Assembly: GCF_000155595.1 (NCBI RefSeq)
Contig: NZ_DS989907.1
Span: forward strand, 1-64,000
Origin: Synechococcus sp. PCC 7335
GTDB lineage: Bacteria; Cyanobacteriota; Cyanobacteriia; Phormidesmidales; Phormidesmidaceae
DNA: 64,000 nucleotides
Direction: 5' to 3'
The notes beneath the pieces were generated by a model. That model did not search any database. It saw only the letters and a list, made by a program, of their open reading frames with translations, and was not told where the DNA came from. Made by a program: the position numbers and the translations under genes. This document shows positions 1-64,000 of this stretch, piece by piece (within the stretch, counting starts at the first letter, position 1; each line of letters opens with the position of its first letter).

Positions 1-110
1 GATGACAGCACTCGAAGGCGAGTCTATCGTTTGCTTTGCTCTCGTCATCCCTCGCAGTCACGGTCAGGATCTAAGCCAATGCCATCAGGAAGACGGGTTT
101 CGCATAGAGC
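1..110 (+). repeat. Degenerate duplicate of the 7.8-kb gene tail
   Basis: The first 110 bases match 7823-7935. Both begin GATGACAGCACTC and both carry a later block around CTAA/AATGCC.TCAGGAAGA. In the 7.8-kb copy this is the last codons and 3' flank of a broken gene. Here the same frame stays open from the window edge to a TAG at 133-135, so it may be the end of a related gene starting outside the window. Confidence 0.5.
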
Positions 111-395
111 GTTTACCCTGAGACAGGGCAGGTAGAAAGTAGAGAAAACCATACGGGAATACCTTCAGGAAAAGCGTTTTGCTTGCAAAGCGCGGTCACG
201 CACTGCCTATCTATCCATCGTTCTCTGGTGCGTCACTGTTTTAGTTACTTATGCAGAAAACTGAGTTAGAAGGCTGATAGATAAGATGTGGCAGTTCAGA
301 ACACATAGTGTTTTGGTGGGACTTGAGCCTTACCTCCCATATTCGTAACCACTATTTATGTAACAACGCCGCAATTAGATACACAAAATGGCCAT

Positions 396-3014
396 ATGCA
401 TACACTCAATCTTGAGAACAAGTCGAGCGAGAATCAGTTTGAAGGCTATAACGAGCCCATAACGGCAGTCAATTTTCGCACTGAAGGTATTGAAAGAGAA
501 GGACAAGACAACGCAAAATCCCTTGAATGGGATCTAGAATTTAGACCGGAAACAATACCACCACCAGTCATTCAGCAACTCCTATTTGCTTGTGCCGAAG
601 TCGTTATCCTAACAGGGCTCATAACTGGTGCAAACGTCATTCTGGAAATTGATGGAGATAAGATAGAGACCAAAGCACTTGATGGTATTCTCGCTATCGA
701 GGTTTCTGCATTGGATGAAGGCGCTCAGGTACGGGCTAGACAGGAGTTCGATGGGGATAAAAGCAATTGGAGCAAGACTGCTATAGTGGTGCCCCACCCT
801 CGCAGCTTACCAGCACCTCGCATCGTTGATTATCCCTATGAATGCGCTAGATTCGTCGTTGCAGAGAACCTGTTCGTCGGCGCTAGGGTACGATGCGAGG
901 TGAATGGTTCCCCTGGCCGTGTACAAAGGGTTAAAGACAAACGGCAGGCCATTAGAACATCCCAAGCCTTATCGCAGGGCGATCTAGTCCGAATAATTGT
1001 CACTCTTTGTGAGGAAACCAGCACTGGAACACTCGAAGCTATTTCAAAAACTCAAGCTGTTCAGCTCGCGCCTAACCCTCTTCCAGTCGCCACGATACCA
1101 AAGAGTTCCATCGTCATCGACAACGACCGAATTAAAGTTGAGCAGGTTCTCGTAGGTACGGGTGGTAAACTCTCCAACCTCAATACAGGGAATGAGGAGT
1201 TCTATTCAAATATATGGGAGTCTTCCTGGTACTTGCTCAATAAGCCCATCAGAACTAAAGACCAGTTTACTTTTGAGCATCGCCTTTGCCAATCTGGTAG
1301 CCCATCGGCCCCGGTTGTTGTCAAGGAAGGTGATCCCGATCTAGGCCAATTGACCAAGCCAGTAATTGCCCGTCCGTTCTGCCCAGGCAATACAATTTTC
1401 ACACTCTACAATTGCCTGCCTGGAGCTCGCGTTGGCCTTCTTCTTGATGGTAGGCCCGTTGCGTTGGCTGTCGCCTATGCTCCCACTGTTACACTTGCCA
1501 TCGATCCTACAGTGCTTGTCCGATCTGGTCAGAAGCTTAAAGCCTTCACTTATTTAGTACCAGGCAAAGTTGAACTGTCGAATGAAGTTGAAGTCATAGC
1601 TGATAGCAACGTATCGATCACTGTGGATAGCGCGATTAGTTATGTTAACCCCGATGGTGACCGACGCTACGGCATTGATTTCGCAACTAGCTCACACCTG
1701 TTCGTCAAAGTGAAGTCCTGCTGCGATGAAGCAGGTCAAATCGTTCCCGCCGCCACTGTGTTAGTGAATGAAACGCCGGTCACATCTAGGGTAAAACTCT
1801 ATCCTGCTGGAGAGAGTTGCTTCGCTGGCTATGTCCTCATTGAGGAAGAGCTACCACTTGGACGCTATGAGGTGCGTATCGAAGGGATCTGCGGCAACCG
1901 GACAGAAAGCAAGGAGCTGTGGCTTCATAGACTAGCACCTGGCGAGCGGGACCAACAAAGTCCGCAGCTATCACTTACCGTGACCACTAGTGATGGCGCA
2001 AGAGCCACCATCACTGACAAAGATCGTCAGCCGATTCAGATGAATGCCTGGTTTAACGAGCAATTCGATGCTGTACTAAAAGCTGAGGATCAATCAGGAC
2101 TGAGGGCAGTAGTGGTCTCTTGGAATGGTCTGGTGCGAGTTCTAAGCAATAGCCTCGTAACGTACAACTATCAGAAACAGTCTCCAGTCCCAACAGATTT
2201 GCTAATGAGATCCAACTGGATACCTATCGGACTCGGCAGCCTGTATTTAGATGCCGCTGCTATCGATCTTACATCCTTTCGCCAGATGTCTCAGACGGCG
2301 CAAATTGAACTTGAGATAAAGCAGCGTACGCCAATTCTGCGGGAAGTTAAACCAACCAGTACTTTTGGCGGTAGCACAATCACCTTACTCGGCGACTTCT
2401 TCAATACACCTCCACAAACAACGCTGTTGTTTTATGAAATGGGGGTTGAAAAGGCTCGCATCGATGTAACGGCCAGCGTGAAAAAGACAGAGATAGCATC
2501 GGTCACAGTACCACAGCTTTCTCCAGGACAGTATGAGATCAGTATAGAGACAGGTCCTAAGCCGGAGCGTAGCTTATTCCTGCCCTTTCAGATCAAGCGT
2601 CAGCCAGACCCATCACCACCACAGCCACTAAGCAAAACCGTTGCTCTCAACTTTTCTAGAAGAACTCAGTTTAATGGATTTAATAACAGCGGCCAGGTTT
2701 TCTTCGTACTTGACGACAGTTCTAACAATGTGATGAATACCACTGGATTTCCCTTTGTTGGAAAGGTTACAAATAACAGTCAAAACTATGGATACACCCT
2801 CTCTTATCTAGAGGTTAAAAATTCTGCTTGGGATCTTAAGAAACAAGAGTCGCTTCCAGAAGCGAGCCTAGTCGTATTACCTAGTACCACAACTTTCAGC
2901 GGACTGAATATACTAAATCCAAATGCACTTTGGGCACTCGTCCCATTCCCGCCCGGTGGTTTATACAAAGATAGTCATACTTTGACTTTTGAGCTATTTG
3001 ATCGCACTCCATAA
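396..3014 (+). CDS. Large Ig/IPT-like repeat protein
   Basis: An 872-residue protein with no signal peptide visible at the ATG start. The N-terminal half holds about three related beta-sandwich-like repeats of roughly 90-100 residues (around 55-135, 140-235 and 320-415). They share a pattern of proline-rich start, '..GA.V....DG' and a closing strand. A later segment near 650-735 has the 'STFGGSTITLLGDFF' signature of IPT/TIG domains. The C-terminal 130 residues are rich in N, S and F with no match I recognise. IPT and Ig-like folds act in adhesion or ligand binding, so a surface or carbohydrate-binding role is inferred only. It stands alone, with no operon partner downstream. Confidence 0.75.
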   Translation: MHTLNLENKSSENQFEGYNEPITAVNFRTEGIEREGQDNAKSLEWDLEFRPETIPPPVIQQLLFACAEVVILTGLITGANVILEIDGDKIETKALDGILAIEVSALDEGAQVRARQEFDGDKSNWSKTAIVVPHPRSLPAPRIVDYPYECARFVVAENLFVGARVRCEVNGSPGRVQRVKDKRQAIRTSQALSQGDLVRIIVTLCEETSTGTLEAISKTQAVQLAPNPLPVATIPKSSIVIDNDRIKVEQVLVGTGGKLSNLNTGNEEFYSNIWESSWYLLNKPIRTKDQFTFEHRLCQSGSPSAPVVVKEGDPDLGQLTKPVIARPFCPGNTIFTLYNCLPGARVGLLLDGRPVALAVAYAPTVTLAIDPTVLVRSGQKLKAFTYLVPGKVELSNEVEVIADSNVSITVDSAISYVNPDGDRRYGIDFATSSHLFVKVKSCCDEAGQIVPAATVLVNETPVTSRVKLYPAGESCFAGYVLIEEELPLGRYEVRIEGICGNRTESKELWLHRLAPGERDQQSPQLSLTVTTSDGARATITDKDRQPIQMNAWFNEQFDAVLKAEDQSGLRAVVVSWNGLVRVLSNSLVTYNYQKQSPVPTDLLMRSNWIPIGLGSLYLDAAAIDLTSFRQMSQTAQIELEIKQRTPILREVKPTSTFGGSTITLLGDFFNTPPQTTLLFYEMGVEKARIDVTASVKKTEIASVTVPQLSPGQYEISIETGPKPERSLFLPFQIKRQPDPSPPQPLSKTVALNFSRRTQFNGFNNSGQVFFVLDDSSNNVMNTTGFPFVGKVTNNSQNYGYTLSYLEVKNSAWDLKKQESLPEASLVVLPSTTTFSGLNILNPNALWALVPFPPGGLYKDSHTLTFELFDRTP

Positions 3015-3082
3015 TCTGAGACGAGCGATTTGAGGTAAATAGAGCTATAACCCTCATATCTATTCATGCAACACTATGAACT

Positions 3083-3280
3083 AGGGGCAATGGACCTGTC
3101 AGACTTTACGAAGCTAAAGTGACCGGAGACCACAGTCAACGGATTGCCCCTGTTCACAGCTTCGCTACTTTAGGGCCTGCCTATCTAGAGGCTGAGGCGA
3201 TCGCCCAGCAGAATCGTCTAGCCTTCTGGTCTAATCCCAATCCCATCATGCCTTGGGACTTTAGAAAACAGCGACGGTAA
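3083..3280 (+). pseudogene. Relic of a staphylococcal-nuclease-like thermonuclease
   Basis: Reading the frame that ends at TAA 3278-3280 gives an open segment closing with 'AIAQQNRLAFWSNPNPIMPW' followed by DFRK. This is the typical C-terminal tail of secreted SNase-fold nucleases (AEA.A....LW..PNP.PPW..R). The catalytic core and start are missing and the preceding DNA does not encode the rest, so only about 65 codons of the 3' end survive. Confidence 0.65.
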
Positions 3281-3317
3281 GCAGTTAGAGAAGGTGGCGA
3301 TCGCGCTGCTTCTCTAT

Positions 3318-3380
3318 CATCCACTATCTATATCTATACTCAATGTATACTCATAATTCTATGACTGTTTTATACTCGTA
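3318..3380 (+). repeat. Dispersed repeat, copy A
   Basis: Shares blocks such as ACTATCTATATCT and CTGTT.TATACTC with copies at 5655-5760 and 16688-16800. Copies B and C continue further, through GATA.TAGCGTTGG.GATTA.GAG and an ATGTG.TC.CTCT block. None lies inside a gene. It is part of the decaying intergenic DNA. Confidence 0.6.
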
Positions 3381-3399
3381 ATAGGTATGTTAAGGTACT

Positions 3400-3490
3400 T
3401 ACACCTAAACTGAATGACGCACTCCCACGCCTCGACGAATTCATTCGTGTCGCTTTTTATTAAAGTAATTTGAGTAACACGAATGAACTC
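3400..3490 (+). pseudogene. Fragment of the 7.4-kb gene family
   Basis: About 90 bp match 7668-7756. In the frame of that copy it encodes 'PRLDEFIRVAFY', then a stop, then 'SNLSNTNEL', against 'PRLDEFIRVVFY' and 'DNLSDTND' in the longer copy. No start is present. It is a dead fragment. Confidence 0.6.
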
Positions 3491-3676
3491 TCCACTACGC
3501 CAAAGCCAGCATCTCAGCGATCCAGAAAGAAGGATCGGATAGGGCGATCGCGCTCTCGAGAACCTACTCATCAGCAGGCAAGAACCGCTCTAAAATAATT
3601 GACATTGAATGGTGACAATACTGAGTAACCGCCCAATTGGGCATTCTTTAATCATACGACACAAGCTAGTGCGAGA

Positions 3677-3889
3677 ATGGCTGATACCCCCCGACAGAAT
3701 TCCTTCTTCAATCGTGAGATTGTCCCAGCGCCCATCACTCGACATCTTCTAGAGCAAACGCTAGCTATTCAAGACTGGCACCCCGCCTTTACAGGTCGGT
3801 GTCCTACCTGCAAAAGACTCATGCAGCAAACCAGTCCACCAAGAGTGCATTGGGATTGCCGATGCGGATGGCTAGATGACGCTATATAG
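3677..3889 (+). CDS. Small zinc-ribbon-like protein
   Basis: A 70-residue protein with a CPTC motif near residue 43 and a 'CRCGW' motif near residue 61. The paired cysteines suggest one zinc-binding ribbon. The start has the context GCGAGA.ATG. No family is recognised. It lies 150 bp upstream of the LexA-boxed dprA-like gene, on the same strand but before that promoter, so it is probably a separate unit. Confidence 0.5.
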   Translation: MADTPRQNSFFNREIVPAPITRHLLEQTLAIQDWHPAFTGRCPTCKRLMQQTSPPRVHWDCRCGWLDDAI

Positions 3890-3997
3890 GCTCGTGCGAT
3901 CACCCACTAAGCTTATAAATACCAACTGTAAAGGACAAGAGATTCGGGCTTGTGTATTTTCACATCTAATCGATATCCAGTACAATTAAGATAGCTA

Positions 3998-4011
3998 AGT
4001 ACAGTTGTACT
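3998..4011 (+). promoter_or_regulatory. Cyanobacterial-type LexA (SOS) box
   Basis: AGTACAGTTGTACT fits the cyanobacterial LexA consensus RGTACNNNDGTWCB at every position. It is also a perfect 6-bp inverted repeat around GT. It ends 30 bp before the start of the DprA-like gene, a normal place for a repressor site over a promoter. This implies induction of the two-gene unit by DNA damage or single-stranded DNA. Confidence 0.7.
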
Positions 4012-4041
4012 ATTATTGTGGGGCAGAGGTAGATCATCCTA

Positions 4042-4923
4042 ATGTTTGCAGAATATCAATCATCTTGGCCAAACCTCATCAGTCCTGTGCTAGAGATTGC
4101 TGCCTATGAATACCTTTGGACTCAGTACCCTAGTGTGCCTAAGCTAGCCAAGCTCTTTGCTTCGTTTAACCATGAGTTGCCCTCTGTCATAGCACGAGAG
4201 CAAAATGCATCGCCTGGAATAATCAAGGCGGTTAAGTGCAAAATAGCTGACCTTCTTCCTTTCAGAAGCTTTTCTGCTCTATTTTATGGAGACTTCGAGT
4301 ATCCAACAACGCTTAGGGATGCGAAAAATCCAATAGAAGTTCTCTACTATCAGGGCAATTTAGATCTGCTTTCCTCTAAAGCTGTTTCCGTTGTTGGTAG
4401 CAGGAAGCCTACAGACGAGGGCCGCAGGCGTGCAAGGAAGATTGCTCGTTTGCTAGTAGCAAGCGACTTTACTGTGATGTCGGGGTTAGCGACTGGCATT
4501 GACACTGAAGCGCATCGAGCAGCCATTGAGGCAGGCGGCAGAACTATCTCTGTTATCGGCACAGCGCTGAATGAGGTTTACCCAAAAGAAAATGCTGAGC
4601 TTCAGAGAAAAATTTCAAAAGAGTTTCTACTGGTTACTCAGGTGCCCTTCTACCAGTATTCAATGCAAGATTATCGCCGTAATCGAGGCTTTTTCCCAGA
4701 GCGCAATAAGACCATGTCGGCACTGAGTCAGGCCACTATCATCGTTGAAGCTTCCGAGACGAGCGGCACTCTAATTCAGGCTAGAGCAGCACTACAGCAA
4801 GGCAGAAAGCTCTTCATATTAAAGTCCTGTTTTGATAGAGGGTTGGAGTGGCCAGAAAGATTTCTCAAGCGAGGGGCTATCAAGATTGAGGACGGCTCTG
4901 AAGTACTAGAGCAGCTTCGATAG
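4042..4923 (+). CDS. DprA/Smf-like (SLOG fold) protein
   Basis: A 293-residue DprA-fold protein. The Rossmann-like core runs from about residue 112 ('VSVVGSRKP') through 'VMSGLATGIDTEAHRAA', 'GGRTISVIGTALNEVYPKEN', 'FPERNKTMSALSQATIIVEA' and 'SGTLIQARAALQQGRKLFI'. These are the classic DprA blocks. There is no C-terminal winged helix. True DprA binds ssDNA and loads RecA in natural transformation; related SLOG proteins also occur in predicted conflict systems as nucleotide or ssDNA sensors. It is two bases upstream of a phosphoribosyltransferase and sits behind a LexA box. Being a plasmid copy next to a PRTase makes a specialised sensor more likely than the housekeeping dprA, but this is inference. 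Confidence 0.88.
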   Translation: MFAEYQSSWPNLISPVLEIAAYEYLWTQYPSVPKLAKLFASFNHELPSVIAREQNASPGIIKAVKCKIADLLPFRSFSALFYGDFEYPTTLRDAKNPIEVLYYQGNLDLLSSKAVSVVGSRKPTDEGRRRARKIARLLVASDFTVMSGLATGIDTEAHRAAIEAGGRTISVIGTALNEVYPKENAELQRKISKEFLLVTQVPFYQYSMQDYRRNRGFFPERNKTMSALSQATIIVEASETSGTLIQARAALQQGRKLFILKSCFDRGLEWPERFLKRGAIKIEDGSEVLEQLR

Positions 4924-4925
4924 AT

Positions 4926-5573
4926 ATGACCGGTGATGCAAGATGGCGACGGACTGATGATTCTGTTTGGCTCGCCAGTTGCCCTGAACACAAAGACCTA
5001 AATCTTATATACGGACGCATTTACACAGTCGGGCAAGGATACCAATTCTCTGATACCAACCAACAAATCAGCAATCTCAAGATTAAGCCTAGCGAGACTC
5101 AAAGATTGCATTGGAAGCGAGTAGCTATCCAAAAGTTTGCGGATGAGCTAACGGCTCTGTTGAAGGCCAATATTCCCAAAGACCGCTCTATAGCACTCAT
5201 TCCAATGCCGCCTTCTAAAACATCTAGTCATCCTGACTACGACGACAGAGTATTACAAGTGGCAATGGCGGTAGCAACCAATCTATCGACTGTCAGATGC
5301 TGGCCTGTACTGGAATGCGTCGTAAATAGAGAAAGCTTGCACTCTGGTAGCGCACCGAGGACAGTGCGAGAGGTCTACAGTAGTATCGGCATTAATAAAG
5401 CGATCTTCTCTAGCTGCAACGAAGACGAGATCTTTTGCCTGCTCGATGATGTACTCACGAGCGGTGCTACCTTCTCGGCTGCACGCAACAAGCTGCTAGA
5501 ACAATTTCCTGGGAAGAAAGTGTCAGGCATTTTCTGGGCTAAGGCCGAACAAACGGAAACAGATGATTGGTAG
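4926..5573 (+). CDS. ComF-like phosphoribosyltransferase-fold protein
   Basis: A 215-residue protein with a type I PRTase signature near residues 165-182: 'CLLDDVLTSGATFSAAR', with the acidic pair and the TSGAT loop that bind PRPP. An earlier 'IALIPMPPSK' strand (about 95-104) is also typical. The N-terminal CxxC zinc ribbon of ComFC is absent. The ATG is two bases after the dprA-like stop, so the two are co-transcribed and probably translationally linked. DprA and ComF are both competence proteins, but this pairing also recalls the SLOG plus PRTase pairs proposed as prokaryotic immune modules. The substrate is unknown. Confidence 0.8.
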   Translation: MTGDARWRRTDDSVWLASCPEHKDLNLIYGRIYTVGQGYQFSDTNQQISNLKIKPSETQRLHWKRVAIQKFADELTALLKANIPKDRSIALIPMPPSKTSSHPDYDDRVLQVAMAVATNLSTVRCWPVLECVVNRESLHSGSAPRTVREVYSSIGINKAIFSSCNEDEIFCLLDDVLTSGATFSAARNKLLEQFPGKKVSGIFWAKAEQTETDDW

Positions 5574-5654
5574 CAAAAGCGATCACACGGGGAGAAAAGT
5601 GACTGCGTTGGAAAGCGATCACTTTGAAAGTAGAGATCGCTCTGCTGCTTCACT

Positions 5655-5760
5655 GTCATTAACTATCTATATCTACACTCATCATTCTGTAACTGTTCTA
5701 TACTCAAAATGGATATAGTAGCGTTGGGGATTAGGAGCTAATCATGTGATCGCTCTGGAA
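5655..5760 (+). repeat. Dispersed repeat, copy B
   Basis: The longest copy of the family at 3318-3380 and 16688-16800. It includes ACTATCTATATCTACACTC, CTGTTCTATACTC, GATATAGTAGCGTTGGGGAT and a tail ATCATGTGATCGCTCTGG. Confidence 0.6.
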
Positions 5761-6245
5761 GATAAATGTCTAGCGATCGCTCTATGGGAAAGCAGCTACC
5801 GATAGCTGACTGTTTATAGAGAAGACACTCACTAGCATCATCCTCGCAAGCAGCACGACCAATCTCAGCGCCATAGAATCGGAACCGGGGCGCTCATGCC
5901 TGCTGTTCGCAAGCAGCTAGATGCTGGGGTTGCCTCATCCTATCGCTCACGGCAGTCGCTGGTAGAGAAAATTGCTTTGAATCGGGGCAATCGCTTTGGA
6001 AGATGGAGGGGTAGTGATCGCACTATGGGATAGCGCCCGCAAGGGAGCACTTGCACCGACCAACAATACCGCTTCAGAATAGCGGCACTCCCTCAATACA
6101 GAAAACTATCTACACTCACTGCTATCGAATAGAGAGAGATTTAGTCAACTGTTGGGCGCACCTTTGAACCTCTCTCATTAACTAACCACTCACGCGGCTA
6201 CAGGTGCTTTGAGGTGATGGCATATACAATTGCTCCTATACAATG

Positions 6246-6296
6246 CCAAATAATTTGGCACAAGCAGAATGTCGAGTGCCGTGCCAAATTATTGGG
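6246..6296. promoter_or_regulatory. Long inverted repeat with nested palindrome
   Basis: CCAAATAATTTGGCAC (6246-6261) is matched in reverse complement by GTGCCAAATTATTGGG (6281-6296) with one mismatch. The left arm is itself a near-perfect palindrome, GCCAAAT-A-ATTTGGC (6245-6259). Two such sites 35 bp apart resemble a double operator for a dimeric repressor. As RNA they could also form a hairpin. The nearest gene downstream is the lipoprotein at 6756, about 460 bp away. Confidence 0.5.
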
Positions 6297-6755
6297 CAGC
6301 TTACTGCTCAGTCAGCGTTGTCGCTTGGCATAGCGCCCTAGCTAATCATTTCTTCCTTGCTAGGGCTTTAGGGTGCGTTGAGTGACTTGAGGCTACGTTG
6401 TAACGGGCAGCAGTAGTAGAAGCGATCGCGCTGATAGAAAAGCACAGGCAGCAGGCAACACCCTAGACTTCAGGCTCAGTCCTAGTCTTACTGCTTTCAT
6501 GCTGCCAGCGGCGATCACGCTCGGGTGAACTACAGGTGAGGGGGCGATCGCTCCATTGACTCCATCGGCAGCCGCCTTCTCTCCTGTTCCCCAGCATTAA
6601 GGTAAGTCCAAGCGATGATAGGCGTTAATGATGTCGCAGATCGCACGCTACGGCGGTTCCTTCGGGAACTCTATACACGGGCCTATCTGTACGAATTTCT
6701 GCAAGATTACTAAAGGAATACGTCAATTTTGTTCAAAAAAACCACACTATTGAAA

Positions 6756-7256
6756 ATGAAAAACTTAAAACTAATTGCCCTTGGTTTAACACTTTTCGCC
6801 AGCACTGCGCTCTTAGGTTGCGATCAATCTACCGCTTTGAAGAGCGCCGAAGAGATGCGTCAGGAGTTTAGTACCCGAGATGAAGTCGTCGTCCGTGCAG
6901 TACAGGATATATCGGACGTATTTGAAAGAAACAGCCCAGTTGATCAGATGGGAGACTACGAGTTCTTTCTTCTTTACGAAGCTCAGACTGCTTATAATAC
7001 GGACAATCCAGACTTCAGCTGCGACTTCGGACGCTGTGGCGCAGTGATGTACACAGACAATTTCTGGCGAGTTGCAAGAGAGTTCTCGAAAAAAGAAGCT
7101 GAAGTGTTGGGTTTTGAGGGTCTAACAAAGGAGATAGCCAACCGGTTTTTGGAGATTCAGGACGATTCTTTCTTGGCGCTGAGTCGTGAAGCCGCAGAAA
7201 CAGAAGCTACCTTTATCGCGGGCATCATCTTAGACAGCTATGGATTGGACAGCTAG
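6756..7256 (+). CDS. Small lipoprotein
   Basis: The ATG at 6756 is chosen because it opens a clean lipoprotein signal: 'MKNLKLIALGLTLFAS' then TALLGC, with Cys the lipidation site. An in-frame TTG at 6729 would add nine residues. The mature part of about 145 residues is soluble and acidic, with no family I recognise. It is predicted to be membrane-anchored outside the cytoplasm. It stands alone. Confidence 0.6.
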   Translation: MKNLKLIALGLTLFASTALLGCDQSTALKSAEEMRQEFSTRDEVVVRAVQDISDVFERNSPVDQMGDYEFFLLYEAQTAYNTDNPDFSCDFGRCGAVMYTDNFWRVAREFSKKEAEVLGFEGLTKEIANRFLEIQDDSFLALSREAAETEATFIAGIILDSYGLDS

Positions 7257-7442
7257 GCAATCTCCTAAAGTCTTTGCAATTCTAACCTTCAAGGCAGATA
7301 AATCAGCAGGCTTTGTCGAATAGCGCAGCGCTTGCGGTCTCGGGGAGGGAAGGAGAAGACTCAGACGCTATGCTGAGGCCCCTGACAGTTTTACACCGCT
7401 CACAGTAATGGACTGGGAGCAGATGTTTGCTATCACAGCTAC

Positions 7443-7841
7443 TTTGAGGCGTATGGCCAAGAACCTACCTTCGATGAAAGTTGGATTGCTGAACTGACTG
7501 GCGATAAAGATACCTTCTACTTCTCTACTCAGACGTTGGTTAATCAGCCAATACCCCTGCCGAGACAACAGAGGCCAAGGCAGAAGCAACAACCCCTCGA
7601 TGAAGCGGGCTTAGACTCTGATATCTTTGACTTTGACCAGACCAGCAATTCAGCTCTCACTATACCGGCACCTAACCTGAATTATGAACCCTTCCCACGC
7701 CTCGATGAATTTATTCGTGTCGTTTTTTATTATGACAATTTAAGTGACACGAATGACTACTGGAAGATAAGAGGCCGTGATGGGGCAATAGCGATCGCAA
7801 TGCTAGAAAAACAGTCAACAGACGATGACAGCACTCCATAG
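7443..7841 (+). pseudogene. 5'-truncated paralogue of the 13.1-kb gene
   Basis: The frame encodes 'FEAYGQEPTFDESWIAELTG' and continues DKDTFYFSTQ and 'QPIPLPRQQR', nearly identical to residues 70-115 of the protein at 13147-13554. The N-terminal half has no start and no matching sequence upstream. The C-terminal part (LDEFIRVVFYYDNLSDTND) is absent from the 13-kb copy but recurs as a fragment at 3.4 kb. Function unknown. Confidence 0.6.
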
Positions 7842-7935
7842 CGGGACTATCAGTCATACTCTTACAATCTCTCGCAATCGCGGTTAGGGTCTAGGCTAAT
7901 GCCGTCAGGAAGAACGGTGTTGCAGAGGATGGCCT
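7823..7935 (+). repeat. Duplicate of bases 1-110
   Basis: The 3' tail of the broken 7.4-kb gene and its flank. It matches the start of the window with scattered differences. Confidence 0.5.
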
Positions 7936-7938
7936 TGG

Positions 7939-8262
7939 TTAGATCCTCCTCGGTAGCGTTCTCAACTTATAGTATTCGAGCAACGCCTGCTCAACCACGG
8001 CTGATCGATTTTCCTCTTTCTGCAGTTGCTCTAATAGGTCAGCGTCAATCCGTATCGTGATTTTTGCCTTGGGAGAATCGCCATGAGGCTTTGGGCCTGG
8101 CCGAACAGAAGGGCAACATCCGCGCTCCTTGGCAGCGAGGCTCTGCAGACATTTTCGGCAAGTGACGCGCTCGATCTCCATTGTGCTGTCCGAACCAATC
8201 GGATTACCTAGACCGCAGGCACTGAACCCTGCGACCGTCTTCAGATGAGTTGTGATTTTCAC
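7939..8262 (-). CDS. Zinc-finger plus ribbon-helix-helix protein
   Basis: A 107-residue protein in two parts. The N-terminal half has Cys 16 and a VTCRKCL motif near residue 34, likely a small zinc site. The C-terminal half, 'KITIRIDADLLEQLQKEENR' then SAVVEQALLEYY, is a textbook ribbon-helix-helix DNA-binding fold as in CopG/MetJ-type repressors and antitoxins. Its ATG overlaps the stop of the upstream gene by four bases (ATGA), so the pair is translationally coupled. A palindrome in front of the pair may be its operator. It could be the repressor or antitoxin of a two-gene unit. Confidence 0.65.
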   Translation of the reverse strand: MKITTHLKTVAGFSACGLGNPIGSDSTMEIERVTCRKCLQSLAAKERGCCPSVRPGPKPHGDSPKAKITIRIDADLLEQLQKEENRSAVVEQALLEYYKLRTLPRRI

Positions 8263-8789
8263 GCCTCCACCTCGTAGGGATTGGGCAGAGTATCAACAAA
8301 TATTGGCTGAATCTTCTCGATCCGAGCTTCTAGCCAGTCGGCCATCTCAGACTGGTGTTCTTCACACCAGTCGATAACCTCTAAATCCTCGTCGTCTTCT
8401 TCAGCATCTTCAATAGCCTCTAGCGCTAGAGGCTTCCACTCATCTAGCAATTCATGGACTCGGACCACCCGCACTGACGCGACATCTCTCGGATGCACGG
8501 CGAACCAGACACCGCCGCCATCTTCAATATCAGAAGCCTCAATCACATGCAACCACTCGTAGCCAGAGTCAATCGTGTAGTCTCCGTCCACGTCAGTCAA
8601 TCCTAAGATCGCCTCAACTACTTCAGGTAGTGAGCCCCAAACCTGGAAACCCTCAGTCCGATTATCGATAACACCGACTCTCCCGTCGGCAATCCATGCG
8701 TCGTTGTAGGCCCAGTGAGTGGGTAGCTCGTTGCGGGTTTTTTCTAGGCGATAAACAAACACTTGAATCACCTCAATATCTACACTCAT
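8259..8789 (-). CDS. Acidic hypothetical protein
   Basis: A 176-residue, strongly acidic protein (stretch 'EAIEDAEEDDEDLEVIDWCE' near 128-147). It has many aromatic residues and no signal or membrane segment. It is first in a coupled pair with the RHH protein at 7939-8262. No family recognised. A palindrome sits 5 bp upstream of the ATG. Confidence 0.6.
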   Translation of the reverse strand: MSVDIEVIQVFVYRLEKTRNELPTHWAYNDAWIADGRVGVIDNRTEGFQVWGSLPEVVEAILGLTDVDGDYTIDSGYEWLHVIEASDIEDGGGVWFAVHPRDVASVRVVRVHELLDEWKPLALEAIEDAEEDDEDLEVIDWCEEHQSEMADWLEARIEKIQPIFVDTLPNPYEVEA

Positions 8790-8793
8790 ATAA

Positions 8794-8806
8794 TACGTCA
8801 GACGTA
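8794..8806. promoter_or_regulatory. Palindromic operator candidate
   Basis: TACGTCAGACGTA is a perfect 6-1-6 inverted repeat, only 5 bp upstream of the acidic protein's start codon. Its place suits autorepression by the RHH protein encoded by the second gene of the unit. Confidence 0.45.
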
Positions 8807-8889
8807 ATACAGAAGCATCCGCATTTATGATTATCTACTTTAATTTGAGACAGGCGCACGCGATCACCTTCTCGTATAGCGATTGAGCT

Positions 8890-8928
8890 GGCGATCGCTG
8901 CTTGAATTCTTTCCTATACTCGATTGTC
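8890..8928 (+). repeat. 39-bp HIP1-containing repeat, copy 1
   Basis: GGCGATCGCTGCTTGAATTC and then TTTCCTATACTCGATTGTC, nearly identical to 9606-9644. Just after it, 8942-8968 is a run of three 9-bp units GACACCA(G/T)T. Confidence 0.6.
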
Positions 8929-9045
8929 CTGAAACATCATCGACACCAGTGACACCATTGACACCAGTGGAGTAGTCAAGGCTCGGGCGATCGCGCTGGT
9001 AGATAAAGGGGTAGCGATCGCTCTGGGGGAAAGCAGTATTGGCAT

Positions 9046-9309
9046 CTACTGCCTGGGGATTTCAGCATCTAGCTCTGCAAGTGCCGCCTCAAACTCTACC
9101 TGCTCTTGAAGTTTCTCCGCCTGCATTTCAGCATGGTACTCACACAGCCACTTCTCAACTTGATCCAACTCATAATCTACAAGTGGAGTTGGTATATAAC
9201 TTACTAGGTTAATGCTTCGCTTTGCTAACAGGCGCTTACGTTGCATTATTTTCTTGCGGTATTCGTGCTCTTTCGTTGATAGTTTTCTGAAGGGGAAAGG
9301 GAATCGCAT
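9046..9309 (-). CDS. Small charged hypothetical protein
   Basis: The ATG at 9309 gives 87 residues; an upstream TTG at 9321 would add four. The N-terminus is basic and the C-terminus (from about residue 50) is acidic and helical, probably coiled coil. No family recognised. Confidence 0.45.
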   Translation of the reverse strand: MRFPFPFRKLSTKEHEYRKKIMQRKRLLAKRSINLVSYIPTPLVDYELDQVEKWLCEYHAEMQAEKLQEQVEFEAALAELDAEIPRQ

Positions 9310-9370
9310 GACTTTAATCAATCAGAAAAATCAGTTTCTAAACTTGGGGCTTTTCTTTCTCCCCATTCGA

Positions 9371-9556
9371 CTAGGATAGCCCCACACCATTGTCGTAAAC
9401 ACTAGGTTGTTCTGGGTGCGTCATCTCGTAGACCTTCAGCGCTAATTCTTGGCTATTGCGATAGGGCTTCCAGTTCGGATTATTCAGCCGAGACTTACCA
9501 GGCTGTCCTGTGCGGCTAAGAGTTTGCTGTGAGTTGGACGCCTGATTAGCTGACAA
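9371..9556 (-). CDS. Doubtful 61-residue open frame
   Basis: Polar, with no domain visible. It lies in decayed DNA between repeats. It could be a gene fragment. Confidence 0.25.
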   Translation of the reverse strand: MSANQASNSQQTLSRTGQPGKSRLNNPNWKPYRNSQELALKVYEMTHPEQPSVYDNGVGLS

Positions 9557-9605
9557 AACATATGTTCAGATGCTGTCAGACGGACAACCGCCACGAGTGA
9601 AGGGG

Positions 9606-9644
9606 GGCGATCGCTGTTTGTATTCATTCCTATACTCGATTGTC
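9606..9644 (+). repeat. 39-bp HIP1-containing repeat, copy 2
   Basis: Matches 8890-8928. It overlaps the 3' end of the HNH relic at 9644. Confidence 0.6.
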
Positions 9645-9973
9645 TATACTTGTTTCTCTAAGCCTGACATCACACTCGACATAGACTGCAGATAAGGCGA
9701 GCACTCTGTCCAGAAAATTGATGTCACTAATATAAGCGATACCGCAAATAGACAGTGGTGAACGCTGCAATGGACGACTAGGAGGCTGTTGAGTTCCCAG
9801 TTGTTATGATTACCGTCAACGTGGTGCAGGTGAACCTTCTCATCACTGAGTAGTTTTGGTTTGCACAGTCCACACGTATGGCTTTGCTTGAAGATTGTCT
9901 TATTATCATACGATATAGTTATTTTTCTTTCGAGCCGAAAGAATATGATTGTCCTATTCTCAAAATCAGCCAT
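9644..9973 (-). pseudogene. HNH endonuclease domain remnant
   Basis: Residues 33-75 read 'CGLCKPKLLSDEKVHLHHVD' then GNHNNW and VVHCSVHH. This is an HNH fold of the HLHHxDGNHxNW type seen in stand-alone HNH proteins and at the C-terminus of some intron-encoded reverse transcriptases. The segment before it is short, and the tail after VHH turns into an unrelated hydrophobic stretch, so the domain is probably a broken fragment. Confidence 0.5.
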
Positions 9974-10262
9974 TGTTGTCGCAGAACACCTTCACCAAAG
10001 CTTTGTTAGAGGTTCGTTTTTGTTCTATAGCTCTGATGATTTTCGGGCGGCGCGACAAGCGATAAGACTGTCTGGGCGACAAGCAATCATCCTAAACTTT
10101 CTGCTGCGCACCGCTTGTCTAGCAACACTATCTGTCGGTAGCGCACTGATTCTCGTTCTAGATTTATGCGCAGGCATCATAGTTGTTCACTTAGGAATCC
10201 TACTGGGATGCGTTTCTATATCCTTAGATATCCTGAAATGTCCTCAATCAACAAGAGAATAG
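9945..10262 (+). CDS. Possible small membrane protein
   Basis: From the ATG at 9945, 105 residues with two probable membrane helices in the second half (LATLSVGSALILVLDL and GIIVVHLGILLGCVSI). The start region overlaps the HNH relic on the other strand. No family recognised. Confidence 0.3.
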   Translation: MIVLFSKSAIVVAEHLHQSFVRGSFLFYSSDDFRAARQAIRLSGRQAIILNFLLRTACLATLSVGSALILVLDLCAGIIVVHLGILLGCVSISLDILKCPQSTRE

Positions 10263-10564
10263 TCAGGTTTAACGATGCCCTTACCGTTTGGATTTAAGGA
10301 TCGTTCTACTCTTGGAACGTACTGAAAGTCTTTTTTGGATCACGGCTGTTGAAGCGACGACCCTAGCCGCGCTCTTACTGGAGAAGGAAAGCAGTAGGGA
10401 AAAAGCAAGCGATCGCTCTGGTCGGTGAAGGCATAGTGACGATCACTACCGAGCGAAAACCAATGAATGACAGCAAGAAAATCGATTAGCGGATCTATGG
10501 GTTTGTCGATTAGTGCTGCCTCCTTTGTCAAGGCTATCCACACTCTCGTTTCAATAGAGCAAAG

Positions 10565-10733
10565 GCCCGACTGCATATGACTGACTCGAAGCAGGCTGTA
10601 GCGCCGACTATATAGGCTTCTCAGCCATAGGTATGCTTGCAGAACTTCACAAGAAGACGATTCACAGCACAAGCGTAGGTTTGGCCTCGAACCGCTTGCT
10701 GTATAGCCACTTCGCAACCATGCTTGCTAGCTT
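10565..10733 (+). repeat. 170-bp conserved repeat, copy R1
   Basis: Aligns along its length with 14470-14640. Shared blocks include CTGCATAT.ACT.ACTC, GCTTGCAGAAC.TCACA, AAGACGA..CACAG, CGAACCGC.TGCTGT and CACTTCGC.ACCATGCTTG followed by CTAGCTT. Neither copy has a shared reading frame of note. R1 lies just downstream of the partition operon. It could be a structured RNA, an element end or a cis site. Confidence 0.65.
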
Positions 10734-10780
10734 TCTAGCGCTCTGATTTCCTTCAGTTCTAGCGTGTGATGAAGTGGGCG

Positions 10781-11059
10781 TCACTCCTCGGGCGGTAAAC
10801 CAAAGGCGTCTGTCAAGGCCGAGATGATAACATCAGTCATCGAGCGACGGTTGCGTTTGGCTTCAGCAGCCCAGTGGTTACGGTAAGACTCAGGCACTTT
10901 AGCACCTACGTTCACCATCCTTTCTTGCTTTACTTTTTTCTGGTTTTCTGGTTTTGATTTCTTATGGTTTTCCAGCTTTACTTCGAGTTCTGGCTCTGTT
11001 GATTGTCTAGCTTTATTAAGGATTGCTCCATACTTACTCTGGTTTTGATTTTCACTCAC
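10781..11059 (-). CDS. RHH partition partner (ParB-like) of ParA
   Basis: A 92-residue protein. It has a charged, lysine-rich N-terminal tail and a C-terminal ribbon-helix-helix region from about residue 49: 'VNVGAKVPESYRNHWAAEAK' then 'RRSMTDVIISALTDAFGLP'. Its ATG overlaps the parA stop by four bases. Small RHH proteins paired with ParA (as in ParG or Omega systems) bind the centromere and repress their own promoter. The repeat-rich DNA upstream of parA is the likely binding site. Confidence 0.75.
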   Translation of the reverse strand: MSENQNQSKYGAILNKARQSTEPELEVKLENHKKSKPENQKKVKQERMVNVGAKVPESYRNHWAAEAKRNRRSMTDVIISALTDAFGLPPEE

Positions 11060-11649
11060 TTCAATAGCTCCATTACTTCTTCGCCCAGCTTTTCATAGTC
11101 GATCCAACCCATCCGATCGCCGCCCGTGAGGTCACGAACAGGCTTCCCGGCTAGAGCTGCTTTGCTAAAGCCAATACTCCGACGAATCATTGTATTGAAT
11201 ACTGGCACACCAGCTTCTTGTAGCTCTGTGCGCATCGTTTCGCCGTCTCGGTTCGGCTTCGGCGGTACGATAGCAATGAGGGTGCGGTAGTTCGCGTCAC
11301 CTAAGTCATTGGCGGTCTGCATCATCGGTTCAAGTGAGACGACATCGGGTAGGGTTGGCAATATCAATAAGTCGCATCCTTCAGCCAGTTCTTTTAGATC
11401 TGATGAGTCGGGGCGAGCAGGCGTATCAATGACAGCGTAGTCGTAGTTCGCGATAATTTTCATCGCTTTACGCTCGTCCACAACATCGAAGGGTAACTGA
11501 CCTCTTTCACTCCATGCGATCGCCGTTCTATTGGGGTCGCCATCAATCAGCAGTACTTTGCCCTGATTACTGAGATAGGTCGCCAAGTGGATGGCGGTGG
11601 TCGATTTGGTCACGCCGCCTTTATAGCTAGTGACTGTGATGAGTTTCAT
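11056..11649 (-). CDS. parA: ParA-type partition ATPase
   Basis: A 197-residue ParA/MinD-family ATPase without an N-terminal DNA-binding extension (type Ib size). The deviant Walker A is 'SYKGGVTKSTTAIHLA' at residues 8-23, with a signature lysine (KGG) and the normal lysine before ST. 'LLIDGDPN' near 34 and 'YAVIDTPA' near 72 give the A' and Walker B motifs. It drives plasmid segregation with the RHH partner, with which it forms a coupled operon. Confidence 0.92.
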   Translation of the reverse strand: MKLITVTSYKGGVTKSTTAIHLATYLSNQGKVLLIDGDPNRTAIAWSERGQLPFDVVDERKAMKIIANYDYAVIDTPARPDSSDLKELAEGCDLLILPTLPDVVSLEPMMQTANDLGDANYRTLIAIVPPKPNRDGETMRTELQEAGVPVFNTMIRRSIGFSKAALAGKPVRDLTGGDRMGWIDYEKLGEEVMELLK

Positions 11650-12530
11650 AGAAAATTTCTAGAATTCTGGTTCTACTTACAGAGGGGAATGGGCTATCAA
11701 ACAAACAAAAAAAGCACAGTAAAAAGAAATAGCTACATCATGAAAGATACAAAACCAGAAATATGGGAAAAGGGAAAGATGGCTTTCTGGTTTTACCTTC
11801 TAAATATACTTCACAAATGCAAAATAAATGAGCTGATCTCCAAAAATCTGGTTTTCTGGTTTTCTTGTATTCCATCCCAGCAACAGCAGGACGGGAAGGG
11901 AGGCATAGATGACGACTTCTACGGTTTTCTGATTTTCTGGTTTTCTGGATTTATGACATTCTGACTAGAGGTGCGGATAAAAGGTTGATACAACGAAGTA
12001 CGGGCTATTACTTAATAATAGTTGATTGTTTGGTTTTCTGGTTTTAAGGAAAGATGGTTTTAAGGAAATGCAGACTTCTATTTGCCAGCGCCATCATACA
12101 GGGCACTACATAGGGTATGGACTTATTGGTCGCTTCATTACTAGAGATACCTAAATTATGGAAATGCAGAAAACCAGAAATATGAAAAAGGGGAAACTTA
12201 GAAAGATGGCTTTCTGGTTTTACCTTTCAATGAATGTACTACACAATCGCACGACTGGATAAGTTGATCTCTAAGAGTCTGGTTTTCTGGTTTTCTGCAT
12301 TTCGTTTCAGCGACAGTAGCAAGAGTGAAGACAAACCACAGTCAGCCAGTCATAGGAAACTATGCTTGTAAGTTGGCTACTCCAAGCTTTGTGCAAATGG
12401 TTTTCTGGCTTTCTGGTTTTCCAGCTTGATGCCTTTTAGTTTTTCTGGTCATCATTGTGCTACTGTGATCAGGCTTACAGGGGGCTATAAACCCTTTGGT
12501 TTTATGGTTTTGTAGTTTGAAGTCAATTAG
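11650..12530. repeat. TGGTTTTC repeat array, candidate plasmid centromere
   Basis: Nearly 900 bp without a gene, directly upstream of parA. The unit CTGGTTTTC or its complement GAAAACCAG recurs at about 11750, 11795, 11850, 11935, 12030, 12172, 12220, 12280, 12400 and more loosely near 12500. The motif also appears inside the RHH gene at 10935. A larger 130-bp segment is duplicated: about 11752-11880 matches 12168-12300. Many direct copies beside par genes are the hallmark of a parC/parS centromere and of the partner's operators. Confidence 0.7.
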
Positions 12531-12675
12531 TCCTTTCTAAAAGGTAGTTAATTGCTAGTTAATTGCTAGAGGTATTCCAATTAGACATTCTTAGCTGACT
12601 AGCAGTCTCACTACCGATGTTTTTTACAACGAGCATACTCAGACTAAACTCAGACTACCCTTATCTCATTTAGCG

Positions 12676-13154
12676 ATGCCACGCTGCCAAAACGCTCACT
12701 GTCTGCGCCGCTCAATCCGTTGAGGGGGCACAGGCTAAGGCTTGCTGGCTGGGTCAAACCTGTCACTCTAGGCGTTCTTACTATGCCAAGCATTCACTCA
12801 ACAAGGCTATAAAGCGATCTCGCCAACGCAGTCAGCGGATTGACAGCATTGATATCCCGCTCTATGACCACGTATCGCCACCAGCGGTGCTGATCACCTT
12901 CTATCGGAACCGTACCGATGGCTCGTTCATGCGATCGCTCTTTCATGCCCCTCTTCGAGGATGCGGGGAAACCGATAGAAAGGGTAACTCCTATTCATCT
13001 AATAGGAGTTACCCAAGCTCAGCTCAGACGCCATATCCAAACGGTTATTGGTATTCTTCAGGCTAAGTTCGGCCAAGACGTTACCATCACTCAAGACCGA
13101 CAACCCGCTGCCGCTTGTCCCCTCTGTCGGCTGGAGAATACGATAGATGGCTGA
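12676..13154 (+). pseudogene. Frameshifted cysteine-motif protein
   Basis: Three frame segments read as one protein. MPRCQNAHCLRR (from ATG 12676) shifts to 'AKACWLGQTCHSRRSYYAKH' and 'PLYDHVSPPAVLITFYRNRT', then to FMPLFEDAGK and 'VTPIHLIGVTQAQLRRHIQT' in the last frame, ending at 13154. The CxxxxC and CHSRRSY parts look like a zinc-binding head seen in cyanobacterial plasmid hypotheticals. At least two frameshifts are needed. Its end overlaps the next gene by 8 bp, as in an old operon. Confidence 0.55.
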
Positions 13155-13554
13155 GACCACAACTAGGCTCAATGCTCAGCAATGGCAGCAGGCACAAGCC
13201 AAGGCTCAGCGGTTTCGTGCTCAACTCATAGCACTCTCTCACAAAAATAACCCGCATAACTTCTATCTCGTACTCTTTGCAATCGCCGCCAGCCGCATTC
13301 AGGCCGATACCGATGCATTCTGTGGCTTCGCTGAACAAGTCTTCGAGGAGATTGAGGCGTATGGCCAAGAACCTACCCTCGATGAAAGTTGGATGGCTGA
13401 ACTGACTGGCGACAAAGATACTTTCTACTTCTCAACTCAGTCGTTGGTTACTCAGCCAATACCCTTGCCGAGACAACAGAGGCAAAAGCCTCTTCCTTTA
13501 CCTGATAGAACCGTCAATGGCGATCGCCGTTACACAGGCGGTGCAGTCCGCTGA
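13147..13554 (+). CDS. Hypothetical protein, family with copies at 7.4 kb
   Basis: A 135-residue protein. Helical N-terminal half (AQQWQQAQAKAQRFRAQL), then the conserved core 'EAYGQEPTLDESWMAELTGD' and 'QPIPLPRQQR'. Compared with the 7.4-kb copy it lacks the C-terminal LDEFIRV region and ends in about 20 unrelated residues, so the 3' end is probably truncated. Function unknown. Confidence 0.5.
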   Translation: MAETTTRLNAQQWQQAQAKAQRFRAQLIALSHKNNPHNFYLVLFAIAASRIQADTDAFCGFAEQVFEEIEAYGQEPTLDESWMAELTGDKDTFYFSTQSLVTQPIPLPRQQRQKPLPLPDRTVNGDRRYTGGAVR

Positions 13555-13792
13555 AGAGGCGCTTAATGTCGCTCATGCAGAAACTGTTAACGCCTGGATT
13601 CAATAACTCAAAATCTCGGCGCAGGCGGTACAATATTATCAATTTAAGTCGCCTTACTCATCGTACCTAACTACGCGTTGGAGCGGATGGACGGAACACA
13701 CGGACGAGAGGCTTTTTCTAACCACCGCTCAATTTGAGGCCGTTATGCATTTTGAGGTCAGTGCATGGATGAAGGAATTCAAGAATTCATAG
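13517..13792 (+). pseudogene. Small gene with in-frame stop
   Basis: From ATG 13517 the frame reads MAIAVTQAVQ...'NAWIQ', stop TAA at 13604-13606, then continues 'LKISAQAVQYYQFKSPYSSY', 'TEHTDERLFLTTAQFEAVMH' and ends at TAG 13790-13792. The downstream part has clear coding character in the same frame, so one nonsense mutation has split it. Its end overlaps the HEPN gene start. Confidence 0.5.
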
Positions 13793-14352
13793 AGATGGGA
13801 TGCGGAAAACCTCAAGAGAGCAGGTTCTTCGCCAAGCAAGGTCTCGGAGCAGAAGTCCATTGGTTTTTTACGCAGGCGGTCCAAGCACTGAAAAGTGAGC
13901 TTTATTTACCAGCATGTACAAGCTTCCTTAACGGTATTGAAGCTTCGCTGAGAGTTACGATGCATCAAGTGAAGAACCCTGGCAGAGTTGAAGAACTAGA
14001 TGCTACTCAAACACTAAGCAATAGACTTGTAAAATCTGCACATGAAGCAGGTCTGCCAGTAGGGGCTCTAGCTTTCCCAGAGGAAGATAATTTTCTAGAA
14101 AAACTAGAAAGCAAAAAACCCAATAAAGTTAATATAGAGGTCGTGCGTGTTCGCCATAACCTTTGTCATGGCAATATTCTGGAATACATAAATACTGAAT
14201 TGGGTGAGGATAACGCTTTTTTAACTCCTGAGTGCTGTAGAGAGCTTGCTCATCTTCTCTACAAAATCTCAAAAGAGTGGGCAAAGCAACTTGGAGTATT
14301 CAGGCGGGAACTGTTAGGCGACCGAACTTACTCGCCAACTCATACGACATAA
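13765..14352 (+). CDS. HEPN-motif protein
   Basis: A 195-residue, mostly helical protein. Near residue 128 it has 'VRVRHNLCHGNILEYI'. RHNLCH fits the R-X4-H active-site motif of HEPN domains, followed by the usual GN. HEPN proteins are often metal-independent RNases in toxin-antitoxin, Abi or CRISPR-associated systems, though some are only nucleotide-binding or regulatory. No obvious antitoxin (such as MNT) lies next to it, and the upstream neighbour is a broken gene. RNase activity is inferred from the motif only. Confidence 0.55.
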   Translation: MDEGIQEFIEMGCGKPQESRFFAKQGLGAEVHWFFTQAVQALKSELYLPACTSFLNGIEASLRVTMHQVKNPGRVEELDATQTLSNRLVKSAHEAGLPVGALAFPEEDNFLEKLESKKPNKVNIEVVRVRHNLCHGNILEYINTELGEDNAFLTPECCRELAHLLYKISKEWAKQLGVFRRELLGDRTYSPTHTT

Positions 14353-14469
14353 ATGGCTCTGTTTCAAGAAGTTGCCAATGATAGAATACCTCCATTATGC
14401 TGAGGTCCATGCTTGCTAACAAGTTAGTGCAGTGTGTAGGCTTGACGTTCAGTTGCAGTGGCTAGCAAT

Positions 14470-14640
14470 GGCCTAACTGCATATAACTTACTCATTGAAC
14501 GCTGTAGCTCCCTCTATACATAACTTTCGGCTATAGCGATGCTTGCAGAACGTCACAGTAAGACGACGCACAGTCAAAGGGTGGTTTTTACCCCGAACCG
14601 CCTGCTGTGTCAGCACTTCGCTACCATGCTTGCTAGCTTC
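14470..14640 (+). repeat. 170-bp conserved repeat, copy R2
   Basis: The partner of 10565-10733, in the same orientation. It contains a small TGCTG-tgt-CAGCA hairpin. It lies between the HEPN gene and the next membrane protein. Confidence 0.65.
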
Positions 14641-14773
14641 CTTTGACATAATAAGGGCACCGTCACCAAAAGTGATGCAGATGGGAGCTATAGTGGCGAT
14701 CGCCCTGGTAGAAAAAGGTGTTATCTTCGAGGAAGATAGTTGGGGTACTTACCCTCGGGTTAGGAAATTAATC

Positions 14774-15499
14774 ATGGCTAAGTACAATTGGAATCAACTC
14801 TTGCGATCGCTAACCCTGGCTATCGAGATTGATAAAGAACAAGAGAACAATACCTTAGATAAGGATATTGACGTAGAGTCATTTAGCTCACACGACATTA
14901 CCGAAATTGCTCTAGAAACGGGTATCTCACAAGTCGCGATCACCACGGCTATCGAAGAGCTAGAGACTGTCGAAGAGATCAATTCTTTGAAAAGTAATAA
15001 AGAGACAGGTGGTCTCGATGACAGTCAAAGGTGGTTTTCCGCATTTGCAATTGTGTTGGCCATTTGGTTGGGAGCGCCGTTTCTCACTTTGATCCCAGAT
15101 TTCTTGCTGGTCAGTTCATATGAAGCTCTGGCAGGGAAAGTAGAGCCACGCATCGAAGCGGCTGCTGCTTTCCATAGCCAAAAATCTGAGGTCCCCGTGA
15201 TTCCGTCTGTCTCTGTAGAAATAAGCCAGAAGCCGAAAACGGTTTCAGATGAAGTGCTGATAGATATTCGAAGTGAATTGATAAGCATTCCTCCAAGACT
15301 GTATCAAACAGTTGAAACAGCTATAGCTCAGAAAATTATTGAAGTAGCTGAAGCCTATTTCCACCACGACTCCCTTTTTTCGGGGGAAGCCTATACACAA
15401 ACAAAGTTAAATCTTATTTGCGGGTTTGCATTAACAATAGGTCTATATATATGCTCCCTCATTGCCTACAAACTGCTTAGTTCATTCCCTATGAATTGA
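14774..15499 (+). CDS. Two-helix membrane protein with putative HTH-like head
   Basis: The ATG at 14774 (MAKYNWNQLLRSL) is chosen because longer starts run back into the R2 repeat. 241 residues: an acidic N-terminus with 'DITEIALETGISQVAITTAI' (about 43-62), which resembles a helix-turn-helix. A membrane helix lies near 90-115 (AFAIVLAIWLGAPFLTLIP) and another at the C-terminus (GFALTIGLYICSLIAYKL). The middle is soluble. No family recognised. Confidence 0.6.
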   Translation: MAKYNWNQLLRSLTLAIEIDKEQENNTLDKDIDVESFSSHDITEIALETGISQVAITTAIEELETVEEINSLKSNKETGGLDDSQRWFSAFAIVLAIWLGAPFLTLIPDFLLVSSYEALAGKVEPRIEAAAAFHSQKSEVPVIPSVSVEISQKPKTVSDEVLIDIRSELISIPPRLYQTVETAIAQKIIEVAEAYFHHDSLFSGEAYTQTKLNLICGFALTIGLYICSLIAYKLLSSFPMN

Positions 15500-15516
15500 T
15501 GATTACGATCTGCACA

Positions 15517-15541
15517 CCCCCACCTCGGTATCAGGTGGGGG
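15517..15541. other. Strong GC hairpin, probable IS end
   Basis: CCCCCACCT (15517-15525) pairs perfectly with AGGTGGGGG (15533-15541). It follows the membrane gene by 17 bp and could end its transcript. But the same CCCACCT/AGGTGGG stem bounds both ends of the IsrB element (40054-40080 and 41463-41484), and homology to 22418-22500 begins exactly at its right arm. A leftover IsrB-type element end abutting an interrupted gene copy therefore fits better. Confidence 0.5.
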
Positions 15542-15625
15542 TAAAAATTATAGGTTCTTAACCAAGATTGACAAGAATATTTGAAAGCAAGAAAAGATTG
15601 TCCAGCAGATAAGCAGGCTCCCCAT
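15540..15625 (+). pseudogene. Fragment of the 22.2-kb gene
   Basis: GGTAAAAATT then AGGTTCTTAACCAAG and CAGCAGATAAG match 22418-22500 inside the gene at 22249. The match stops near 15625. The remaining DNA to 15897 shows no gene. Confidence 0.55.
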
Positions 15626-15897
15626 CAACGGATAGCGAAGAGACAGGTCAACCACAATCAACACCCTCCGTAAAAGGGCGACTGGTAGGATGTATAGTAG
15701 TCCGACCAACTGGCGAGGCTTTATTTTACTCCTATAAGAATGAGGACATCCTACTACACCTATAACGAGTACGCAGAATGGGCAGGAAAAGATGAGAAGA
15801 CGATCTAGCGTCAGAAACATCTCCGGTATTTAGGTGCTTAAAGGGGATGCCCAGAAGAATTAACAAAAAGTGTGTGTATAGCCTGCGCTGCTACTCG

Positions 15898-16458
15898 CTA
15901 TCGGGAGCTAATATGCAAAAGATAACGACGTTTCCCCCAATTTGGAGACCCCAAATTAACAATAAAGGAGCTATCTATCAACGTTTCCCCGCTTATATTT
16001 CTGACGATCAAACCACTGCCAAGATGATATCCAAATCTCTGAACGAATTGAGTTGGAAAATCTTCAACAGTGTATCTGACCGCAAACGATGTGCATAACG
16101 TCATAGGCGTTTGCACAGGAAAATCTGGATGTTTTAGTAGAATGTTAAATTCAACATCTAGACCACTTTGTTGGAGAAACGTCAGTAGCTCAGAGGGATT
16201 CACAGCATTGTCTAAGCCTGCATGAACGCTCGATATCGCAAACTGCTGCATCTCTAATAACTGAGCACATTGCGACAGTGATGCCTTATATAAGGCTGGC
16301 CGGAAGGGAGTACGTGAAGCTTTATCTCTGAGCTTAGTCAAAATATTCCGCCAAAATATATTGGGTAGCGGCTTTCCTCCTAAGATAGTCTCTACCCTAA
16401 CTCGCATCTCATCTCGCGGCGGTTTTTTGCGATATCTCAGCAATCTGTCAAGCAACAT
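15898..16458 (-). CDS. Hypothetical protein
   Basis: A 186-residue soluble protein with a basic start (MLLDRLLRYRKKPPRDEMRV). It has no signal peptide, membrane helix or motif I recognise. Composition is protein-like throughout and the upstream side is free. Convergent with nothing; probably monocistronic. Confidence 0.5.
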   Translation of the reverse strand: MLLDRLLRYRKKPPRDEMRVRVETILGGKPLPNIFWRNILTKLRDKASRTPFRPALYKASLSQCAQLLEMQQFAISSVHAGLDNAVNPSELLTFLQQSGLDVEFNILLKHPDFPVQTPMTLCTSFAVRYTVEDFPTQFVQRFGYHLGSGLIVRNISGETLIDSSFIVNLGSPNWGKRRYLLHISSR

Positions 16459-16867
16459 AGGACGCAGATGTCACACACCCAATCCAAAAAGTACTCAGCT
16501 ATCCCGATACTATCGCACTATCACCTTGAGCGGCATCCGAAAAGGACGTACATTAGGATATTGAGGAGTTAAGCGCAGAGTCAAACAGTGGCAGGCGTTT
16601 GGCGTGAAAACCTCTCTGAGCCAAGCAATCGCTTTCCTCTAAACCAATGAACAGCCGATCGCGCCCTATTGAAATAGAAAGACTCTCCTTTATCTATATC
16701 TATACTCTTTATTCTGCTCTTTTAGACTCCGAATAGATATGATAGCGTTGGTGATTAAGAGTTATGTACTGGGTCTATAGTCATGTGGTCACTCTTTAAG
16801 AACCGCTATAATTTCCAGAAATCCACAATCTACTCTGTCTCTTGACTAAATAAAATTTTGCAAGCCA
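16459..16867. other. Gene-poor stretch with repeat copy C
   Basis: No supported gene. Positions 16688-16800 carry repeat copy C (TTATCTATATCTATACTC, GATAGCGTTGGTGATTAAG and CATGTGGTCACTCT), related to 3318-3380 and 5655-5760. Confidence 0.6.
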
Positions 16868-17338
16868 ATGATAAATCTACGCCTAACTTCGGGAACACGC
16901 TGGTTTTATCTCTACGCTGTCTTTCTTCTGCCTCTAGCCGTTATCTTTTCTAGACTTGGCTGGGAAAGTCTGCTTAGCGATGTCGTTTTTTGGATGACAT
17001 TTAGCTACGAAGGCTATATCTTATTCGGACTAGTAGATGTGGTCAAAAGTAGCTCTAAAGAAGGCCCAGAGGAAGCAGAAGAAGAGAAAGAGAATAAGAT
17101 GATGCTTCTGCTCTACTACCTCGCATCAGGCGCTCTAGCAACTTGTGGGAGCCTAGTTGCTTTCTTTGTTTGGCATGGAATGACCGATCAGCTAGAAGAA
17201 CTATTCTTCCCTGCTGGTGAGACCTTATCTCCGGTATTCTCCCTGGCTACCTTCGCTACCCTATCTCTCATTGCTTTAATCGGTGCATTCGATGTCGTTG
17301 CCGCTTACTTCAACAGAATGACTTCTTCGCCTAATTGA
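16868..17338 (+). CDS. Integral membrane protein
   Basis: 156 residues with about four membrane helices (near 12-32, 37-57, 78-100 and 124-148). A highly acidic cytoplasmic loop (EGPEEAEEEKENK) lies near residue 65-77. No family recognised. Confidence 0.6.
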   Translation: MINLRLTSGTRWFYLYAVFLLPLAVIFSRLGWESLLSDVVFWMTFSYEGYILFGLVDVVKSSSKEGPEEAEEEKENKMMLLLYYLASGALATCGSLVAFFVWHGMTDQLEELFFPAGETLSPVFSLATFATLSLIALIGAFDVVAAYFNRMTSSPN

Positions 17339-17538
17339 GTGTTTAGCTGCGACGAGATTTCAGCAGAGGCTACTCAGTCCGTTCTCTTGCTGAATGCTGC
17401 CTATGCAATACTTAAACAACCAATGGATCAGAAAGCCTACAATAGCTGAATAGCAAAAGTACGAACCATCACTTCAGGACAGACCAGCGTAAACAGTCTA
17501 TAGCGACACGCTCGGTGGGAGAGGCTTCATAATAAAAA

Positions 17539-18393
17539 TTACAAACGATTGCCTTCCAATCTCGCCTTAACCATTTGCACTCTCTCCAGCAAATTCGGAT
17601 AAGCGGCTTCTACAGCTTCCTCTACCTTCGCTCGAATATCGGCTCGCTGGCGATCGCTATCGTATAGCTGGAGTAGCGCTTCATAGTTCGTACAATCGTA
17701 GTACAGATAGGTTCGTGCTATCTGGTAGAGAAAGTCAGCATCGTCTGAGATAGAAGCAGATAGACCATAATTAAAAGTGTTGTAACGGCTAAGGGCTTGC
17801 TTTAATAGCGCTTCTACAGACCAGGTAGGGACAATAAAGGCCAATCCATCTAAGAACATGTGAAAAGACTGATGAGCTGCTTCTTGACGTTCCTGTTCTG
17901 CAATAGAACGGGTTCGCGCTGCCTGCTGCGCCGCCTGCTTTCGCGCTGGGCGCTGGGCTAGAACGTTCGCTAACTCAGCCGCTACTTCATTTTCTGAGGC
18001 AATGCGCTTCACTCGATTGAGCGCATAGAGATGCATCGCAGCACCACGCCTATAGTGAGGATTTTCGACCAGCAAGTCCGGCTCTAGTTGATACTTTGCG
18101 ATGAGACGATCTGTCCATCCATATTCCTTCTTCAAAGTAGTTTTGACCACTAGCTTAGCGTCCTTAAACTGAGCAGCTAGCTCTAGCAAGATAGTTCTTC
18201 CGGCTTTGGTGTTGCCTCTAACGGACTTCACCCCCCCAGGGTAGCGGATGTAGCCAAACTCCCAGGCTGTTACTAACGCCTGCTTTAGTTCGGCCCATTG
18301 CACTTTGCAGTGACCAGTACGCTTAGCGTATCGCGCTCGATTGATCGTATACCGTAATGCTTCGTAGTCAGGCCGTTTGGATTGCCGTTTCAC
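17539..18393 (-). CDS. Helical hypothetical protein
   Basis: 284 residues, basic and largely helical, with an Ala/Arg/Gln-rich segment near 150-175 (ARKQAAQQAARTRSIAEQER) that may be coiled coil. The region 'NYEALLQLYDSDRQRADIRA' near 240 is conserved-looking. No known domain. Likely a cyanobacterial plasmid-specific family. Confidence 0.65.
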   Translation of the reverse strand: MKRQSKRPDYEALRYTINRARYAKRTGHCKVQWAELKQALVTAWEFGYIRYPGGVKSVRGNTKAGRTILLELAAQFKDAKLVVKTTLKKEYGWTDRLIAKYQLEPDLLVENPHYRRGAAMHLYALNRVKRIASENEVAAELANVLAQRPARKQAAQQAARTRSIAEQERQEAAHQSFHMFLDGLAFIVPTWSVEALLKQALSRYNTFNYGLSASISDDADFLYQIARTYLYYDCTNYEALLQLYDSDRQRADIRAKVEEAVEAAYPNLLERVQMVKARLEGNRL

Positions 18394-18757
18394 AACTTTG
18401 TATTCTTGCTCCCTCTCTCAAGATAACAAACCTGATGTCATTTCATGCCTGATAAAAGCGACCGTTAGTAAGACTGTGCCAAATATGATGCAACCTCTCA
18501 TCATCATAATTAAATTGGGGTTCAATACCAGCAGAGAACGTTCATGGACTCATAAAATCCTCCCTTTGCGTGCTGGGAAAACCAAGTTTCGATCGAGGTT
18601 TCTGGCCATCTCAAAAGCCGGTTCAAACAAACTGCCTCGATAATCTATTGCCAAATTCGTCACATTAGTGAATTCATAATTAACCAGATCGTCGCAGACC
18701 GCTCCTGGCAGATACAGGCATACATCTGTCTCATCTGCCGAAAATCCATCATAGTCA
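18394..18757 (-). other. Gap with a coding-like remnant
   Basis: On the reverse strand from about 18755 to a stop at 18550-18552 an open frame reads 'SDYDGFSADETDVCLYLPGA' ... 'EMARNLDRNLVFPARKGRIL'. It looks coding but has no start codon until a GTG near its middle. It may be a broken gene trailing the cysteine-rich protein upstream. Nothing else is seen. Confidence 0.35.
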
Positions 18758-19192
18758 CTATTCTCTTCTCAGTTGAGGTATGTATCCCGCACATTCTTGA
18801 CAGTAATCATGGCTAACAATTCCACCGTCTTCTCCACAGTAGATGGTATATCCAGTCGTCTCTCGACAGTCTTTACAAAGGGGCCGATCGCATGTTTCGT
18901 ATAAAATATCGCTTTTTAGCAATCCTGTTTCGTATATTCGTCTACGAGTGAAAGCATTATCATCTTTCAGTTTTACTTCGCTTATTGTCTTAGGGTCTTG
19001 AAGGATTCGACTGACTGTTGGCCCCCACTTCATTAGCCACCGGGGGATGTATCCATCACAAACTAACGTCGCAGGTAAGCCACATTCAACACACAAAATG
19101 GCATCTTCACCAACGACTTCTCTAATCTGCTCTGAGGTGAATCCCTTCTCTGCTAGCGCTGATGACGCCTTGTATAAAAGATCTTTTTCCAT
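18758..19192 (-). CDS. Cysteine-rich zinc-binding hypothetical protein
   Basis: From the ATG at 19192, 144 residues (a longer start at 19240 adds 16). Cysteine pairs are CVEC near 34, CDRPLCKDC near 101, CGED near 118 and CQEC near 129, consistent with two zinc ribbons. A helix after the start resembles a UBA-like 'EKGFTSEQIREVVGED'. No family recognised. It is downstream of the DUF433 gene on the same strand with a 99-bp gap. Confidence 0.55.
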   Translation of the reverse strand: MEKDLLYKASSALAEKGFTSEQIREVVGEDAILCVECGLPATLVCDGYIPRWLMKWGPTVSRILQDPKTISEVKLKDDNAFTRRRIYETGLLKSDILYETCDRPLCKDCRETTGYTIYCGEDGGIVSHDYCQECAGYIPQLRRE

Positions 19193-19291
19193 AAGACAAG
19201 TTGTCTTACCCTTGGCTAATGGTAATTGTTCGACTAGCATAGCTCAACACCCTAAATCTCAGCCTCTATACCTGTGTCCCATAACATGACA

Positions 19292-19504
19292 TCACGCCCG
19301 ATATAATCGAGCCGCATACAACAGGGCTGAAAGGATATCATCCTCTTCCAAATCATCGTAGCCCGACAGAATCTCTGCATGGCTCATGCCTGCACTTAGT
19401 AGTTCTAGGATAAATTCTACTGGGTAGCGCAAGCCCCTGATGCAGGGCTTTCCATGACAGACCTCTGGATCAATAGTTATCCTTTCTAGCAGTGTGCTAT
19501 CCAT
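19292..19504 (-). CDS. DUF433 antitoxin-like protein
   Basis: The ATG at 19504 gives 70 residues starting 'MDSTLLERITIDPEVCHGKP' then CIRGLRYPVEFIL, the signature of DUF433 (a winged-helix antitoxin family). The tail 'HAEILSGYDDLEEDDILSAL' is also typical. DUF433 usually pairs with a DUF5615 PIN-like toxin. No DUF5615 protein is seen on either side, so this appears to be an orphan antitoxin. Confidence 0.8.
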   Translation of the reverse strand: MDSTLLERITIDPEVCHGKPCIRGLRYPVEFILELLSAGMSHAEILSGYDDLEEDDILSALLYAARLYRA

Positions 19505-19702
19505 AACAAACGCTTCGTGTTGAAAGCGACTAGTCTCTTTCAGTCCTGTCGGCGGTGCGCGGTCACACACTCTTTCAAATTCTTTGTAGAATGCGAGAGC
19601 AACAGAAAACTACTCATCATCAACCCAATAACACCCGATTTTATCAGCGTGTACTCTTGTCATCACTGCTAGAGCGACACGAAATCTGAAGTTGAGTGAG
19701 CG

Positions 19703-20008
19703 CTAGCGCTTTTTTCTAGAGAACAGTTCCGACAGAACCGCAGCCGTTGTGATAAAGGCAGCACTGATAGCTACGCCAATTCCACCCCCTCCTATAAATC
19801 CGTCAAATCTTGTCGATATCGCTGTACCAACAAAGGTGGATACTACTAAATAGGCAAACCATGCTGTCATCGAATTAATTTTCCATAGTACTTCAAGGTA
19901 GGTAACCTGTACGAAGAATAACAATAAATAGGAGACAGCAATGATAAAGATAGTCATAGGCATAATTAAACTTCCTTCTATTGAAGCGATCGCCCAGCGA
20001 CGAAGCAC
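19703..20008 (-). CDS. Small membrane protein beside the IS605 end
   Basis: 101 residues, or 86 from the internal ATG at 19963 (MPMTIFIIAVSYLLLFF). Three hydrophobic helices and a Gly-rich GGGGIGVAIS segment. The IS605 right end stops only 30 bp upstream, so the natural 5' region may have been lost. Confidence 0.45.
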   Translation of the reverse strand: MLRRWAIASIEGSLIMPMTIFIIAVSYLLLFFVQVTYLEVLWKINSMTAWFAYLVVSTFVGTAISTRFDGFIGGGGIGVAISAAFITTAAVLSELFSRKKR

Positions 20009-20037
20009 AAACTCCCGCGTAGAGGTAATTTTTGAAG

Positions 20038-20100
20038 TTGACTCCTCTCGCCGCTAAGCACTAGGCGCTATAACGGGAGATTCCTGGGCTGTACACCCAC
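20038..20100 (-). ncRNA. Right end and omega-RNA 3' portion of the IS605 element
   Basis: TnpB proteins use an RNA made from the 3' end of tnpB and the element's right end, with the guide lying just outside. The hairpin here (GAATCTCCCG...GGCGAGAGGAGTCAA on the reverse strand) is the expected 3' scaffold. The guide would start near 20037 and read into the flank. Confidence 0.55.
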
Positions 20101-21589
20101 AGTTTGGTTTACTCTCGAAGTGAAACAGCTCTAGTTGTACAGATGAGACTATCTCTGAGCAAACCAAATTCTTAGGCTCAACAGCTAACGCCGCTGATAA
20201 CTCCACCTGGCGGTGCCCTGTTAGTGCAGGACTAAGCGTAACTTTCCGACTGACCATCGGTAGATTGGGTAACCCAATACGGATACGGGCTCTATCAGCA
20301 ATCACGACGCTAGCTTGGATGTCCGCGTCGTCATGATGCCCACAGGCTTCGCATAAAAACTTTTCGCCTTCACGGTTGTTGGTACTCACATAGCCACAAG
20401 CAGAACACGCCTGACTGGAGAACCGCGCCGGGACTGAAACGACCCAGTTTCCTAGCTTGGAAGCTTGATGTCTAAGCTTCTGTTCGAGGCTGAACCAAGC
20501 AGCATCAGCAATCGCTTTGTTTAGTGCCGATTTTGCTTTTTGTCCATTCTGGGTGAACCGACCACTTTCATCTTGTTTAGGCTTACACCGTTTTATCATG
20601 CCTTTGACATTCAGTGCCTCAAGGCCAATGACATCAGCCTTAGCCGCTTCTTTCTTCGCCAACTTCCATTGGAAGTCAGTCCTGACTCGACGTATCTTTT
20701 GGTGGACTCGACTGACCTGACGCCCTGCCTTGCTTCGATTTGAAGAACCTTTCTTCTTTCTAGAAAGGCGACGCCGGCGAATCTTGAGACGACGCTCGAA
20801 GCGTTTGCTAATTTGAGGATTTAGAACCACTTCTCCGTCAGCACCCGCCACTATCTTTCTAATACCTCTATCTAGTCCGGTTACCGTCTTGAGTGCGGCT
20901 AGCGCTTTGCATGAATAGTCTGCCACTTCAGGGTAGTCGAGTAAGGCCACCACATAGAGCCCGTCCGCCTCAAACATTAGGTGCGATTTGCATACTTTGT
21001 AGTGACTACCGAGGGTGCGAGATTGAAAGTACTTCATCCAGCCCAATGAAGGAATAAACACTTTGCGGGTCGCTTCATCGAAGCGTACAGTTCCCGGCTT
21101 GAACTCAAAGCCTCTCACATCAGTCAGCTTTTTGAACCGGGGAAAGTTTGCCTTGCCTGAAAAGAACTGGTTGAAGGCCGCGTCTTGCTGTCTTAAGGCT
21201 TGCTGTAGGACATCTGCATTCACCGACTGATACCAAGGCCGCGACACTTTCATCTCTGGCAGATAAGCGGAATGCATCTCATAGGCAGAACGCTTGCTCG
21301 GAGGTAGTCGCTGGCCTTTCTTCACCTTCTTACCATCGCGCTTTGCTACTCGCTCTGCCTTCCACGGATAGCCTACTGAGGCTGAACGGTTGACTGAGCA
21401 AGTCAGTGGGCAAGCTTCGGCTTGGTGACGCAACGTACAAAACGGACCTAGCGCAAAACTGTCTGCATAGCTATTGATCCGGTCTGCTAAGCAAAAGTTC
21501 TTCAAACTACGTACCATCGGTCGCCAAGCATCGACTTTTCGTCGCTGTTCTTGGGTAGGGTTCGTTTTGAACTTAACGGTTAAAAGCAC
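20054..21589 (-). CDS. tnpB: TnpB RNA-guided nuclease (IS605)
   Basis: 511 residues, long for TnpB (usually about 400). RuvC residues are present: Asp in 'TGLDRGIRK' near 239, Glu in 'IGLEALNVKG' near 323, Asp in DDADIQAS near 420. The zinc ribbon CSACGY...CEACGHH lies just before the last. Extra length sits in the N-terminal recognition region and a 65-residue C-terminal tail. TnpB cuts DNA at sites matching its omega-RNA and helps retain the element. The Y1 transposase starts 45 bp away on the other strand. Confidence 0.9.
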   Translation of the reverse strand: MLLTVKFKTNPTQEQRRKVDAWRPMVRSLKNFCLADRINSYADSFALGPFCTLRHQAEACPLTCSVNRSASVGYPWKAERVAKRDGKKVKKGQRLPPSKRSAYEMHSAYLPEMKVSRPWYQSVNADVLQQALRQQDAAFNQFFSGKANFPRFKKLTDVRGFEFKPGTVRFDEATRKVFIPSLGWMKYFQSRTLGSHYKVCKSHLMFEADGLYVVALLDYPEVADYSCKALAALKTVTGLDRGIRKIVAGADGEVVLNPQISKRFERRLKIRRRRLSRKKKGSSNRSKAGRQVSRVHQKIRRVRTDFQWKLAKKEAAKADVIGLEALNVKGMIKRCKPKQDESGRFTQNGQKAKSALNKAIADAAWFSLEQKLRHQASKLGNWVVSVPARFSSQACSACGYVSTNNREGEKFLCEACGHHDDADIQASVVIADRARIRIGLPNLPMVSRKVTLSPALTGHRQVELSAALAVEPKNLVCSEIVSSVQLELFHFESKPNCGCTAQESPVIAPSA

Positions 21590-21634
21590 AAACGTTGCTG
21601 TTAGACTGTCTACAGTATATCAAATTATCGTGTT

Positions 21635-22030
21635 TTGGTGAAGCCGAGCTATCACAAAGAATATAGGTCTGTTTATAAACTTACCGTGCATATTGTCTTT
21701 GTTTGCAAGTATCGACATCAACTGTTGAGTCATCAGCGACTAGGCGTCGTAGAACAATCTATTACCAGCACTTGTGCGAAGTGGGACTGTACGGTATTGG
21801 AGATGAACGGAGAGCTTGACCACCTGCATTTTGTGATTGACTACCCGCCTAAAACGGCGCTTAGCAAACTTATTGCTAACCTGAAAACTGTGTCTAGTCG
21901 GTTGTACAAGAAACAGTTCAACCATGACTATGCCCTTTGGTCGGGGTCTTACTTTGTGGCAACTTGCGGGGGCGCACCCCTTGAACAAATTAAGCACTAC
22001 GTCCAGAATCAAAATCGGCCTGAAGCCTAA
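21635..22030 (+). CDS. tnpA: IS200/IS605 Y1 transposase
   Basis: A 131-residue single-strand transposase. 'LDHLHFVIDYPP' near 61-72 holds the HUH metal site, and 'IKHYVQNQ' near 119-126 holds the catalytic tyrosine. Full length for the family. It recognises the subterminal hairpins and cuts and joins single strands. It could also mobilise the tnpA-less TnpB and IsrB elements in this window if their ends are close enough; that is inference. Confidence 0.93.
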   Translation: MVKPSYHKEYRSVYKLTVHIVFVCKYRHQLLSHQRLGVVEQSITSTCAKWDCTVLEMNGELDHLHFVIDYPPKTALSKLIANLKTVSSRLYKKQFNHDYALWSGSYFVATCGGAPLEQIKHYVQNQNRPEA

Positions 22031-22248
22031 GTGCCTGACCTTAATTCCGCTCATCGCTAAACTTTGCTATAGCGGGAGTCCCCTTAAGGAAGAACGATAG
22101 TTAAAGCAGAGCTGGGTCAGGATAACAGCGAAGAGAAATTAATCTGTCAAAGAGTTTCTACTTCAGAATCAGAAGTTCTGGCTTGGGAACGTCAGCTTAA
22201 CCGGGAGCGACAACGCTAGTAATCGAACGAACACAGAGGCGCGGCTCT

Positions 22249-22788
22249 ATGGTTAACGAACAACAATATGAAGGCAGCACTAATAGTGAAGCCGAGCTGT
22301 ATGATCTTCTAGAACTTCTTTCCAAAAAGTCTAAAAGGGTGGTCACAAACGGCGACAATGCTTATTCTCAGTCTTCGTCTGTATCAGCCATCTTTAACGT
22401 ACTGGAGTCCGCCAACGGTAAAAATTCAAGGTTCTTAACCAAGCTTGGGAATAGCATCAAACAACAAGAAAGGATTATTCAGCAGATAAGTAGTTTCCCC
22501 CTCGATGTTCGATTAAGTATAGAGGAAAGTTTGAAACACAAAATTGCTACTAGGAAAGCTACCTTGAGTTTCTTTCTAGGCAACGCTGACGTAACCCTAC
22601 TATACTTAGCTATTCTACTGCTATGGACATTAGATATTGGTCTATTTCATTCGGATATACCTTCTAGTTTAATGGTTGTAGTGACCACAGCGATCGCCGT
22701 AGTCTATCCTCTAAGAATTCTTCTGTTCCATAGAGTTCAGCAACTGGAGTTAATGGTTCACTGCCTCGAATGCGCTAAAGTTCGATAA
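22249..22788 (+). CDS. Membrane protein of unknown function
   Basis: 179 residues. A polar helical N-terminal half, then two membrane helices (VTLLYLAILLLWTLDIGLF near 113-131 and SSLMVVVTTAIAVVYPLRILL near 136-158). A piece of a second copy survives at 15540-15625. First of a tight cluster with the next two genes. Confidence 0.55.
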   Translation: MVNEQQYEGSTNSEAELYDLLELLSKKSKRVVTNGDNAYSQSSSVSAIFNVLESANGKNSRFLTKLGNSIKQQERIIQQISSFPLDVRLSIEESLKHKIATRKATLSFFLGNADVTLLYLAILLLWTLDIGLFHSDIPSSLMVVVTTAIAVVYPLRILLFHRVQQLELMVHCLECAKVR

Positions 22789-22801
22789 TTCCATTCATGC
22801 A

Positions 22802-23149
22802 GTGAATCGACATATGCGTACATCCGAAACCATCAGAAGAGTACTTGCGCATCTAGGTCACATCACTCCTATTTTCTCTGACTGGTGGCAAAAACTAACA
22901 ACGACTGACCTGTCTCTACCTACACCGAAAAGTCTATGTCTTAATTCGCAAGACTTTGTAGACTACTTCGAGAGTTCGATGGTCTCAGGAGAGGCTTTAC
23001 TGGATCAAACTGCCCAAAAGCAGCTCAAAATAAAGAATGATTGCGACAAAATACTAAAAAAGATTTCTCGGGCCTTAAAAGACTGGTCACCTAGCAAAAA
23101 ATATAGTGGAGTTCAAAGTGCGCGAAGTGCAACTTATGTACAGTCATGA
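22802..23149 (+). CDS. Hypothetical protein
   Basis: 115 residues from GTG 22802 (ATG at 22814 possible). Soluble, with lysine-rich helical C-terminus. It starts 13 bp after the previous gene and overlaps the next by 44 bp. No family recognised. Confidence 0.4.
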   Translation: MNRHMRTSETIRRVLAHLGHITPIFSDWWQKLTTTDLSLPTPKSLCLNSQDFVDYFESSMVSGEALLDQTAQKQLKIKNDCDKILKKISRALKDWSPSKKYSGVQSARSATYVQS

Positions 23150-23390
23150 GTTATTACCTGAACGTCTGAATGATAAAGGGTGGGAAATTGAGGAACCCTA
23201 TTCGTATGAAAGTAGTCGGTGCGAAACCTACTGCTCAGACTCTATCCTAATCTTTGAAGGCAGGCGATCACTCTCTGTAGATAAGATTGGGGTGACTGCT
23301 CTCCTCGCACTATCTATTGTTCTGATTCTCTCTCAATTGTTTGTGTTCATGATTATCCTCTTCTATTATCGTATTTTGGGGCTGATTTAA
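23106..23390 (+). CDS. C-tail-anchored small protein
   Basis: 94 residues with one strong membrane helix at the C-terminus (about 60-90, 'TALLALSIVLILSQLFVFMI'). Alternative later starts would shorten the 44-bp overlap with the previous gene. Unknown function. Confidence 0.4.
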   Translation: MEFKVREVQLMYSHELLPERLNDKGWEIEEPYSYESSRCETYCSDSILIFEGRRSLSVDKIGVTALLALSIVLILSQLFVFMIILFYYRILGLI

Positions 23391-23481
23391 AGTAAGACTA
23401 GGTATCACATCGATTACTATTTGAAATAACTCTAGAACACATTCAAATGCCTCTGCCATAAATTCAAAAACGTGCATCTCT

Positions 23482-23724
23482 CTAAATCCTAATAAGAGCT
23501 TGATGATCGGTATGCGTATTCTGATCAAGACTCCGTTGTACTGAATTAGGCGAAAAAACATTAACTTCAGCCCCGTCAGTCTTGATTAAATGGTCAATAT
23601 CAACGTACCTGTAATGAATCCAAAGCTGATAGTAAGGGACCGTCTCTTCAGTAGTTAGAACGGGCTTCTCAACAGGTACTTCGTAATTAGATCCAGGATC
23701 TTTTAGCTTTGGTCTTGAATACAT
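23482..23724 (-). CDS. Small hypothetical protein
   Basis: 80 residues, polar, with 'VPYYQLWIHYRYVDIDHLIK' near 29-48. No family recognised. About 315 bp upstream (23725-24039) contain no gene I can support. Confidence 0.35.
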   Translation of the reverse strand: MYSRPKLKDPGSNYEVPVEKPVLTTEETVPYYQLWIHYRYVDIDHLIKTDGAEVNVFSPNSVQRSLDQNTHTDHQALIRI

Positions 23725-24039
23725 GATTCAGGGAAGATGGATAACATAGTTCTAATTTAATCTATCTCTAGATTGTAGTAGGTCAGACTACGCCAACGGT
23801 TTCTATTGCTCTGTCAAAAAATATAAGGCCAAAGTGCCACACGACAAGGCTCAACCACGCCTCTACTAGCTTGGTGCAGTTCGGCTCTTCCTCTGGCACC
23901 AATCTGGCTTAATTCTTCTGAGCACAAGTATAACTATTGAAAGAAACGGCATTAAATTTGTAATATGGGGTTAGCCTTCTTTAACTACACTAAACACTAC
24001 TGAACACTAAGTTACTCACTCTACCAATTGCTATCCCCA

Positions 24040-24255
24040 TTAAGCGTACTCAGTACCGAACAGAGCATCCAGCTTTCGGAGGAGATGTGTATGAGCTTCT
24101 TCATCTAGGGCTTCCCAAGCTGGCTCATCGTCCAGCCAACCATTGCCTTCAATATCTAAATTAGCATGATATTCCAAGTACAAAGTGACCAGTAAGGCAG
24201 CTTCGTTCTGGTCAGCAGCAGCCCCTACAATGTTCGCGATTGGTTCGATAAGCAT
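24040..24255 (-). CDS. Small acidic hypothetical protein
   Basis: 71 residues, acidic and helical, ending 'HTHLLRKLDALFGTEYA'. RBS-like GGGAGAG lies about 8 bp before the ATG. No family recognised. The next 196 bp (24256-24451) hold nothing obvious. Confidence 0.5.
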   Translation of the reverse strand: MLIEPIANIVGAAADQNEAALLVTLYLEYHANLDIEGNGWLDDEPAWEALDEEAHTHLLRKLDALFGTEYA

Positions 24256-24451
24256 AAATCTCTCCCATGATTACTTTTATACAGTCTGAGGTGCTGATCG
24301 GACGTTAGAGTACAAGAATCGAACCGACGCACAGCGAGCGAATCACTTTATGCTGTCTAACTCCTCCGCACCACTGATTCTTGACATCTACACCGAGGTA
24401 ACTATGGTTTGTTCTACCTTTCCTTCCTGAGTTTTCTAGATAGAACGCCTT

Positions 24452-24694
24452 TCACTCAGGCTTCTCAGGAACAAATAGCAGCTGTTCTGCGGATATTGCC
24501 GGAGCAACTTCTTGAGCAGAACAGTCCATCATTTCTCGAATATTCTGTTCAGCTTGATGGAGGTTGTCTGCAATTCGCTGGTTATGCTGTTCGATAGCTG
24601 CAATAAGTTGGTCGGCCTTAGCAAGCTTCATCCGGTGCGCCTCGCTCCTGATAGCTCGCAACGACTCTAGGCTTTGGATTTTGGTCAGCTTCAC
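24452..24694 (-). CDS. Small coiled-coil protein
   Basis: A GTG at 24694 is chosen because it overlaps the upstream stop as GTGA and has AGGAGA about 8 bp before it. The longer frame back to 24940 merely shadows the upstream gene. 80 residues, mostly one helix ('QLIAAIEQHNQRIADNLHQA'). Translationally coupled to the membrane protein upstream. Confidence 0.5.
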   Translation of the reverse strand: MKLTKIQSLESLRAIRSEAHRMKLAKADQLIAAIEQHNQRIADNLHQAEQNIREMMDCSAQEVAPAISAEQLLFVPEKPE

Positions 24695-25068
24695 TGAAAA
24701 TCTCCTCGATATATACGGATCAACTCCATCGTCACTGTACCTGTCACAAAAACTAGTGCAAACGGCGAGAGCGACCTTAGCCAATTCATCTCTGGCCAGT
24801 GTTCTATAACAAATACTAAGGCAATCAGAAACGCAAAAGCAAATATAAATGGCCTGCCCACAGATAGGGGCCAAAAAATCCGCTTCCCGACCACAATAAC
24901 CGCATCCACTGGGAGCGCTACGAGATAGAGTGCTTCCCAATTGCGCTGTTTCGTACCTTCTATCCCTAATAGAACTCTTCCCAAAAGAGTTCGCTTTAGC
25001 ACCTTTTTTCGAGCTAACTTTTCATAGTAGTAAAGAAGTTCGTTCATTAGTTTATCTATGAGGCTCAC
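24691..25068 (-). CDS. Small membrane protein
   Basis: 125 residues with two clear membrane helices (FIFAFAFLIALVFVIEHW near 74-91, SPFALVFVTGTVTMEL near 100-115) and a weaker hydrophobic stretch near 47-60. The basic N-terminus is cytoplasmic. First of a coupled pair. Confidence 0.5.
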   Translation of the reverse strand: MSLIDKLMNELLYYYEKLARKKVLKRTLLGRVLLGIEGTKQRNWEALYLVALPVDAVIVVGKRIFWPLSVGRPFIFAFAFLIALVFVIEHWPEMNWLRSLSPFALVFVTGTVTMELIRIYRGDFQ

Positions 25069-25167
25069 ACTTTCAGCGGCAGATTGTTCGTGACCTATCA
25101 GTTGATCAATTGGCCATTGCCAAAGAACTGCTTTAGTTTTTCGCGAGTTTCCTCTGGCGTATCAGAT

Positions 25168-25392
25168 TTAGATTGTAGTATCGCGCCACTTTCTACCTTG
25201 CTCTGGAGTCATAGTCAACGTGAGCGGCTCCTTCCAATACGCATCGTCTGGCTCAGAAATAACCTCTACTAGCTCGCTTTGCATTGCTTCTAGGTCTATG
25301 TCGTTCGATATAATTACGCTCTTTCCAGACCTTGCTGTACCAAAGACGTTAATACCACGAACTTCCTCGAAGTCAAGGTTTAGATAGTCCAT
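25168..25392 (-). pseudogene. Hypothetical fragment beside the TnpB2 right end
   Basis: From the ATG at 25392, 74 residues: 'MDYLNLDFEEVRGINVFGTA' then RSGKSVIIS. GTARSGKS resembles a Walker A loop, like GEARLGKST in the VirB4 homologue upstream, but the rest of an ATPase is missing. The element right end lies about 12 bp upstream, so the true 5' part may have been lost to insertion. Confidence 0.35.
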
Positions 25393-25424
25393 CACTAGTC
25401 CCTTTGGTGATATTCTCCCGACGC

Positions 25425-26825
25425 TCAAGCAAAGCTTAGAGCGCGGGCTTCTTTAAGAGAAGACTGCTTCGTTGTTAACGTTTCGTTAGAAACGCAAGTT
25501 AACGCCGTTTTGAGTGAGGCGCTATCCATCCCCACTGCTAACAAACCAATTCGTTTGATCAGCTTGCCTGAATTTACGTCACGCGGTAGTGATTCACCAC
25601 AATGGTAGCACTCGTGCCAACGGTTTTTAAGAGATTTCGGTGTTTTGTTGAGGCAAGCGTGACAGTGCTGAGACGTTCCGCGTGGATCAATCTGGATGAC
25701 TCGTTTGCCCAGTTTGAAAGCAACCCATTTCAAGACTCTGACAAACTGGCCTAGCGCCGCGTCTGTTAACGACTTGTTAAGTCCAGACTTAGCAGCTTGA
25801 CCATTCGGCACGAATTTACCGTTTTCGATCTTAGGTCGATTGCGGCGTATGAGATTTTTAAGCGACAAATCCTCACAGAAGATCACCTCACAGTCCTTAA
25901 ACAGCTTGTGAGCCGTCTTGTATTGCCAATCCAGCCTAGCTCTAGCAACACGAGTCTGTAGTTTCGCTATTTTCTTTGCTAACACCTTACGGGCATAGCA
26001 ACCGTGAGGTTTTCGGGCTTTTCGTTGTTGCAGCTTCGCAATTCGCTTTTCAGATTTGCGAAACCATCGGCTATTTTCGATCTGAACGCCATCGGAACCA
26101 GACGAAAAGAATTCCAAACCGAGATCAATACCTTTCGAGTTTTCATCAGTGGGAAGAGTGTTGACTTCCACTACTGGCACCGATTTATCTTCGAGACTAA
26201 GCGTTAAAAAATAACCATCTGTCTCGTGTTTTATCGTTGCAGTCTTAACCGTGAAACCATCTGGTATCGGCCTATGTTCGATGAAATCTAATACGCCAAC
26301 TTTAGGTAACTCTATTTTACCGTTATCGGTTAGTTCTACGCTTTGTGGAAAGCAGATAGAACGATAGTGTGGTTTACCTTTGAACTTGGGACGACCCGAA
26401 CGCTTACCGTTTTTATCTCCGACAGTGAAGTTGGAAAACGTTTTATCTAAGCGTTTGATCACGTCTTGCAACACCTGAGACGGCATTGCTTTATATTCTG
26501 GAAACAGCGTTTTAGTTCGTTTTAGATCGTCTTTTTGAACGCTATCCCATCGCACGTAACCTTCATTAATCAACGCTACCTCAGCGCCTTTGTTCTTTCC
26601 TTTTTTGAGTATTTTCGTTTCTGGTATGTCTCGGTAGATATCAGCAATAGGAACAATACTACTTGTGAGTGGACAAGCGTTTACAGGCGTCCTGGTCGCT
26701 TCATACCATCTGAAGCGCTCCCCTAGTCTGAAATTGTATTGTCTACGGCAAAGCTCGATCCATTGGTCAATCAAACGTGACTGCCAGCGTTCTAACTTAA
26801 GCCTATACTTTCGTGCGGCTCTCAT
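25425..26825 (-). CDS. tnpB: TnpB RNA-guided nuclease
   Basis: 466 residues. RuvC Asp in 'KGIDLGLEFF' near 234, Glu in 'VIFCEDLSLKNL' near 318, last Asp in RDVNSG near 415. The zinc ribbon CHAC...CYHC lies around 385-408. All key residues are present. The last residue pair is usually RDxNAA; here RDVNSG is a mild variant. The 3' end of the gene runs into the omega-RNA right-end hairpin. A 54-residue RHH-like protein starts upstream on the same strand with a 26-bp gap. Confidence 0.88.
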   Translation of the reverse strand: MRAARKYRLKLERWQSRLIDQWIELCRRQYNFRLGERFRWYEATRTPVNACPLTSSIVPIADIYRDIPETKILKKGKNKGAEVALINEGYVRWDSVQKDDLKRTKTLFPEYKAMPSQVLQDVIKRLDKTFSNFTVGDKNGKRSGRPKFKGKPHYRSICFPQSVELTDNGKIELPKVGVLDFIEHRPIPDGFTVKTATIKHETDGYFLTLSLEDKSVPVVEVNTLPTDENSKGIDLGLEFFSSGSDGVQIENSRWFRKSEKRIAKLQQRKARKPHGCYARKVLAKKIAKLQTRVARARLDWQYKTAHKLFKDCEVIFCEDLSLKNLIRRNRPKIENGKFVPNGQAAKSGLNKSLTDAALGQFVRVLKWVAFKLGKRVIQIDPRGTSQHCHACLNKTPKSLKNRWHECYHCGESLPRDVNSGKLIKRIGLLAVGMDSASLKTALTCVSNETLTTKQSSLKEARALSFA

Positions 26826-26851
26826 TGCTTGACTCGACCTATCAACACTTG

Positions 26852-27016
26852 CTACTCATCCCTGACCCTTCTTTCTAACCACTCAGATCGGCTTATGCCT
26901 ATCTTCTCGGCTATAGCAGCCAACTTATCCCAAGCTGTGTCAGTCAGCGTAACTGTTCTAGGCTTTTTAAGCTCACTCCAGTTTACAGGTTTTCCTTTTA
27001 CTCTTTTATCCGCCAT
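26852..27016 (-). CDS. 54-residue ribbon-helix-helix-like protein of the TnpB2 element
   Basis: Starts ATG at 27016: MADKRVKGKPVNWSELKKPR, then 'TVTLTDTAWDKLAAIAEKIG' and ISRSEWLERRVRDE. The TVTLTDTAWDKL strand-helix and 'ISRSEWLERR' resemble an Arc/CopG-type DNA-binding fold. It is followed 26 bp later by tnpB on the same strand. A near-perfect palindrome sits 24 bp upstream, probably its operator. It likely represses the element's own expression. Confidence 0.7.
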   Translation of the reverse strand: MADKRVKGKPVNWSELKKPRTVTLTDTAWDKLAAIAEKIGISRSEWLERRVRDE

Positions 27017-27039
27017 GACATTTACCTGACAGTTTATTA

Positions 27040-27055
27040 GAATATACGTGTATTC
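27040..27055. promoter_or_regulatory. Palindromic operator candidate for the RHH-tnpB unit
   Basis: GAATATACGTGTATTC is an inverted repeat with one mismatched pair. It lies 24 bp upstream of the RHH start, in the promoter zone. Confidence 0.5.
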
Positions 27056-27197
27056 TGAATTATAATCTTATGGATGTCAAAGATATAAATCCTTCCAATC
27101 TGGCCTACGTCGAATGTGAGAACAAAAAGACTTGCCTTCTGGCAACCAAACGCTACGGCAAAGAATTTTGAGGCAAGATTGTTCGCTACACTCACCT

Positions 27198-27245
27198 GCT
27201 ATCATCCCGACGTTCAATCAAAGATTAGGACGCGGGGCTTCTCAC
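27198..27245 (-). ncRNA. Orphan TnpB2-type right end (omega-RNA end)
   Basis: The plus strand ATCATCCCGACGTTCAATCA then AAGATTAGGACGCGGGGCTTCT closely matches the right end of the TnpB2 element at 25406-25440 (CCCGACGCTCAAGCAAAGCT...). Same orientation, but no tnpB stands before it. It is the remnant of an earlier element next to which TnpB2 now sits, or a solo guide RNA. Confidence 0.55.
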
Positions 27246-27315
27246 AAGCCTGCTAACAAGGCTGTAGCAAATGGAGCGGCCACTGACACCAATAGCACCA
27301 CTGACACCACTAGTG

Positions 27316-29844
27316 TCATTTGGCATTAGCAATCGAAAGAAGAAGTTCGCCAGGGTAATACCTACAGTGAGTCAGCGAACGATTTGTATCTACTAACCAG
27401 TTTGTATACGGTTCCGTTCCCGTTGCGTAAGACGACGCAATGGCATGTTCAGTAACGATCTTCTTGTCATAGCCCAAATACTTAACGAAAGAATCAACCG
27501 CTGTTATTGTAATGCGACCAGTCAAGGTGAGATGCATATTATGCATTATCGTTTCGCCTGCCATCGACTCAGAAACCGCCTCTGGGTCTTGAGCCGAGAA
27601 AAACAACCTAATGCCGTGAAAAGCTCCCGCAGCCGCAATGCGACTTATGAAGTCTGCAACTGAATCATATCTAACCAGATCAGAAAGTTCATCAAAATAA
27701 AAGATCGATTTATGAGCACCAAAAGCAGCTACGTGGGCAGCTACGCATGAATTCAGAACTAGGGTGGCTCTGTTTTCAGTGGACTCATTCGGTAGCGCGA
27801 AAACAAGTAGCTTAGCGTCGATTGGGAAAGACCTCACCCGCGAGAGCGCACTATTGGTTTCTATTAGACCAAGAAGCTGTTCAAGCAGGTATTCTTTTGC
27901 CTTCAGGACTTCAGGCGATTCGGAGCTGAGTTCTAAATCAATAATGAATGAGTGCAAATCTGGTAGCGTTGGCATTTGCTGAAATGCGTCTGTCCCAAAG
28001 CCTGCTGCAAAAGCATTGTCGTACCGCGCCCTTATGTTTTTATCGCTAAAAAATTTCTGTAGCGATAAATGTAATACGGTCTTTACTCTTCTACGTTGAC
28101 GCCAATCTTTGTAGACCAAAAGATTTAAAATTGCCCAATTTAAGTCATTTATGTAGAAATCAAGCCTTTGCGAGTGGTATTTACTGGGTAATGAACTAAG
28201 GTTAGGCATTTCTAGAATATTAAAAGACTCTTTGCTCATATCGATATACGCAGCCATATCGCCTAGATAGTCCGCATATTTAGAGATGGGAGTAGGACGA
28301 CAAGCTGGGGGAGCGATCGCTACAACTTTATGGCCAGAGGCTAAGAAAGACGTAAACATACCGATTGCAGCGGTGGACTTCCCCAAACGAGCTTCGCCAA
28401 AGAAGCAAATATTCTTATAGTCATGAATGTAGTCAATATGGATTGGTCCACCTCCCCCACTTGCTATTAATTCAAATCCCGTCTTATCGTTTTGATTAGT
28501 CAGCGTAAAAGGGATTAAAGCTGGCGATGTGGTTGTTCTATACGGAATGGTACGTCTATACGGCTTGTCTAGCAGGTTCTCCCATACAAATGGAAGAGTT
28601 TGAAGCCAGCAGCGCCGAGCATTCTTCCTCTCTCGGTTTGGTCCATTTGCCCAGGGGAAGCAATATGAAATTGCATTTACCACACTATCTATTTGTTCTG
28701 GGCGATCGCCATGAACTAAAACCACAGTCGCTATAGTTAATGGATTTACTACATTATGGATAGCGCTCTTAGCATCGCTATCTGGCAGCTGTTTGTTTAT
28801 AATCTTTTCCGATTTGCATTCTCGTTTTAGGCTCTCGAATATCAATTTGTCTCTCGTTCTTCCAGTGACGGGGCTTATTTGAGTAATAATCTCTACGTCT
28901 CTGACCTGTGGTATAGACAAGATTTCCCAGAGGTAGCGTTGTTGCCCTTGTATAGAAAGTTTTTTTGGTTGCTCTGCGAAAGTCAACACTCCGATATGTT
29001 CATCACGAACCTTGACCCACTCGCGTTCAGCTTGCGGAATGTTAAACTCTCCATTTTCATCCTTTAGTAAGGCAGAACTAGGATGTAGAGTAGAACTCAT
29101 TTCTGTCCAACCATTCTCATCACAGGTGAAAAACCGGGGTATCTCGGATGTTTGACCTGGATTTAATCGTTTGTAGAACCTTTCCCAAAGGCTATCTATT
29201 GAGAGCGCTTTAGTCTGGAAGCTATAGAACCTTGAAAAAAGACGTTCCCATTTCAAAAACCCCTCTAGGAAAGCAGAAACAGCGAGCTTGTAGTCTTCGT
29301 CCTTTTCAATATCGGTATCTATTTTCTTCTCTTTCGTAGATTTCCATAGCGCGGAAATTCTAGCGAACGCTGCTCTGCTCCAGTTCGCTTCACTGACTTC
29401 AGCAGTATCAATGTTTATAGTATGCTCCGCATAGATAGTAAGACGTTTTATCTGACGCATCCCTTGTTGAGTCAGTTCACTTAAGCGCTTCTTTTCCGAG
29501 CATAGGAAGGCCTGCAAAGGTATATGGTCACAGTTTTTGATTAGCCTACTTAGATACTGCTGTTGATTGTTATCGTTCGCAAATGACTCCAAATGAAAGG
29601 TTATTGTACCTTCTATTTGCGTAAGTACATGATTTAAATCAGTGACAGCTTGCTGCAATTGATAGTCGGTCAAATCAAGCCCTAGCCCTTCGCAGCTAAA
29701 GCCGAACACAAACCGAAAATTTCTACCCCTCTGTAACAACGCGCAGCCAACGCTACGATCTTCCAATGAGAAATCGATGAAACGCTCCAGAGCAAATTCA
29801 TCTTTGATCGACTTATTGGCGTTAAGCCTGTCACCAAAAAACAT
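27316..29844 (-). CDS. VirB4/TrbE-like conjugative ATPase
   Basis: 842 residues. Walker A 'CFFGEARLGKSTAAIGMF' near 478-495 and Walker B 'SIFYFDELSDLV' near 714-725, with 'LFFSAQDPEAV' after it, fit the C-terminal ATPase domain of VirB4/TraC proteins. The large N-terminal region is the membrane-side domain of that family. VirB4 powers assembly and transfer in type IV secretion. It stands apart from the other transfer genes at 55-64 kb. Confidence 0.75.
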   Translation of the reverse strand: MFFGDRLNANKSIKDEFALERFIDFSLEDRSVGCALLQRGRNFRFVFGFSCEGLGLDLTDYQLQQAVTDLNHVLTQIEGTITFHLESFANDNNQQQYLSRLIKNCDHIPLQAFLCSEKKRLSELTQQGMRQIKRLTIYAEHTINIDTAEVSEANWSRAAFARISALWKSTKEKKIDTDIEKDEDYKLAVSAFLEGFLKWERLFSRFYSFQTKALSIDSLWERFYKRLNPGQTSEIPRFFTCDENGWTEMSSTLHPSSALLKDENGEFNIPQAEREWVKVRDEHIGVLTFAEQPKKLSIQGQQRYLWEILSIPQVRDVEIITQISPVTGRTRDKLIFESLKRECKSEKIINKQLPDSDAKSAIHNVVNPLTIATVVLVHGDRPEQIDSVVNAISYCFPWANGPNRERKNARRCWLQTLPFVWENLLDKPYRRTIPYRTTTSPALIPFTLTNQNDKTGFELIASGGGGPIHIDYIHDYKNICFFGEARLGKSTAAIGMFTSFLASGHKVVAIAPPACRPTPISKYADYLGDMAAYIDMSKESFNILEMPNLSSLPSKYHSQRLDFYINDLNWAILNLLVYKDWRQRRRVKTVLHLSLQKFFSDKNIRARYDNAFAAGFGTDAFQQMPTLPDLHSFIIDLELSSESPEVLKAKEYLLEQLLGLIETNSALSRVRSFPIDAKLLVFALPNESTENRATLVLNSCVAAHVAAFGAHKSIFYFDELSDLVRYDSVADFISRIAAAGAFHGIRLFFSAQDPEAVSESMAGETIMHNMHLTLTGRITITAVDSFVKYLGYDKKIVTEHAIASSYATGTEPYTNWLVDTNRSLTHCRYYPGELLLSIANAK

Positions 29845-29998
29845 TAAGGTACGTTCCTATAACGATGTTTGAACGAGCCATCACTTCTTGCAAACTTAGG
29901 ACTAGCGTACAGCTCCATGCATTCACAGTGAGCATAGGGAGAGTCCGTGCGATCGAGAGAGTTGGAAGAATCCGTTTATGAAAGGCTTGTTTCCCTAC

Positions 29999-30820
29999 TT
30001 AGAAAATTTCGATGTCTGAAGCAACGATACCGCCTCGACTTCCGGTAAGTGTTGCAATAACAAATACGCCCCCTGGACCTGCGCCATTGGAATCATATAG
30101 AACCTGGTTGGTTGCTGGATTAAAACCAAACAACTGACGATCTATCTCAGCTGCACTTCCCAGAAAGAATTGACCGGATGGCAATTGGCCTAACGAATAA
30201 CTAGAAGGATGACCTGGCAGAAACCAACTACCTCGAATCATGATCTGATCAACCCCAGACTTAAAGCCTTCGATGCGATCGCTCCCCTCACTTTTATCCA
30301 AATAAGCATATTGATCGGAGCCGGACCCACCAATCATAAAGTCCGGGCCGCGTCCTCCATACAGAAAATCGTTTCCGCCTTTTCCAAGAAGCTTATCGTT
30401 TCCATCAGAACCAGCAAGTTCGTTGGGGCGAAAGTCGCCGATTAGTTCATCGGCTTTGTAAGTGCCAATAACATTTTCTATAGAGTATATTTTTTCTCGG
30501 TTGTAGCAAGGATCGATAGCTTCTTGCTTAGAGAGATTGGCATATACGCCTCGGCTGAATGAGTCAGATAGCATTCCCGCAATATCAAAGGCAATAGTAT
30601 CGTTGCCCTTGCCACCATAGATAACATCTGTTCCTTCAACACCCAGAATGAAGTCGTCCCCAGCGTTGCCTTTGATAACATTATTATTTTCATCTCCAAT
30701 GATGGTATCATTCCCGTAACCGCCAACAAAGGGCGGTTCTGCAACAAACTTCGACGGCGCTGGGAAGAGGTCTGGAGAGAGATCTTCGAGTTGGAACTGA
30801 TTCTTAATTGGTGAAACCAT
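29999..30820 (-). CDS. RTX-repeat secreted protein
   Basis: The ATG at 30820 (MVSPIKNQF) is chosen because the paralogue at 31564 starts the same way; a longer frame reaches 30895. 273 residues. Calcium-binding nonapeptide-like repeats occur near 'GGYGNDTIIGDENNNVIKGN', 'GGKGNDTIAF', 'GSDGNDKLLGKGGNDFLYGG'. The C-terminal domain 'NPATNQVLYDSNG' ends in the 'IVASDIEIF' tail typical of type I secretion substrates. No catalytic domain is visible. The two paralogues flank one membrane-protein gene. Confidence 0.8.
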   Translation of the reverse strand: MVSPIKNQFQLEDLSPDLFPAPSKFVAEPPFVGGYGNDTIIGDENNNVIKGNAGDDFILGVEGTDVIYGGKGNDTIAFDIAGMLSDSFSRGVYANLSKQEAIDPCYNREKIYSIENVIGTYKADELIGDFRPNELAGSDGNDKLLGKGGNDFLYGGRGPDFMIGGSGSDQYAYLDKSEGSDRIEGFKSGVDQIMIRGSWFLPGHPSSYSLGQLPSGQFFLGSAAEIDRQLFGFNPATNQVLYDSNGAGPGGVFVIATLTGSRGGIVASDIEIF

Positions 30821-30975
30821 AGGGAAAACCTGTAAATTTGCGATCAAAACTTTAACCGTTAGATTAGCCAGTTCGTAGATCCCACAGCAGTGCATGGTTC
30901 CTAGCCAAATCTATTAATGCGTCCAAAGGAGTAGACTGCTTATCCACTTCTTCGTTTCCCGACTTAGTTATGAAA

Positions 30976-31416
30976 CTAGGCATCTGGTGAACGAGAAAGG
31001 AATTGAACAGATTTCAAAAGAACAAAAATTAATGCTGAGACAACAAATATGATTAATAGGAGCTGTGTTAGGTCTTTATTTACACACTCGAATGACGAAA
31101 ATGCTGCACCTCCAAATATAACTGCTACTGTATATGGCATAGCTATCGGATTAGGGGGACGCAATAGATTGTTTAGACGAAAGTGTCCTAGCGGAACTAG
31201 TTGTAAGGTATAGACTAAGAAAGATATGGCAAAAATACTACTGTAGGCAATCTTAGTGCCTATAGGTACGCAAAGGTTATCAGCGAATACCATACTTCCG
31301 TATGATAAGCCAATAGAAAGACAGACCAAGAAGTAAAGAACAGTGTATCTATACTTCTGTACTGGAAGGAATAATTGTTTGGTCAACACTTTGATTCTGG
31401 CAAACGTATTGTTCAT
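30976..31416 (-). CDS. Four-helix membrane protein
   Basis: 146 residues, about four membrane helices (near 25-43, 56-77, 92-107 and 118-137). It lies between the two RTX genes. No family recognised. Confidence 0.55.
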   Translation of the reverse strand: MNNTFARIKVLTKQLFLPVQKYRYTVLYFLVCLSIGLSYGSMVFADNLCVPIGTKIAYSSIFAISFLVYTLQLVPLGHFRLNNLLRPPNPIAMPYTVAVIFGGAAFSSFECVNKDLTQLLLIIFVVSALIFVLLKSVQFLSRSPDA

Positions 31417-31563
31417 TAAGAATTTCTAACGTCTCCGACTAAAAGAAATATTCTAAGGCCCGCAACAAATCAACGAACCTACAAGCATTAGCCATTTCAT
31501 TAGCCAATATTCGCACGCAAAACCCTAAATTCTGAAAGGTCTAGCTCTCAAGCGAAATTAAAG

Positions 31564-32394
31564 TTACTCGTAAATTACGATATCTGATGCGACTATTCCT
31601 GAGCGAATTCCGGTTAATGTTGCTAAGAACGTAACACCCCCTGGCCTTGCGCCATTGGAATCATACAAAACCTGATTGGTTGCCGGATTATAGCCAAACA
31701 ACTGACGGTCGTTAGTTGCAGAGCTCCCTAAGAAAAACTGTTGTTGCTCAAGCTCACCTACAGGATAGCCAGCAGGGTTATCCTCTAGAAGAAACGAACT
31801 ACCCCGAATGAGGATTTGATCAACCCCTGACTGGAATCCTTCAATGCGATCACCCCCTTCATCTTTATCCAGATATAAGAAGGCATCTGAGTTGCGACCT
31901 CCAACCTTAAAATCTTTACCCAATCCCCCGTATAGAAGGTTGTCTCCAGCAATTCCCAACAGCTTGTCGTCGCCATCAGCACCTGCAATGTCGTTATCGT
32001 CGTGATTTCCTATAATTTCGTCGTTTCGATAAGTTCCCCAGACGTGCTCGATGCTACTAAGTTCATCTCTATCTCTGAAGAAATCTAAAGCAAACCCCCG
32101 CTGAAGATTGACGATGACACCCTTTGACGATCCAGGGCCTCCACCAATCCATCCAGAGGGAAAGTACTCAACTAAATCGCTGCCTCGCCCACCTCGAATA
32201 ATATCGCTTCCTTCTCTTCCTATGAAAATATCGTCGCCACTCTTCCCTTCCATAAGGTTATCTTTGTCATTGCCAACGAGCACGTCATTGCCTTCGCCAC
32301 CTATAAAAGGAGTCTTTTCAATGTACCGATGTTGGCGGGTCGGATCATACTCGTATTCATTTATTTGAAGCTCGTATCTGATAGGAGAAGTCAT
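31564..32394 (-). CDS. RTX-repeat secreted protein, paralogue
   Basis: 276 residues from ATG 32394 (MTSPIRYEL). Same layout as its neighbour: repeats 'GGEGNDVLVGNDKDNLMEGK', GGRGSDLVEY, GADGDDKLLGIAGDNLLYGG, then 'QLFGYNPATNQVLYDSNGAR' and the tail 'GIVASDIVIYE'. The two clearly arose by duplication. Likely exported by a type I system encoded elsewhere. Confidence 0.8.
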   Translation of the reverse strand: MTSPIRYELQINEYEYDPTRQHRYIEKTPFIGGEGNDVLVGNDKDNLMEGKSGDDIFIGREGSDIIRGGRGSDLVEYFPSGWIGGGPGSSKGVIVNLQRGFALDFFRDRDELSSIEHVWGTYRNDEIIGNHDDNDIAGADGDDKLLGIAGDNLLYGGLGKDFKVGGRNSDAFLYLDKDEGGDRIEGFQSGVDQILIRGSSFLLEDNPAGYPVGELEQQQFFLGSSATNDRQLFGYNPATNQVLYDSNGARPGGVTFLATLTGIRSGIVASDIVIYE

Positions 32395-32784
32395 GACATT
32401 AAGGTGCTTCCAACAGACACAAGCTAGTCTATTTATAGTCAAAAGCCATATAGTTGGAAATTGCACAAATTTTCATTGGAGAAGCTAAATTCGTACATAT
32501 TTCACTGAGCTTGGTGTAAAAATGAACTGTTAAACAGTAATGTTTGATAGGAAAAAGGTTTTGAAGTGCATATTTCATAGGAAGTTGCGTAATTTCCAAC
32601 AAAAAGTTGTCAATTGAAACTCTCAATGTTTTATAAAATTTAACAATTTTAGATTTTGTGCCATATTGGAGACGTTTTGTTGCGTTGTACCTATCAGCGT
32701 TTGTCTCTCGAAGGACAAGTAGCAATATCAGTTCCTAGTGCTTTGCCTTCATCAAATTTCAAGAGAGTCTGAGAGAAAGACGTG
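32395..32784. other. AT-rich gap upstream of the RTX gene
   Basis: About 390 bp, strongly AT-rich, probably the promoter region of the RTX gene. A reverse-strand open frame (32429-32725) lacks convincing coding character. Nothing else is seen. Confidence 0.4.
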
Positions 32785-32901
32785 AAACCCGGTGCTTCAG
32801 CATGGGGAGGGATAGCAGATCTCTCAGGTGAGTATTAGCAAACATCCAGTATTCACAGGCGCTTAGCCTATTCCTCACAAACTAAAGGCTATAATGTGAG
32901 T

Positions 32902-34032
32902 ATGATTCAACGAGCTTACAAATACCGTTTTTACCCGACTCCTGAGCAAGAAAGTTTGCTACGGCGGACTTTGGGCTGTGCGCGTCTGGTTTACAACAAA
33001 GCATTAGCCGCCAGGACTGACGCTTGGTATGAAAGGCAAGAGCGCGTTGGGTATAAAGAAACATCGTCAATGCTTACTAGGTGGAAGAAAGCGTCTGGGC
33101 TTTCTTTCTTGAATGAAGTTAGCTGTGTGCCATTGCAACAAGGACTAAGACATCTGCAATCAGCATTTGCCAATTTCTGGGCGGGGCGGACCAGTTACCC
33201 AAACTTCAAAAAGAAGCGGAATGGCGGTAGCGCAGAGTTTACTAAATCGGCTTTTAAGTGGCGTGATGGTAGCTTGTATTTGGCCAAGTGCAAAGAACCG
33301 TTGGCTATTCGTTGGAGTCGGTTGTTGCCGAAGGGCGCTGAGCCGTCCACCGTCACGGTGAAGCTTTCGCCTGATGGCAGATGGACAGTTTCTTTGCTGG
33401 TTGAAGTGGATGTTAAGCCATTGCCACCTATTAAAAAGCAAGTTGGGATTGACCTTGGCATTAGCTCGTTGCTGACGCTCAGTGATGGCGAGAAGGTGGC
33501 AAACTCGAAAGGGTTCAAGGCTAAGTATCGCAAGTTGCGTAACGCTCAAAAGGCGCTTAGCCGCAAGCAGAAAGGTTCTAGCAATCGGCACAAAGCAAGA
33601 CTGCGCGTCGCGCGAGTACACGCTGAGATTGCCGATGCTAGGAAAGATATGCTTCACAAGCTGACGACTCGATTGGTGCAAGAAAACCAATTGATTGCTG
33701 TCGAAGACTTGGCTGTGAAGAATATGGTGAAAAACCACAAACTCGCTCAGGCAATCAGTGATGCTAGCTGGGGTGAGTTGGTGCGGCAGCTCGAATATAA
33801 GTGCGACTGGTATGGGCGAAAACTGGTCAAGATTGACCGTTGGTTCCCCAGCTCTAAGCGCTGCCATTCGTGCGGCTACACCGTCAACAAGTTGCCGTTG
33901 AAGATTCGTGAGTGGACGTGTTCTAGCTGCCATATGCATCACGATAGAGATCTCAATGCTGCAAAAAATGTCTTAGCCGCTGGTCTAGCGGTGGTAGTCT
34001 GCGGAGCGAGTGTAAGACCCAACAGAGCCTAG
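32902..34032 (+). CDS. tnpB: TnpB RNA-guided nuclease
   Basis: 376 residues from ATG 32902 (a GTG lies two codons earlier). Canonical layout: 'QVGIDLGISSLLTLS' with Asp near 184, 'LIAVEDLAVKNM' with Glu near 268, zinc ribbon CHSCGY...CSSC, and DRDLNAAKN with Asp near 349. All catalytic residues are present, so it is likely functional. Normal size for compact TnpB. Confidence 0.92.
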   Translation: MIQRAYKYRFYPTPEQESLLRRTLGCARLVYNKALAARTDAWYERQERVGYKETSSMLTRWKKASGLSFLNEVSCVPLQQGLRHLQSAFANFWAGRTSYPNFKKKRNGGSAEFTKSAFKWRDGSLYLAKCKEPLAIRWSRLLPKGAEPSTVTVKLSPDGRWTVSLLVEVDVKPLPPIKKQVGIDLGISSLLTLSDGEKVANSKGFKAKYRKLRNAQKALSRKQKGSSNRHKARLRVARVHAEIADARKDMLHKLTTRLVQENQLIAVEDLAVKNMVKNHKLAQAISDASWGELVRQLEYKCDWYGRKLVKIDRWFPSSKRCHSCGYTVNKLPLKIREWTCSSCHMHHDRDLNAAKNVLAAGLAVVVCGASVRPNRA

Positions 34033-34069
34033 CTCTATGCGGCAACTGCGATGAAACAGAAACCCCTAT

Positions 34070-34115
34070 GCGTAAGTCAGGGAATCCCCGCTCATTCAGG
34101 ACGGGGGGTAGTCAA
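34070..34115 (+). ncRNA. Right end and omega-RNA 3' hairpin
   Basis: GTCAGGGAATCCCCGCTCAT then TCAGGACGGGGGGTAGTCAA. The CCCCG/CGGGG stem followed by GTCAA is the standard right-end form. The guide would begin at 34116. Confidence 0.6.
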
Positions 34116-34372
34116 AAGACCACTCTATACTTTTTAAGTGCAACGTAGATTTTTCGGGTTGGCTCAAGAATGTAGCAAGCAGCTAAATTTATGGGCAGGT
34201 TACCGTTTTCCCATGAGCTAATCTGTTTTTCAATCGACTGGTGGTAGCCCTCTTTGAACGTGAGGCCGTGCGTTTTGATGGGTAGGGCCTCTAGAATTCT
34301 ATATTTCTCATTCAAGTACCACTTGATCGCCGTGTTGATTCTGTTTTTTAGCAGCTCTTCTTTGGTATTCAT
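34112..34372 (-). CDS. Small protein whose 3' end is cut by the TnpB3 element
   Basis: 86 residues. 'LPINLAACYILEPTRKIYVA' is near the C-terminus, and the last codons and stop come from the element's right end. The original C-terminus is therefore replaced. Helical, no family recognised. Confidence 0.45.
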   Translation of the reverse strand: MNTKEELLKNRINTAIKWYLNEKYRILEALPIKTHGLTFKEGYHQSIEKQISSWENGNLPINLAACYILEPTRKIYVALKKYRVVF

Positions 34373-34401
34373 CTTGGTGAAGGACTAGTAGATGATTTGA
34401 C

Positions 34402-34878
34402 TTACTCGTCTAGCAAAGAACCTAGGTGAATATTAAGCCTAGTGATTTGTGTTTGAGTTTCTTCTGTTCCTAACTGCAATGTCTTGAGGCTAGATTCTAT
34501 ACTTGAGAGCTTATTCCTCAACCTATCTTGGGCATCACGACTCAAGCGTAACTGCGAAGCCAACTCAAGCCGTAATGATGATAGTTCTTGAATTACTCTA
34601 TTTATTTGCATCTCTGAACTACTTGGCTTTTGACTATCTTCTATTAGACGAGCAGTAGCGTATGTGATAGCACTTGCAAAAAAAATAAATAAAACCCAGA
34701 CCCAAGAGATCTGTCCTATTAGAAACCAGGTAAGAAATAGTGTTGAGCAGGCGGCAATGGCTGCAACCACGATAGCGTAAAGACGATAGCTGGAACTGTA
34801 CGTTGTTTTACAAGGCATACGCATTTGAGCGTCATTTAGCACACTTACTAAGGCAAGAGCATCAGAGCACCTCACCAA
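34402..34878 (-). CDS. Membrane-anchored coiled-coil protein
   Basis: 158 residues (a shorter start at 34824 is possible). Two membrane helices near 32-52 and 56-76, then a long C-terminal coiled coil (QINRVIQELSSLRLELASQL and SSIESSLKTLQLG). No family recognised. Confidence 0.5.
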   Translation of the reverse strand: MVRCSDALALVSVLNDAQMRMPCKTTYSSSYRLYAIVVAAIAACSTLFLTWFLIGQISWVWVLFIFFASAITYATARLIEDSQKPSSSEMQINRVIQELSSLRLELASQLRLSRDAQDRLRNKLSSIESSLKTLQLGTEETQTQITRLNIHLGSLLDE

Positions 34879-35036
34879 CTTCAGGCGAACGTAGTTATCA
34901 GTCGCTACCTTCCTTATAGCGCTACCACAGCTATGATGTCAACTATTAAGCTATCAATAAAGGAGTTAATAAAACGCTTAGACGTGCCTTCTAAAGGTAT
35001 CTTTGCAATGGCGAATTAATTCACCGATTAGGCTTC

Positions 35037-35570
35037 ATGGGCTTTCAGTCGATTTCAATCAGTTATATATATGCAGAATCAATTTATTGGGATAGGTATG
35101 AGACTGCTCGTAACGCAACTGGGTGGACAAAAGCTGGGATGCTTATGCATTTAGCTCATAGATTTGTTGAAGATCACCTAAGTTACTATCAACAAGCGGC
35201 TGAATACGATGCTATATCTAGAGGATTTGAGCAGCATCAAGGTGAACACTACCAGCTTCTACGTGACTGGCAGTCCCTGCCGGCCTATAAAGCAGAAAGG
35301 TTGCAGTTCGCTCCTTCCCCATTACAGCAAATGCCTGATCCTGATGTAAGTTTGGAGCGGATGTCTTTTACGCGCTTTAAATGTAGCGCCAGAGATTCAG
35401 CCGTTCTTCATCTTGCCATGATTATTGAACGTACCAATATCCAGATCTTGATGACCAAGATCATGCGCTGGTATTTCATGCACTATTGGGATAGTAAATT
35501 TCTCTATCAGCTAGAATCCGACGAGCAATTAACTTTAAGTCCTACAGTTCTACCACAGGTAGAACCTTAG
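35037..35570 (+). CDS. Hypothetical protein
   Basis: 177 residues, rich in Tyr, His and Gln, soluble. It ends 6 bp from the end of rep, convergent with it. No motif recognised. Confidence 0.5.
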   Translation: MGFQSISISYIYAESIYWDRYETARNATGWTKAGMLMHLAHRFVEDHLSYYQQAAEYDAISRGFEQHQGEHYQLLRDWQSLPAYKAERLQFAPSPLQQMPDPDVSLERMSFTRFKCSARDSAVLHLAMIIERTNIQILMTKIMRWYFMHYWDSKFLYQLESDEQLTLSPTVLPQVEP

Positions 35571-35576
35571 GTTGAG

Positions 35577-38500
35577 TCATAGCCTATATAAGGCTAACAA
35601 ACTCCGGTAGATAGGTGGTGGTGAAGTAGTTTTCGGTGAGGGTGTATGGCTTATTTTGATCCTAGAACAGGCATCCATTTTGTTCACGTCACCCAGATTA
35701 GAAAGGTAATCATTATTCCAATAAGCGTGACGCCGCCTGATGGCTGAAAGCGCTTTAGAAACGGCGGTTTCGGTATCTCTATCTACCCATGCCAGCGCTT
35801 TCTTAATGATTTGATGCTTGGCTGCTGTGTTAACTGCAGTTCTAGTCTGCGCCCGAATAATTTTTAGCTCTGCTTGGAACTGCTGTAGGGGAGTAGGCTG
35901 TTTAGCCTTTAAGCTCTCCCGCCGCGCCAGCACATCGCCAATCACTTCTAGCCGATAAAGGTTAAGCCTTGCGCCACTACCTTCCCTGGTGTCTTTGATC
36001 GGCTTGTGCCCGACCAGCTCCAGGGCTTTGTTAAATAACGCCGCCGGGGCCATTTGATTGGAAAACTTAGCGCCCCGCGTCAGTCCGACTCGTTTGGTAT
36101 TTGCCGCAATTTGCTTTGCATGAGCGATCAAATAAAGTCCTGCGGCGATTACTTGCGGATGTTGGTTTGTCCACTGCACTAGCTCACCCTTAATTACCTT
36201 AGCCACACCTGGACAACGCGAAATGAGACTAACTAGCTCAATATCAGTGGCTGGTGCGGGAAGTTCTGGAAAATGCCAGAACTCTGTGCTATCTAGTTCT
36301 GGTCTCCCCGCTAGGAATTGGATTGCTTTCATTCGTTCTATTTGGTCAAAACAGGCTGGATCGTGAAGTGCGATATCTAGGAGCTGCGAGCGGACCACAG
36401 AGCGTATTCCTGGATTGCTGGCAGTTTTATCTGCGGCCCAGGCAGTAAAAAACTGGCTGTCCTGCTGTGAAAGAAACTGCTTGCCCAGTCGCTGCTCCAT
36501 GTGAAGCTTGGTCGCCCTTGCTGCTTGGAAAGGATTGTTGATCTCATCAATCACTGTTTCCGAAGCTCTAGTTTGAGTTTTTTTTAAAGTTCGTCCGCGC
36601 TGCTCAATCAGCCCAATCCTAATGTTATCGCTCAACACTTTTAGAGCGTCTAACTGCTTTTGTTGTTGTTGATCTGGCAAGGGTACTGGCGAAATGCGCC
36701 AGCCGTAGCACTGCCAATTTTCATGCAGTAACTTTCGCTTAAAAATGATCTCAAACGCTTTGAGTGCCAAAAAGTGCGGTAAGTTAGGTCGCATCGCTGT
36801 AAACTTTTCAGCCTCCCGCTGCATTGGCTTTAGCGCTTTCTCAGCGCCTAGTGCTTTAGCTAGCGCAGCCGCTGCACCCATCGGTGCCTTCGCTTCATTC
36901 GCTAGTTCATCTGCCCAATACTGCCAGCTCAGCGCATCAGGATAAGCTTCGAGCGTAGGGGCACCCCGTTGACTGAAATAGATGTGCCGCTCCTTGATCG
37001 CCCCATCGCGGCCAATGGCCGATCTGATTCGTTCCCCTCGCTGGCTGATGCTTTGGGCTCCTTCATGAGGTGTGGCATATTCAAATTGGATATCGAAATG
37101 CTGTCCTTCGATGCTCACACCGCTATTGATGACAGGAGTAAAGATAAACCAATCGGGCCTTTCTTCGCTTAGGAAAGTATCGGGATCGGACAAAAATTTC
37201 GAGCGCTGATTTTGCAAAGTGGCCGCGCCATCGATGGCTAGCCCAGTTTTATCTGGGAACTTAGCCCGCAAGACTCGATCAATAGCGCGGCCCTTCCCCC
37301 GACTGCCGGACGGAATAGCAACTCGTTGCCCACGCTCTAGTGCTTCAATGATTTTTTGTAGCCACTGGTAGTAGTTGCCATACTCAAAAATAGTCATCTC
37401 CGTAGCGGGTCTGCTGCGCCGCTGTAGATGCGTATCAGTTGGAGTAAAGCCGCCGATAGTTTGCGTGGCCGCAAGTGTCCAGCCGCTCATGGTAGCGGTG
37501 GCGATCGCTACTCGTGGTACCGAGGCAAGTAGCTGTCTGAATGCTGCTAAACTTTGTGGTCCCGCGTTGCCTAGTTCTGCCGACTCAATCCGATGTAGAA
37601 CTTCATTGGCTTCATCAATCTGGATCAAGTCAAAGCGCTGCCCTTTGAACTTGTAAGCTGATTCAGGGCAGCTGACCACAATCGCGGCACTGTAGTAGCT
37701 GGCATCTAAGTGAGTAGCCGCTATATCCCTGCCTGCTCGCTGATTGATGCGATGCTTGAATTCTTTCGCCAGTCCTCGTGTCGGTACGAAAATCAGCACC
37801 CGGCCACCGCTCTTAGCAACCTGTAACGCAGGCGGAATCAACGCCCGGTTAGATTTCCCTGTTCCCTGCGAGCAATCGTAAGCCACCAGCGACCGCCCGT
37901 CTGCTGGTGGCTGTATTTCTTCAGCGAAGCCGCTGATTAGCTCAGTATGAGTTTCATACTTGAGCAACTGCTTTAGTGATCGATAAAACTGCTCACGCGC
38001 TCGGTTTTTGTAGTCAGGGGCATCAGTATTGATATCTGCTTCGATACCGAGCAACTGAGCAATTCTGGCGTATGCATGGCGATCTCGTTCAACGCGCTGT
38101 TGTCGCTTCCACTCTGCTTGACTCTGTTGCCGCTTCGCTTCCTTTCTAGCGAAGCTTTCGCTAGAAAGCGGCGTCTTGGCAGTGAAAGCTGTCCAGGAGA
38201 TGAGCGCCGATTGCTCGAACTGTTCTGGGGTGATATCATCAACATCACCATCAGCTTTCGTGGTTTGGCCCCACCATCTGACTAAGAACTGGTAGCCTAA
38301 TCCCTCCACTATTTCAGCGAGGGCATTGTACTGACGCATCACTAGAGGGTTGCTGACTGCGCCGCCATCTGGGTTGAGCACCAGCATCTGAACGCCTAGC
38401 GCTTGGCACATCGCTTTTAGCTGCGCCGATGAACTAGCAAAGTTCCCACCTGCCGCACCGATAAATGCTTGACCCGTTCTTTCAGCCGCGATTATTGGCT

Positions 38501-39212
38501 TGAGGATACCTTCAGCAACATTGATAACTGTCCGATCACCATCAGCGAACGTCAGTGGTAGTTCACCATTTCGCAGGTTCGTTGGACGACCAGGAGTCGA
38601 GAGCCAAGGATAGCGAGGAACATCATCACTGCTCGTATCGCGGTTGCGAATCTGGAAGCCTAGAATACGCCCTTGAATATCTTTGGCGGGAACTAGATAG
38701 CCTGTATAGGGAGAGAGTAACTTAGTGCCATTCTCCCCTACCGCTGGGGTGTTCGGATGAACCGGGTTACGTAGGCGGTGCCAGGGCGTAATGCTTTTGA
38801 AAGCGGCGATTGTATTAGTAGAAAGTCCCCGGCGTTCTAAGTCGGCTCTATCCTCAGCATGTAACGACAGTTGAGTGAGAATCTGCCGATAGGCGATATT
38901 GCGCTCGTCAATGCTGAGCCCAGCTCGATAGTGTTCCTTAAGTGCATTCTCTTCAGCGGCTCGGCGGGCGCGACGCTCGGCAAGTTCCGCTTCACTAAGC
39001 TGAGTAGCGGTGATATCAGGCGTGAATGTGGCCCACTGCGAGCCCGCTTTGATGCATTTATAGCCAGCGATAACCTCAAACAGCTTTGCATCCCCATAGG
39101 TCATGCAAAGGACAAATTCCTGATCGCCGTCTGTTTTGGTGCTGCACTTGCCGCTGGTGTTATCACAGATCGGACAAGGATTATTCCGTTTGGTTGGCCG
39201 CAACTTTGTCAT
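35577..39212 (-). CDS. CyRepA1-family plasmid replication protein
   Basis: 1211 residues. N-terminal zinc motif 'CPICDNTSGKC', then a Toprim-like DUF3854 region (about 160-310; 'INVAEGILKPIIAAERTGQA', 'VLNPDGGAVSNP'). A superfamily 2 helicase-like ATPase follows: Walker A 'CSQGTGKSNRALIPP' near 450, 'LIQIDEANEVLHR' near 533, 'AIATATMSGWT', and 'QSISQRGERIR' near 727. This order (zinc, primase-like, helicase) is that of the large cyanobacterial plasmid initiators. It marks the replicon as plasmid-borne. A 43-residue leader overlaps its start codon by four bases. Confidence 0.85.
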   Translation of the reverse strand: MTKLRPTKRNNPCPICDNTSGKCSTKTDGDQEFVLCMTYGDAKLFEVIAGYKCIKAGSQWATFTPDITATQLSEAELAERRARRAAEENALKEHYRAGLSIDERNIAYRQILTQLSLHAEDRADLERRGLSTNTIAAFKSITPWHRLRNPVHPNTPAVGENGTKLLSPYTGYLVPAKDIQGRILGFQIRNRDTSSDDVPRYPWLSTPGRPTNLRNGELPLTFADGDRTVINVAEGILKPIIAAERTGQAFIGAAGGNFASSSAQLKAMCQALGVQMLVLNPDGGAVSNPLVMRQYNALAEIVEGLGYQFLVRWWGQTTKADGDVDDITPEQFEQSALISWTAFTAKTPLSSESFARKEAKRQQSQAEWKRQQRVERDRHAYARIAQLLGIEADINTDAPDYKNRAREQFYRSLKQLLKYETHTELISGFAEEIQPPADGRSLVAYDCSQGTGKSNRALIPPALQVAKSGGRVLIFVPTRGLAKEFKHRINQRAGRDIAATHLDASYYSAAIVVSCPESAYKFKGQRFDLIQIDEANEVLHRIESAELGNAGPQSLAAFRQLLASVPRVAIATATMSGWTLAATQTIGGFTPTDTHLQRRSRPATEMTIFEYGNYYQWLQKIIEALERGQRVAIPSGSRGKGRAIDRVLRAKFPDKTGLAIDGAATLQNQRSKFLSDPDTFLSEERPDWFIFTPVINSGVSIEGQHFDIQFEYATPHEGAQSISQRGERIRSAIGRDGAIKERHIYFSQRGAPTLEAYPDALSWQYWADELANEAKAPMGAAAALAKALGAEKALKPMQREAEKFTAMRPNLPHFLALKAFEIIFKRKLLHENWQCYGWRISPVPLPDQQQQKQLDALKVLSDNIRIGLIEQRGRTLKKTQTRASETVIDEINNPFQAARATKLHMEQRLGKQFLSQQDSQFFTAWAADKTASNPGIRSVVRSQLLDIALHDPACFDQIERMKAIQFLAGRPELDSTEFWHFPELPAPATDIELVSLISRCPGVAKVIKGELVQWTNQHPQVIAAGLYLIAHAKQIAANTKRVGLTRGAKFSNQMAPAALFNKALELVGHKPIKDTREGSGARLNLYRLEVIGDVLARRESLKAKQPTPLQQFQAELKIIRAQTRTAVNTAAKHQIIKKALAWVDRDTETAVSKALSAIRRRHAYWNNDYLSNLGDVNKMDACSRIKISHTPSPKTTSPPPIYRSLLALYRL

Positions 39213-39340
39213 GCTGCAACCTTCTGCTCTGATGCAAAGGGTTTAGCAATGACACGGCTATTGTGTCCTTGAAGGCACAGTCGCTCGGGTCTTAGTGACG
39301 GATAGTTCGCAACCGTGCGCGGAACTTCATATTTTTTCAT
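39209..39340 (-). CDS. 43-residue leader peptide coupled to rep
   Basis: ATG at 39340; the peptide begins MKKYEVPRTVANYPSLRPER and ends 'SEQKVAA'. Its stop TGA overlaps the rep ATG as ATGA (39212-39209). Rep has a modest AAGG site inside the leader's last codons, so rep translation probably depends on leader translation. The leader's own start lies right after a hairpin that covers its RBS. Similar logic controls copy number in several plasmids with leader peptides. Confidence 0.6.
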   Translation of the reverse strand: MKKYEVPRTVANYPSLRPERLCLQGHNSRVIAKPFASEQKVAA

Positions 39341-39342
39341 CT

Positions 39343-39375
39343 CTATCTCTCGGTAGGGTGAAGCGAGAGAGATAG
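39343..39375 (-). promoter_or_regulatory. RBS-masking hairpin upstream of the rep leader
   Basis: On the mRNA strand CTATCTCTCTCG pairs with CGAGAGATAG (two-base bulge), and the AUG follows two bases later. The only purine-rich RBS candidate, GAGAGATAGAG, is inside the 3' arm. Opening the stem would be needed for translation of the leader and thus of rep. Confidence 0.55.
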
Positions 39376-39799
39376 GCTGCTGTCGGTACTTTCAGAAATG
39401 CGATCGCGCTATACGACCAAATTCTTTCGCGACAATTAGCAAAATCGGATATTTGCTGCTAATATAAACGCAGTACAAAACGTGACTTAAAACAGCGGCC
39501 AAGCAATTTCAAGTCAACCTATCTCAAATGAGTTGAAGCCCTAGATGTTCGTACCATCTGGGGTTTCGTAATGTTAGGGCGGTTTTAGATCATGAAGGCT
39601 GCTCCTAGCGATATGAAGATGGAAGTATTGTATAGTATCTCTGTACAATACTCGGAAGCGACTCGACTGAGAACAACGAAAGCGTGTTTGACGTTGATAG
39701 TGCAACATTTTATACCGTCTCTTAGTAGGGGTAACTGCAAATCCTTTGATCCTGGTTAGGAAGCAGAGCCTTTTCGACCCTATATCTCGTAGGTGTTTA
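39376..39799. other. Rep upstream region, possible promoter or origin
   Basis: No gene. It holds a HIP1-like site, an AT-rich patch near 39430-39480 and a hairpin CCCTAGATG/CATCTGGGG at about 39540-39567. A plausible place for the rep promoter or origin, but no iteron set was seen. Confidence 0.35.
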
Positions 39800-40051
39800 T
39801 TATTCGCAGGGTAATGTTTTTGTTTTGGATGGAAAATCTGTGAGTGCATAGTCGTCGTTAGTAGCACAATGAGCTGGTAATGAGCGCCGGTAAAGAGATT
39901 GCACTCCCTCACTAAGCATCGAGATAGCCCTTTGATCATTAGCAGTTAAATGGTGAATGGGAAAGTGATCCCCTTCGTAGTGACGCACATGTAAAACATA
40001 GTGGCAGTTACTCCCTTCACTGGGAATTACTTGTTCAACTGTTCTTTGTGG
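39800..40051 (-). pseudogene. 3' part of a gene split by the IsrB element
   Basis: Reads RTVEQVIPSEGSNCHYVLHV, then 'RHYEGDHFPIHHLTANDQRA' and ends at 39800. It has no start. The missing 5' part lies at 41491-41647 beyond the IsrB element. Joining the two restores one frame (...CYQIPQRTVEQ...). Confidence 0.6.
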
Positions 40052-40131
40052 GATTCTCCCACCTAAACGAGGTGGGAGAAGGATAGCGGGGCGGCGATGA
40101 TGCGCCTAGCATCCCTAAGCCGCCCAATCTT

Positions 40132-41265
40132 CTACGCTACGCATAATCCGTTAGACCTCCTTAGTAACTTTGTTTTGCCAACTAAAAATTGCCCGATGCG
40201 CTTCCACTGCCAATCGTAGATAGAAACGACTTTATTGGGTTCGCTGTAGCCGCCGATATAGCCAGTTACAGCCGCTTTCCCTTTTGTAGATGAGACAAAA
40301 TCGCCAATCCTGAATAGCCAAGGTGTGACAGTACCGCCTTTGCGTTTGCGAACATCACCTTTGGCTGGAACCTCAAAATGGAGCTGACGACGATAAAACC
40401 CGTATTGCTTACCTCGCTTGACTGCGCCGAACCGAGTGATAATTTTGAAAACTGATGGCGTTATGCCAACGCTGCCGAAACAAGATTTACCATCTTCTTT
40501 GAACCGATGACATGACTTGAATTTGACAAAATAACTTGATGCTATAGCAACGCCGTCAACAGAATGAGTCTCAGGTTCCGCGTGGGATTTGTTTGTTTTA
40601 TCTTTCTCAAGTCCTAGAAATTTTCGGATTTGAGAAGTTCCGTTGCCGTCTTTCTGCCATCCTTTTATTTGGTAAACAGGCGCTAACTTACTCATTTGTT
40701 CGATAGCCCAGTCTTGACCGACTTGGACAGGACTAAAGTTGCACCCTTTTTTAGTTCTAGCTGCTACCCGCTCATAACCAATGGCAACAATCGGGAAGAG
40801 TTTCGATAGCTCAGTAATGACCCGTAACTCAAGTTGTCTAGCAGCTCTAATGCTAGGCGGAAGTTTATTACCGCGCCGATTGTCAAAGCGCTTTTGACGG
40901 TGCGACCGCTGAGCAAACGGAATAGAACGATCTATCCGTCGTCCTCTACGACCTCTACGCAACAATCGGCGCTGATCCATTCTGGCTCTAACACGATTAA
41001 ACGGTAGAACCAGATGGCCTCTAAACAGCGTATGTTTGCCCGACTGAACACCAACGCCTGAATATGATTTACCAGGATCTACACCCGCCACAATAGGCTG
41101 AGTAGCGTCACCTGATGGTTCTGCAACTAGCTTGATATACCACACACCTAGATCTGACCATTGACCTATCGCTTTACCGTCTCGCACCATTCGACGCGCA
41201 CGGCTCGCCTTGGTCGGCATTAATGGCTTGTCGTTATTATCGACTACAGGAACTCGACTGTTCAT
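40132..41265 (-). CDS. isrB: IsrB, HNH-less IscB relative
   Basis: 377 residues. The N-terminal PLMP domain ('VPVVDNNDKPLMPTKASRAR') is followed by RuvC-I 'AGVDPGKSYSGVGV' with Asp near 63, the Arg-rich bridge helix (RRLLRRGRRGRR), RuvC-II 'IVAIGYERV' with Glu near 162, and RuvC-III 'HSVDGVAIASS' near 236. No HNH domain (no CxxC plus DHxxP) lies between RuvC-II and III, which separates IsrB from IscB. IsrB proteins nick DNA under guidance of a long RNA made from sequence upstream of the gene. All key RuvC residues are present. Confidence 0.85.
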   Translation of the reverse strand: MNSRVPVVDNNDKPLMPTKASRARRMVRDGKAIGQWSDLGVWYIKLVAEPSGDATQPIVAGVDPGKSYSGVGVQSGKHTLFRGHLVLPFNRVRARMDQRRLLRRGRRGRRIDRSIPFAQRSHRQKRFDNRRGNKLPPSIRAARQLELRVITELSKLFPIVAIGYERVAARTKKGCNFSPVQVGQDWAIEQMSKLAPVYQIKGWQKDGNGTSQIRKFLGLEKDKTNKSHAEPETHSVDGVAIASSYFVKFKSCHRFKEDGKSCFGSVGITPSVFKIITRFGAVKRGKQYGFYRRQLHFEVPAKGDVRKRKGGTVTPWLFRIGDFVSSTKGKAAVTGYIGGYSEPNKVVSIYDWQWKRIGQFLVGKTKLLRRSNGLCVA

Positions 41266-41490
41266 TAGAGATAATCCAATAAATGTTTGTGAAACTTTCG
41301 TTTCGTCTCTTAACCCACTAATTACGGTGTTTCTAGGCGTTACTCTACTGTCTGAGATTCCAGACCCTACAGATAAACCAAACTAGAGAAGTGTTTGGTA
41401 GTGTTACCGTAATTAGCTCAGTGAGCTATTCGCAGTTACGGTCGGGTTATCTCCGACCACTCCCCCACCTCGTTACAGGTGGGGATCATT
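41266..41490 (-). ncRNA. Candidate IsrB omega-RNA
   Basis: IscB/IsrB guide RNAs come from the region just upstream of the gene, guide at the 5' end. This 225-bp non-coding stretch starts with the CCCCACCT/AGGTGGGG stem and contains further pairing segments (GACCGTAACTGCG, AATTACGGTAACAC, TCAGACAGTAG). The guide should be the DNA just outside, from about 41491 upward read on the reverse strand. Confidence 0.6.
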
Positions 41491-41647
41491 GAATCTGGTA
41501 ACAATCCTGAACGACGACAACAACATCTCCTGGTCTGGGTAACTTATTTACGGAACTGTGCCAGAGAAAATCTTCGAATAATATGCTCTCGAATCTACTC
41601 TTTGCATATACATACTCGCCCCATAGATAGACTTTAAAGCTCATCAT
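41491..41647 (-). pseudogene. 5' part of the gene split by the IsrB element
   Basis: ATG at 41647: 'MMSFKVYLWGEYVYAKSRFE', then SILFEDFLWHSSVNKLPRPG and DVVVVVQDCYQI, where the element begins. The protein was about 135 residues when intact. Family not recognised. Confidence 0.6.
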
Positions 41648-41747
41648 TGTTTTAGCAGCTGGACTTTAGATTTAGAAAATTGTGCAATACGCTTCCAAGC
41701 AGTATCAGAAACAGACACCTGAGCTTTGGTGTCGCCCTAATTTGGAA

Positions 41748-42110
41748 TTACTGACTCTGCTTCTTTTCGTACCGCTTCTCAAGTTGTTTTAAGCCTTCCC
41801 TGAAAATAGCAGCCATTAAGTCATGTTTTTCTGCTCTCTGCGTCAGTTCATTGTCAGTAATGGCTTTATAAATGCGGTGTATTCGAGCCCATTCAAGCGA
41901 ATTCATAAAGGCGACAACTAGCCTCATTTCAGAGAGCACATCGGAGGTTAACTGAACTTTAAGCTCCAAGACTATCGTGATTATCTGGCTGAGCCATGCG
42001 TTTCTAGTGGAGAATTCACTCTTTCCCACTGTAGAATTTAGCTTCTCCTGAAGCTCCGTTGAATAAAGCTGAACACTCATTCTAGGAAGCTCTATACGGT
42101 TGATCTTCAT
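41748..42110 (-). CDS. Hypothetical protein, possible RHH-type regulator
   Basis: 120 residues; 'RIELPRMSVQLYSTELQEKL' near the start resembles a ribbon strand plus helix, and the C-terminus is basic and helical. No clear family. It sits between the split gene and a long AT-rich gap. Confidence 0.5.
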   Translation of the reverse strand: MKINRIELPRMSVQLYSTELQEKLNSTVGKSEFSTRNAWLSQIITIVLELKVQLTSDVLSEMRLVVAFMNSLEWARIHRIYKAITDNELTQRAEKHDLMAAIFREGLKQLEKRYEKKQSQ

Positions 42111-42790
42111 TTACCTCCCTAAATAGAATAGATACTGCTAACCATCGTTTACCAGTCTACACAAGAAACTAGTGTTGAAATAATAAAATAGATAGATCCA
42201 TGGTTTTCTATTTCTATGCAAAAGTCAATTGAAAAGATACTAATGGCTATATGAGTATATTTGCCACTGAGAATCCCTGACTAGCAGTGTAATCAGCAGC
42301 AAAACGGTTTGCAAGTATATCTTTTTTAATATTTTTTAATATACACCGGTCCTTTCTGTGCGTCAGGGACATCAAAAGCATATAGGTCTTTCGTATTCTA
42401 TGATAGAAAAAAGGAACTTATCTAGAAAGGAGATGTCTTGCTCAGAATCCACCCACATGAATTTAGTGATAAGAAGACATATGTTAATAAACTTAATATA
42501 GAAGCCTACGCGTAAGACACTTCCTAAATATATGACCCACATAGTCGATATCCTATTTAGGATATTTCCCTAAAAAAATAATTAGAAGTTCACATAGAAT
42601 GCACGGAGCAATTCTAAAAATTTGTTAGTTTATGTTTGAAAGGCTTGCTAAACGAAAAGATGTTAGCCTTGTCTATTCTTGTCCGTATATCTGTGAACAC
42701 TCAGTTTTGGAGATGATAGCTTCTGTAGATAGCTTGACTATATGTGTTAGAACCGCCAACTAAGTACGATTGATCTATAGGAGAGTGCTC
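42111..42790. other. 680-bp AT-rich gap before the STAND-kinase operon
   Basis: No gene. Contains a direct repeat TTTTTTAATAT twice near 42325-42345. Probably holds promoters for the divergent flanking genes. No known operator recognised. Confidence 0.4.
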
Positions 42791-44050
42791 GTGAATGTAA
42801 GCTTAGAGGAAGCCATACAATTTATTGAAGAGAAGCTACGTAGGCATAATTCTAGGCAATCTTTAACAAGAACTGAGAAAGTTGTACTGAAAGCGGCCTG
42901 GGACGGATTAACTTATGCAGCTGCTAGTGAACTTCCTGAGTGTGAGGCAGCATATAACACTTTGCAATCAAACGTTGGTCCTGCACTCTGGAATAAGCTG
43001 ACTCTGGTATTAGGTAAGCAAGTAAGAAAGAAATCTTTCAAGCGGTTAATTTCGCTTGAAATAAAGGCTATCAGAGCAAAGGAGATATCCCCCTCCCATG
43101 CCTTAGCTGAAGGAGAGTTTGTGCTTAAAGGAGCTTCTCTACCACCATTAGAGGGTTTTGTTGGTCGAGAAGCGGAAACAGATTCTTTACTAGCTTTGAT
43201 CCAAAAATACGCCTGTGTGTTCCTAGTTGGTCTAGAAGGTACTGGGAAAAAGTCTTTAGTTGCAAATATGCTAAGGAAGAAGCAAAACGAGTTACCGCTG
43301 CAAAGAGCTCTGTGGAAGCCTCTAAGCCATCGTCCTAGTCCCAAAGAGTTAGAAAGTGAGCTATCTACTTTAGTAGGAGGTAACGAGGACGTAGATCTTT
43401 TGTATAGGCTCTGTTCTACGCCATACATTATTGTTCTAGACTCTATTGATTCTTTGGCGATTGAAACAGACTGTCGCCCATCTTTAGATCCTGGACACGA
43501 GGCATTACTGCGTCGGATCTCCGAAGAATCACTCTCGAAGTTAATCGTGATTTCTACTCAGCCGACTGAGCTTAGCACTAATCTAGGTTTTGGTGGGCGA
43601 GCGATAGATTATAGGCTAGGTGGTCTGAGTTTTAGTGAGGCTCAAATTGTATTAGGTTCGCACTGGAACCAAGATAGTGCTCATGAAATCTGGAAGACTA
43701 CAGGTGGGCATCCGTTGATGTTGCGCGAGGCTGCGAAGTGGAGAGATTATGCGCCTGATATACAGTCGCAGTTGCAAAGGCTGACCGTACTAGCCAATCT
43801 ATTCGAGGATTTTTACGAAAAGATCTTTAAACGACTGAGACTCTCTTCATCAGATGTACACTTGTTAAAAGAAATATCGGCGTATAGTCAAGGTATTCCT
43901 TTTTCCTCTCTACTTAAGAAAGATCCGACTTCGATGTTGCCTATTGCTAATCTGATCATGATGGGATTAGTCCGTAAATCGTCGAACAAAAAAGGGGAAG
44001 ATGTCATTGAGACACCACCTTTACTGAGCCGTGCGCTAATGGGAGCATAA
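42791..44050 (+). CDS. STAND-type P-loop ATPase with vMAP-like N-terminal domain
   Basis: The GTG at 42791 is preferred: an AGGAG lies 8 bp upstream and the product begins MNVSLEEAIQFIEEKL. 419 residues. The N-terminal 90 residues ('LTRTEKVVLKAAWDGLTYAA' ... 'ALWNKLTLVLGKQVRKKSF') match the helical domain found in front of NB-ARC ATPases in cyanobacteria. Then 'GFVGREAETDSLLALI', Walker A 'GLEGTGKKSLVANML' and Walker B 'YIIVLDSID', and a winged-helix-like end. No sensor repeats follow. It is one base before a kinase gene, so the pair probably works together in signalling. Confidence 0.8.
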   Translation: MNVSLEEAIQFIEEKLRRHNSRQSLTRTEKVVLKAAWDGLTYAAASELPECEAAYNTLQSNVGPALWNKLTLVLGKQVRKKSFKRLISLEIKAIRAKEISPSHALAEGEFVLKGASLPPLEGFVGREAETDSLLALIQKYACVFLVGLEGTGKKSLVANMLRKKQNELPLQRALWKPLSHRPSPKELESELSTLVGGNEDVDLLYRLCSTPYIIVLDSIDSLAIETDCRPSLDPGHEALLRRISEESLSKLIVISTQPTELSTNLGFGGRAIDYRLGGLSFSEAQIVLGSHWNQDSAHEIWKTTGGHPLMLREAAKWRDYAPDIQSQLQRLTVLANLFEDFYEKIFKRLRLSSSDVHLLKEISAYSQGIPFSSLLKKDPTSMLPIANLIMMGLVRKSSNKKGEDVIETPPLLSRALMGA

Positions 44051-44051
44051 A

Positions 44052-45752
44052 GTGGCCCAATGCTTGAATACATATTGTTTGCATTGGCAAGATAATGATG
44101 CGATGTTTTGCGATCAGTGTGGATGTCCCTTTTATATCGATGAGCGCCTTGTTGCTACTCGGCTACTTAGTCAGAAAGGCTTATTCTCCACTGAGCGATC
44201 GCAAACGGCTGAAGCCTTCGACGTTGATACTCAGCAAACAGTAATTCTACGAGTTGTTGATTCTGAAGATCCTTTGTATGTAGACCCGTTGTTACATGCT
44301 GTTCGGGCATTGCAAAAAATCCACTCAGGCAAAAAAGTTCCTGGGATTATGCAATTAGTCGATGGAGACAGTTACTTTACTTATCCAATAAGACCCGATG
44401 AACCTGCTGCACATTTCATGGTGGCAAGGAAAGTCGAAGGAATTTCTCTAACTGAATGGATACAGAAGAATGGGGCTATCTCAGAGGAACTTGCGAAAAA
44501 TTGGTTAAAGCAACTGCTTAATGCGGTAGATGCTTTGCATCATGAGGGCTACTTGCATCGGGATATCAAACCTGACAACATTATAGTGACTGATGATCTT
44601 CAGTTAGTTTTAGTAGATTTTGATACTATTTTCTGTCTGTCAGATAGCTACTGGAAGACGCCTCGTATTGGTACAGGTGCTTATATGGCTCCTGAGCAGT
44701 CTAGCGGGAACCCATTACCTACCAGCGATCTCTACTCGATCGGTCGAACTATTATCGAAGCTCTGACTGGCAAATTTCCGCTTGAACTGGCTCGCTACCC
44801 AAATGAGTGTGTTGTCTGGGATAGAGAAGCTCCCAGGCTTTCAAAGCCATTCACTGAGCTAATCGATCGCCTAGCCAACAAGAATTTGTTATTTCGTCCT
44901 CCCGCTGCTAGCGTTGCGCTAACTTACCTATCTGAAGTTGAGGCTATCCCAGCACGGAAGCGATACTGGCGATGGCTAAGCGCACCTATCATGACAACCG
45001 CAGCTGCTATATTTGCTGTATCACTGACGATTGCTGCTGTCGGAAGCTTTGCTTTGTCTCAGCAAGTTCAGTCTGATAGTGAGCGATTAATAGCAGAGGG
45101 AAACCAGCTAATTCTTCAGGGTGATACCAGGGAGGGGCTACTGCTTCTAGAAGAGGCTGTGGAGCTAGCGCCAGATTCGGAGGAAGTTAGGGCAAAACTA
45201 GCGATCGCCTATGCTTTTATACGAGATTTTGAGTCAGCAATTGAGAACTATAAGATTGCCTTAGAAGTAGAGCCCAAAAATGCTCAATATCTGTATGAGA
45301 TTGCTAACGTTTACGAGGAAGTCAATCTACAGGAGTCTATTTTCTATTATATGGAAGCGGTAGAGAATAGCGAAGCAGATTCTTCAATTCAACTAGAAAG
45401 TCTGAACAACCTAGCTAGAGTCTATCTACTTACAGATCAGCTCCAAAAGGCTGAGGAAGTTCTTAGTAGGATCGATACGCATATAGAAGATCCAATTACA
45501 AGGATGACAGTCTTTAAGAATTTAGGTTGGCTCAACTATGAACGAGCCAACTATGACATTGCTATTGAGCAGTTAAATCAGGCGTTAGAGGCTGATGCGA
45601 CCTTTCCCGATCCTTACTGTCTCCTAGCTCTCATCCAGCAACATAGAGGAGAAGATAACTACAACGACCGTGCCACATGCGTTTTTTTAAACGCTCCTCC
45701 GAAGCCAGAGGTTACTGCTTGGCGAGAAGAATTGAATAGAGTTGCAGATTAG
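44052..45752 (+). CDS. Zinc-ribbon Ser/Thr kinase with membrane helix and TPRs
   Basis: 566 residues from GTG 44052 (GGAG about 7 bp upstream). Zinc ribbon CLNTYCLHW...CDQCG at 4-25. Kinase domain about 35-300: 'LHRDIKPDNIIV' near 170, 'LVDFDTIF' near 189 (DFD instead of DFG), 'GTGAYMAPEQ' near 207. No GxGxxG loop, and the usual VAIK lysine looks replaced (VILRVV). One membrane helix near 311-336, then four or five TPRs. The variant motifs make weak activity or a pseudokinase role possible. Confidence 0.85.
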   Translation: MAQCLNTYCLHWQDNDAMFCDQCGCPFYIDERLVATRLLSQKGLFSTERSQTAEAFDVDTQQTVILRVVDSEDPLYVDPLLHAVRALQKIHSGKKVPGIMQLVDGDSYFTYPIRPDEPAAHFMVARKVEGISLTEWIQKNGAISEELAKNWLKQLLNAVDALHHEGYLHRDIKPDNIIVTDDLQLVLVDFDTIFCLSDSYWKTPRIGTGAYMAPEQSSGNPLPTSDLYSIGRTIIEALTGKFPLELARYPNECVVWDREAPRLSKPFTELIDRLANKNLLFRPPAASVALTYLSEVEAIPARKRYWRWLSAPIMTTAAAIFAVSLTIAAVGSFALSQQVQSDSERLIAEGNQLILQGDTREGLLLLEEAVELAPDSEEVRAKLAIAYAFIRDFESAIENYKIALEVEPKNAQYLYEIANVYEEVNLQESIFYYMEAVENSEADSSIQLESLNNLARVYLLTDQLQKAEEVLSRIDTHIEDPITRMTVFKNLGWLNYERANYDIAIEQLNQALEADATFPDPYCLLALIQQHRGEDNYNDRATCVFLNAPPKPEVTAWREELNRVAD

Positions 45753-45822
45753 CTAAGTATATAAACCTAAGTGAAAATGAGGTACAATTTATACCCAAGT
45801 ATGTTAGCTGTACTACTATCTA

Positions 45823-45853
45823 CTAACTAAAGACCCTTATTTGGGTTAGTTAG
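45823..45853 (+). terminator. Hairpin after the kinase gene
   Basis: CTAACTAA..CCC (45823-45836) pairs with GGGTTAGTTAG (45843-45853) with a small bulge. It lies 70 bp past the kinase stop. There is no clear U-run, so it is a weak terminator candidate. Confidence 0.35.
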
Positions 45854-45921
45854 TCAACTATCTAAAGCTGTATTAGAACGCATTATTCTATGCCTCAATA
45901 CGTCCGGTTCATTGAACAACT

Positions 45922-46614
45922 ATGCGTATACCACTTTACTCTGTCACATCAGTTGCGTTGCTGACGACTAGCTTAGGGTTAGCAATCAATCTTACAAAAG
46001 CCGCTTCGGCGCAGGATCAGCTTTATGATTGTCCGCCAACGGGCCGAGTCGAAGCAGGTGTTAGTGATAACTTTGAGCGTCATGCGGTACTTTGCGACGG
46101 ACATGAAATACGCAATCCACAAGGCATGGAAATACTTTGCTTTGTCAGCAGAGAATTCATTTTAATCGAAGATCGAACCCAAACCTTCGATTCCTCAACT
46201 ACCTGTTCACAAAGTGCGGTACTTGAGGATGGAGGCTCTAGCGTCTGTAATGAAGGATTTTGTTTTAAATCAAAGATTCCTGCAACAGAGCAGTTTCAAA
46301 TTGTACAGCCGGATACTGTCAGTGGCCCTACGCCGCTCATTGAATGGCAAGCAGTCCCTGACACCCAATCCTATACGGTTTCTGTCATTGGCCCAGATGT
46401 TAGATGGTCGCAAACTATTGCAGCAGACGAGACTTCGTTATCGTATCCCACAGACAAAATGCCTTTAGAGCTAGGTGAGACATATGAAATCATTATTACT
46501 GCCAATCAGGGTGGTTTAGTTGTAGCTTCAGCTTCCCAGGCTATTAACGTTAGAGAGCTTACAGCGCTTCGCTTCACGCTTCATCTAGCAGCGAGTACAA
46601 ATGTTGACCAGTAG
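45922..46614 (+). CDS. Exported protein with Fn3-like C-terminal domain
   Basis: 230 residues with a signal peptide (MRIPLYSVTSVALLTTSLGL, cut after AASAQ). A cysteine-rich middle part (about 40-115) is followed by a domain 'PLIEWQAVPDTQSYTVSVIG' that looks fibronectin type III-like. Periplasmic or surface. Its 3' end overlaps the CHAT gene's 3' end by 34 bp. Confidence 0.6.
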   Translation: MRIPLYSVTSVALLTTSLGLAINLTKAASAQDQLYDCPPTGRVEAGVSDNFERHAVLCDGHEIRNPQGMEILCFVSREFILIEDRTQTFDSSTTCSQSAVLEDGGSSVCNEGFCFKSKIPATEQFQIVQPDTVSGPTPLIEWQAVPDTQSYTVSVIGPDVRWSQTIAADETSLSYPTDKMPLELGETYEIIITANQGGLVVASASQAINVRELTALRFTLHLAASTNVDQ

Positions 46615-49034
46615 TACGGATGGCTATAAGCTGGGCTGCTCATTAGGTTGACTTGGGCTTGCTGAAGAGATTTAGCGGGTGACTCTCCAGTTGCTAATAG
46701 CTGATAGAAGCGCTGTACCAAAAGGGAGCCTGCGGTAGTGTCTTGTAACCACAGCGGGGCGATCGCGTAACGTGCGCCAGATTGAATAGCCAAGCCTGCG
46801 AGACCTAACGAGGCTCTACTATCACCAGCGGCAGACTCGCAGGCGCTCAGGAACAGCAAATCGACCCCCTCTGCTCGTTTGAAAAGTCGTCCCAATTCAT
46901 CTACATCGATTGGTTTGTTCCATGCTAGAAGAAAAGTCTCTTTTCGTATTGAGCTAAACTGTCCATGTGTAGAAATATGGATGACTTTAAAGCGACGATT
47001 GGTTAACCAATCGCCTAATGTATCGGCAGTAAAGTCTTGATCGAGTAAGGTTGAAGCACTTAGGTAAGTGTCCAAATATGTAGCCTCAACCTCCGTTTCG
47101 GGAAGTGGGTTAAGTTCAGAGGAGCTAGAGGTTGAACTAAAACTAGGAGCTAGTTTAGAGAGGCCAGCGAATAAAGCGCTAGAACCTGATGGACCTAATC
47201 TAACACGCTGCATTTGTAGCGACTGAGAGATAGGGTGTGTCTGAACAAGGTATTGTTCTCCATCATGAAGCAAAGCCATTGGGATTGACTGGAAGGGAGC
47301 GTCTAAAACAAACGCAATTTCCTGCTTGTCCTGTATCAGACCAGCTTTAACAGCATTTCTGATTATTCCATCATAGAGTCGCTGCGTATAAGGAATGATT
47401 TCTTCTTCTGCTGTGAGAGCAAAGCTGTCAGCTTGAGTGTTGACGTTTATTCTTCTAGCATCTGTTAATAAACTATCAGCAGGCATACTGTAACCGTAGC
47501 GTTCTCCTCTTTGGCTGACTATCACCTGAACAAAATCGCCCAGATTAATGACATGGATAGTTACGAGTTCCGGGTCTTCTTCGAGCTCAGACGCCGACAC
47601 TAGCCGACCACAGCGAAGAAAGTTTTCTATCTGGGCGAGTTGATAAGAATTATGGACACGTTCAATAGCAATTAACTTAGGTTGTTCGCTACTTGCTAAT
47701 AACCGCATGTAGTCGCGGTATACAGGTTCTACCCTTTCTCGAAATGAAAAGCGCACCTCAGAGCTTACTGCTAGTAAATCATTACGAACGCTTGATAGCG
47801 AAGCGATTGCACTCTCATAGTACTTGACAGCATTAGCGGCGTCTCCTCTTTTTTCACTAAGCTTAGCGAGTTTATAAGCCCATTGGTACGAGATATCGTA
47901 GGCGCGAATCGACTGGGATAGCGACAGCGCTACGCTATATTGCTCGCTTGTATCAAAATCACTACTACCGATTTGAGAAAGCAGGTCCCCAGCAGTTCCG
48001 TGAGCTAAAGAAAGCGTTCTGTTGTCGTTGATCTGTTGGGCTGAGGAAGTAGCTGCTTCAATAAGGTTTTCAATGTCTGGGTAGGTAATAGAATCCTCTA
48101 AACTCGAATTCATATTCCCTCGCTTAATAGCAAGCAAGCTATTGGCAAGGTTTAACTGGCTATAGATGGCATCAATTACAGTCATCTGGTCGAAGTTGTT
48201 CAGATTTAAAGCACTGTAGGCCGCTTGCGCTGATAGTGTGATAGGTTTCATTAAGCTTTGACTGAGTGGCTGGTTTCCTATGTCTTGTCTCTGAATATAT
48301 GCCAACATGCCAATCGTATTTAGACGAGCTTTCGTTGACTGAACAACCTCGGAAGAATCACCCACAGACGCATACAAAGCAAGGGCTTTTGAACTATTTT
48401 CGACTGCTTGAGTAAGTCTCTGGGAACGTTCGACAGCAGCCCTTTCTTCGATTCGAAGATAGTCTTGTAATGCTGATTGGAAAGATAGGTTGTAGATGTT
48501 TGCTAAAGAAAAAGTGATTGGGGTGGTCAGTGACTGCTGTAGAGACGCCTTTTGCGCTAGTTCTCTGGCGAACGTTAGCGCTAAGGTTGCCTCATCCAAG
48601 TTACCTAACAAACCTAAATTATCTCCAAGTAGCCTAATCCCTAGTGTATTGACTGAACTAGGTTCTACTTTAGCTAGCTCAGTTGAAATTAATCCGCTTT
48701 CAGCTTGTGGCTCGCAGACTAGCCTAGCTATGTATAGTGCTCTAGCCGTTGTCTTGCACGCTTGAGAATTCAGGCCAAGCGCCTGCTCAGCTAGTGATTG
48801 GTTTAGCTGCGCTCCAATAATTCCTTCTGTGTCGTTTTCCTTCCTGTACAGTTGTTCTGCCTCACGCCAGGTGGACAGTGCTCTACTAGGTGCGCCATTG
48901 TCTAGAAAGCTGAAGCCTTCCTGATTGAGCCGATCTGCGGTGGGAGCTTGAGAATAACCAGGGAAAGCAAACAGGACAATTGTAAGAATAAATCCTGTTA
49001 ATGTTAGTAGCCAGTATCGAGAAAAGAGAATCAT
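46581..49034 (-). CDS. CHAT-domain protein with TPR-like repeats, exported
   Basis: The ATG at 49034 gives a signal-like start (MILFSRYWLLTLTGFILTIV). 817 residues. Helical repeats (TPR-like) fill about 30-420. The C-terminal caspase-like CHAT domain has His in 'VIHISTHGQF' and Cys in 'LLFLSACESAAGDSRASLGL', the catalytic pair, and ends 'YSHPYYWSTFVLA'. CHAT proteases occur beside two-partner secretion genes in cyanobacteria, as here. Substrate unknown. Confidence 0.88.
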   Translation of the reverse strand: MILFSRYWLLTLTGFILTIVLFAFPGYSQAPTADRLNQEGFSFLDNGAPSRALSTWREAEQLYRKENDTEGIIGAQLNQSLAEQALGLNSQACKTTARALYIARLVCEPQAESGLISTELAKVEPSSVNTLGIRLLGDNLGLLGNLDEATLALTFARELAQKASLQQSLTTPITFSLANIYNLSFQSALQDYLRIEERAAVERSQRLTQAVENSSKALALYASVGDSSEVVQSTKARLNTIGMLAYIQRQDIGNQPLSQSLMKPITLSAQAAYSALNLNNFDQMTVIDAIYSQLNLANSLLAIKRGNMNSSLEDSITYPDIENLIEAATSSAQQINDNRTLSLAHGTAGDLLSQIGSSDFDTSEQYSVALSLSQSIRAYDISYQWAYKLAKLSEKRGDAANAVKYYESAIASLSSVRNDLLAVSSEVRFSFRERVEPVYRDYMRLLASSEQPKLIAIERVHNSYQLAQIENFLRCGRLVSASELEEDPELVTIHVINLGDFVQVIVSQRGERYGYSMPADSLLTDARRINVNTQADSFALTAEEEIIPYTQRLYDGIIRNAVKAGLIQDKQEIAFVLDAPFQSIPMALLHDGEQYLVQTHPISQSLQMQRVRLGPSGSSALFAGLSKLAPSFSSTSSSSELNPLPETEVEATYLDTYLSASTLLDQDFTADTLGDWLTNRRFKVIHISTHGQFSSIRKETFLLAWNKPIDVDELGRLFKRAEGVDLLFLSACESAAGDSRASLGLAGLAIQSGARYAIAPLWLQDTTAGSLLVQRFYQLLATGESPAKSLQQAQVNLMSSPAYSHPYYWSTFVLAAR

Positions 49035-49071
49035 ACTATAAAAAGACTTTGTACGTAGGAGCAACGCAAAT

Positions 49072-50790
49072 TTGCCTTCAGCTCAACACAATATTGGGGC
49101 AGTTGTTTGTACTGGGCCAGTCGTATTATCGTTGATAACCGCCGCTAACGCCCAGGTTCTTCCACTTCCACCGAACTCGATTGATGAACCACTGATAGAA
49201 AGAGAGCTTATCGAGCTGCCCGAAAAACAACCGCCCGTGCTAGAGGTTCCAGTACTGCCGAGCGCACCTATTCAAGAGATATCTCCAAACATATCAACAT
49301 TATTTGTTTCTACGGTGCAGTTCGTTGGCAATACTGTCTTTACAAACGAACAACTTCAGGCAATTGCTCAGCCATACACAGACCGTTTCCTGACTTATGA
49401 AGATCTTGTACGACTTAGGAGTGACCTGACAAACTTCTATGTGCGCAATGGCTATACATTTTCGGGCGTATACATTCCCGCTATCGGCAATGAGTTTGTT
49501 GATCCTAGCGATGCTACCATTACTTTACAAGTAGCAGAAGGCAGCATTGAACGGATAGTTTTCGTTGGTGATAAGCGACTCGAATCATACGTTCGAGAAC
49601 GTCTAGAATTTGCATTCACGCCTCTGAATCAGCCAAGGTTAGAAGCGGCCATTCGTTTACTTCAAAACGATCCATTTGTTCAAAGCATCTCAGCCAACAT
49701 AGCCCCCGGATCGGCGGAAGATCGATTTATTCTAGAAGTGCAAGCGGCAGCACAGCCGACTTTAGATATTAGAGTCGGTACGGACAATCAGAGGTTGCCT
49801 TCTGTAGGTAGTGTTCAGACCCAGGCTGAACTCACTGCCTCAAATCTACTAGGTGCAGGAGAACAGGTCAGGGTTAGCTATGGGCGAACGGAAGGCAGCA
49901 ACACATACGACGTGCAAGTTGGAGCACCTGTCAATAGGTGGAATGGCACCCTATCATTTGCATATGCCTCTATTGATGGCCGTATTACGGAAGATCCAAT
50001 TGAAGAATTTGACATAAGAACCGACAGCCAACTATACACAGTCTCATTTGAGCAGCCTGTGATTAGAAAAGTGACAGAAGATGTTGTTGAAACGCTCGCT
50101 GTCGGAATTAGTGCTACTAGACTAAATACCGAGGCTACGCTTTCCGGTATTCCCTTCCCCCTCTCTCCGGGAGCAAATGCAAACGGGACAACCAGAGTCA
50201 CCGAGCTTAGCTTTTTTCAGTCTTATTTGAACAGGACTCAAGCGAGCGCTCTGTACGCTGGCTCAGAGTTTAATCTCGGCTTGGATGCATTCAACGCTAC
50301 CGTTGGTAGTGAACCGGATGCTCAGTATCTAATCTGGCGTGGTCAGACAATATGGTTGCAAAGGGTATTCAATTCTGCACAGCTATCGCTTACAGGAGCA
50401 TTACAGCTTAGTAGCGACCCTCTGATTCCTTTCAGTCAGTTCTCTCTTGGTGGACCCAACTCTATTAGAGGTTATCGACAGGATGCGCTTCTTGCTGACA
50501 GCGGCGCTAGCCTGACAGCAGAGTTGCAAGTTCCTATTGTTAGCACTCAAGATGGGCAACAGCTTAGTCTCATTCCTTTTACGGGTGTAGCCGTTGGTTG
50601 GAACAACAACAGGAATCGCGCTCTTGATACTAATGTTTTATCTTCTATAGGGCTAGGGGGACAATATGAATGGAAAGATTTTGCCGCTCGGATCAACTAT
50701 GCAATTCCCTTCACAAGCATTGCAGGTACGGGTGACAGCCTTCAAGAGCAGGGCATCGATTTTGAAGTGCGCTACCGACTTCGGTTCTAG
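49072..50790 (+). CDS. Two-partner secretion outer-membrane transporter (ShlB/FhaC family)
   Basis: A TTG start at 49072 has AGGAG 10 bp upstream. 572 residues: signal-like N-terminus, a proline-rich linker, POTRA domain(s) about 80-230 ('FVSTVQFVGNTVFTNEQLQA'), then a beta-barrel with the Omp85 motif 'FSLGGPNSIRGYRQ' near 462-475 and a terminal 'EVRYRLRF' strand. It exports the TpsA partner encoded convergently; their 3' ends overlap by 4 bp. Confidence 0.9.
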   Translation: MPSAQHNIGAVVCTGPVVLSLITAANAQVLPLPPNSIDEPLIERELIELPEKQPPVLEVPVLPSAPIQEISPNISTLFVSTVQFVGNTVFTNEQLQAIAQPYTDRFLTYEDLVRLRSDLTNFYVRNGYTFSGVYIPAIGNEFVDPSDATITLQVAEGSIERIVFVGDKRLESYVRERLEFAFTPLNQPRLEAAIRLLQNDPFVQSISANIAPGSAEDRFILEVQAAAQPTLDIRVGTDNQRLPSVGSVQTQAELTASNLLGAGEQVRVSYGRTEGSNTYDVQVGAPVNRWNGTLSFAYASIDGRITEDPIEEFDIRTDSQLYTVSFEQPVIRKVTEDVVETLAVGISATRLNTEATLSGIPFPLSPGANANGTTRVTELSFFQSYLNRTQASALYAGSEFNLGLDAFNATVGSEPDAQYLIWRGQTIWLQRVFNSAQLSLTGALQLSSDPLIPFSQFSLGGPNSIRGYRQDALLADSGASLTAELQVPIVSTQDGQQLSLIPFTGVAVGWNNNRNRALDTNVLSSIGLGGQYEWKDFAARINYAIPFTSIAGTGDSLQEQGIDFEVRYRLRF

Positions 50791-53258
50791 ACGGGTGCAT
50801 CGTTCACACAATTATGCTTTGCCGCCTTACTCTCAGCATCAGCATTCGGGAGCTGATTCACAAAACGCACAGTTCCATCTCCATTTGGCACCCAGCCCTG
50901 AGCTTCCACGATTTGATTGCGTGGACTATAGCTAGTTTGGTAATTTGCTTCAGCTGCACGATTCCAACCATCGCTGGCTTGAAGCAACCCTTCATTAGAA
51001 GTTGGTAGTCCATCGCGGCCAACAGTTGTAAATGAACTATCGTCAGCAGCACCAGCACAGGTATTAGCTGCCTGCGGTAGCGCTGTAGGAATAACAACTT
51101 CAGTCTCTGTCTGCAATGAATCCTCTAGCGTTCGAACATCAACCACCCCACTTAGCTCAGGGCCTGCTGCTGACGTAGCCGTGATAGTGCTGTCATCAGA
51201 TTGGAGTAGCGTATCGGCTTCAATCACTACTTGACCGCCAGCCCCTTCTAGGGCATCCGCACTGATTGAACTCCCATCAATCAAGGCGATCGCATCACTA
51301 GCTATTGTGATATTTCCACCTCGTCCTTCGCCTGCTGCTGAGGCACTAATTGAAGCTTCTGGACCAGCAAAGAGGGTCTGGGAATCTATATCAATACTCC
51401 CCCCCTGTCCACCTCTTGTGATGGCAGAAATTGAGCCCCCTGAACGGACTTGTAATTGCTCAGTGTTTATGAATAGATCTCCAGCATTCCCTGTCCCTTC
51501 ATTTTGTACGCCAACCGCCCCAGCGTTTCTCAGTGTCAAAGATGGAGTGCTAATGGAAACTAAACCAGCCTCTCCTGTTGGACTACCCTCAAAACCGAAG
51601 AACTCTATGGCCTCGGGGGGGCCTGTGAATGCTCCTGAAGTGATCCTGCTATTATCGCCACCTACTTTTGTTCCATCAATCAGAATAGCTTCAGTCGAAT
51701 TGACTTGAATCCTGCCAGCATCTCCAAAGCTGCTAGACGAACTGACAATTTGTCCTCCGTCTAGTAGTCTTAATCTATCAGTATTAACAGTTATATCTCC
51801 CGCATTTCCTAACAGTAGGTCTGTGGCGTTTAGCTGAGATATATCAGGAGGCAGTGAAGTTGTTGTAAATATTAGTGAAGAGATAATAATTGGTTCAGCC
51901 GTTGAGCTAACTAAAATATCGTTCGCTTCGATGTTTAGATTAGCACTGTTTCCTGATCCTAACGTTGCACTAATAATGCTTCCACCATCAATTAGGTTTA
52001 GAGTCTTCGTATCAACAGAGATAACTCCTAAGTTAGTCATTTGATCAGTGCTGCTAGGTCCAAGATTTGATGAGATGATACTACTAGTTGCAGCGGGATT
52101 GTACGGACTCTGGCCTTCTACCGTAATTGAATTACTAGCTTCAACTGTCACATTTCCAGGAACACCAGAAGCAAAGGATCGTTGTGAGATCACAGCACCA
52201 TTAGATAAACGAACATCATTTGCTTGCACTGCGATAGATCCCCCTGTTCCAGAACCGTAATTATCCACTACTATGCTTGAGGGTAAGGGATTAATAGACG
52301 CCTCTGAAGGAACAGGCGTTCTTCCACCAATAATCAAGCTATCACTTGCAAGTTCTATGGAATTCTGTGGCAAGCTCTCGACTGAACTAGAATTGTAGAT
52401 AGTAGCTGCACCTGACATATTTATTTCATTTGCCGTAAGTGTAACCGAGCCACCTGTAGCTCCGCGTATATCAAGGAATGAAGAATCGGCAAGGGAGAGA
52501 CTACCTCCCTCTTCTACCCTGTAGCTAAGTGAATTTAAGTTTTGATCAAATTCAACTGAACCCTCTTGAATTGCCGCTAGCTGAATTTGTCCTTCAGGAG
52601 ACCTAACTACAGCACCGTTAAGTAATACATCACCGCCTATTAGAATAATTCCTTCACCTGCTATATTTGTTAACCCTGGGTTCGGTGCAAGCTCAATCAA
52701 TGGCGTTTTAGGATCGCCAATAAGAGTATGACCAAGGCCCATAACAGAGATAGAGTTTGGACTAGACAAACCTAAGCCAACTGGAACGCTGCTCGTTAGA
52801 ACACTGTTGTCTCGCGCTTCTGTATTAAAAACGCTGCCATCCTTAAAACGAACGACATCGCCAGTAGTAGCAAGAAAAGAGCCTCCTATAGCCAAGGCTG
52901 CATTGGGTAAAAAATCTATCCCGTTCGGATTTAACAAGTACAGATCAGCTACACCGTTCGCTCTGATCAAGCCGTCTATACTCGTAGAATTTGGACCTGT
53001 AACCCTAGTTAGAATTCTTTCTACGTCTATGCTGTTGTTAAAAAAAACAGCGTGGCCTTCAGGAATAGAAAACGTTTCAAAGCTATGAAACAAGTTCCCC
53101 CCTAGCTGGGTTCCACCATCTACTTGAATATCTACATCCCCAGACACTAAGGAATTTCCACCATCAAGCGTAGCGTCAGGCACTATCTGTGCTTTAGCGA
53201 GCTGATGGTGTAACGTAAGATACAAAAAGAAGCTCAGGAATATGCCTATTTTTTTCAT
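50787..53258 (-). CDS. Filamentous-haemagglutinin-type exoprotein (TpsA)
   Basis: 823 residues with a signal peptide (MKKIGIFLSFFLYLTLHHQL). The TPS domain at about 25-150 has the typical 'GGTQLGGNLFHSFETFSIPE' and 'LYLLNPNGIDFLPNAALAIG' segments. The rest is beta-helix-like repeats (GGSITLTANEI-type units, many S/N/G). It is the partner of the adjacent FhaC-like transporter. Adhesin or surface factor by family; no toxin tip is visible. Confidence 0.88.
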   Translation of the reverse strand: MKKIGIFLSFFLYLTLHHQLAKAQIVPDATLDGGNSLVSGDVDIQVDGGTQLGGNLFHSFETFSIPEGHAVFFNNSIDVERILTRVTGPNSTSIDGLIRANGVADLYLLNPNGIDFLPNAALAIGGSFLATTGDVVRFKDGSVFNTEARDNSVLTSSVPVGLGLSSPNSISVMGLGHTLIGDPKTPLIELAPNPGLTNIAGEGIILIGGDVLLNGAVVRSPEGQIQLAAIQEGSVEFDQNLNSLSYRVEEGGSLSLADSSFLDIRGATGGSVTLTANEINMSGAATIYNSSSVESLPQNSIELASDSLIIGGRTPVPSEASINPLPSSIVVDNYGSGTGGSIAVQANDVRLSNGAVISQRSFASGVPGNVTVEASNSITVEGQSPYNPAATSSIISSNLGPSSTDQMTNLGVISVDTKTLNLIDGGSIISATLGSGNSANLNIEANDILVSSTAEPIIISSLIFTTTSLPPDISQLNATDLLLGNAGDITVNTDRLRLLDGGQIVSSSSSFGDAGRIQVNSTEAILIDGTKVGGDNSRITSGAFTGPPEAIEFFGFEGSPTGEAGLVSISTPSLTLRNAGAVGVQNEGTGNAGDLFINTEQLQVRSGGSISAITRGGQGGSIDIDSQTLFAGPEASISASAAGEGRGGNITIASDAIALIDGSSISADALEGAGGQVVIEADTLLQSDDSTITATSAAGPELSGVVDVRTLEDSLQTETEVVIPTALPQAANTCAGAADDSSFTTVGRDGLPTSNEGLLQASDGWNRAAEANYQTSYSPRNQIVEAQGWVPNGDGTVRFVNQLPNADAESKAAKHNCVNDAPV

Positions 53259-53336
53259 GTCAGAACTCCTAATCGTTTACAGTCGTTGTTATGGAAGTAC
53301 TCTAGGGTGAATAGCATAATTACCTCTAAAGTGTTG

Positions 53337-54374
53337 TCAGAGGGGCAAATGCTGAATGCCATATCCGTAGTAGTCGAAGTAAGCTTTCGATCTTTGTTGA
53401 ATAGAACTTGCTCGATTTTGTACTTCTGGTAATAAGTTGAGTGGTCGCGGCTTGATGACCTGAGAGTAGTCCAAACCTGAGTGATCTTCTATAGTTAAGA
53501 AATTCATAACCTGTTTGATAGTAGCGGCTGGTGCGCTGCACAAGTCCTCATACCTGATAGATATGTATTCCAGCGGGGATAGTCTGTTAATACTTTCCAT
53601 GTAGTAGTTGATTGCATCTACCGACGATTTGATAGTTTGGTGCAGACTTAAGCCTAGAGACTTTGAAACTAGAACCCTTAACAAACTACGCTTAATTGGG
53701 TTACTCAATGTCTCCCTATAGAGAGGCGACAGCATGGCTGTGTATTCGTTCCAGCCGTAGATTACACTGCGCGAAGCCTTTAATTTGGAGCTAACAACAT
53801 GGACAGGATGGCGATGAATAAAGATAAACTTTGCACCTCGAGCAAATTGCTTGACTTGTAAGAACTGGGGAAAGTCCCAAGGGTTCTTGAGCAGTAGCGG
53901 TTTGGCTGGGTCAGATATAGCTTGAATCTTACGGCACAGCTGCTGAAAGGTAGGCAGGTTTCTTGGTGTGATGAACAGCTCCTTGCCGACTACGTTCTTC
54001 AGGATGAACCCGTATTCTTCAGGTAAGCTTGGCGTCGCCGCAACATGGTCAATCTTGCGATCACTGATTCCTACTTCCTTGAAGCGTTCTTCTAAATCCC
54101 TAATAGCAAGATCTTCCCTTTTGTTAATATGATTAGATAGAATCTCGTCGTACTTGATAATGTGATAAGCTCTCACCACATTAAAGTAGCCTGTATCGGC
54201 AAGTGTTTTATATAGCAACGTTGTGCCCGAGCGCTGATCTCCTAGAATGAAGATGGGCGCGACCTTAATATCTTTTATTTCGTTTAGATACTGGCTATCA
54301 GGGTTGCTCGTTAGGTCCGTAGGCTGCATTGAATTAACACCAATTAAGAGGTTTGTGCCCTTCGCAGCCATCAT
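53337..54374 (-). CDS. Sulfotransferase-family protein
   Basis: 345 residues. PAPS-binding 5' motif 'IFILGDQRSGTTLLYKTLAD' near 37-56 and 3' motif 'FIFIHRHPVHVVSSKLKASR' near 182-201, as in the Sulfotransfer_1/3 families. Transfers sulfate from PAPS to an unknown acceptor, perhaps a sugar, lipid or protein. Downstream of the TpsA gene on the same strand but with upstream promoter space of its own. Confidence 0.82.
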   Translation of the reverse strand: MMAAKGTNLLIGVNSMQPTDLTSNPDSQYLNEIKDIKVAPIFILGDQRSGTTLLYKTLADTGYFNVVRAYHIIKYDEILSNHINKREDLAIRDLEERFKEVGISDRKIDHVAATPSLPEEYGFILKNVVGKELFITPRNLPTFQQLCRKIQAISDPAKPLLLKNPWDFPQFLQVKQFARGAKFIFIHRHPVHVVSSKLKASRSVIYGWNEYTAMLSPLYRETLSNPIKRSLLRVLVSKSLGLSLHQTIKSSVDAINYYMESINRLSPLEYISIRYEDLCSAPAATIKQVMNFLTIEDHSGLDYSQVIKPRPLNLLPEVQNRASSIQQRSKAYFDYYGYGIQHLPL

Positions 54375-54570
54375 TATACAGAGATACCCGAGGTTCTTTT
54401 ATCAAAGAAGATAGGAATCAACGCAGCTTCCTGCGGGACTATGGGGAACTGGATACAGCCTGAGCAAAAGGTCTGCCGGGGCGTTTAACAGAGCTAGGTA
54501 AGTGGAGCAATCCGAGCAATCGGTGTAATAGTGAAAATCCTAAGATGAACACCCATACAAGCGCTAAGTA

Positions 54571-54954
54571 TTAAGAAGCCCCCGCTATAGCCGTAGGCTT
54601 AGCGGTGTGAGACTTCACCCACACTAGCGGAAAGGCAATCCCTTTGTGGACTACGCCTAATGTGAGAATATTCACCGTAGTCGTTCCCACCTCCCATTGC
54701 GTACGGTCAGCTGCTAATACCCAAGGCTCAGGGATAGCCATCCAATCCGCCACCAGCTGTGCGATAACGGCGTAGTCTAGTTCAAATGCCCGAAAGAACC
54801 GTTGCTGCTGTTTGTAGTGTGATTCAGGCTTCGCTCGACCGGGGAAGGCAACCGCTAGCTCGCTGAGATGTGGCTGTAATTTTGCGCGTAACGTATTAAG
54901 CTCGAACATGGGAGTTTCAAGGGTTGTGGTTAACTTATGAAACTCCCTCCTCAC
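54571..54954 (-). pseudogene. Truncated IS4-like transposase
   Basis: 127 residues. 'SELAVAFPGRAKPESHYKQQ' and 'WVLAADRTQWEVG' (first catalytic Asp of the DDE triad) followed by 'VNILTLGVVHKGIAFPLVWV' match the N-terminal third of IS4-family transposases. Homology stops after VWV, where the orphan IS605 end begins. The other catalytic residues are gone. Confidence 0.7.
54574..54617 (+). mobile_element. Orphan IS605-type right end
   Basis: GAAGCCCCCGCTATAGCCGT then AGGCTTAGCGG and GTGTGAGACTTCAC form a hairpin with arms CCGCTA..GCC / GGC..AGCGG. It resembles the right end of the intact IS605 element at 20038-20090. It lies directly against the truncated IS4-like transposase and supplies its last codons. 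Confidence 0.5.
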
Positions 54955-55055
54955 CTATCATGCAAGCTTTTGTCCTGTACAGAGGTTCAACATAGTCGTA
55001 GACAAGGGGAGAAGCTGATGTCGTCTCATCCCCCTTACTACCATAGATACTTTTC

Positions 55056-55571
55056 TTATGCAGCTTCGCGCATTAATCGCAATACCGCTCGATCAGATCT
55101 AAAGCGGCGGACAATGATCGAAATACCTAACCAAATCACAAAACCGATAAATGGATAGGCATAGAAGCTGATATCGTGCCTCGCCGCTGGATTAGCGATT
55201 TCCAAGTTTTCAAGATGTAGTAAATAGATTGACCAAATAGATAATACGCCTAGCGAGATGCATCCAGCACCTAGAAAGTAGTTAAGACGCATTCCTAATC
55301 CAAAAACACTTCCATAGCGAATTCCAATCGTATGGTTATAGAGTATCTTAGCCTTTAATATGCCCTTATCGTTAAAGCCAATCACCCGTACACTATCACC
55401 GTTACTGACTTGAGGGGAGCCGCGATAGTAGATGGGTCTTCCATTGAGGCGAAAGGTTGTCCGTATACCAGCTCTGGCGTAACCACCAAAATAGCCCGCA
55501 GTCTTAGTCTGCTTTTCTATATGGCTAACTATGCCGGTCACTGATGTTATCGAACCTGTTGACTTTAACAA
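55056..55571 (-). CDS. Membrane protein, end of the transfer operon
   Basis: 171 residues. A beta-rich N-terminal half (possible OB- or NfeD-like fold, 'NGDSVRVIGFNDKGILKAKI'), then two membrane helices near 97-115 and 138-155. Last gene of the reverse-strand run; 55 bp after its neighbour. Confidence 0.55.
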   Translation of the reverse strand: MLKSTGSITSVTGIVSHIEKQTKTAGYFGGYARAGIRTTFRLNGRPIYYRGSPQVSNGDSVRVIGFNDKGILKAKILYNHTIGIRYGSVFGLGMRLNYFLGAGCISLGVLSIWSIYLLHLENLEIANPAARHDISFYAYPFIGFVIWLGISIIVRRFRSDRAVLRLMREAA

Positions 55572-55626
55572 GTAAATACCTCCAGAACAAGCAACATGTA
55601 GGCAGTTAGGGTATACCTAAAGCTAT

Positions 55627-56277
55627 CTAAGGTATCTCAATTGCGCAACGATTACTTAATTTATCAGTTTGGGTTAGACAAATATCAAGCTGCTCTTGAT
55701 TCCTTTCGGCGATCTTGAGCCAGGTACTCCCATTGGGAATAGAATTGATCTCATCGGCTGAGACAATATCAGCCTGATTGCCTCGCATTACCGCATAGAC
55801 TCCACTACCGCCTATTAGAATTCCAGCTATAGCAACAAAAGCAGCGCAGACTGTCGAAGCGCTAGATAATATAACAGAACGCTGATGGCGTTTTGATGAC
55901 TCTTGACCAAGTGCTTTCGCTACACCTGCTTTAATAGCTTTCATCATATCACGATGACTTTTTTCTAGCTTCTCATCGCTATGGACAATCAATTTCTCTT
56001 GCGCAAAAGAAACAATACCTCGTAGCTGTTCAATACTCTTCCCCAGTTCTTGTGCAATATCAGACTTACCTTCATCAAGTGTTGTCTTAACAGATAGATA
56101 CGCCCTGTTCGTATCTATCTGCGATATGAACATTGCCGCAATAATCACAGCTGCCGGATCTCCCTCACTTATCTCTGCTTCAGAGAGTAATTTAGTAATG
56201 GCAATTTTCGCATCTGGTCCATAAGTTTCTAAGATACCGTCCCAGTCTAGCGTCTTTGTTACTGAAGCTACCGTCAC
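55627..56277 (-). CDS. DUF6753-like membrane protein of the transfer operon
   Basis: 216 residues. The N-terminal block 'LDWDGILETYGPDAKIAITK' and 'PAAVIIAAMFISQID' recurs twice in the next gene, so they share a domain. A membrane helix lies near 141-165 (STVCAAFVAIAGILIGGSGV). Such proteins are found in cyanobacterial conjugation clusters; the role is unknown. Confidence 0.6.
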   Translation of the reverse strand: MTVASVTKTLDWDGILETYGPDAKIAITKLLSEAEISEGDPAAVIIAAMFISQIDTNRAYLSVKTTLDEGKSDIAQELGKSIEQLRGIVSFAQEKLIVHSDEKLEKSHRDMMKAIKAGVAKALGQESSKRHQRSVILSSASTVCAAFVAIAGILIGGSGVYAVMRGNQADIVSADEINSIPNGSTWLKIAERNQEQLDICLTQTDKLSNRCAIEIP

Positions 56278-56411
56278 TATCGTTTTCCCTCCCAGCTATG
56301 TGTGTACATTACTAGTGCAAGGACTAGCTTGAACTTTGCACTGCAAAACAATGCTATGACCTTCTGCTCTTTGTAGGCCGTACTAAGTTTAGAAATATTG
56401 AGAGCTATCCC

Positions 56412-56831
56412 TTAATTGAGCATCGCTTTGGGCATTAGATAGGGTCTGTGGGTATCAACTTGAGCTATAAATAATTCTGCAATGACTACAGCCGCAGGGT
56501 GATTAGGTTCTACTTGCGCTGAAGCCAGTAGCTCAGAGATAGCCACCATACAACCAGGACCATAATCTTTGATGATACGCATCCAATCTATCCGCTTAGC
56601 CTCTACTGAACTGGTTGTAATAGCACTACTTCCCACCTCGCTAGACAGTAGTTGATTTTTACTAGCATCTAGCTGAGCAATAAATGCTGCCACAATGACG
56701 GCAGCAGCAGGGCTATTTTCACTTATCTGTGCTTCACTTAGCAAAGTAATAATGGCAGCTTTAGTACTTTGTCCATATTCATTTAGAATATAATCCCAAT
56801 CTAGTTCATGAGTCTTCATTTCGACGGTCAT
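56412..56831 (-). CDS. Tandem-repeat paralogue of the DUF6753-like domain
   Basis: 139 residues built from two copies of the same unit: 'LDWDYILNEYGQSTKAAIIT' ... AAAVIVAAFIAQLD and 'IDWMRIIKDYGPGCMVAISE' ... 'PAAVVIAELFIAQVD'. No membrane helix. Likely partner of the neighbouring protein. Spaced 6 bp from the upstream gene. Confidence 0.6.
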   Translation of the reverse strand: MTVEMKTHELDWDYILNEYGQSTKAAIITLLSEAQISENSPAAAVIVAAFIAQLDASKNQLLSSEVGSSAITTSSVEAKRIDWMRIIKDYGPGCMVAISELLASAQVEPNHPAAVVIAELFIAQVDTHRPYLMPKAMLN

Positions 56832-56837
56832 GGTCGT

Positions 56838-58346
56838 TCACCTTCCACCTATATCTTTTACATTACCTGTGCGTGGGCGTATATCCGAATGGGCTCTGTC
56901 TTTGGCTCTACTTATGACAATTTCTCGCGCTTTGTGGTAATGCTTATGAATATTAGAAAAGTCTTGGGGAGTTTGTCCATTCCCCTCTATCCCTCTGCCT
57001 ATTGAGCGAGCAACAATGTGTTTAGGCTTCTCTCCGTCAAATGTCTTAACAACAATCAGTCCAGATTGAAGGTTACCATCTTTGTCTTTGGTACTTGTTC
57101 TGCTATAAACGTAAACTGATTTACCATCGGTTACAGTCTTAGTCGGTGACTCTTCAGTCGTCAATATATTAGCTGTTGCGATCGCCTTTGAACCCTTGGG
57201 CGCGAGCGGGCCAAGATTTGTCACTTGTGACTGACCAGTTTTATCGCTCATTACTTGACGCATCCAAGCGGAACGCTGTTCAGATGCAGGCGCTGCCGCC
57301 ACCATTCGATTATGAATACTGTTAAACTTCTGCTCTAGATATGGGTTTTTCCCACCCGTTATCTTATCGACTGAGACTTTTGGCCTACCCTGTTCATACT
57401 CGTACTTGAATACCAGCTCATTACTTTGATGAATTTCAACTATATCGCCAGTTCTAGTAATTGAAAGTTCATCGCCTTCATAACGGAGCTGTGTGCCGGG
57501 TTCAGAAGTGTTAACATCCGTGTTCAGTGACGTGGAATGTGCAGCTTGAGCTTCTTTATATCCAGCAATATTCTCAGTGACTTCTACAATTCTTCGCTGC
57601 TCTGAGCCATAGTCAGTGGCCTTCTGAGTGCTCCCGACTTCAAGAACTGAATCAGTAACTGCAACGAAAGCTTGGGTAGGGCGATGCTCACTAACTTCTT
57701 TGGAAGCTTCTTCTTCTAATGATTCTTCCGGCTGAAGAGAAGTCGGAGGTGAAGTACTTTGAAACCTGGAAGTATTGTTTAGCTCAGAAGTTTCTATGGG
57801 TTTCTCTAGATTGAGACTGCCTTCTCGACTAGTTCGAGCGCTATCAAGAAGAACTGAATTATCTTCGAGCTTGCTTTGGATGTCTCCATATGCTTCAGCT
57901 GCGCCATAGAGCTTATTTATTCGATCATCTTGAGCCTCTGATATAAAAGCCGTGGGGTTACGCTGTGGCTGTTTTTGCGCATTTACGACTGTGGCGATCT
58001 TTTGTCTAACATTGTCCATCGAGCTAGATATTGCTTCTCTAACCTTTGGGTCTAATGCCCCTTTGTAAGACATCACCTGCTGGACAACGCCTGTGCTTTT
58101 TTGCGCTATGGAAGGAGTTACTACTTCTACCTTAGCTACCCCACTATTAAGGATACGGTTCGCCGTTTCGATAACTGGCTTTTGCCCTTTTTCTTGGTTA
58201 TCCTTACGGTTCCGCATAAATTGACGTACTTTCTTTTCAACACTATCTCCTATCGCATTACCAATAATGCGGGAAGTATCGCGCTGCATGTCGCCCTGCA
58301 CAGCGCCTTTTGACTCTTCAAAACCACGTTGTATAGAATCACTCAT
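56838..58346 (-). CDS. Transfer-operon protein, unknown function
   Basis: 502 residues, soluble, polar, mostly disordered-looking in the middle. The C-terminal third ('YVYSRTSTKDKDGNLQSGLI') looks folded. It starts 5 bp after the coupling protein gene, suggesting a joint role. Relaxase motifs (HUH or similar) are not visible. Confidence 0.6.
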   Translation of the reverse strand: MSDSIQRGFEESKGAVQGDMQRDTSRIIGNAIGDSVEKKVRQFMRNRKDNQEKGQKPVIETANRILNSGVAKVEVVTPSIAQKSTGVVQQVMSYKGALDPKVREAISSSMDNVRQKIATVVNAQKQPQRNPTAFISEAQDDRINKLYGAAEAYGDIQSKLEDNSVLLDSARTSREGSLNLEKPIETSELNNTSRFQSTSPPTSLQPEESLEEEASKEVSEHRPTQAFVAVTDSVLEVGSTQKATDYGSEQRRIVEVTENIAGYKEAQAAHSTSLNTDVNTSEPGTQLRYEGDELSITRTGDIVEIHQSNELVFKYEYEQGRPKVSVDKITGGKNPYLEQKFNSIHNRMVAAAPASEQRSAWMRQVMSDKTGQSQVTNLGPLAPKGSKAIATANILTTEESPTKTVTDGKSVYVYSRTSTKDKDGNLQSGLIVVKTFDGEKPKHIVARSIGRGIEGNGQTPQDFSNIHKHYHKAREIVISRAKDRAHSDIRPRTGNVKDIGGR

Positions 58347-58351
58347 ATTCT

Positions 58352-60097
58352 TTATACATCCTGTAACATCATGTCAAGAGGCGATGCGTTAGTTTTTGAT
58401 TTAATGATCGGCAACCTATTCTGAAAATCGTCAATCCGCTTACTAATCTCATCTGGGGCAACTTGCTTATTTCCTATGCCTGTACGCTCTTTTTCAGATA
58501 GGAAGGTTTCCCAACTTTCTTCAACCATCTTTTGAATTTCAAGTTCACTATCAGCAATTTTCAGCGGCTGGAACCGCACAGGAATAAAACGTTCTGTTTT
58601 AGTACCGTATCCGGGACTAAGTAGTACGCAACAGCCTTCTGCTTGGTTCATAAACTCATCTGGAGTCATCAGACGTTTTTTGGTTCTGTGTTCGGTACGG
58701 GTTCGGGGTCTGCCATACGTTCTATTTTTAGTCTTGTAAACAACGTCTTGTTCGCCTAACGTTTCGCTAAAGGTTTTTGCTGATTCAAGTGATTGTGGGT
58801 TGAAGAAAAACTTAGTGGCGGTGTTGGTATAGATCACGTCCGCTTGGTCCTTGCCATAAGTCTTACGTAGCTGACCTAGTGATTGATAGCCAATTTGAGT
58901 GCATAGACCGTATTTTCGTTTCTCCGACAACCACTCGGCAATTTCTGGGAAATACATCGAAGGCATCTCATCTAAGGAAAGAAATAATGGCTCTTTGCGG
59001 CCATGCAACACGTTGCGGCTGACCAGCGCATTGATTACGGAAGCGATTAAAGGAGAAACAACTAGGCGAATGTTTTGCTTAACGCCAAAGATAATCAGTT
59101 TACGTCCGGTAATATCAAGTGGAATGGTTGTCTTACCAACAAGTGAAGGTAGTATATCTGGGCGCATTAGCTGACCAAAGAGGAGGGCTGCCGTTCCTCG
59201 AATCGAGTCAACTGTCCTTTCTGACTTCGCAGTAGATAATAGCTGTCCAAAAGCGAGATCCAACCACGGGTCTATCTTACTAACACCGCGCACTCGACTA
59301 ATCATGTCTTCGTCTTTAAGAATAGTGTACGCTGTCAGAATATCTGGATACTTCAGCGCTTTTGCAAGGAGTAGCGCAGCTTCTGTAGCAAGCTCTCCAG
59401 CGGGTCCAAAGAACGCATCTGTACTGCTGGCATCAGTAGCCGCCATTTGAAAGTTTTTAACCAATGTCTTGGCAACTTGACTAGCGCCAGTTGCATCTCG
59501 GCAATTGTAAATTAGGTCAACTACATTACAGACGGCTGACTCCTTGTATCCGGGAGCAAAGATAGAGACTTCGTAACCTAAATCTTCTGCTAAAGGTGCA
59601 ATAGTCTTGGTTAACCCCGGATAGTCTGTGTCCAACAGCATAGTAGACAGTCCTTGGGCGATCGCAGACCTTAATGTTGGTATCGTTACCGTAAAAGACT
59701 TTCCTGACCCAGCCCCACCAATAATAGACGTACCTCTAGCTGCATCTGGTAACCAAACAGTATTTTTATCTGCTGTTATTTTACTCTCTTCGCTAATCTT
59801 GGGAGAGTTTATCCATAGCGTCACCTCGTCATGGCGTTTACTTTTTAACTGTTGGTGTGATCGCTTGCGAGCAAAGCTCTTATGTTTTTGATTTGCCCAC
59901 TTTCCTGTCCCAAGTACGTTTTTCCTGTTACCACTAAATATATTGCCGAGTATTACTATAATAAGCAGTGCAGAACAACTGAGTACCAGAAACAGAACAT
60001 TTGGACTTAGGCCGAGGATCGTATTGTCACTCTCAATTGAGAGCTGCTTAGTAGGGATTTCTTGTACTGAGGCAGTCTGGGCTAAATAGGAATGCAT
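58352..60097 (-). CDS. VirD4/TraG-type coupling protein
   Basis: 581 residues. N-terminal membrane helix (VLFLVLSCSALLIIVILGNI near 34-53). Walker A 'SIIGGAGSGKSFTVTIPT' near 117-134, Walker B 'LFLSLDEMPSMY' near 368-379, and a C-terminal TraM-recognition region ('VIYTNTATKFFFNPQSLESA'). It links DNA substrates to the type IV secretion channel. Centre of the transfer operon. Confidence 0.88.
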   Translation of the reverse strand: MHSYLAQTASVQEIPTKQLSIESDNTILGLSPNVLFLVLSCSALLIIVILGNIFSGNRKNVLGTGKWANQKHKSFARKRSHQQLKSKRHDEVTLWINSPKISEESKITADKNTVWLPDAARGTSIIGGAGSGKSFTVTIPTLRSAIAQGLSTMLLDTDYPGLTKTIAPLAEDLGYEVSIFAPGYKESAVCNVVDLIYNCRDATGASQVAKTLVKNFQMAATDASSTDAFFGPAGELATEAALLLAKALKYPDILTAYTILKDEDMISRVRGVSKIDPWLDLAFGQLLSTAKSERTVDSIRGTAALLFGQLMRPDILPSLVGKTTIPLDITGRKLIIFGVKQNIRLVVSPLIASVINALVSRNVLHGRKEPLFLSLDEMPSMYFPEIAEWLSEKRKYGLCTQIGYQSLGQLRKTYGKDQADVIYTNTATKFFFNPQSLESAKTFSETLGEQDVVYKTKNRTYGRPRTRTEHRTKKRLMTPDEFMNQAEGCCVLLSPGYGTKTERFIPVRFQPLKIADSELEIQKMVEESWETFLSEKERTGIGNKQVAPDEISKRIDDFQNRLPIIKSKTNASPLDMMLQDV

Positions 60098-60121
60098 ATC
60101 CTGGATGATGACAGTTGGCTG

Positions 60122-60748
60122 CTACTTAGAAGAGAGATCGCGATCTGCTTGGATGGAGGTATTTGCAATCGTTGAATTAGCTAATGCAGTAACTGCCTCT
60201 AGCGAGCCACACTCTAATCCAACGTAATACTGATAGCTATCTATACGCCAATACATCCTGGCTTCGGTACAACTAGCTGCTGTAGTCCAAGGAATAAAAA
60301 AACCTGGGATATTATCAGTAAGTAGAACTGTTCCTGGTCGATCGGTCGATTGAGGAACATTATCAGGTAATGGCTGAGGAAACAATATATCTAAGTTCTC
60401 AACCGGATTCAACGTCTTGTCTGTTATATATTCACCAGAAACTGATCCAAAGTTACAGTAGCTAGCACCTAGACAACTTTCACCATAATCGAAACTGACT
60501 AAATAGCGTTTATCAGCATCAGATTCTAGAAATCCTGTCACTACTTCTTCAATGCTGCTATTAACACCCGTTACTTCGCTCGGTAGCAGAATTGGGACTT
60601 CCGTCTGCATCTCTTGTAATAGAGCAGAGGTGTTAAAAGGGACTATTGAGTTGTTATCGGCTTTAGTCGGCTGCTGATTAATACTAATCAAGTATATAAG
60701 ACTAGCAGAAACAAAGCACGCTAATACTACTACCCACCTCTTATTCAT
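60122..60748 (-). CDS. Membrane-anchored exported protein of the transfer operon
   Basis: 208 residues with an N-terminal signal anchor (WVVVLACFVSASLIYLISI). Periplasmic part has cysteine pairs (CLGASYC, C..A near 160). No family recognised. 24 bp upstream of the coupling protein gene. Confidence 0.6.
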   Translation of the reverse strand: MNKRWVVVLACFVSASLIYLISINQQPTKADNNSIVPFNTSALLQEMQTEVPILLPSEVTGVNSSIEEVVTGFLESDADKRYLVSFDYGESCLGASYCNFGSVSGEYITDKTLNPVENLDILFPQPLPDNVPQSTDRPGTVLLTDNIPGFFIPWTTAASCTEARMYWRIDSYQYYVGLECGSLEAVTALANSTIANTSIQADRDLSSK

Positions 60749-60815
60749 AACTACTGCCCTTTAAACACACAACGATCACTTGTCTAACTCACCACATACA
60801 TGTCAGTTTCTTTCC

Positions 60816-61229
60816 CTATTGGCCTTGTCCCCAGTCAGATGCAATTTCCGCAGCAGCTTCAGAAGGCACCCCAGCTCTTTCAATATCAGATTGCCGTAGA
60901 GCACCTCCACCTTCCTCAACAATCTGAATCTCGTTATCTACTTTTCTTAACAAAGTAACACCGCCAGCAGGATCAAGTGTCCAGTAAACCATTGCATATA
61001 ATCCGTCACTGGATACACGAACATCCCATATTTCTAAGCTATCTCCATTCGTGGGTCTACTTTCAAGAATAGAACCTACTGCTGTATCGACAAAAGACTG
61101 TTCAGTCTCCGTTAGCTGTACCACTATTTGAGAAGTAGTGTTATTAGAAACTTGTGCGTGAATAGGTAAATTCGAGAAGCCAACTACCGTAAACAACGTA
61201 CAGATAAATAGAATGATTGATTTCTTCAT
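60816..61229 (-). CDS. Small exported protein
   Basis: The ATG at 61229 is chosen because it opens a signal peptide (MKKSIILFICTLFTVVGFSN). 137 residues. No family recognised. 20 bp after the wall hydrolase gene. Confidence 0.6.
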   Translation of the reverse strand: MKKSIILFICTLFTVVGFSNLPIHAQVSNNTTSQIVVQLTETEQSFVDTAVGSILESRPTNGDSLEIWDVRVSSDGLYAMVYWTLDPAGGVTLLRKVDNEIQIVEEGGGALRQSDIERAGVPSEAAAEIASDWGQGQ

Positions 61230-61249
61230 CGACTTAGCCCTTCCAGTTT

Positions 61250-63508
61250 TTAATTTTCCAGTCGGTATATTCGGCTTGGCCCATTTCCATAATATCCGTC
61301 GAAGTCGGTGTCGGATTCCCATTTAAAGCTAGCTCTACTGGAGGAATTAGATATTACACGTGAGCAACCGTCATCTTGGCAAATCCCAATATGCCATTGA
61401 TCTCCCTCAATTACGATATCGCCTGCTTTAGCATCTCCTCTTGATACCTGTGTTCCCCGGCCATTTTGTAAGTCATACTCAACACCTGGAACCCACACTT
61501 GGTTACCAGGTTTAGGATTACCTGGCATTCCACCACCGATAGGTTCTATGCCCGCCCTATCTAAGACTCTATTTACCGCCCATACACAGGCATTCCTACC
61601 GGCATCTGGCCCACTACTCGAATCCATTCCATATGACTCTTCAGCAGCTTGGGCAATACGATTAGGCAATTCACCGCCACCTGCTGATTTGCGCTCTGTT
61701 TCCAACGTGCTACATTGATTCAGCTTTTCCTCAAATTTTTCTGCGTAACCAGCAATAGTAGCGGCTTTATCAAGACGGTTTACCAACTGTCTTGCATGAT
61801 AATAGTCCTTCTCTTGGCCATTGATGAAGTAATCGAGACTACGACCCGATTGCGTGAATAGATCGTCTTTCATCCCAGCAACCAGAATCTCAACAGCATA
61901 TTCAGGCTCCAGTGCTAGGTCTGGATTTCCTACTAGGTCTTGACCAATGACTTTACCCAATCGCCTGTAGTTATCTATGTGGGTTAGTTGAACTAATCCT
62001 CTTCCATGCCAACCGCATCCACCACCATAGCTACAGGGCTTACCTGTCTCTTCAATATTAGTGCGCCAGCCAACCCCACCGACTTCGGCTTTCACAGTAG
62101 CTAATACATAGGCCAGTTGAGGTTTACTTAACCCATGTTTGTTTGATGATTCTACGACTTTGGGGATTATATAAGCAGCCTCAGTTTGGTGGTGTGATGT
62201 AGCAACCGATACCAATCCTTCTAGGCAGTCCTCGTCCATTTTTACCTGCGCCCCGGAAGAAAAAGCGCGATCATAAGCTTCTTCTACTTCTCGAAGCTTT
62301 CTTGGTGAGTTCGGACGTTTTTCTTCCCAGCTAGGAGGTGCATCTAAAGGAATCGTCGCACCGCCCAAGCCGTCCCTGACGCCTGTGATGATATCGTCTC
62401 CTTCCTTTGTCTCAATCCCCAATGGTACTTCCATAAAGTAAGCAGTACAGCCAAGGTCAATGATGCCACGCTTACACACTCGAAAAGCAAGTCCCCACTC
62501 AGCGATACCTGTCTTTTCGTCCGTACTAGTAACTTGAAGTGCAAAGGCTGGCCCAAAAGGGATACGGTAGGCACCGGCTTCATCATACATAGCACCTAGC
62601 ACACCAAAACCATCTCGTACTCGATGTTCCTTCGTTAGCCATTGTGCGCCTTCCCAACCTGAATCAGTTAGTTCGATATGTGGACACCCGCCGACACAGG
62701 CTATTGGCATCCAAACTTGCGTACCGTTGGTTCCTCCACTAACTGATTGGGGTGTTCCACTAAGACCTGAAAATTCTTCCTTCCCAAAAGCAATATCTTG
62801 CATCGGAAAGAAGTTTAGTGATGGCATCGCTACAGGGATAGGAAAGGACCCTAATGGCACATCGCCTAAACCTGGCACATCCGATATAGTTTTATCGCCT
62901 ACGCCCTCAAATTCACCTAATTGACTTTCCTCAAGGTTAGGAATTTCACTAATAGAAACATCTCCTATGACATCACGTACTTCCATCGCGCCAATTTCAG
63001 GGTTCGCAGCAATGACATCACCGAGTGTCTGATCGCCTGAAAAGATCTCACCATATTGCGAATACTTTTCTAGTGCAGGAATGTCATTCACATCCCAATG
63101 TTCTAAGAAAGGCACATCTTGAAGAAATTCATCCATCGACACGCCTTCGAGGAATTCCAAATTACCAATAGTAATGTCATCGAAGTCAGCTCCTGTGATT
63201 TCTTCAATCTGGCCAAGGGTTAGTTCTTCTGCACCTAAACCACTTTCAATATCTCCAACTTTAAGAACATCAGCAGGTGGATCACCAGCACTCCATTCTC
63301 TGCTCATGTTGTAATCAACACCTTCGATATCACCATAATCAGGCACATATCCATCTTCAGGCATTGGTGGCATGTCGTTAATGGCCGTATTCAAGATAGC
63401 GTAGGCCGTCTGCTCACCTGACGTGGACGCATCTTGAGCGATCGCACTTGGCTGGTGAGTAAAGAAAAGGACAATCGCAAGAATGAGCGAGAGAAGTATA
63501 TTAAGCAC
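61250..63508 (-). CDS. Two-domain wall hydrolase (GH19-like lysozyme plus CHAP/NlpC-like)
   Basis: 752 residues with a signal peptide (cut after SAIAQ). N-terminal 30-230: short repeats of the 'DIPALEKY'/'EIPNLEES'/'DVPGLGDV' kind, a spacing or scaffold region. A beta-rich middle follows (about 240-410). Then a GH19-like muramidase domain: 'AYVLATVKAEVGGVGWRTNI' (acid residue) and 'GWHGRGLVQLTHIDNYRRLG' near 465-505. C-terminal cysteine peptidase-like domain: 'GRNACVWAVNRVL' (Cys near 640) and 'DQWHIGICQDDG' (His near 702). It fits the VirB1-type role of opening the wall for the secretion channel. Confidence 0.8.
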   Translation of the reverse strand: MLNILLSLILAIVLFFTHQPSAIAQDASTSGEQTAYAILNTAINDMPPMPEDGYVPDYGDIEGVDYNMSREWSAGDPPADVLKVGDIESGLGAEELTLGQIEEITGADFDDITIGNLEFLEGVSMDEFLQDVPFLEHWDVNDIPALEKYSQYGEIFSGDQTLGDVIAANPEIGAMEVRDVIGDVSISEIPNLEESQLGEFEGVGDKTISDVPGLGDVPLGSFPIPVAMPSLNFFPMQDIAFGKEEFSGLSGTPQSVSGGTNGTQVWMPIACVGGCPHIELTDSGWEGAQWLTKEHRVRDGFGVLGAMYDEAGAYRIPFGPAFALQVTSTDEKTGIAEWGLAFRVCKRGIIDLGCTAYFMEVPLGIETKEGDDIITGVRDGLGGATIPLDAPPSWEEKRPNSPRKLREVEEAYDRAFSSGAQVKMDEDCLEGLVSVATSHHQTEAAYIIPKVVESSNKHGLSKPQLAYVLATVKAEVGGVGWRTNIEETGKPCSYGGGCGWHGRGLVQLTHIDNYRRLGKVIGQDLVGNPDLALEPEYAVEILVAGMKDDLFTQSGRSLDYFINGQEKDYYHARQLVNRLDKAATIAGYAEKFEEKLNQCSTLETERKSAGGGELPNRIAQAAEESYGMDSSSGPDAGRNACVWAVNRVLDRAGIEPIGGGMPGNPKPGNQVWVPGVEYDLQNGRGTQVSRGDAKAGDIVIEGDQWHIGICQDDGCSRVISNSSSRASFKWESDTDFDGYYGNGPSRIYRLEN

Positions 63509-63526
63509 AGTCCTAACGTAAGAAAC

Positions 63527-64000
63527 TTAGGTAAATGAGGCGACTGGCGTGGGTGCATGTTCGACCATTCGCTCTAGCTCAGCTAGTAGCTCGACAGGCA
63601 CTCCAGTAGCAGCGATTGCTTCCTCAATAGCAATGCCGTCATCAGTCAAAATGAGAAAATTTTCCAATGCTGTCCAAGCACTCGAATCAACATCGGCCAG
63701 TCCACGCTCAAGGGCAAGTTCTTTCCCAGCCTTAACTTTTTCTAAATCATAATCTGGCCGTATCAAGCGCAGTAGAGAATCAGTATTGTTGGCATCACTT
63801 TGGCTAGTAGGCACCACAGATACAAGAGAAGTGCTGGCTGCTTGTGCAGTAACAAGATTGAGCTGAAACTGATAGATTTGCGGATTGGTACCGCTTCTAT
63901 TAGTAGTAGAAACACTTACCAATGTAGAAAGACCATTTCCGTCCACGAAGTTAGCTCCTGGCAGATCAAGACTACCGTTAAGCTGAGTGAGGCGAGCTGA
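63527..64000 (-). CDS. Transfer-operon protein, cut by the window edge
   Basis: The frame stays open to the right edge beyond the GTG at 63946, so this is the C-terminal part of a longer protein. About 157 residues are visible: an N-terminal beta-like part, then 'LLRLIRPDYDLEKVKAGKEL' and an acidic helical C-terminus. 18 bp upstream of the hydrolase. No family recognised. Confidence 0.55.
   Translation of the reverse strand, partial: SARLTQLNGSLDLPGANFVDGNGLSTLVSVSTTNRSGTNPQIYQFQLNLVTAQAASTSLVSVVPTSQSDANNTDSLLRLIRPDYDLEKVKAGKELALERGLADVDSSAWTALENFLILTDDGIAIEEAIAATGVPVELLAELERMVEHAPTPVASFT

Follow-up and report, generated by a model that had tools for sequence, protein, structure and literature searches.

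The locus examined here raises the question of how a plasmid of Synechococcus sp. PCC 7335 sets the output of its replication gene, and whether a 43-codon frame that runs into the start of this gene takes part in that control. Little is understood of how cyanobacterial plasmids control their replication, and a copy-number handle is needed for CyRepA-based vectors. We analyzed the initial 64 kb (hereafter the window) of a contig of 156,025 bp, in which the following features surround the start of the replication gene, termed rep:

35577..39212, minus strand: rep gene, 1211 aa, CyRepA1-like, recognized by profile and homology matches, with its start set by the alignment of relatives
39209..39340, minus strand: leader frame of 43 codons with an ATG start, MKKYEVPRTVANYPSLRPERLCLQGHNSRVIAKPFASEQKVAA, from the open-frame list and its translation
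39209..39212, minus strand: ATGA, in which the leader stop lies on the rep start; the same overlap is found in L004, L005, L035, L034 and L038
39343..39375, minus strand: leader-start hairpin (arms 39367-39375 and 39343-39351, loop 39352-39366), from sequence and folding
39408..39435, minus strand: TTGTCG-16-TATAGC, a weak pair of promoter-like boxes ahead of the leader, found by eye and under the scanner threshold

The rep product combines an N-terminal zinc-finger/DUF3854-type part with a DEAD helicase part. The NCBIfam CyRepA1 model (NF042913) matches the helicase part only, with 106 bits against a cut-off of 200, and since this score lies under the curated cut-off the gene is called CyRepA1-like. 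The N-terminal third is matched by plasmid-borne cyanobacterial proteins, some of them annotated as CyRepA1. At position 39212 the predicted N-terminus (MTKLRPTKRNNPCPIC) aligns with that of relatives (MSKFTPTNRSNDCPVC) residue 1 on residue 1, with agreement from M1 onward, and the window rep has no alternative in-frame start; the start is therefore firm. A ParA-like frame at 11056-11649, judged from its N-terminal sequence only, fits a plasmid. Two more CyRepA1-like helicase genes are located on other contigs of the same genome (L040 on G000:C5 and L039 on G000:C6), and several such replicons therefore coexist; no coupled frame was seen at the candidate starts of L039. A search of viral contigs and genome contigs for related reps by peptide patterns returned none.

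The initial annotation had described a 43-residue frame overlapping the rep start by ATGA, and this frame is present exactly as described. It had also placed the ribosome site of the leader inside a stem. The stem itself is confirmed, with nine perfect pairs (CTATCTCTC / GAGAGATAG) closing a 15-nt loop and ending 2 nt before the leader AUG, at a folding energy of -12.1 kcal/mol (z about -2), but the element it buries is GAGAGA, a purine-rich and weak site rather than a strong Shine-Dalgarno sequence. Each box of the promoter-like pair carries 4/6 matches, and the region has no match in Rfam. Neither the 43-aa peptide nor its DNA had a homologue in the same genome, the genus or the plasmids searched. 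A coupled frame of at least 43 codons arises in 4-6% of dinucleotide shuffles of the window rep upstream region, so that the window alone proves little and is suggestive only.

A stronger fold, missed in the earlier note, covers the rep start at 39170-39260. Its energy is -28.4 kcal/mol compared to -18.5 kcal/mol in shuffled sequences (z -3.3, 1/200). The elements concerned are:

39197..39258, minus strand: rep-start structure, the most stable fold (z -3.3)
39196..39221, minus strand: alternative rep-start hairpin GGUUGCAGC-AUGACAAA-GUUGCGGCC, -13.8 kcal/mol by folding
39220..39223, minus strand: Shine-Dalgarno-like AAGG of rep, within the last leader codons

In the most stable predicted fold, the rep Shine-Dalgarno sequence and AUG are paired with leader codons about 28-43. 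The alternative hairpin has nine pairs with the rep AUG within its loop, a form like that of helix 3 in the Pseudanabaena-type plasmids described below. The unpaired probability of the rep AUG in the ensemble is 0.07 (11th percentile of the 44 window genes); the accessibility of the rep start, at the 9th and 11th percentiles among these genes, is low but not extreme.

We consider it somewhat better than an even bet (probability about 0.57) that the 43-codon frame is a translation-coupling leader that throttles Rep output and thereby plasmid copy number. The rep Shine-Dalgarno sequence and AUG would be folded with the last leader codons, or alternatively with rep codons 3-6, so that ribosomes could not begin at rep directly. 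A ribosome reaching the ATGA stop of the leader would open the fold and either free the rep start or restart there. The stem located 2 nt before the leader AUG would limit how often ribosomes enter the leader, and Rep output would thereby be throttled at translation. The passage of the ribosome would matter, and the peptide sequence would not. Translation of the leader, a dependence of rep on this translation and an effect on copy number are all inferred here. If this proposal is true, introducing one stop codon into the leader, or altering a stem there, should tune copy number.

The overlap was then compared among reps of the same genus, which are 64-69% identical to the window rep over matched parts and come from three other genomes. 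An upstream frame ends exactly at ATGA or GTGA in all five same-genus reps with readable starts, with lengths of 91 (L004), 133 (L005), 136 (L035), 93 (L034) and 60 codons (L038) and per-locus shuffle probabilities of 0.01, 0.0025, 0.005, 0.0005 and 0.032, respectively. The rep N-terminus of L034 and L038 is of another kind, yet these two keep the overlap as well. In L038, a stem inside the leader end contains the rep Shine-Dalgarno sequence. The frames of L005 and L035 are homologues of each other and show purifying selection (dN 0.40, dS 0.94). The window frame resembles none of those of L004, L005 and L035. The coupled peptides of the genus are thus mostly unrelated in sequence while the overlap persists, which makes the overlap, and not the peptide, the constant feature. 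Long near-perfect hairpins were also observed in or near the leaders of L038 and L034 (CTCTACCAGATTTG..CAAATTTGGTAGAG; CTATCAAAGGC-TTTT-GCCTTTGATAG).

In a class-wide search we collected 91 rep N-termini with their upstream DNA, forming 37 clusters at 60% identity, and scored as coupled any frame with its stop at +1 or +4 relative to the rep start. With a minimum length of 40 codons, coupled frames are present in a fraction of 0.42 of the 37 clusters, compared to 0.078 in shuffled sequences (sd 0.038, maximum 0.185 of 200), and with a minimum of 20 codons in 0.52 compared to 0.19 in shuffled upstreams. About half of the clusters lack a +1/+4 frame of at least 20 codons, and the overlap is therefore frequent rather than universal. 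For the rep ribosome site and the early codons of rep, the pairing value is 8.0, versus 6.97 when downstream sequences are swapped between clusters (sd 0.38; 1/120). The excess over a synonymous-recoding control is modest (7.8 versus 6.6 pairs), because the FTPT-type N-terminus itself gives C-rich codons, and the swap test was used for this reason; the excess over the swapped controls is real but modest. The recurring overlap, often accompanied by a hairpin at the start site, suggests on sequence grounds that these plasmids may limit replication through leader-dependent translation of Rep. Seven copies look chromosomal. Six of them, on megabase contigs (L132, L134, L136, L138, L140 and L141), showed no convincing coupled frame, their starts being uncertain (no start could be called for L136, and the sole frame in L138 begins at a TTG and is 28 codons long), and the seventh, L142, has an ambiguous low-complexity frame; the contrast with the plasmid copies is small.

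The clearest case is provided by 22 distinct Pseudanabaena-type reps that have one layout in common. Here a stem (CCTGATTG/CAATCAGG) lies 9 nt before the leader ATG, with the AGGA of the leader at its 3' arm. The leader contains a variable stem and has 26 codons in most members, 27 in two that end in ATGA, and 20 and 30 in two with indels. At the rep start, the ribosome-site GGAGGTC pairs with rep codons 2-4, and the TAATG overlap is placed in the loop. Across the alignment of the three stems, 85% of cells are paired, compared to 35-46% when the partners are slid, and 11 double-changed pairs were counted versus 5.7 in shuffles (0/500); nine of them belong to the stem within the leader, and each of the two outer stems contributes one. 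Compensatory changes, proposed at the outset as a check, are thus found in plasmids with the layout described for the window. The two layouts are analogous, and homology of their stems is not claimed. The inner leader stem is strongly covarying and fast-changing (L100-L118 and L123-L127). We considered this stem as an incompatibility determinant and found the idea unsupported: similarity is higher among co-resident copies (0.70) than among the rest (0.58), and the inner stem is identical in two Pseudanabaena-type copies of one genome.

The overlap itself, its above-chance recurrence in relatives, the predicted structures and the covarying Pseudanabaena-type versions are observed. Lack of conservation of the leader frame or stem had been named at the outset as a refuting result, and here the outcome is divided: relatives keep the overlap, but neither the window peptide nor its first stem is conserved. 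The idea that the leader controls rep accordingly gains from the five of five relatives, the enrichment in the family and the covarying three-stem version, and loses from the unconserved peptide and first stem of the window.

The best of the competing explanations, although unlikely, is an ordinary operon overlap, in which the 43-codon frame would be a small protein gene, or a remnant of one, with no special control role. Overlaps of the ATGA type are frequent between neighbouring bacterial genes, and some clades encode a genuine small protein in the frame upstream of rep. Purifying selection is seen in L005/L035 (as above), in L063/L071 (dN 0.52, dS 1.40) and in L088/L094 (dN 0.51, dS 1.07), and the conserved coupled frames often encode small zinc-ribbon-like proteins. 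However, the window peptide matches no conserved small protein compared, and frames of 22-62 codons with unrelated sequences recur at the coupled position. Such coupling is present in only 2/45 large frames of the window (start sites guessed), and the rep-start structures exceed the swapped controls.

A small protein with CxxC-like pairs (zinc-ribbon-like) often precedes rep, namely in L063, L071, L081, L088, L093, L094, L004, L070, L075, L128 and L145. Unrelated families of these frames share the coupled position, and they are possibly accessory replication or copy-control proteins.

Leader-coupled control of rep genes is known from enterobacterial plasmids. In R1/IncFII, the rep ribosome site is masked, and translation of a short leader is therefore needed for translation of rep; the leader peptide arrangement tap-repA, acting with CopA RNA, was reportedly described by Blomberg in 1992. 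The IncB, IncI (ColIb-P9 repY-repZ) and IncL/M plasmids use a pseudoknot-dependent coupling, in which leader translation opens a structure over rep. The window has, like these systems, a short frame that ends on the rep start, which is itself predicted to be masked. It differs from R1/IncFII in that its Rep is unrelated, the start/stop geometry and structures are different, and an antisense RNA (CopA) is known in R1. The IncI-type pseudoknot loop motif UUGGCG is absent from the window region. General models of translational coupling invoke RNA unfolding or reinitiation (reviewed in PMC12548453). The close or overlapping stop and start of such systems is like that of the window, where a structured downstream start is predicted and the principle would be applied to the control of a cyanobacterial plasmid rep. 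We found no description of leader-coupled rep control for CyRepA-type plasmids in the open literature searched. If the proposal is true, leader-coupled control extends to Rep proteins that have no relation to those of enterobacterial plasmids.

The initial annotation had stated that nothing comparable was described for CyRepA1 plasmids. This needs correction with respect to pSYSA of Synechocystis 6803, in which copy number is controlled by ssr7036 and the antisense RNA asRNA1, and the prototype CyRepA1 is encoded by slr7037 (PMC9978351), and it holds with respect to translational coupling, which that paper does not mention, favoring a ColE1-like priming instead. The similarity to the window consists of a small upstream gene before a CyRepA-type rep. 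The differences are that pSYSA has two small frames rather than one, and that an antisense RNA is demonstrated in pSYSA only; the 43-aa peptide has no match to Ssr7036 in a plasmid collection that includes pSYSA. According to its annotation, which may be incomplete, 163 nt separate ssr7036 and slr7037. We found that an unannotated 55-codon frame (L129; pSYSA NC_005230, about 32481-32649) fills this gap. Its TTG start lies on the ssr7036 stop (TTGA) with GGGGGT before it, and its end forms TAATG on the slr7037 ATG. L130, which is 86% identical to pSYSA, retains ssr7036 and both overlaps, TTGA (here preceded by GGAGGT) and TAATG, and the middle peptide has changed. Homology of this middle frame between the two plasmids is weak; the overlaps alone are clearly kept.

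These comparisons bear on a second alternative, still less likely than an operon overlap, in which the upstream transcript is mainly an antisense-regulated replication primer, a model put forward for pSYSA, with only an incidental role for the small frame. In pSYSA, asRNA1 and cleavage by RNase E have been mapped, and an ssr7036 RNA whose codon 2 was a stop nevertheless increased copy number when supplied in trans, by 2.75-fold and 3.2-fold in two constructs (PMC9978351). In our reading, this trans effect fits titration of asRNA1, if asRNA1 blocks leader translation, and is therefore compatible with leader control. The overlapping frames from ssr7036 to rep kept in pSYSA and L130 are unneeded by a primer model, and an antisense promoter is not evident in the window. 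The least likely account, that the window frame is an untranslated product of chance and the stem either has no function or serves another one, for example as an operator or pause site, draws on the shuffle frequency of 4-6%, the weak leader Shine-Dalgarno sequence and the lack of a close homologue, and runs against the longer frames that end in exactly this overlap in all five relatives from the genus.

Extending translation coupling from the window, we tentatively propose, at somewhat less than even odds, that CyRepA-type plasmids including pSYSA share leader-frame coupling. Peptides would turn over while selection retained the overlap and a stem that masks the rep start, and asRNA1 would act by blocking leader translation in a CopA-like manner, and not, or not only, through ColE1-like primer control. 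If true, the published pSYSA data gain a different, testable mechanism.

An antisense RNA acting on the leader had also been suggested for the window. The plus strand within the leader has no promoter above the scanner threshold, and one weak candidate terminator was found:

39306..39338, plus strand: hairpin (39306-39323) and T run resembling a terminator, facing the start of the leader on the other strand

With one such hairpin found versus 0.7 expected from shuffles, this is not significant, and the suggestion receives no support in the window; by analogy with pSYSA, an antisense RNA acting on the window leader is possible.

Additional elements were observed upstream of rep. No iteron-like direct repeats were found in 38900-40140. 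Two near-perfect inverted repeats are located at 39624-39652 and 40054-40080, and an RRXRR/IscB-like protein (Pfam PF14239; the IscB model is below its cut-off) is encoded further upstream at 40132-41265 on the minus strand. Two reps without the ATGA overlap, L014 and L016, have a common upstream element, TCAAA..GTGCAAGA.CCTTG..AATT..CCC..GCTGCTGCATGG, which is possibly another type of rep leader.

What the first reader, a model, noticed from the sequence alone, without database searches (positions are those of the whole stretch)
39800..41647. IsrB element has split a host gene; empty target can be rebuilt
The two flanks of the IsrB element encode the two halves of one protein (MMSFKVYLWGEY...CYQI and PQRTVEQVIPSEG...). 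This gives the insertion site to within a base or two and the exact sequence the omega-RNA guide should match. Such an internal control for an HNH-less RNA-guided nuclease is rare in raw sequence.
Basis: partly seen in the sequence, partly recalled or inferred. Interest (0 to 1): 0.72.

Follow-up and report, generated by a model that had tools for sequence, protein, structure and literature searches.

The report
IsrB transposon splitting a small ORF
A small RNA-guided mobile element (IsrB type) sits inside what looks like a 130-residue orphan reading frame on a probable cyanobacterial plasmid; comparing relatives fixes its ends to the base and so predicts its guide RNA and target, but no intact copy of the broken gene could be found.

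Summary
The element is real: an intact, HNH-less IsrB (window 40132-41265, minus strand) with a covarying omega-RNA region in front and no transposase of its own. Aligning relatives fixes its ends at 40039-41493 (1455 bp). Four relatives' elements, treated by the same rule, align without a gap at the junction with eleven unoccupied alleles in congeners, so the empty-site reconstruction is sound: ...CGTTCAGGATTGTTACCAGA|TTGAACAAG..., with TTGA as target-adjacent motif, the motif measured for DtIsrB. The corrected joined ORF is 130 aa, in frame and free of stops. No homologue spanning the junction turned up in about 600 cyanobacterial genomes, a pattern scan of GTDB contigs, viral contigs or PLSDB plasmids, so the broken 'gene' is a likely but unproven orphan. 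New member of a known kind. More interesting in passing: sister elements with an ATGA motif often sit exactly on a host gene's start codon and carry a Shine-Dalgarno-like sequence just inside their right end (17 of 19, against 0 of 5 with TTGA).

The parts
40039..41493 (-). whole IsrB (ISC-type, IS200/IS605-like) element, 1455 bp, left end at 41493 (TTCAATGATCCCC...), right end at 40039 (...CACAAAGAACAG)
   Evidence: left-end alignment of 26 loci, right-end alignment, four relatives' elements with eleven empty alleles confirming the same boundary rule
40132..41265 (-). isrB ORF, 377 aa; PLMP motif at residues 14-17; RuvC residues D63, E165, H234 and D237 by alignment to DtIsrB; no HNH domain
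   Evidence: PF14239 E=3.7e-44; best solved-structure hit DtIsrB 8dmb E=6.8e-42, matching both the N-terminal part and the C-terminal domain; NCBIfam IscB model matched only over 3-162 of 314, below cut-off
41266..41493 (-). omega-RNA scaffold region upstream of isrB
   Evidence: consensus fold of 15 homologous regions: 33 of 39 predicted pairs have compensatory changes; DNA similarity to left ends of three G085 copies and one G193 locus starts at 41493-41495
41494..41513 (-). predicted 20-nt guide CGTTCAGGATTGTTACCAGA, i.e. the end of the left flank
   Evidence: position relative to the left end and the 20-nt guide of DtIsrB (PMC9581776); transcription not tested
40035..40038 (-). TTGA target-adjacent motif at the right junction (start of the right flank)
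   Evidence: right-end alignment; TTGA is the motif preferred by DtIsrB (PMC9581776)
41462..41484 (-). left-end subterminal hairpin (CCCCACCTGTAACGAGGTGGGG)
   Evidence: sequence; inverted repeat with the right end, 14 nt, 93%
40054..40080 (-). right-end subterminal hairpin (TTCTCCCACCT-loop-AGGTGGGAGAA)
   Evidence: sequence; same inverted repeat; conserved position in relatives
41494..41647 (-). 5' part of the interrupted ORF (51 codons plus one base)
   Evidence: ORF from ATG 41647; joined translation
39800..40038 (-). 3' part of the interrupted ORF, ending in a stop codon at 39800
   Evidence: joined translation without internal stops, 130 aa

Best explanation
An IsrB element without its own transposase (1455 bp) inserted, probably by Y1-type single-strand transposition supplied in trans, in front of a TTGA motif inside a small plasmid ORF. 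It cut a 130-codon reading frame after the first base of codon 52 and neither duplicated nor lost host bases. The omega-RNA would start in the left flank, so its 20-nt guide (CGTTCAGGATTGTTACCAGA) records the insertion site. The occupied site lacks the target+TTGA arrangement, while an unoccupied copy of the plasmid has it, so the IsrB-omega-RNA complex would nick only empty copies, 8-11 nt before the motif as shown for DtIsrB, and so favour retention or copying of the element. Shown here: the ends, the motif, the intact protein and the covarying RNA region. Inferred: transcription of the guide, nicking, the trans-acting transposase, and that the joined ORF was a working gene.
For: IsrB identity: RRXRR PF14239, DtIsrB best hit over both parts with aligned catalytic residues. 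Ends: three near-identical G085 copies diverge exactly outside [T]TCAATGACCCC and after GGAGTTTTTG|ATGA. Rule proved on natural empty alleles: L046 (six congener alleles), L053 (L092, L099, L100), L052 (L069) and L039 (L110) align with no gap at the junction. Motif: TTGA, shared with the supported clade of nearest relatives L037/L038/L044 (0.999) and equal to DtIsrB's motif (PMC9581776). RNA: 33 of 39 pairs covary. Joined frame open over 130 codons. Gene-drive logic shown for TnpB on plasmids (PMC11870625).
Against: No homologue of the joined protein in 194 relatives, 386 phylum genomes, 65 genomes of the order, a GTDB contig pattern scan, viral contigs or PLSDB. Codon usage of the ORF is weak, and an open right half could be chance (1-11%). 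IsrB only nicks in vitro; an in vivo role in retention is not demonstrated in any source read here.
Confidence: 0.82

Rival explanations
1. The element is as described, but the two flanks are not halves of one gene: a short left ORF and a separate right ORF (or non-coding DNA) happen to be in frame across the junction.
For: No homologue spans the junction anywhere searched; weak codon usage; with exact ends fixed, an open right half in the needed frame is expected at 1-11% of sites, and about one in three if the right half is a gene of its own.
Against: The other five frames of the joined sequence each carry at least five stops; the one open frame runs from an ATG to a stop over 130 codons across a junction that was fixed independently from relatives.
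Confidence: 0.28
2. The insertion was followed by loss or rearrangement of host DNA next to the element, so the rebuilt empty site is not the original one.
For: A relative's element (L047) has flanks that congeners carry about 324 bp further apart, so joining flanks can mislead.
Against: Four relatives' sites with a contiguous congener match show no loss at the junction; the rebuilt site here has a proper TTGA motif and an open frame.
Confidence: 0.12
3. The element is a decayed, immobile remnant without RNA-guided activity.
For: No transposase inside; single copy of this version in the genome.
Against: Open 377-aa frame with RuvC residues aligned, intact ends and motif, RNA fold kept; Y1 transposases elsewhere in the genome.
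Confidence: 0.12

Closest known systems
DtIsrB of Desulfovirgula thermocuniculi (PDB 8DMB; PMC9581776)
   Same: PLMP, RuvC and C-terminal domain without HNH, omega-RNA directly upstream of the ORF, TTGA motif
   Different: only moderate protein similarity (phmmer E 6.8e-42); omega-RNA region here about 228 nt plus guide, against 284 nt including guide
Cyanobacterial IsrB orthologues CwIsrB and DsIsrB (PMC9581776)
   Same: cyanobacterial IsrB with NTG-type motif measured in vitro
   Different: not compared residue by residue here; the DsIsrB cleavage test used an ATGG motif
IsrB elements L037, L038, L044 in other cyanobacterial genomes
   Same: same clade, TTGA motif, no Shine-Dalgarno-like sequence at the right end
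   Different: 56-59% protein identity; other insertion sites; first base of the left end G instead of T
IscB / ISC elements
   Same: PLMP and RuvC parts, omega-RNA upstream, guide from the left flank
   Different: IscB carries an HNH domain; absent here

Membership tests
IsrB (OMEGA nickase) | RRXRR/PLMP N-terminus and split RuvC with catalytic residues | tested here: met
   PF14239 E=3.7e-44; D63, E165, H234, D237 aligned to DtIsrB
IsrB (OMEGA nickase) | no HNH domain | tested here: met
   no HNH match in Pfam; IscB model matched only in its first half; 69 residues between E165 and H234
IsrB (OMEGA nickase) | structured omega-RNA directly upstream of the ORF | tested here: met
   33 of 39 consensus pairs with compensatory changes among 15 sequences; transcription not tested
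IsrB (OMEGA nickase) | NTG(A) target-adjacent motif 3' of the target | tested here: met
   TTGA at the right junction, the motif of DtIsrB
IsrB (OMEGA nickase) | RNA-guided nicking of the non-target strand | not testable with these tools
   needs biochemistry
IS200/IS605-like (ISC) transposon | insertion without target-site duplication, subterminal hairpins at both ends | tested here: met
   empty alleles of four relatives show no duplication or loss; hairpins at 41462-41484 and 40054-40080. For this very site no empty allele was found
IS200/IS605-like (ISC) transposon | Y1 transposase encoded in the element | tested here: not met
   none in 40039-41493; Y1 genes elsewhere in the genome, one at window 21668-22012; so at most a transposase-less relative that would need help in trans
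insertion inside a conserved host gene | homologue continuous across the junction | tested here: not met
   no such homologue found

The most novel reading that the evidence does not exclude
Most cyanobacterial IsrB elements use an ATGA target-adjacent motif that coincides with host start codons, and carry at their right end a Shine-Dalgarno-like sequence at proper spacing, so that they replace the 5' leader of a host gene yet leave its coding sequence intact and translated; the TTGA clade, to which this window's element belongs, lacks this and breaks reading frames instead.
Probability: 0.45. Interest if true: 0.55.

Novelty: new member of a known kind. Interest (0 to 1): 0.36.

Why it matters
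The exact ends give a testable guide, target and motif for a cyanobacterial IsrB on a probable plasmid, where only empty plasmid copies would be nicked, the situation in which retention by RNA-guided nicking could be measured. The survey of relatives supplies natural occupied/empty allele pairs that fix IsrB element boundaries without experiments, and hints that many of these elements land on start codons without destroying the gene.

Tried and rejected
The apparent hit L019 (41 residues across the junction) overlaps a competing frame and matches no further; L068 is a stretch of an unrelated, longer ORF aligned through a WGEYVYAK match. L047 was first taken as a clean split gene, then rejected as a control because congeners have about 324 bp more between the flanks. 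Rfam has no matching family above threshold. A self-target search in the window found only the occupied site. The exact empty-site DNA is absent from viral contigs.

Full report
What was checked. The window (contig C4 of the assembly, a probable plasmid because of a partial, below-cut-off CyRepA1 match at 35577-39212) holds a 377-aa ORF at 40132-41265 on the minus strand. It matches RRXRR (PF14239), and its best solved-structure relative is the IsrB nickase of Desulfovirgula thermocuniculi over both the N-terminal RuvC part and the C-terminal domain. The catalytic D63, E165, H234 and D237 align, and no HNH domain is present.

Element ends. Twenty-five loci (the window's own and 24 relatives) from 194 genomes were aligned. 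The left end begins with [T/G]TCA followed after 5-6 nt by the first hairpin; in the window this is 41493. The right end lies some 15-20 nt past the second hairpin and is followed by NTGA: ATGA in 19 loci and TTGA in five including this one; one copy, L033, has ATGC there. In the window that motif is TTGA at 40038-40035. Three near-identical copies in one genome (L046, L051, L053) are the same up to GGAGTTTTTG|ATGA and differ beyond.

Proof of the rule. For L046, L053, L052 and L039, the left flank ending just before [T/G]TCA was joined to the right flank starting with NTGA, and congeneric genomes were searched. Contiguous empty alleles came back: six for L046, three for L053 (one spanning the whole query), one for L052 and one for L039. 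In all of them the alignment has no gap at the junction; the L052 allele reads ATTA where the occupied one has ATGA. Hence there is no target-site duplication and no loss. L047 did not behave cleanly: its congeners have about 324 bp more between the flanks, which I read as an adjacent deletion after insertion (inference). The rule is therefore good but not infallible.

Application to the finding. The element spans 40039-41493 (1455 bp). The left flank ends ...GATTGTTACCAGA (41494) and the right flank starts TTGAACAAG (40038); a TT microhomology makes the left edge ambiguous by 2 nt without changing the product. The joined ORF is 130 aa (...QDCYQIEQVIPSEG...), in frame, without internal stops. 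Predicted guide: CGTTCAGGATTGTTACCAGA; predicted motif: TTGA, the preference measured for DtIsrB and used in the cleavage test of the Crocosphaera watsonii orthologue (PMC9581776). In a tree of the relatives the window's protein groups with three other TTGA elements (support 0.999), an independent agreement with the boundary.

Is it a gene? The full joined frame is open in 0.04% of shuffles, but the left ORF was picked for being open; the right half alone is open in the required frame in 1.1% of shuffles, and 11% of random positions in this gene-dense window are open that far. Codon usage lies between real genes and wrong frames. No homologue spans the junction in any collection, nor does any profile match. 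I put the split gene at about 0.7 and the element with its ends at above 0.9.

RNA. Fifteen left-end-to-ORF regions fold to a common structure in which 33 of 39 pairs have compensatory changes. This supports a conserved omega-RNA. Caveat: the alignment is by sequence, the rows are related, and several rows begin a few bases inside the element.

Mechanism. [quoted passage not shown] For TnpB, the guide recorded at the insertion site lets the nuclease attack element-free plasmids (PMC11870625). Here the occupied site has TTCA after the target in place of the TTGA motif (one search shows it as a one-mismatch hit), whereas an empty site would have TTGA. So only empty copies would be nicked. This is inferred, not shown.

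In passing: start codons. Of 19 elements with an ATGA motif, 8 have an open frame of at least 100 codons starting at that ATG, against 14.6% of ATGA sites in the same loci (P = 0.003; not corrected for relatedness; the ORF lengths were read). Three of the four proven insertion sites are such starts, conserved in congeners, and on a Dolichospermum plasmid the annotated start of a helix-turn-helix regulator is exactly the motif. Seventeen of the 19 carry a Shine-Dalgarno-like tetramer within 16 nt before the ATG, against 0 of 5 TTGA elements and 1.9 expected from shuffles (related copies counted apart). The tetramer may instead be a transposase recognition sequence. I found no mention of this in the papers searched, which is a limited library.

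Method note. A batch script that joined flanks of 22 relatives also joined one site that turned out to lie in a HicA-like toxin-antitoxin gene (L054). It was not pursued or used as evidence of a split gene, and is listed under referred steps.

Noticed in passing
L039, L041, L042, L045, L046, L048, L053, L055 and L134 (right ends): IsrB elements whose ATGA motif is the start codon of a long downstream ORF, most with GGAG/GAGG/AAGG/AGGA at proper spacing inside the element's right end; TTGA elements lack it.
   Followed up: partly
L047 and congeners: Insertion in a cyanobacterial gene where congeners have about 324 bp more between the flanks: probable adjacent deletion after insertion.
   Followed up: partly
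window 21668-22012 (+): Y1 transposase gene (PF01797, E=5e-34) about 18 kb from the IsrB element; a candidate helper in trans, with others on contigs C4 and C3.
   Followed up: no
contig C4 110736-111803, 131037-131993 and 121884-121994; contig C1 78856-79914 (L033-L036): Further IsrB relatives in the same genome at 51-57% identity, one truncated and one a fragment; L033 has ATGC where relatives have ATGA.
   Followed up: partly
window 35577-39212 (-): 1211-aa protein with a partial, below-cut-off match to the CyRepA1 plasmid replication family and a DEAD-box helicase match.
   Followed up: no
window 44052-45752 (+): 566-aa ORF that reads like a serine/threonine protein kinase with a zinc-ribbon start and TPR-like repeats, next to a 426-aa ATPase-like ORF at 42770-44050 (by eye only).
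   Followed up: no
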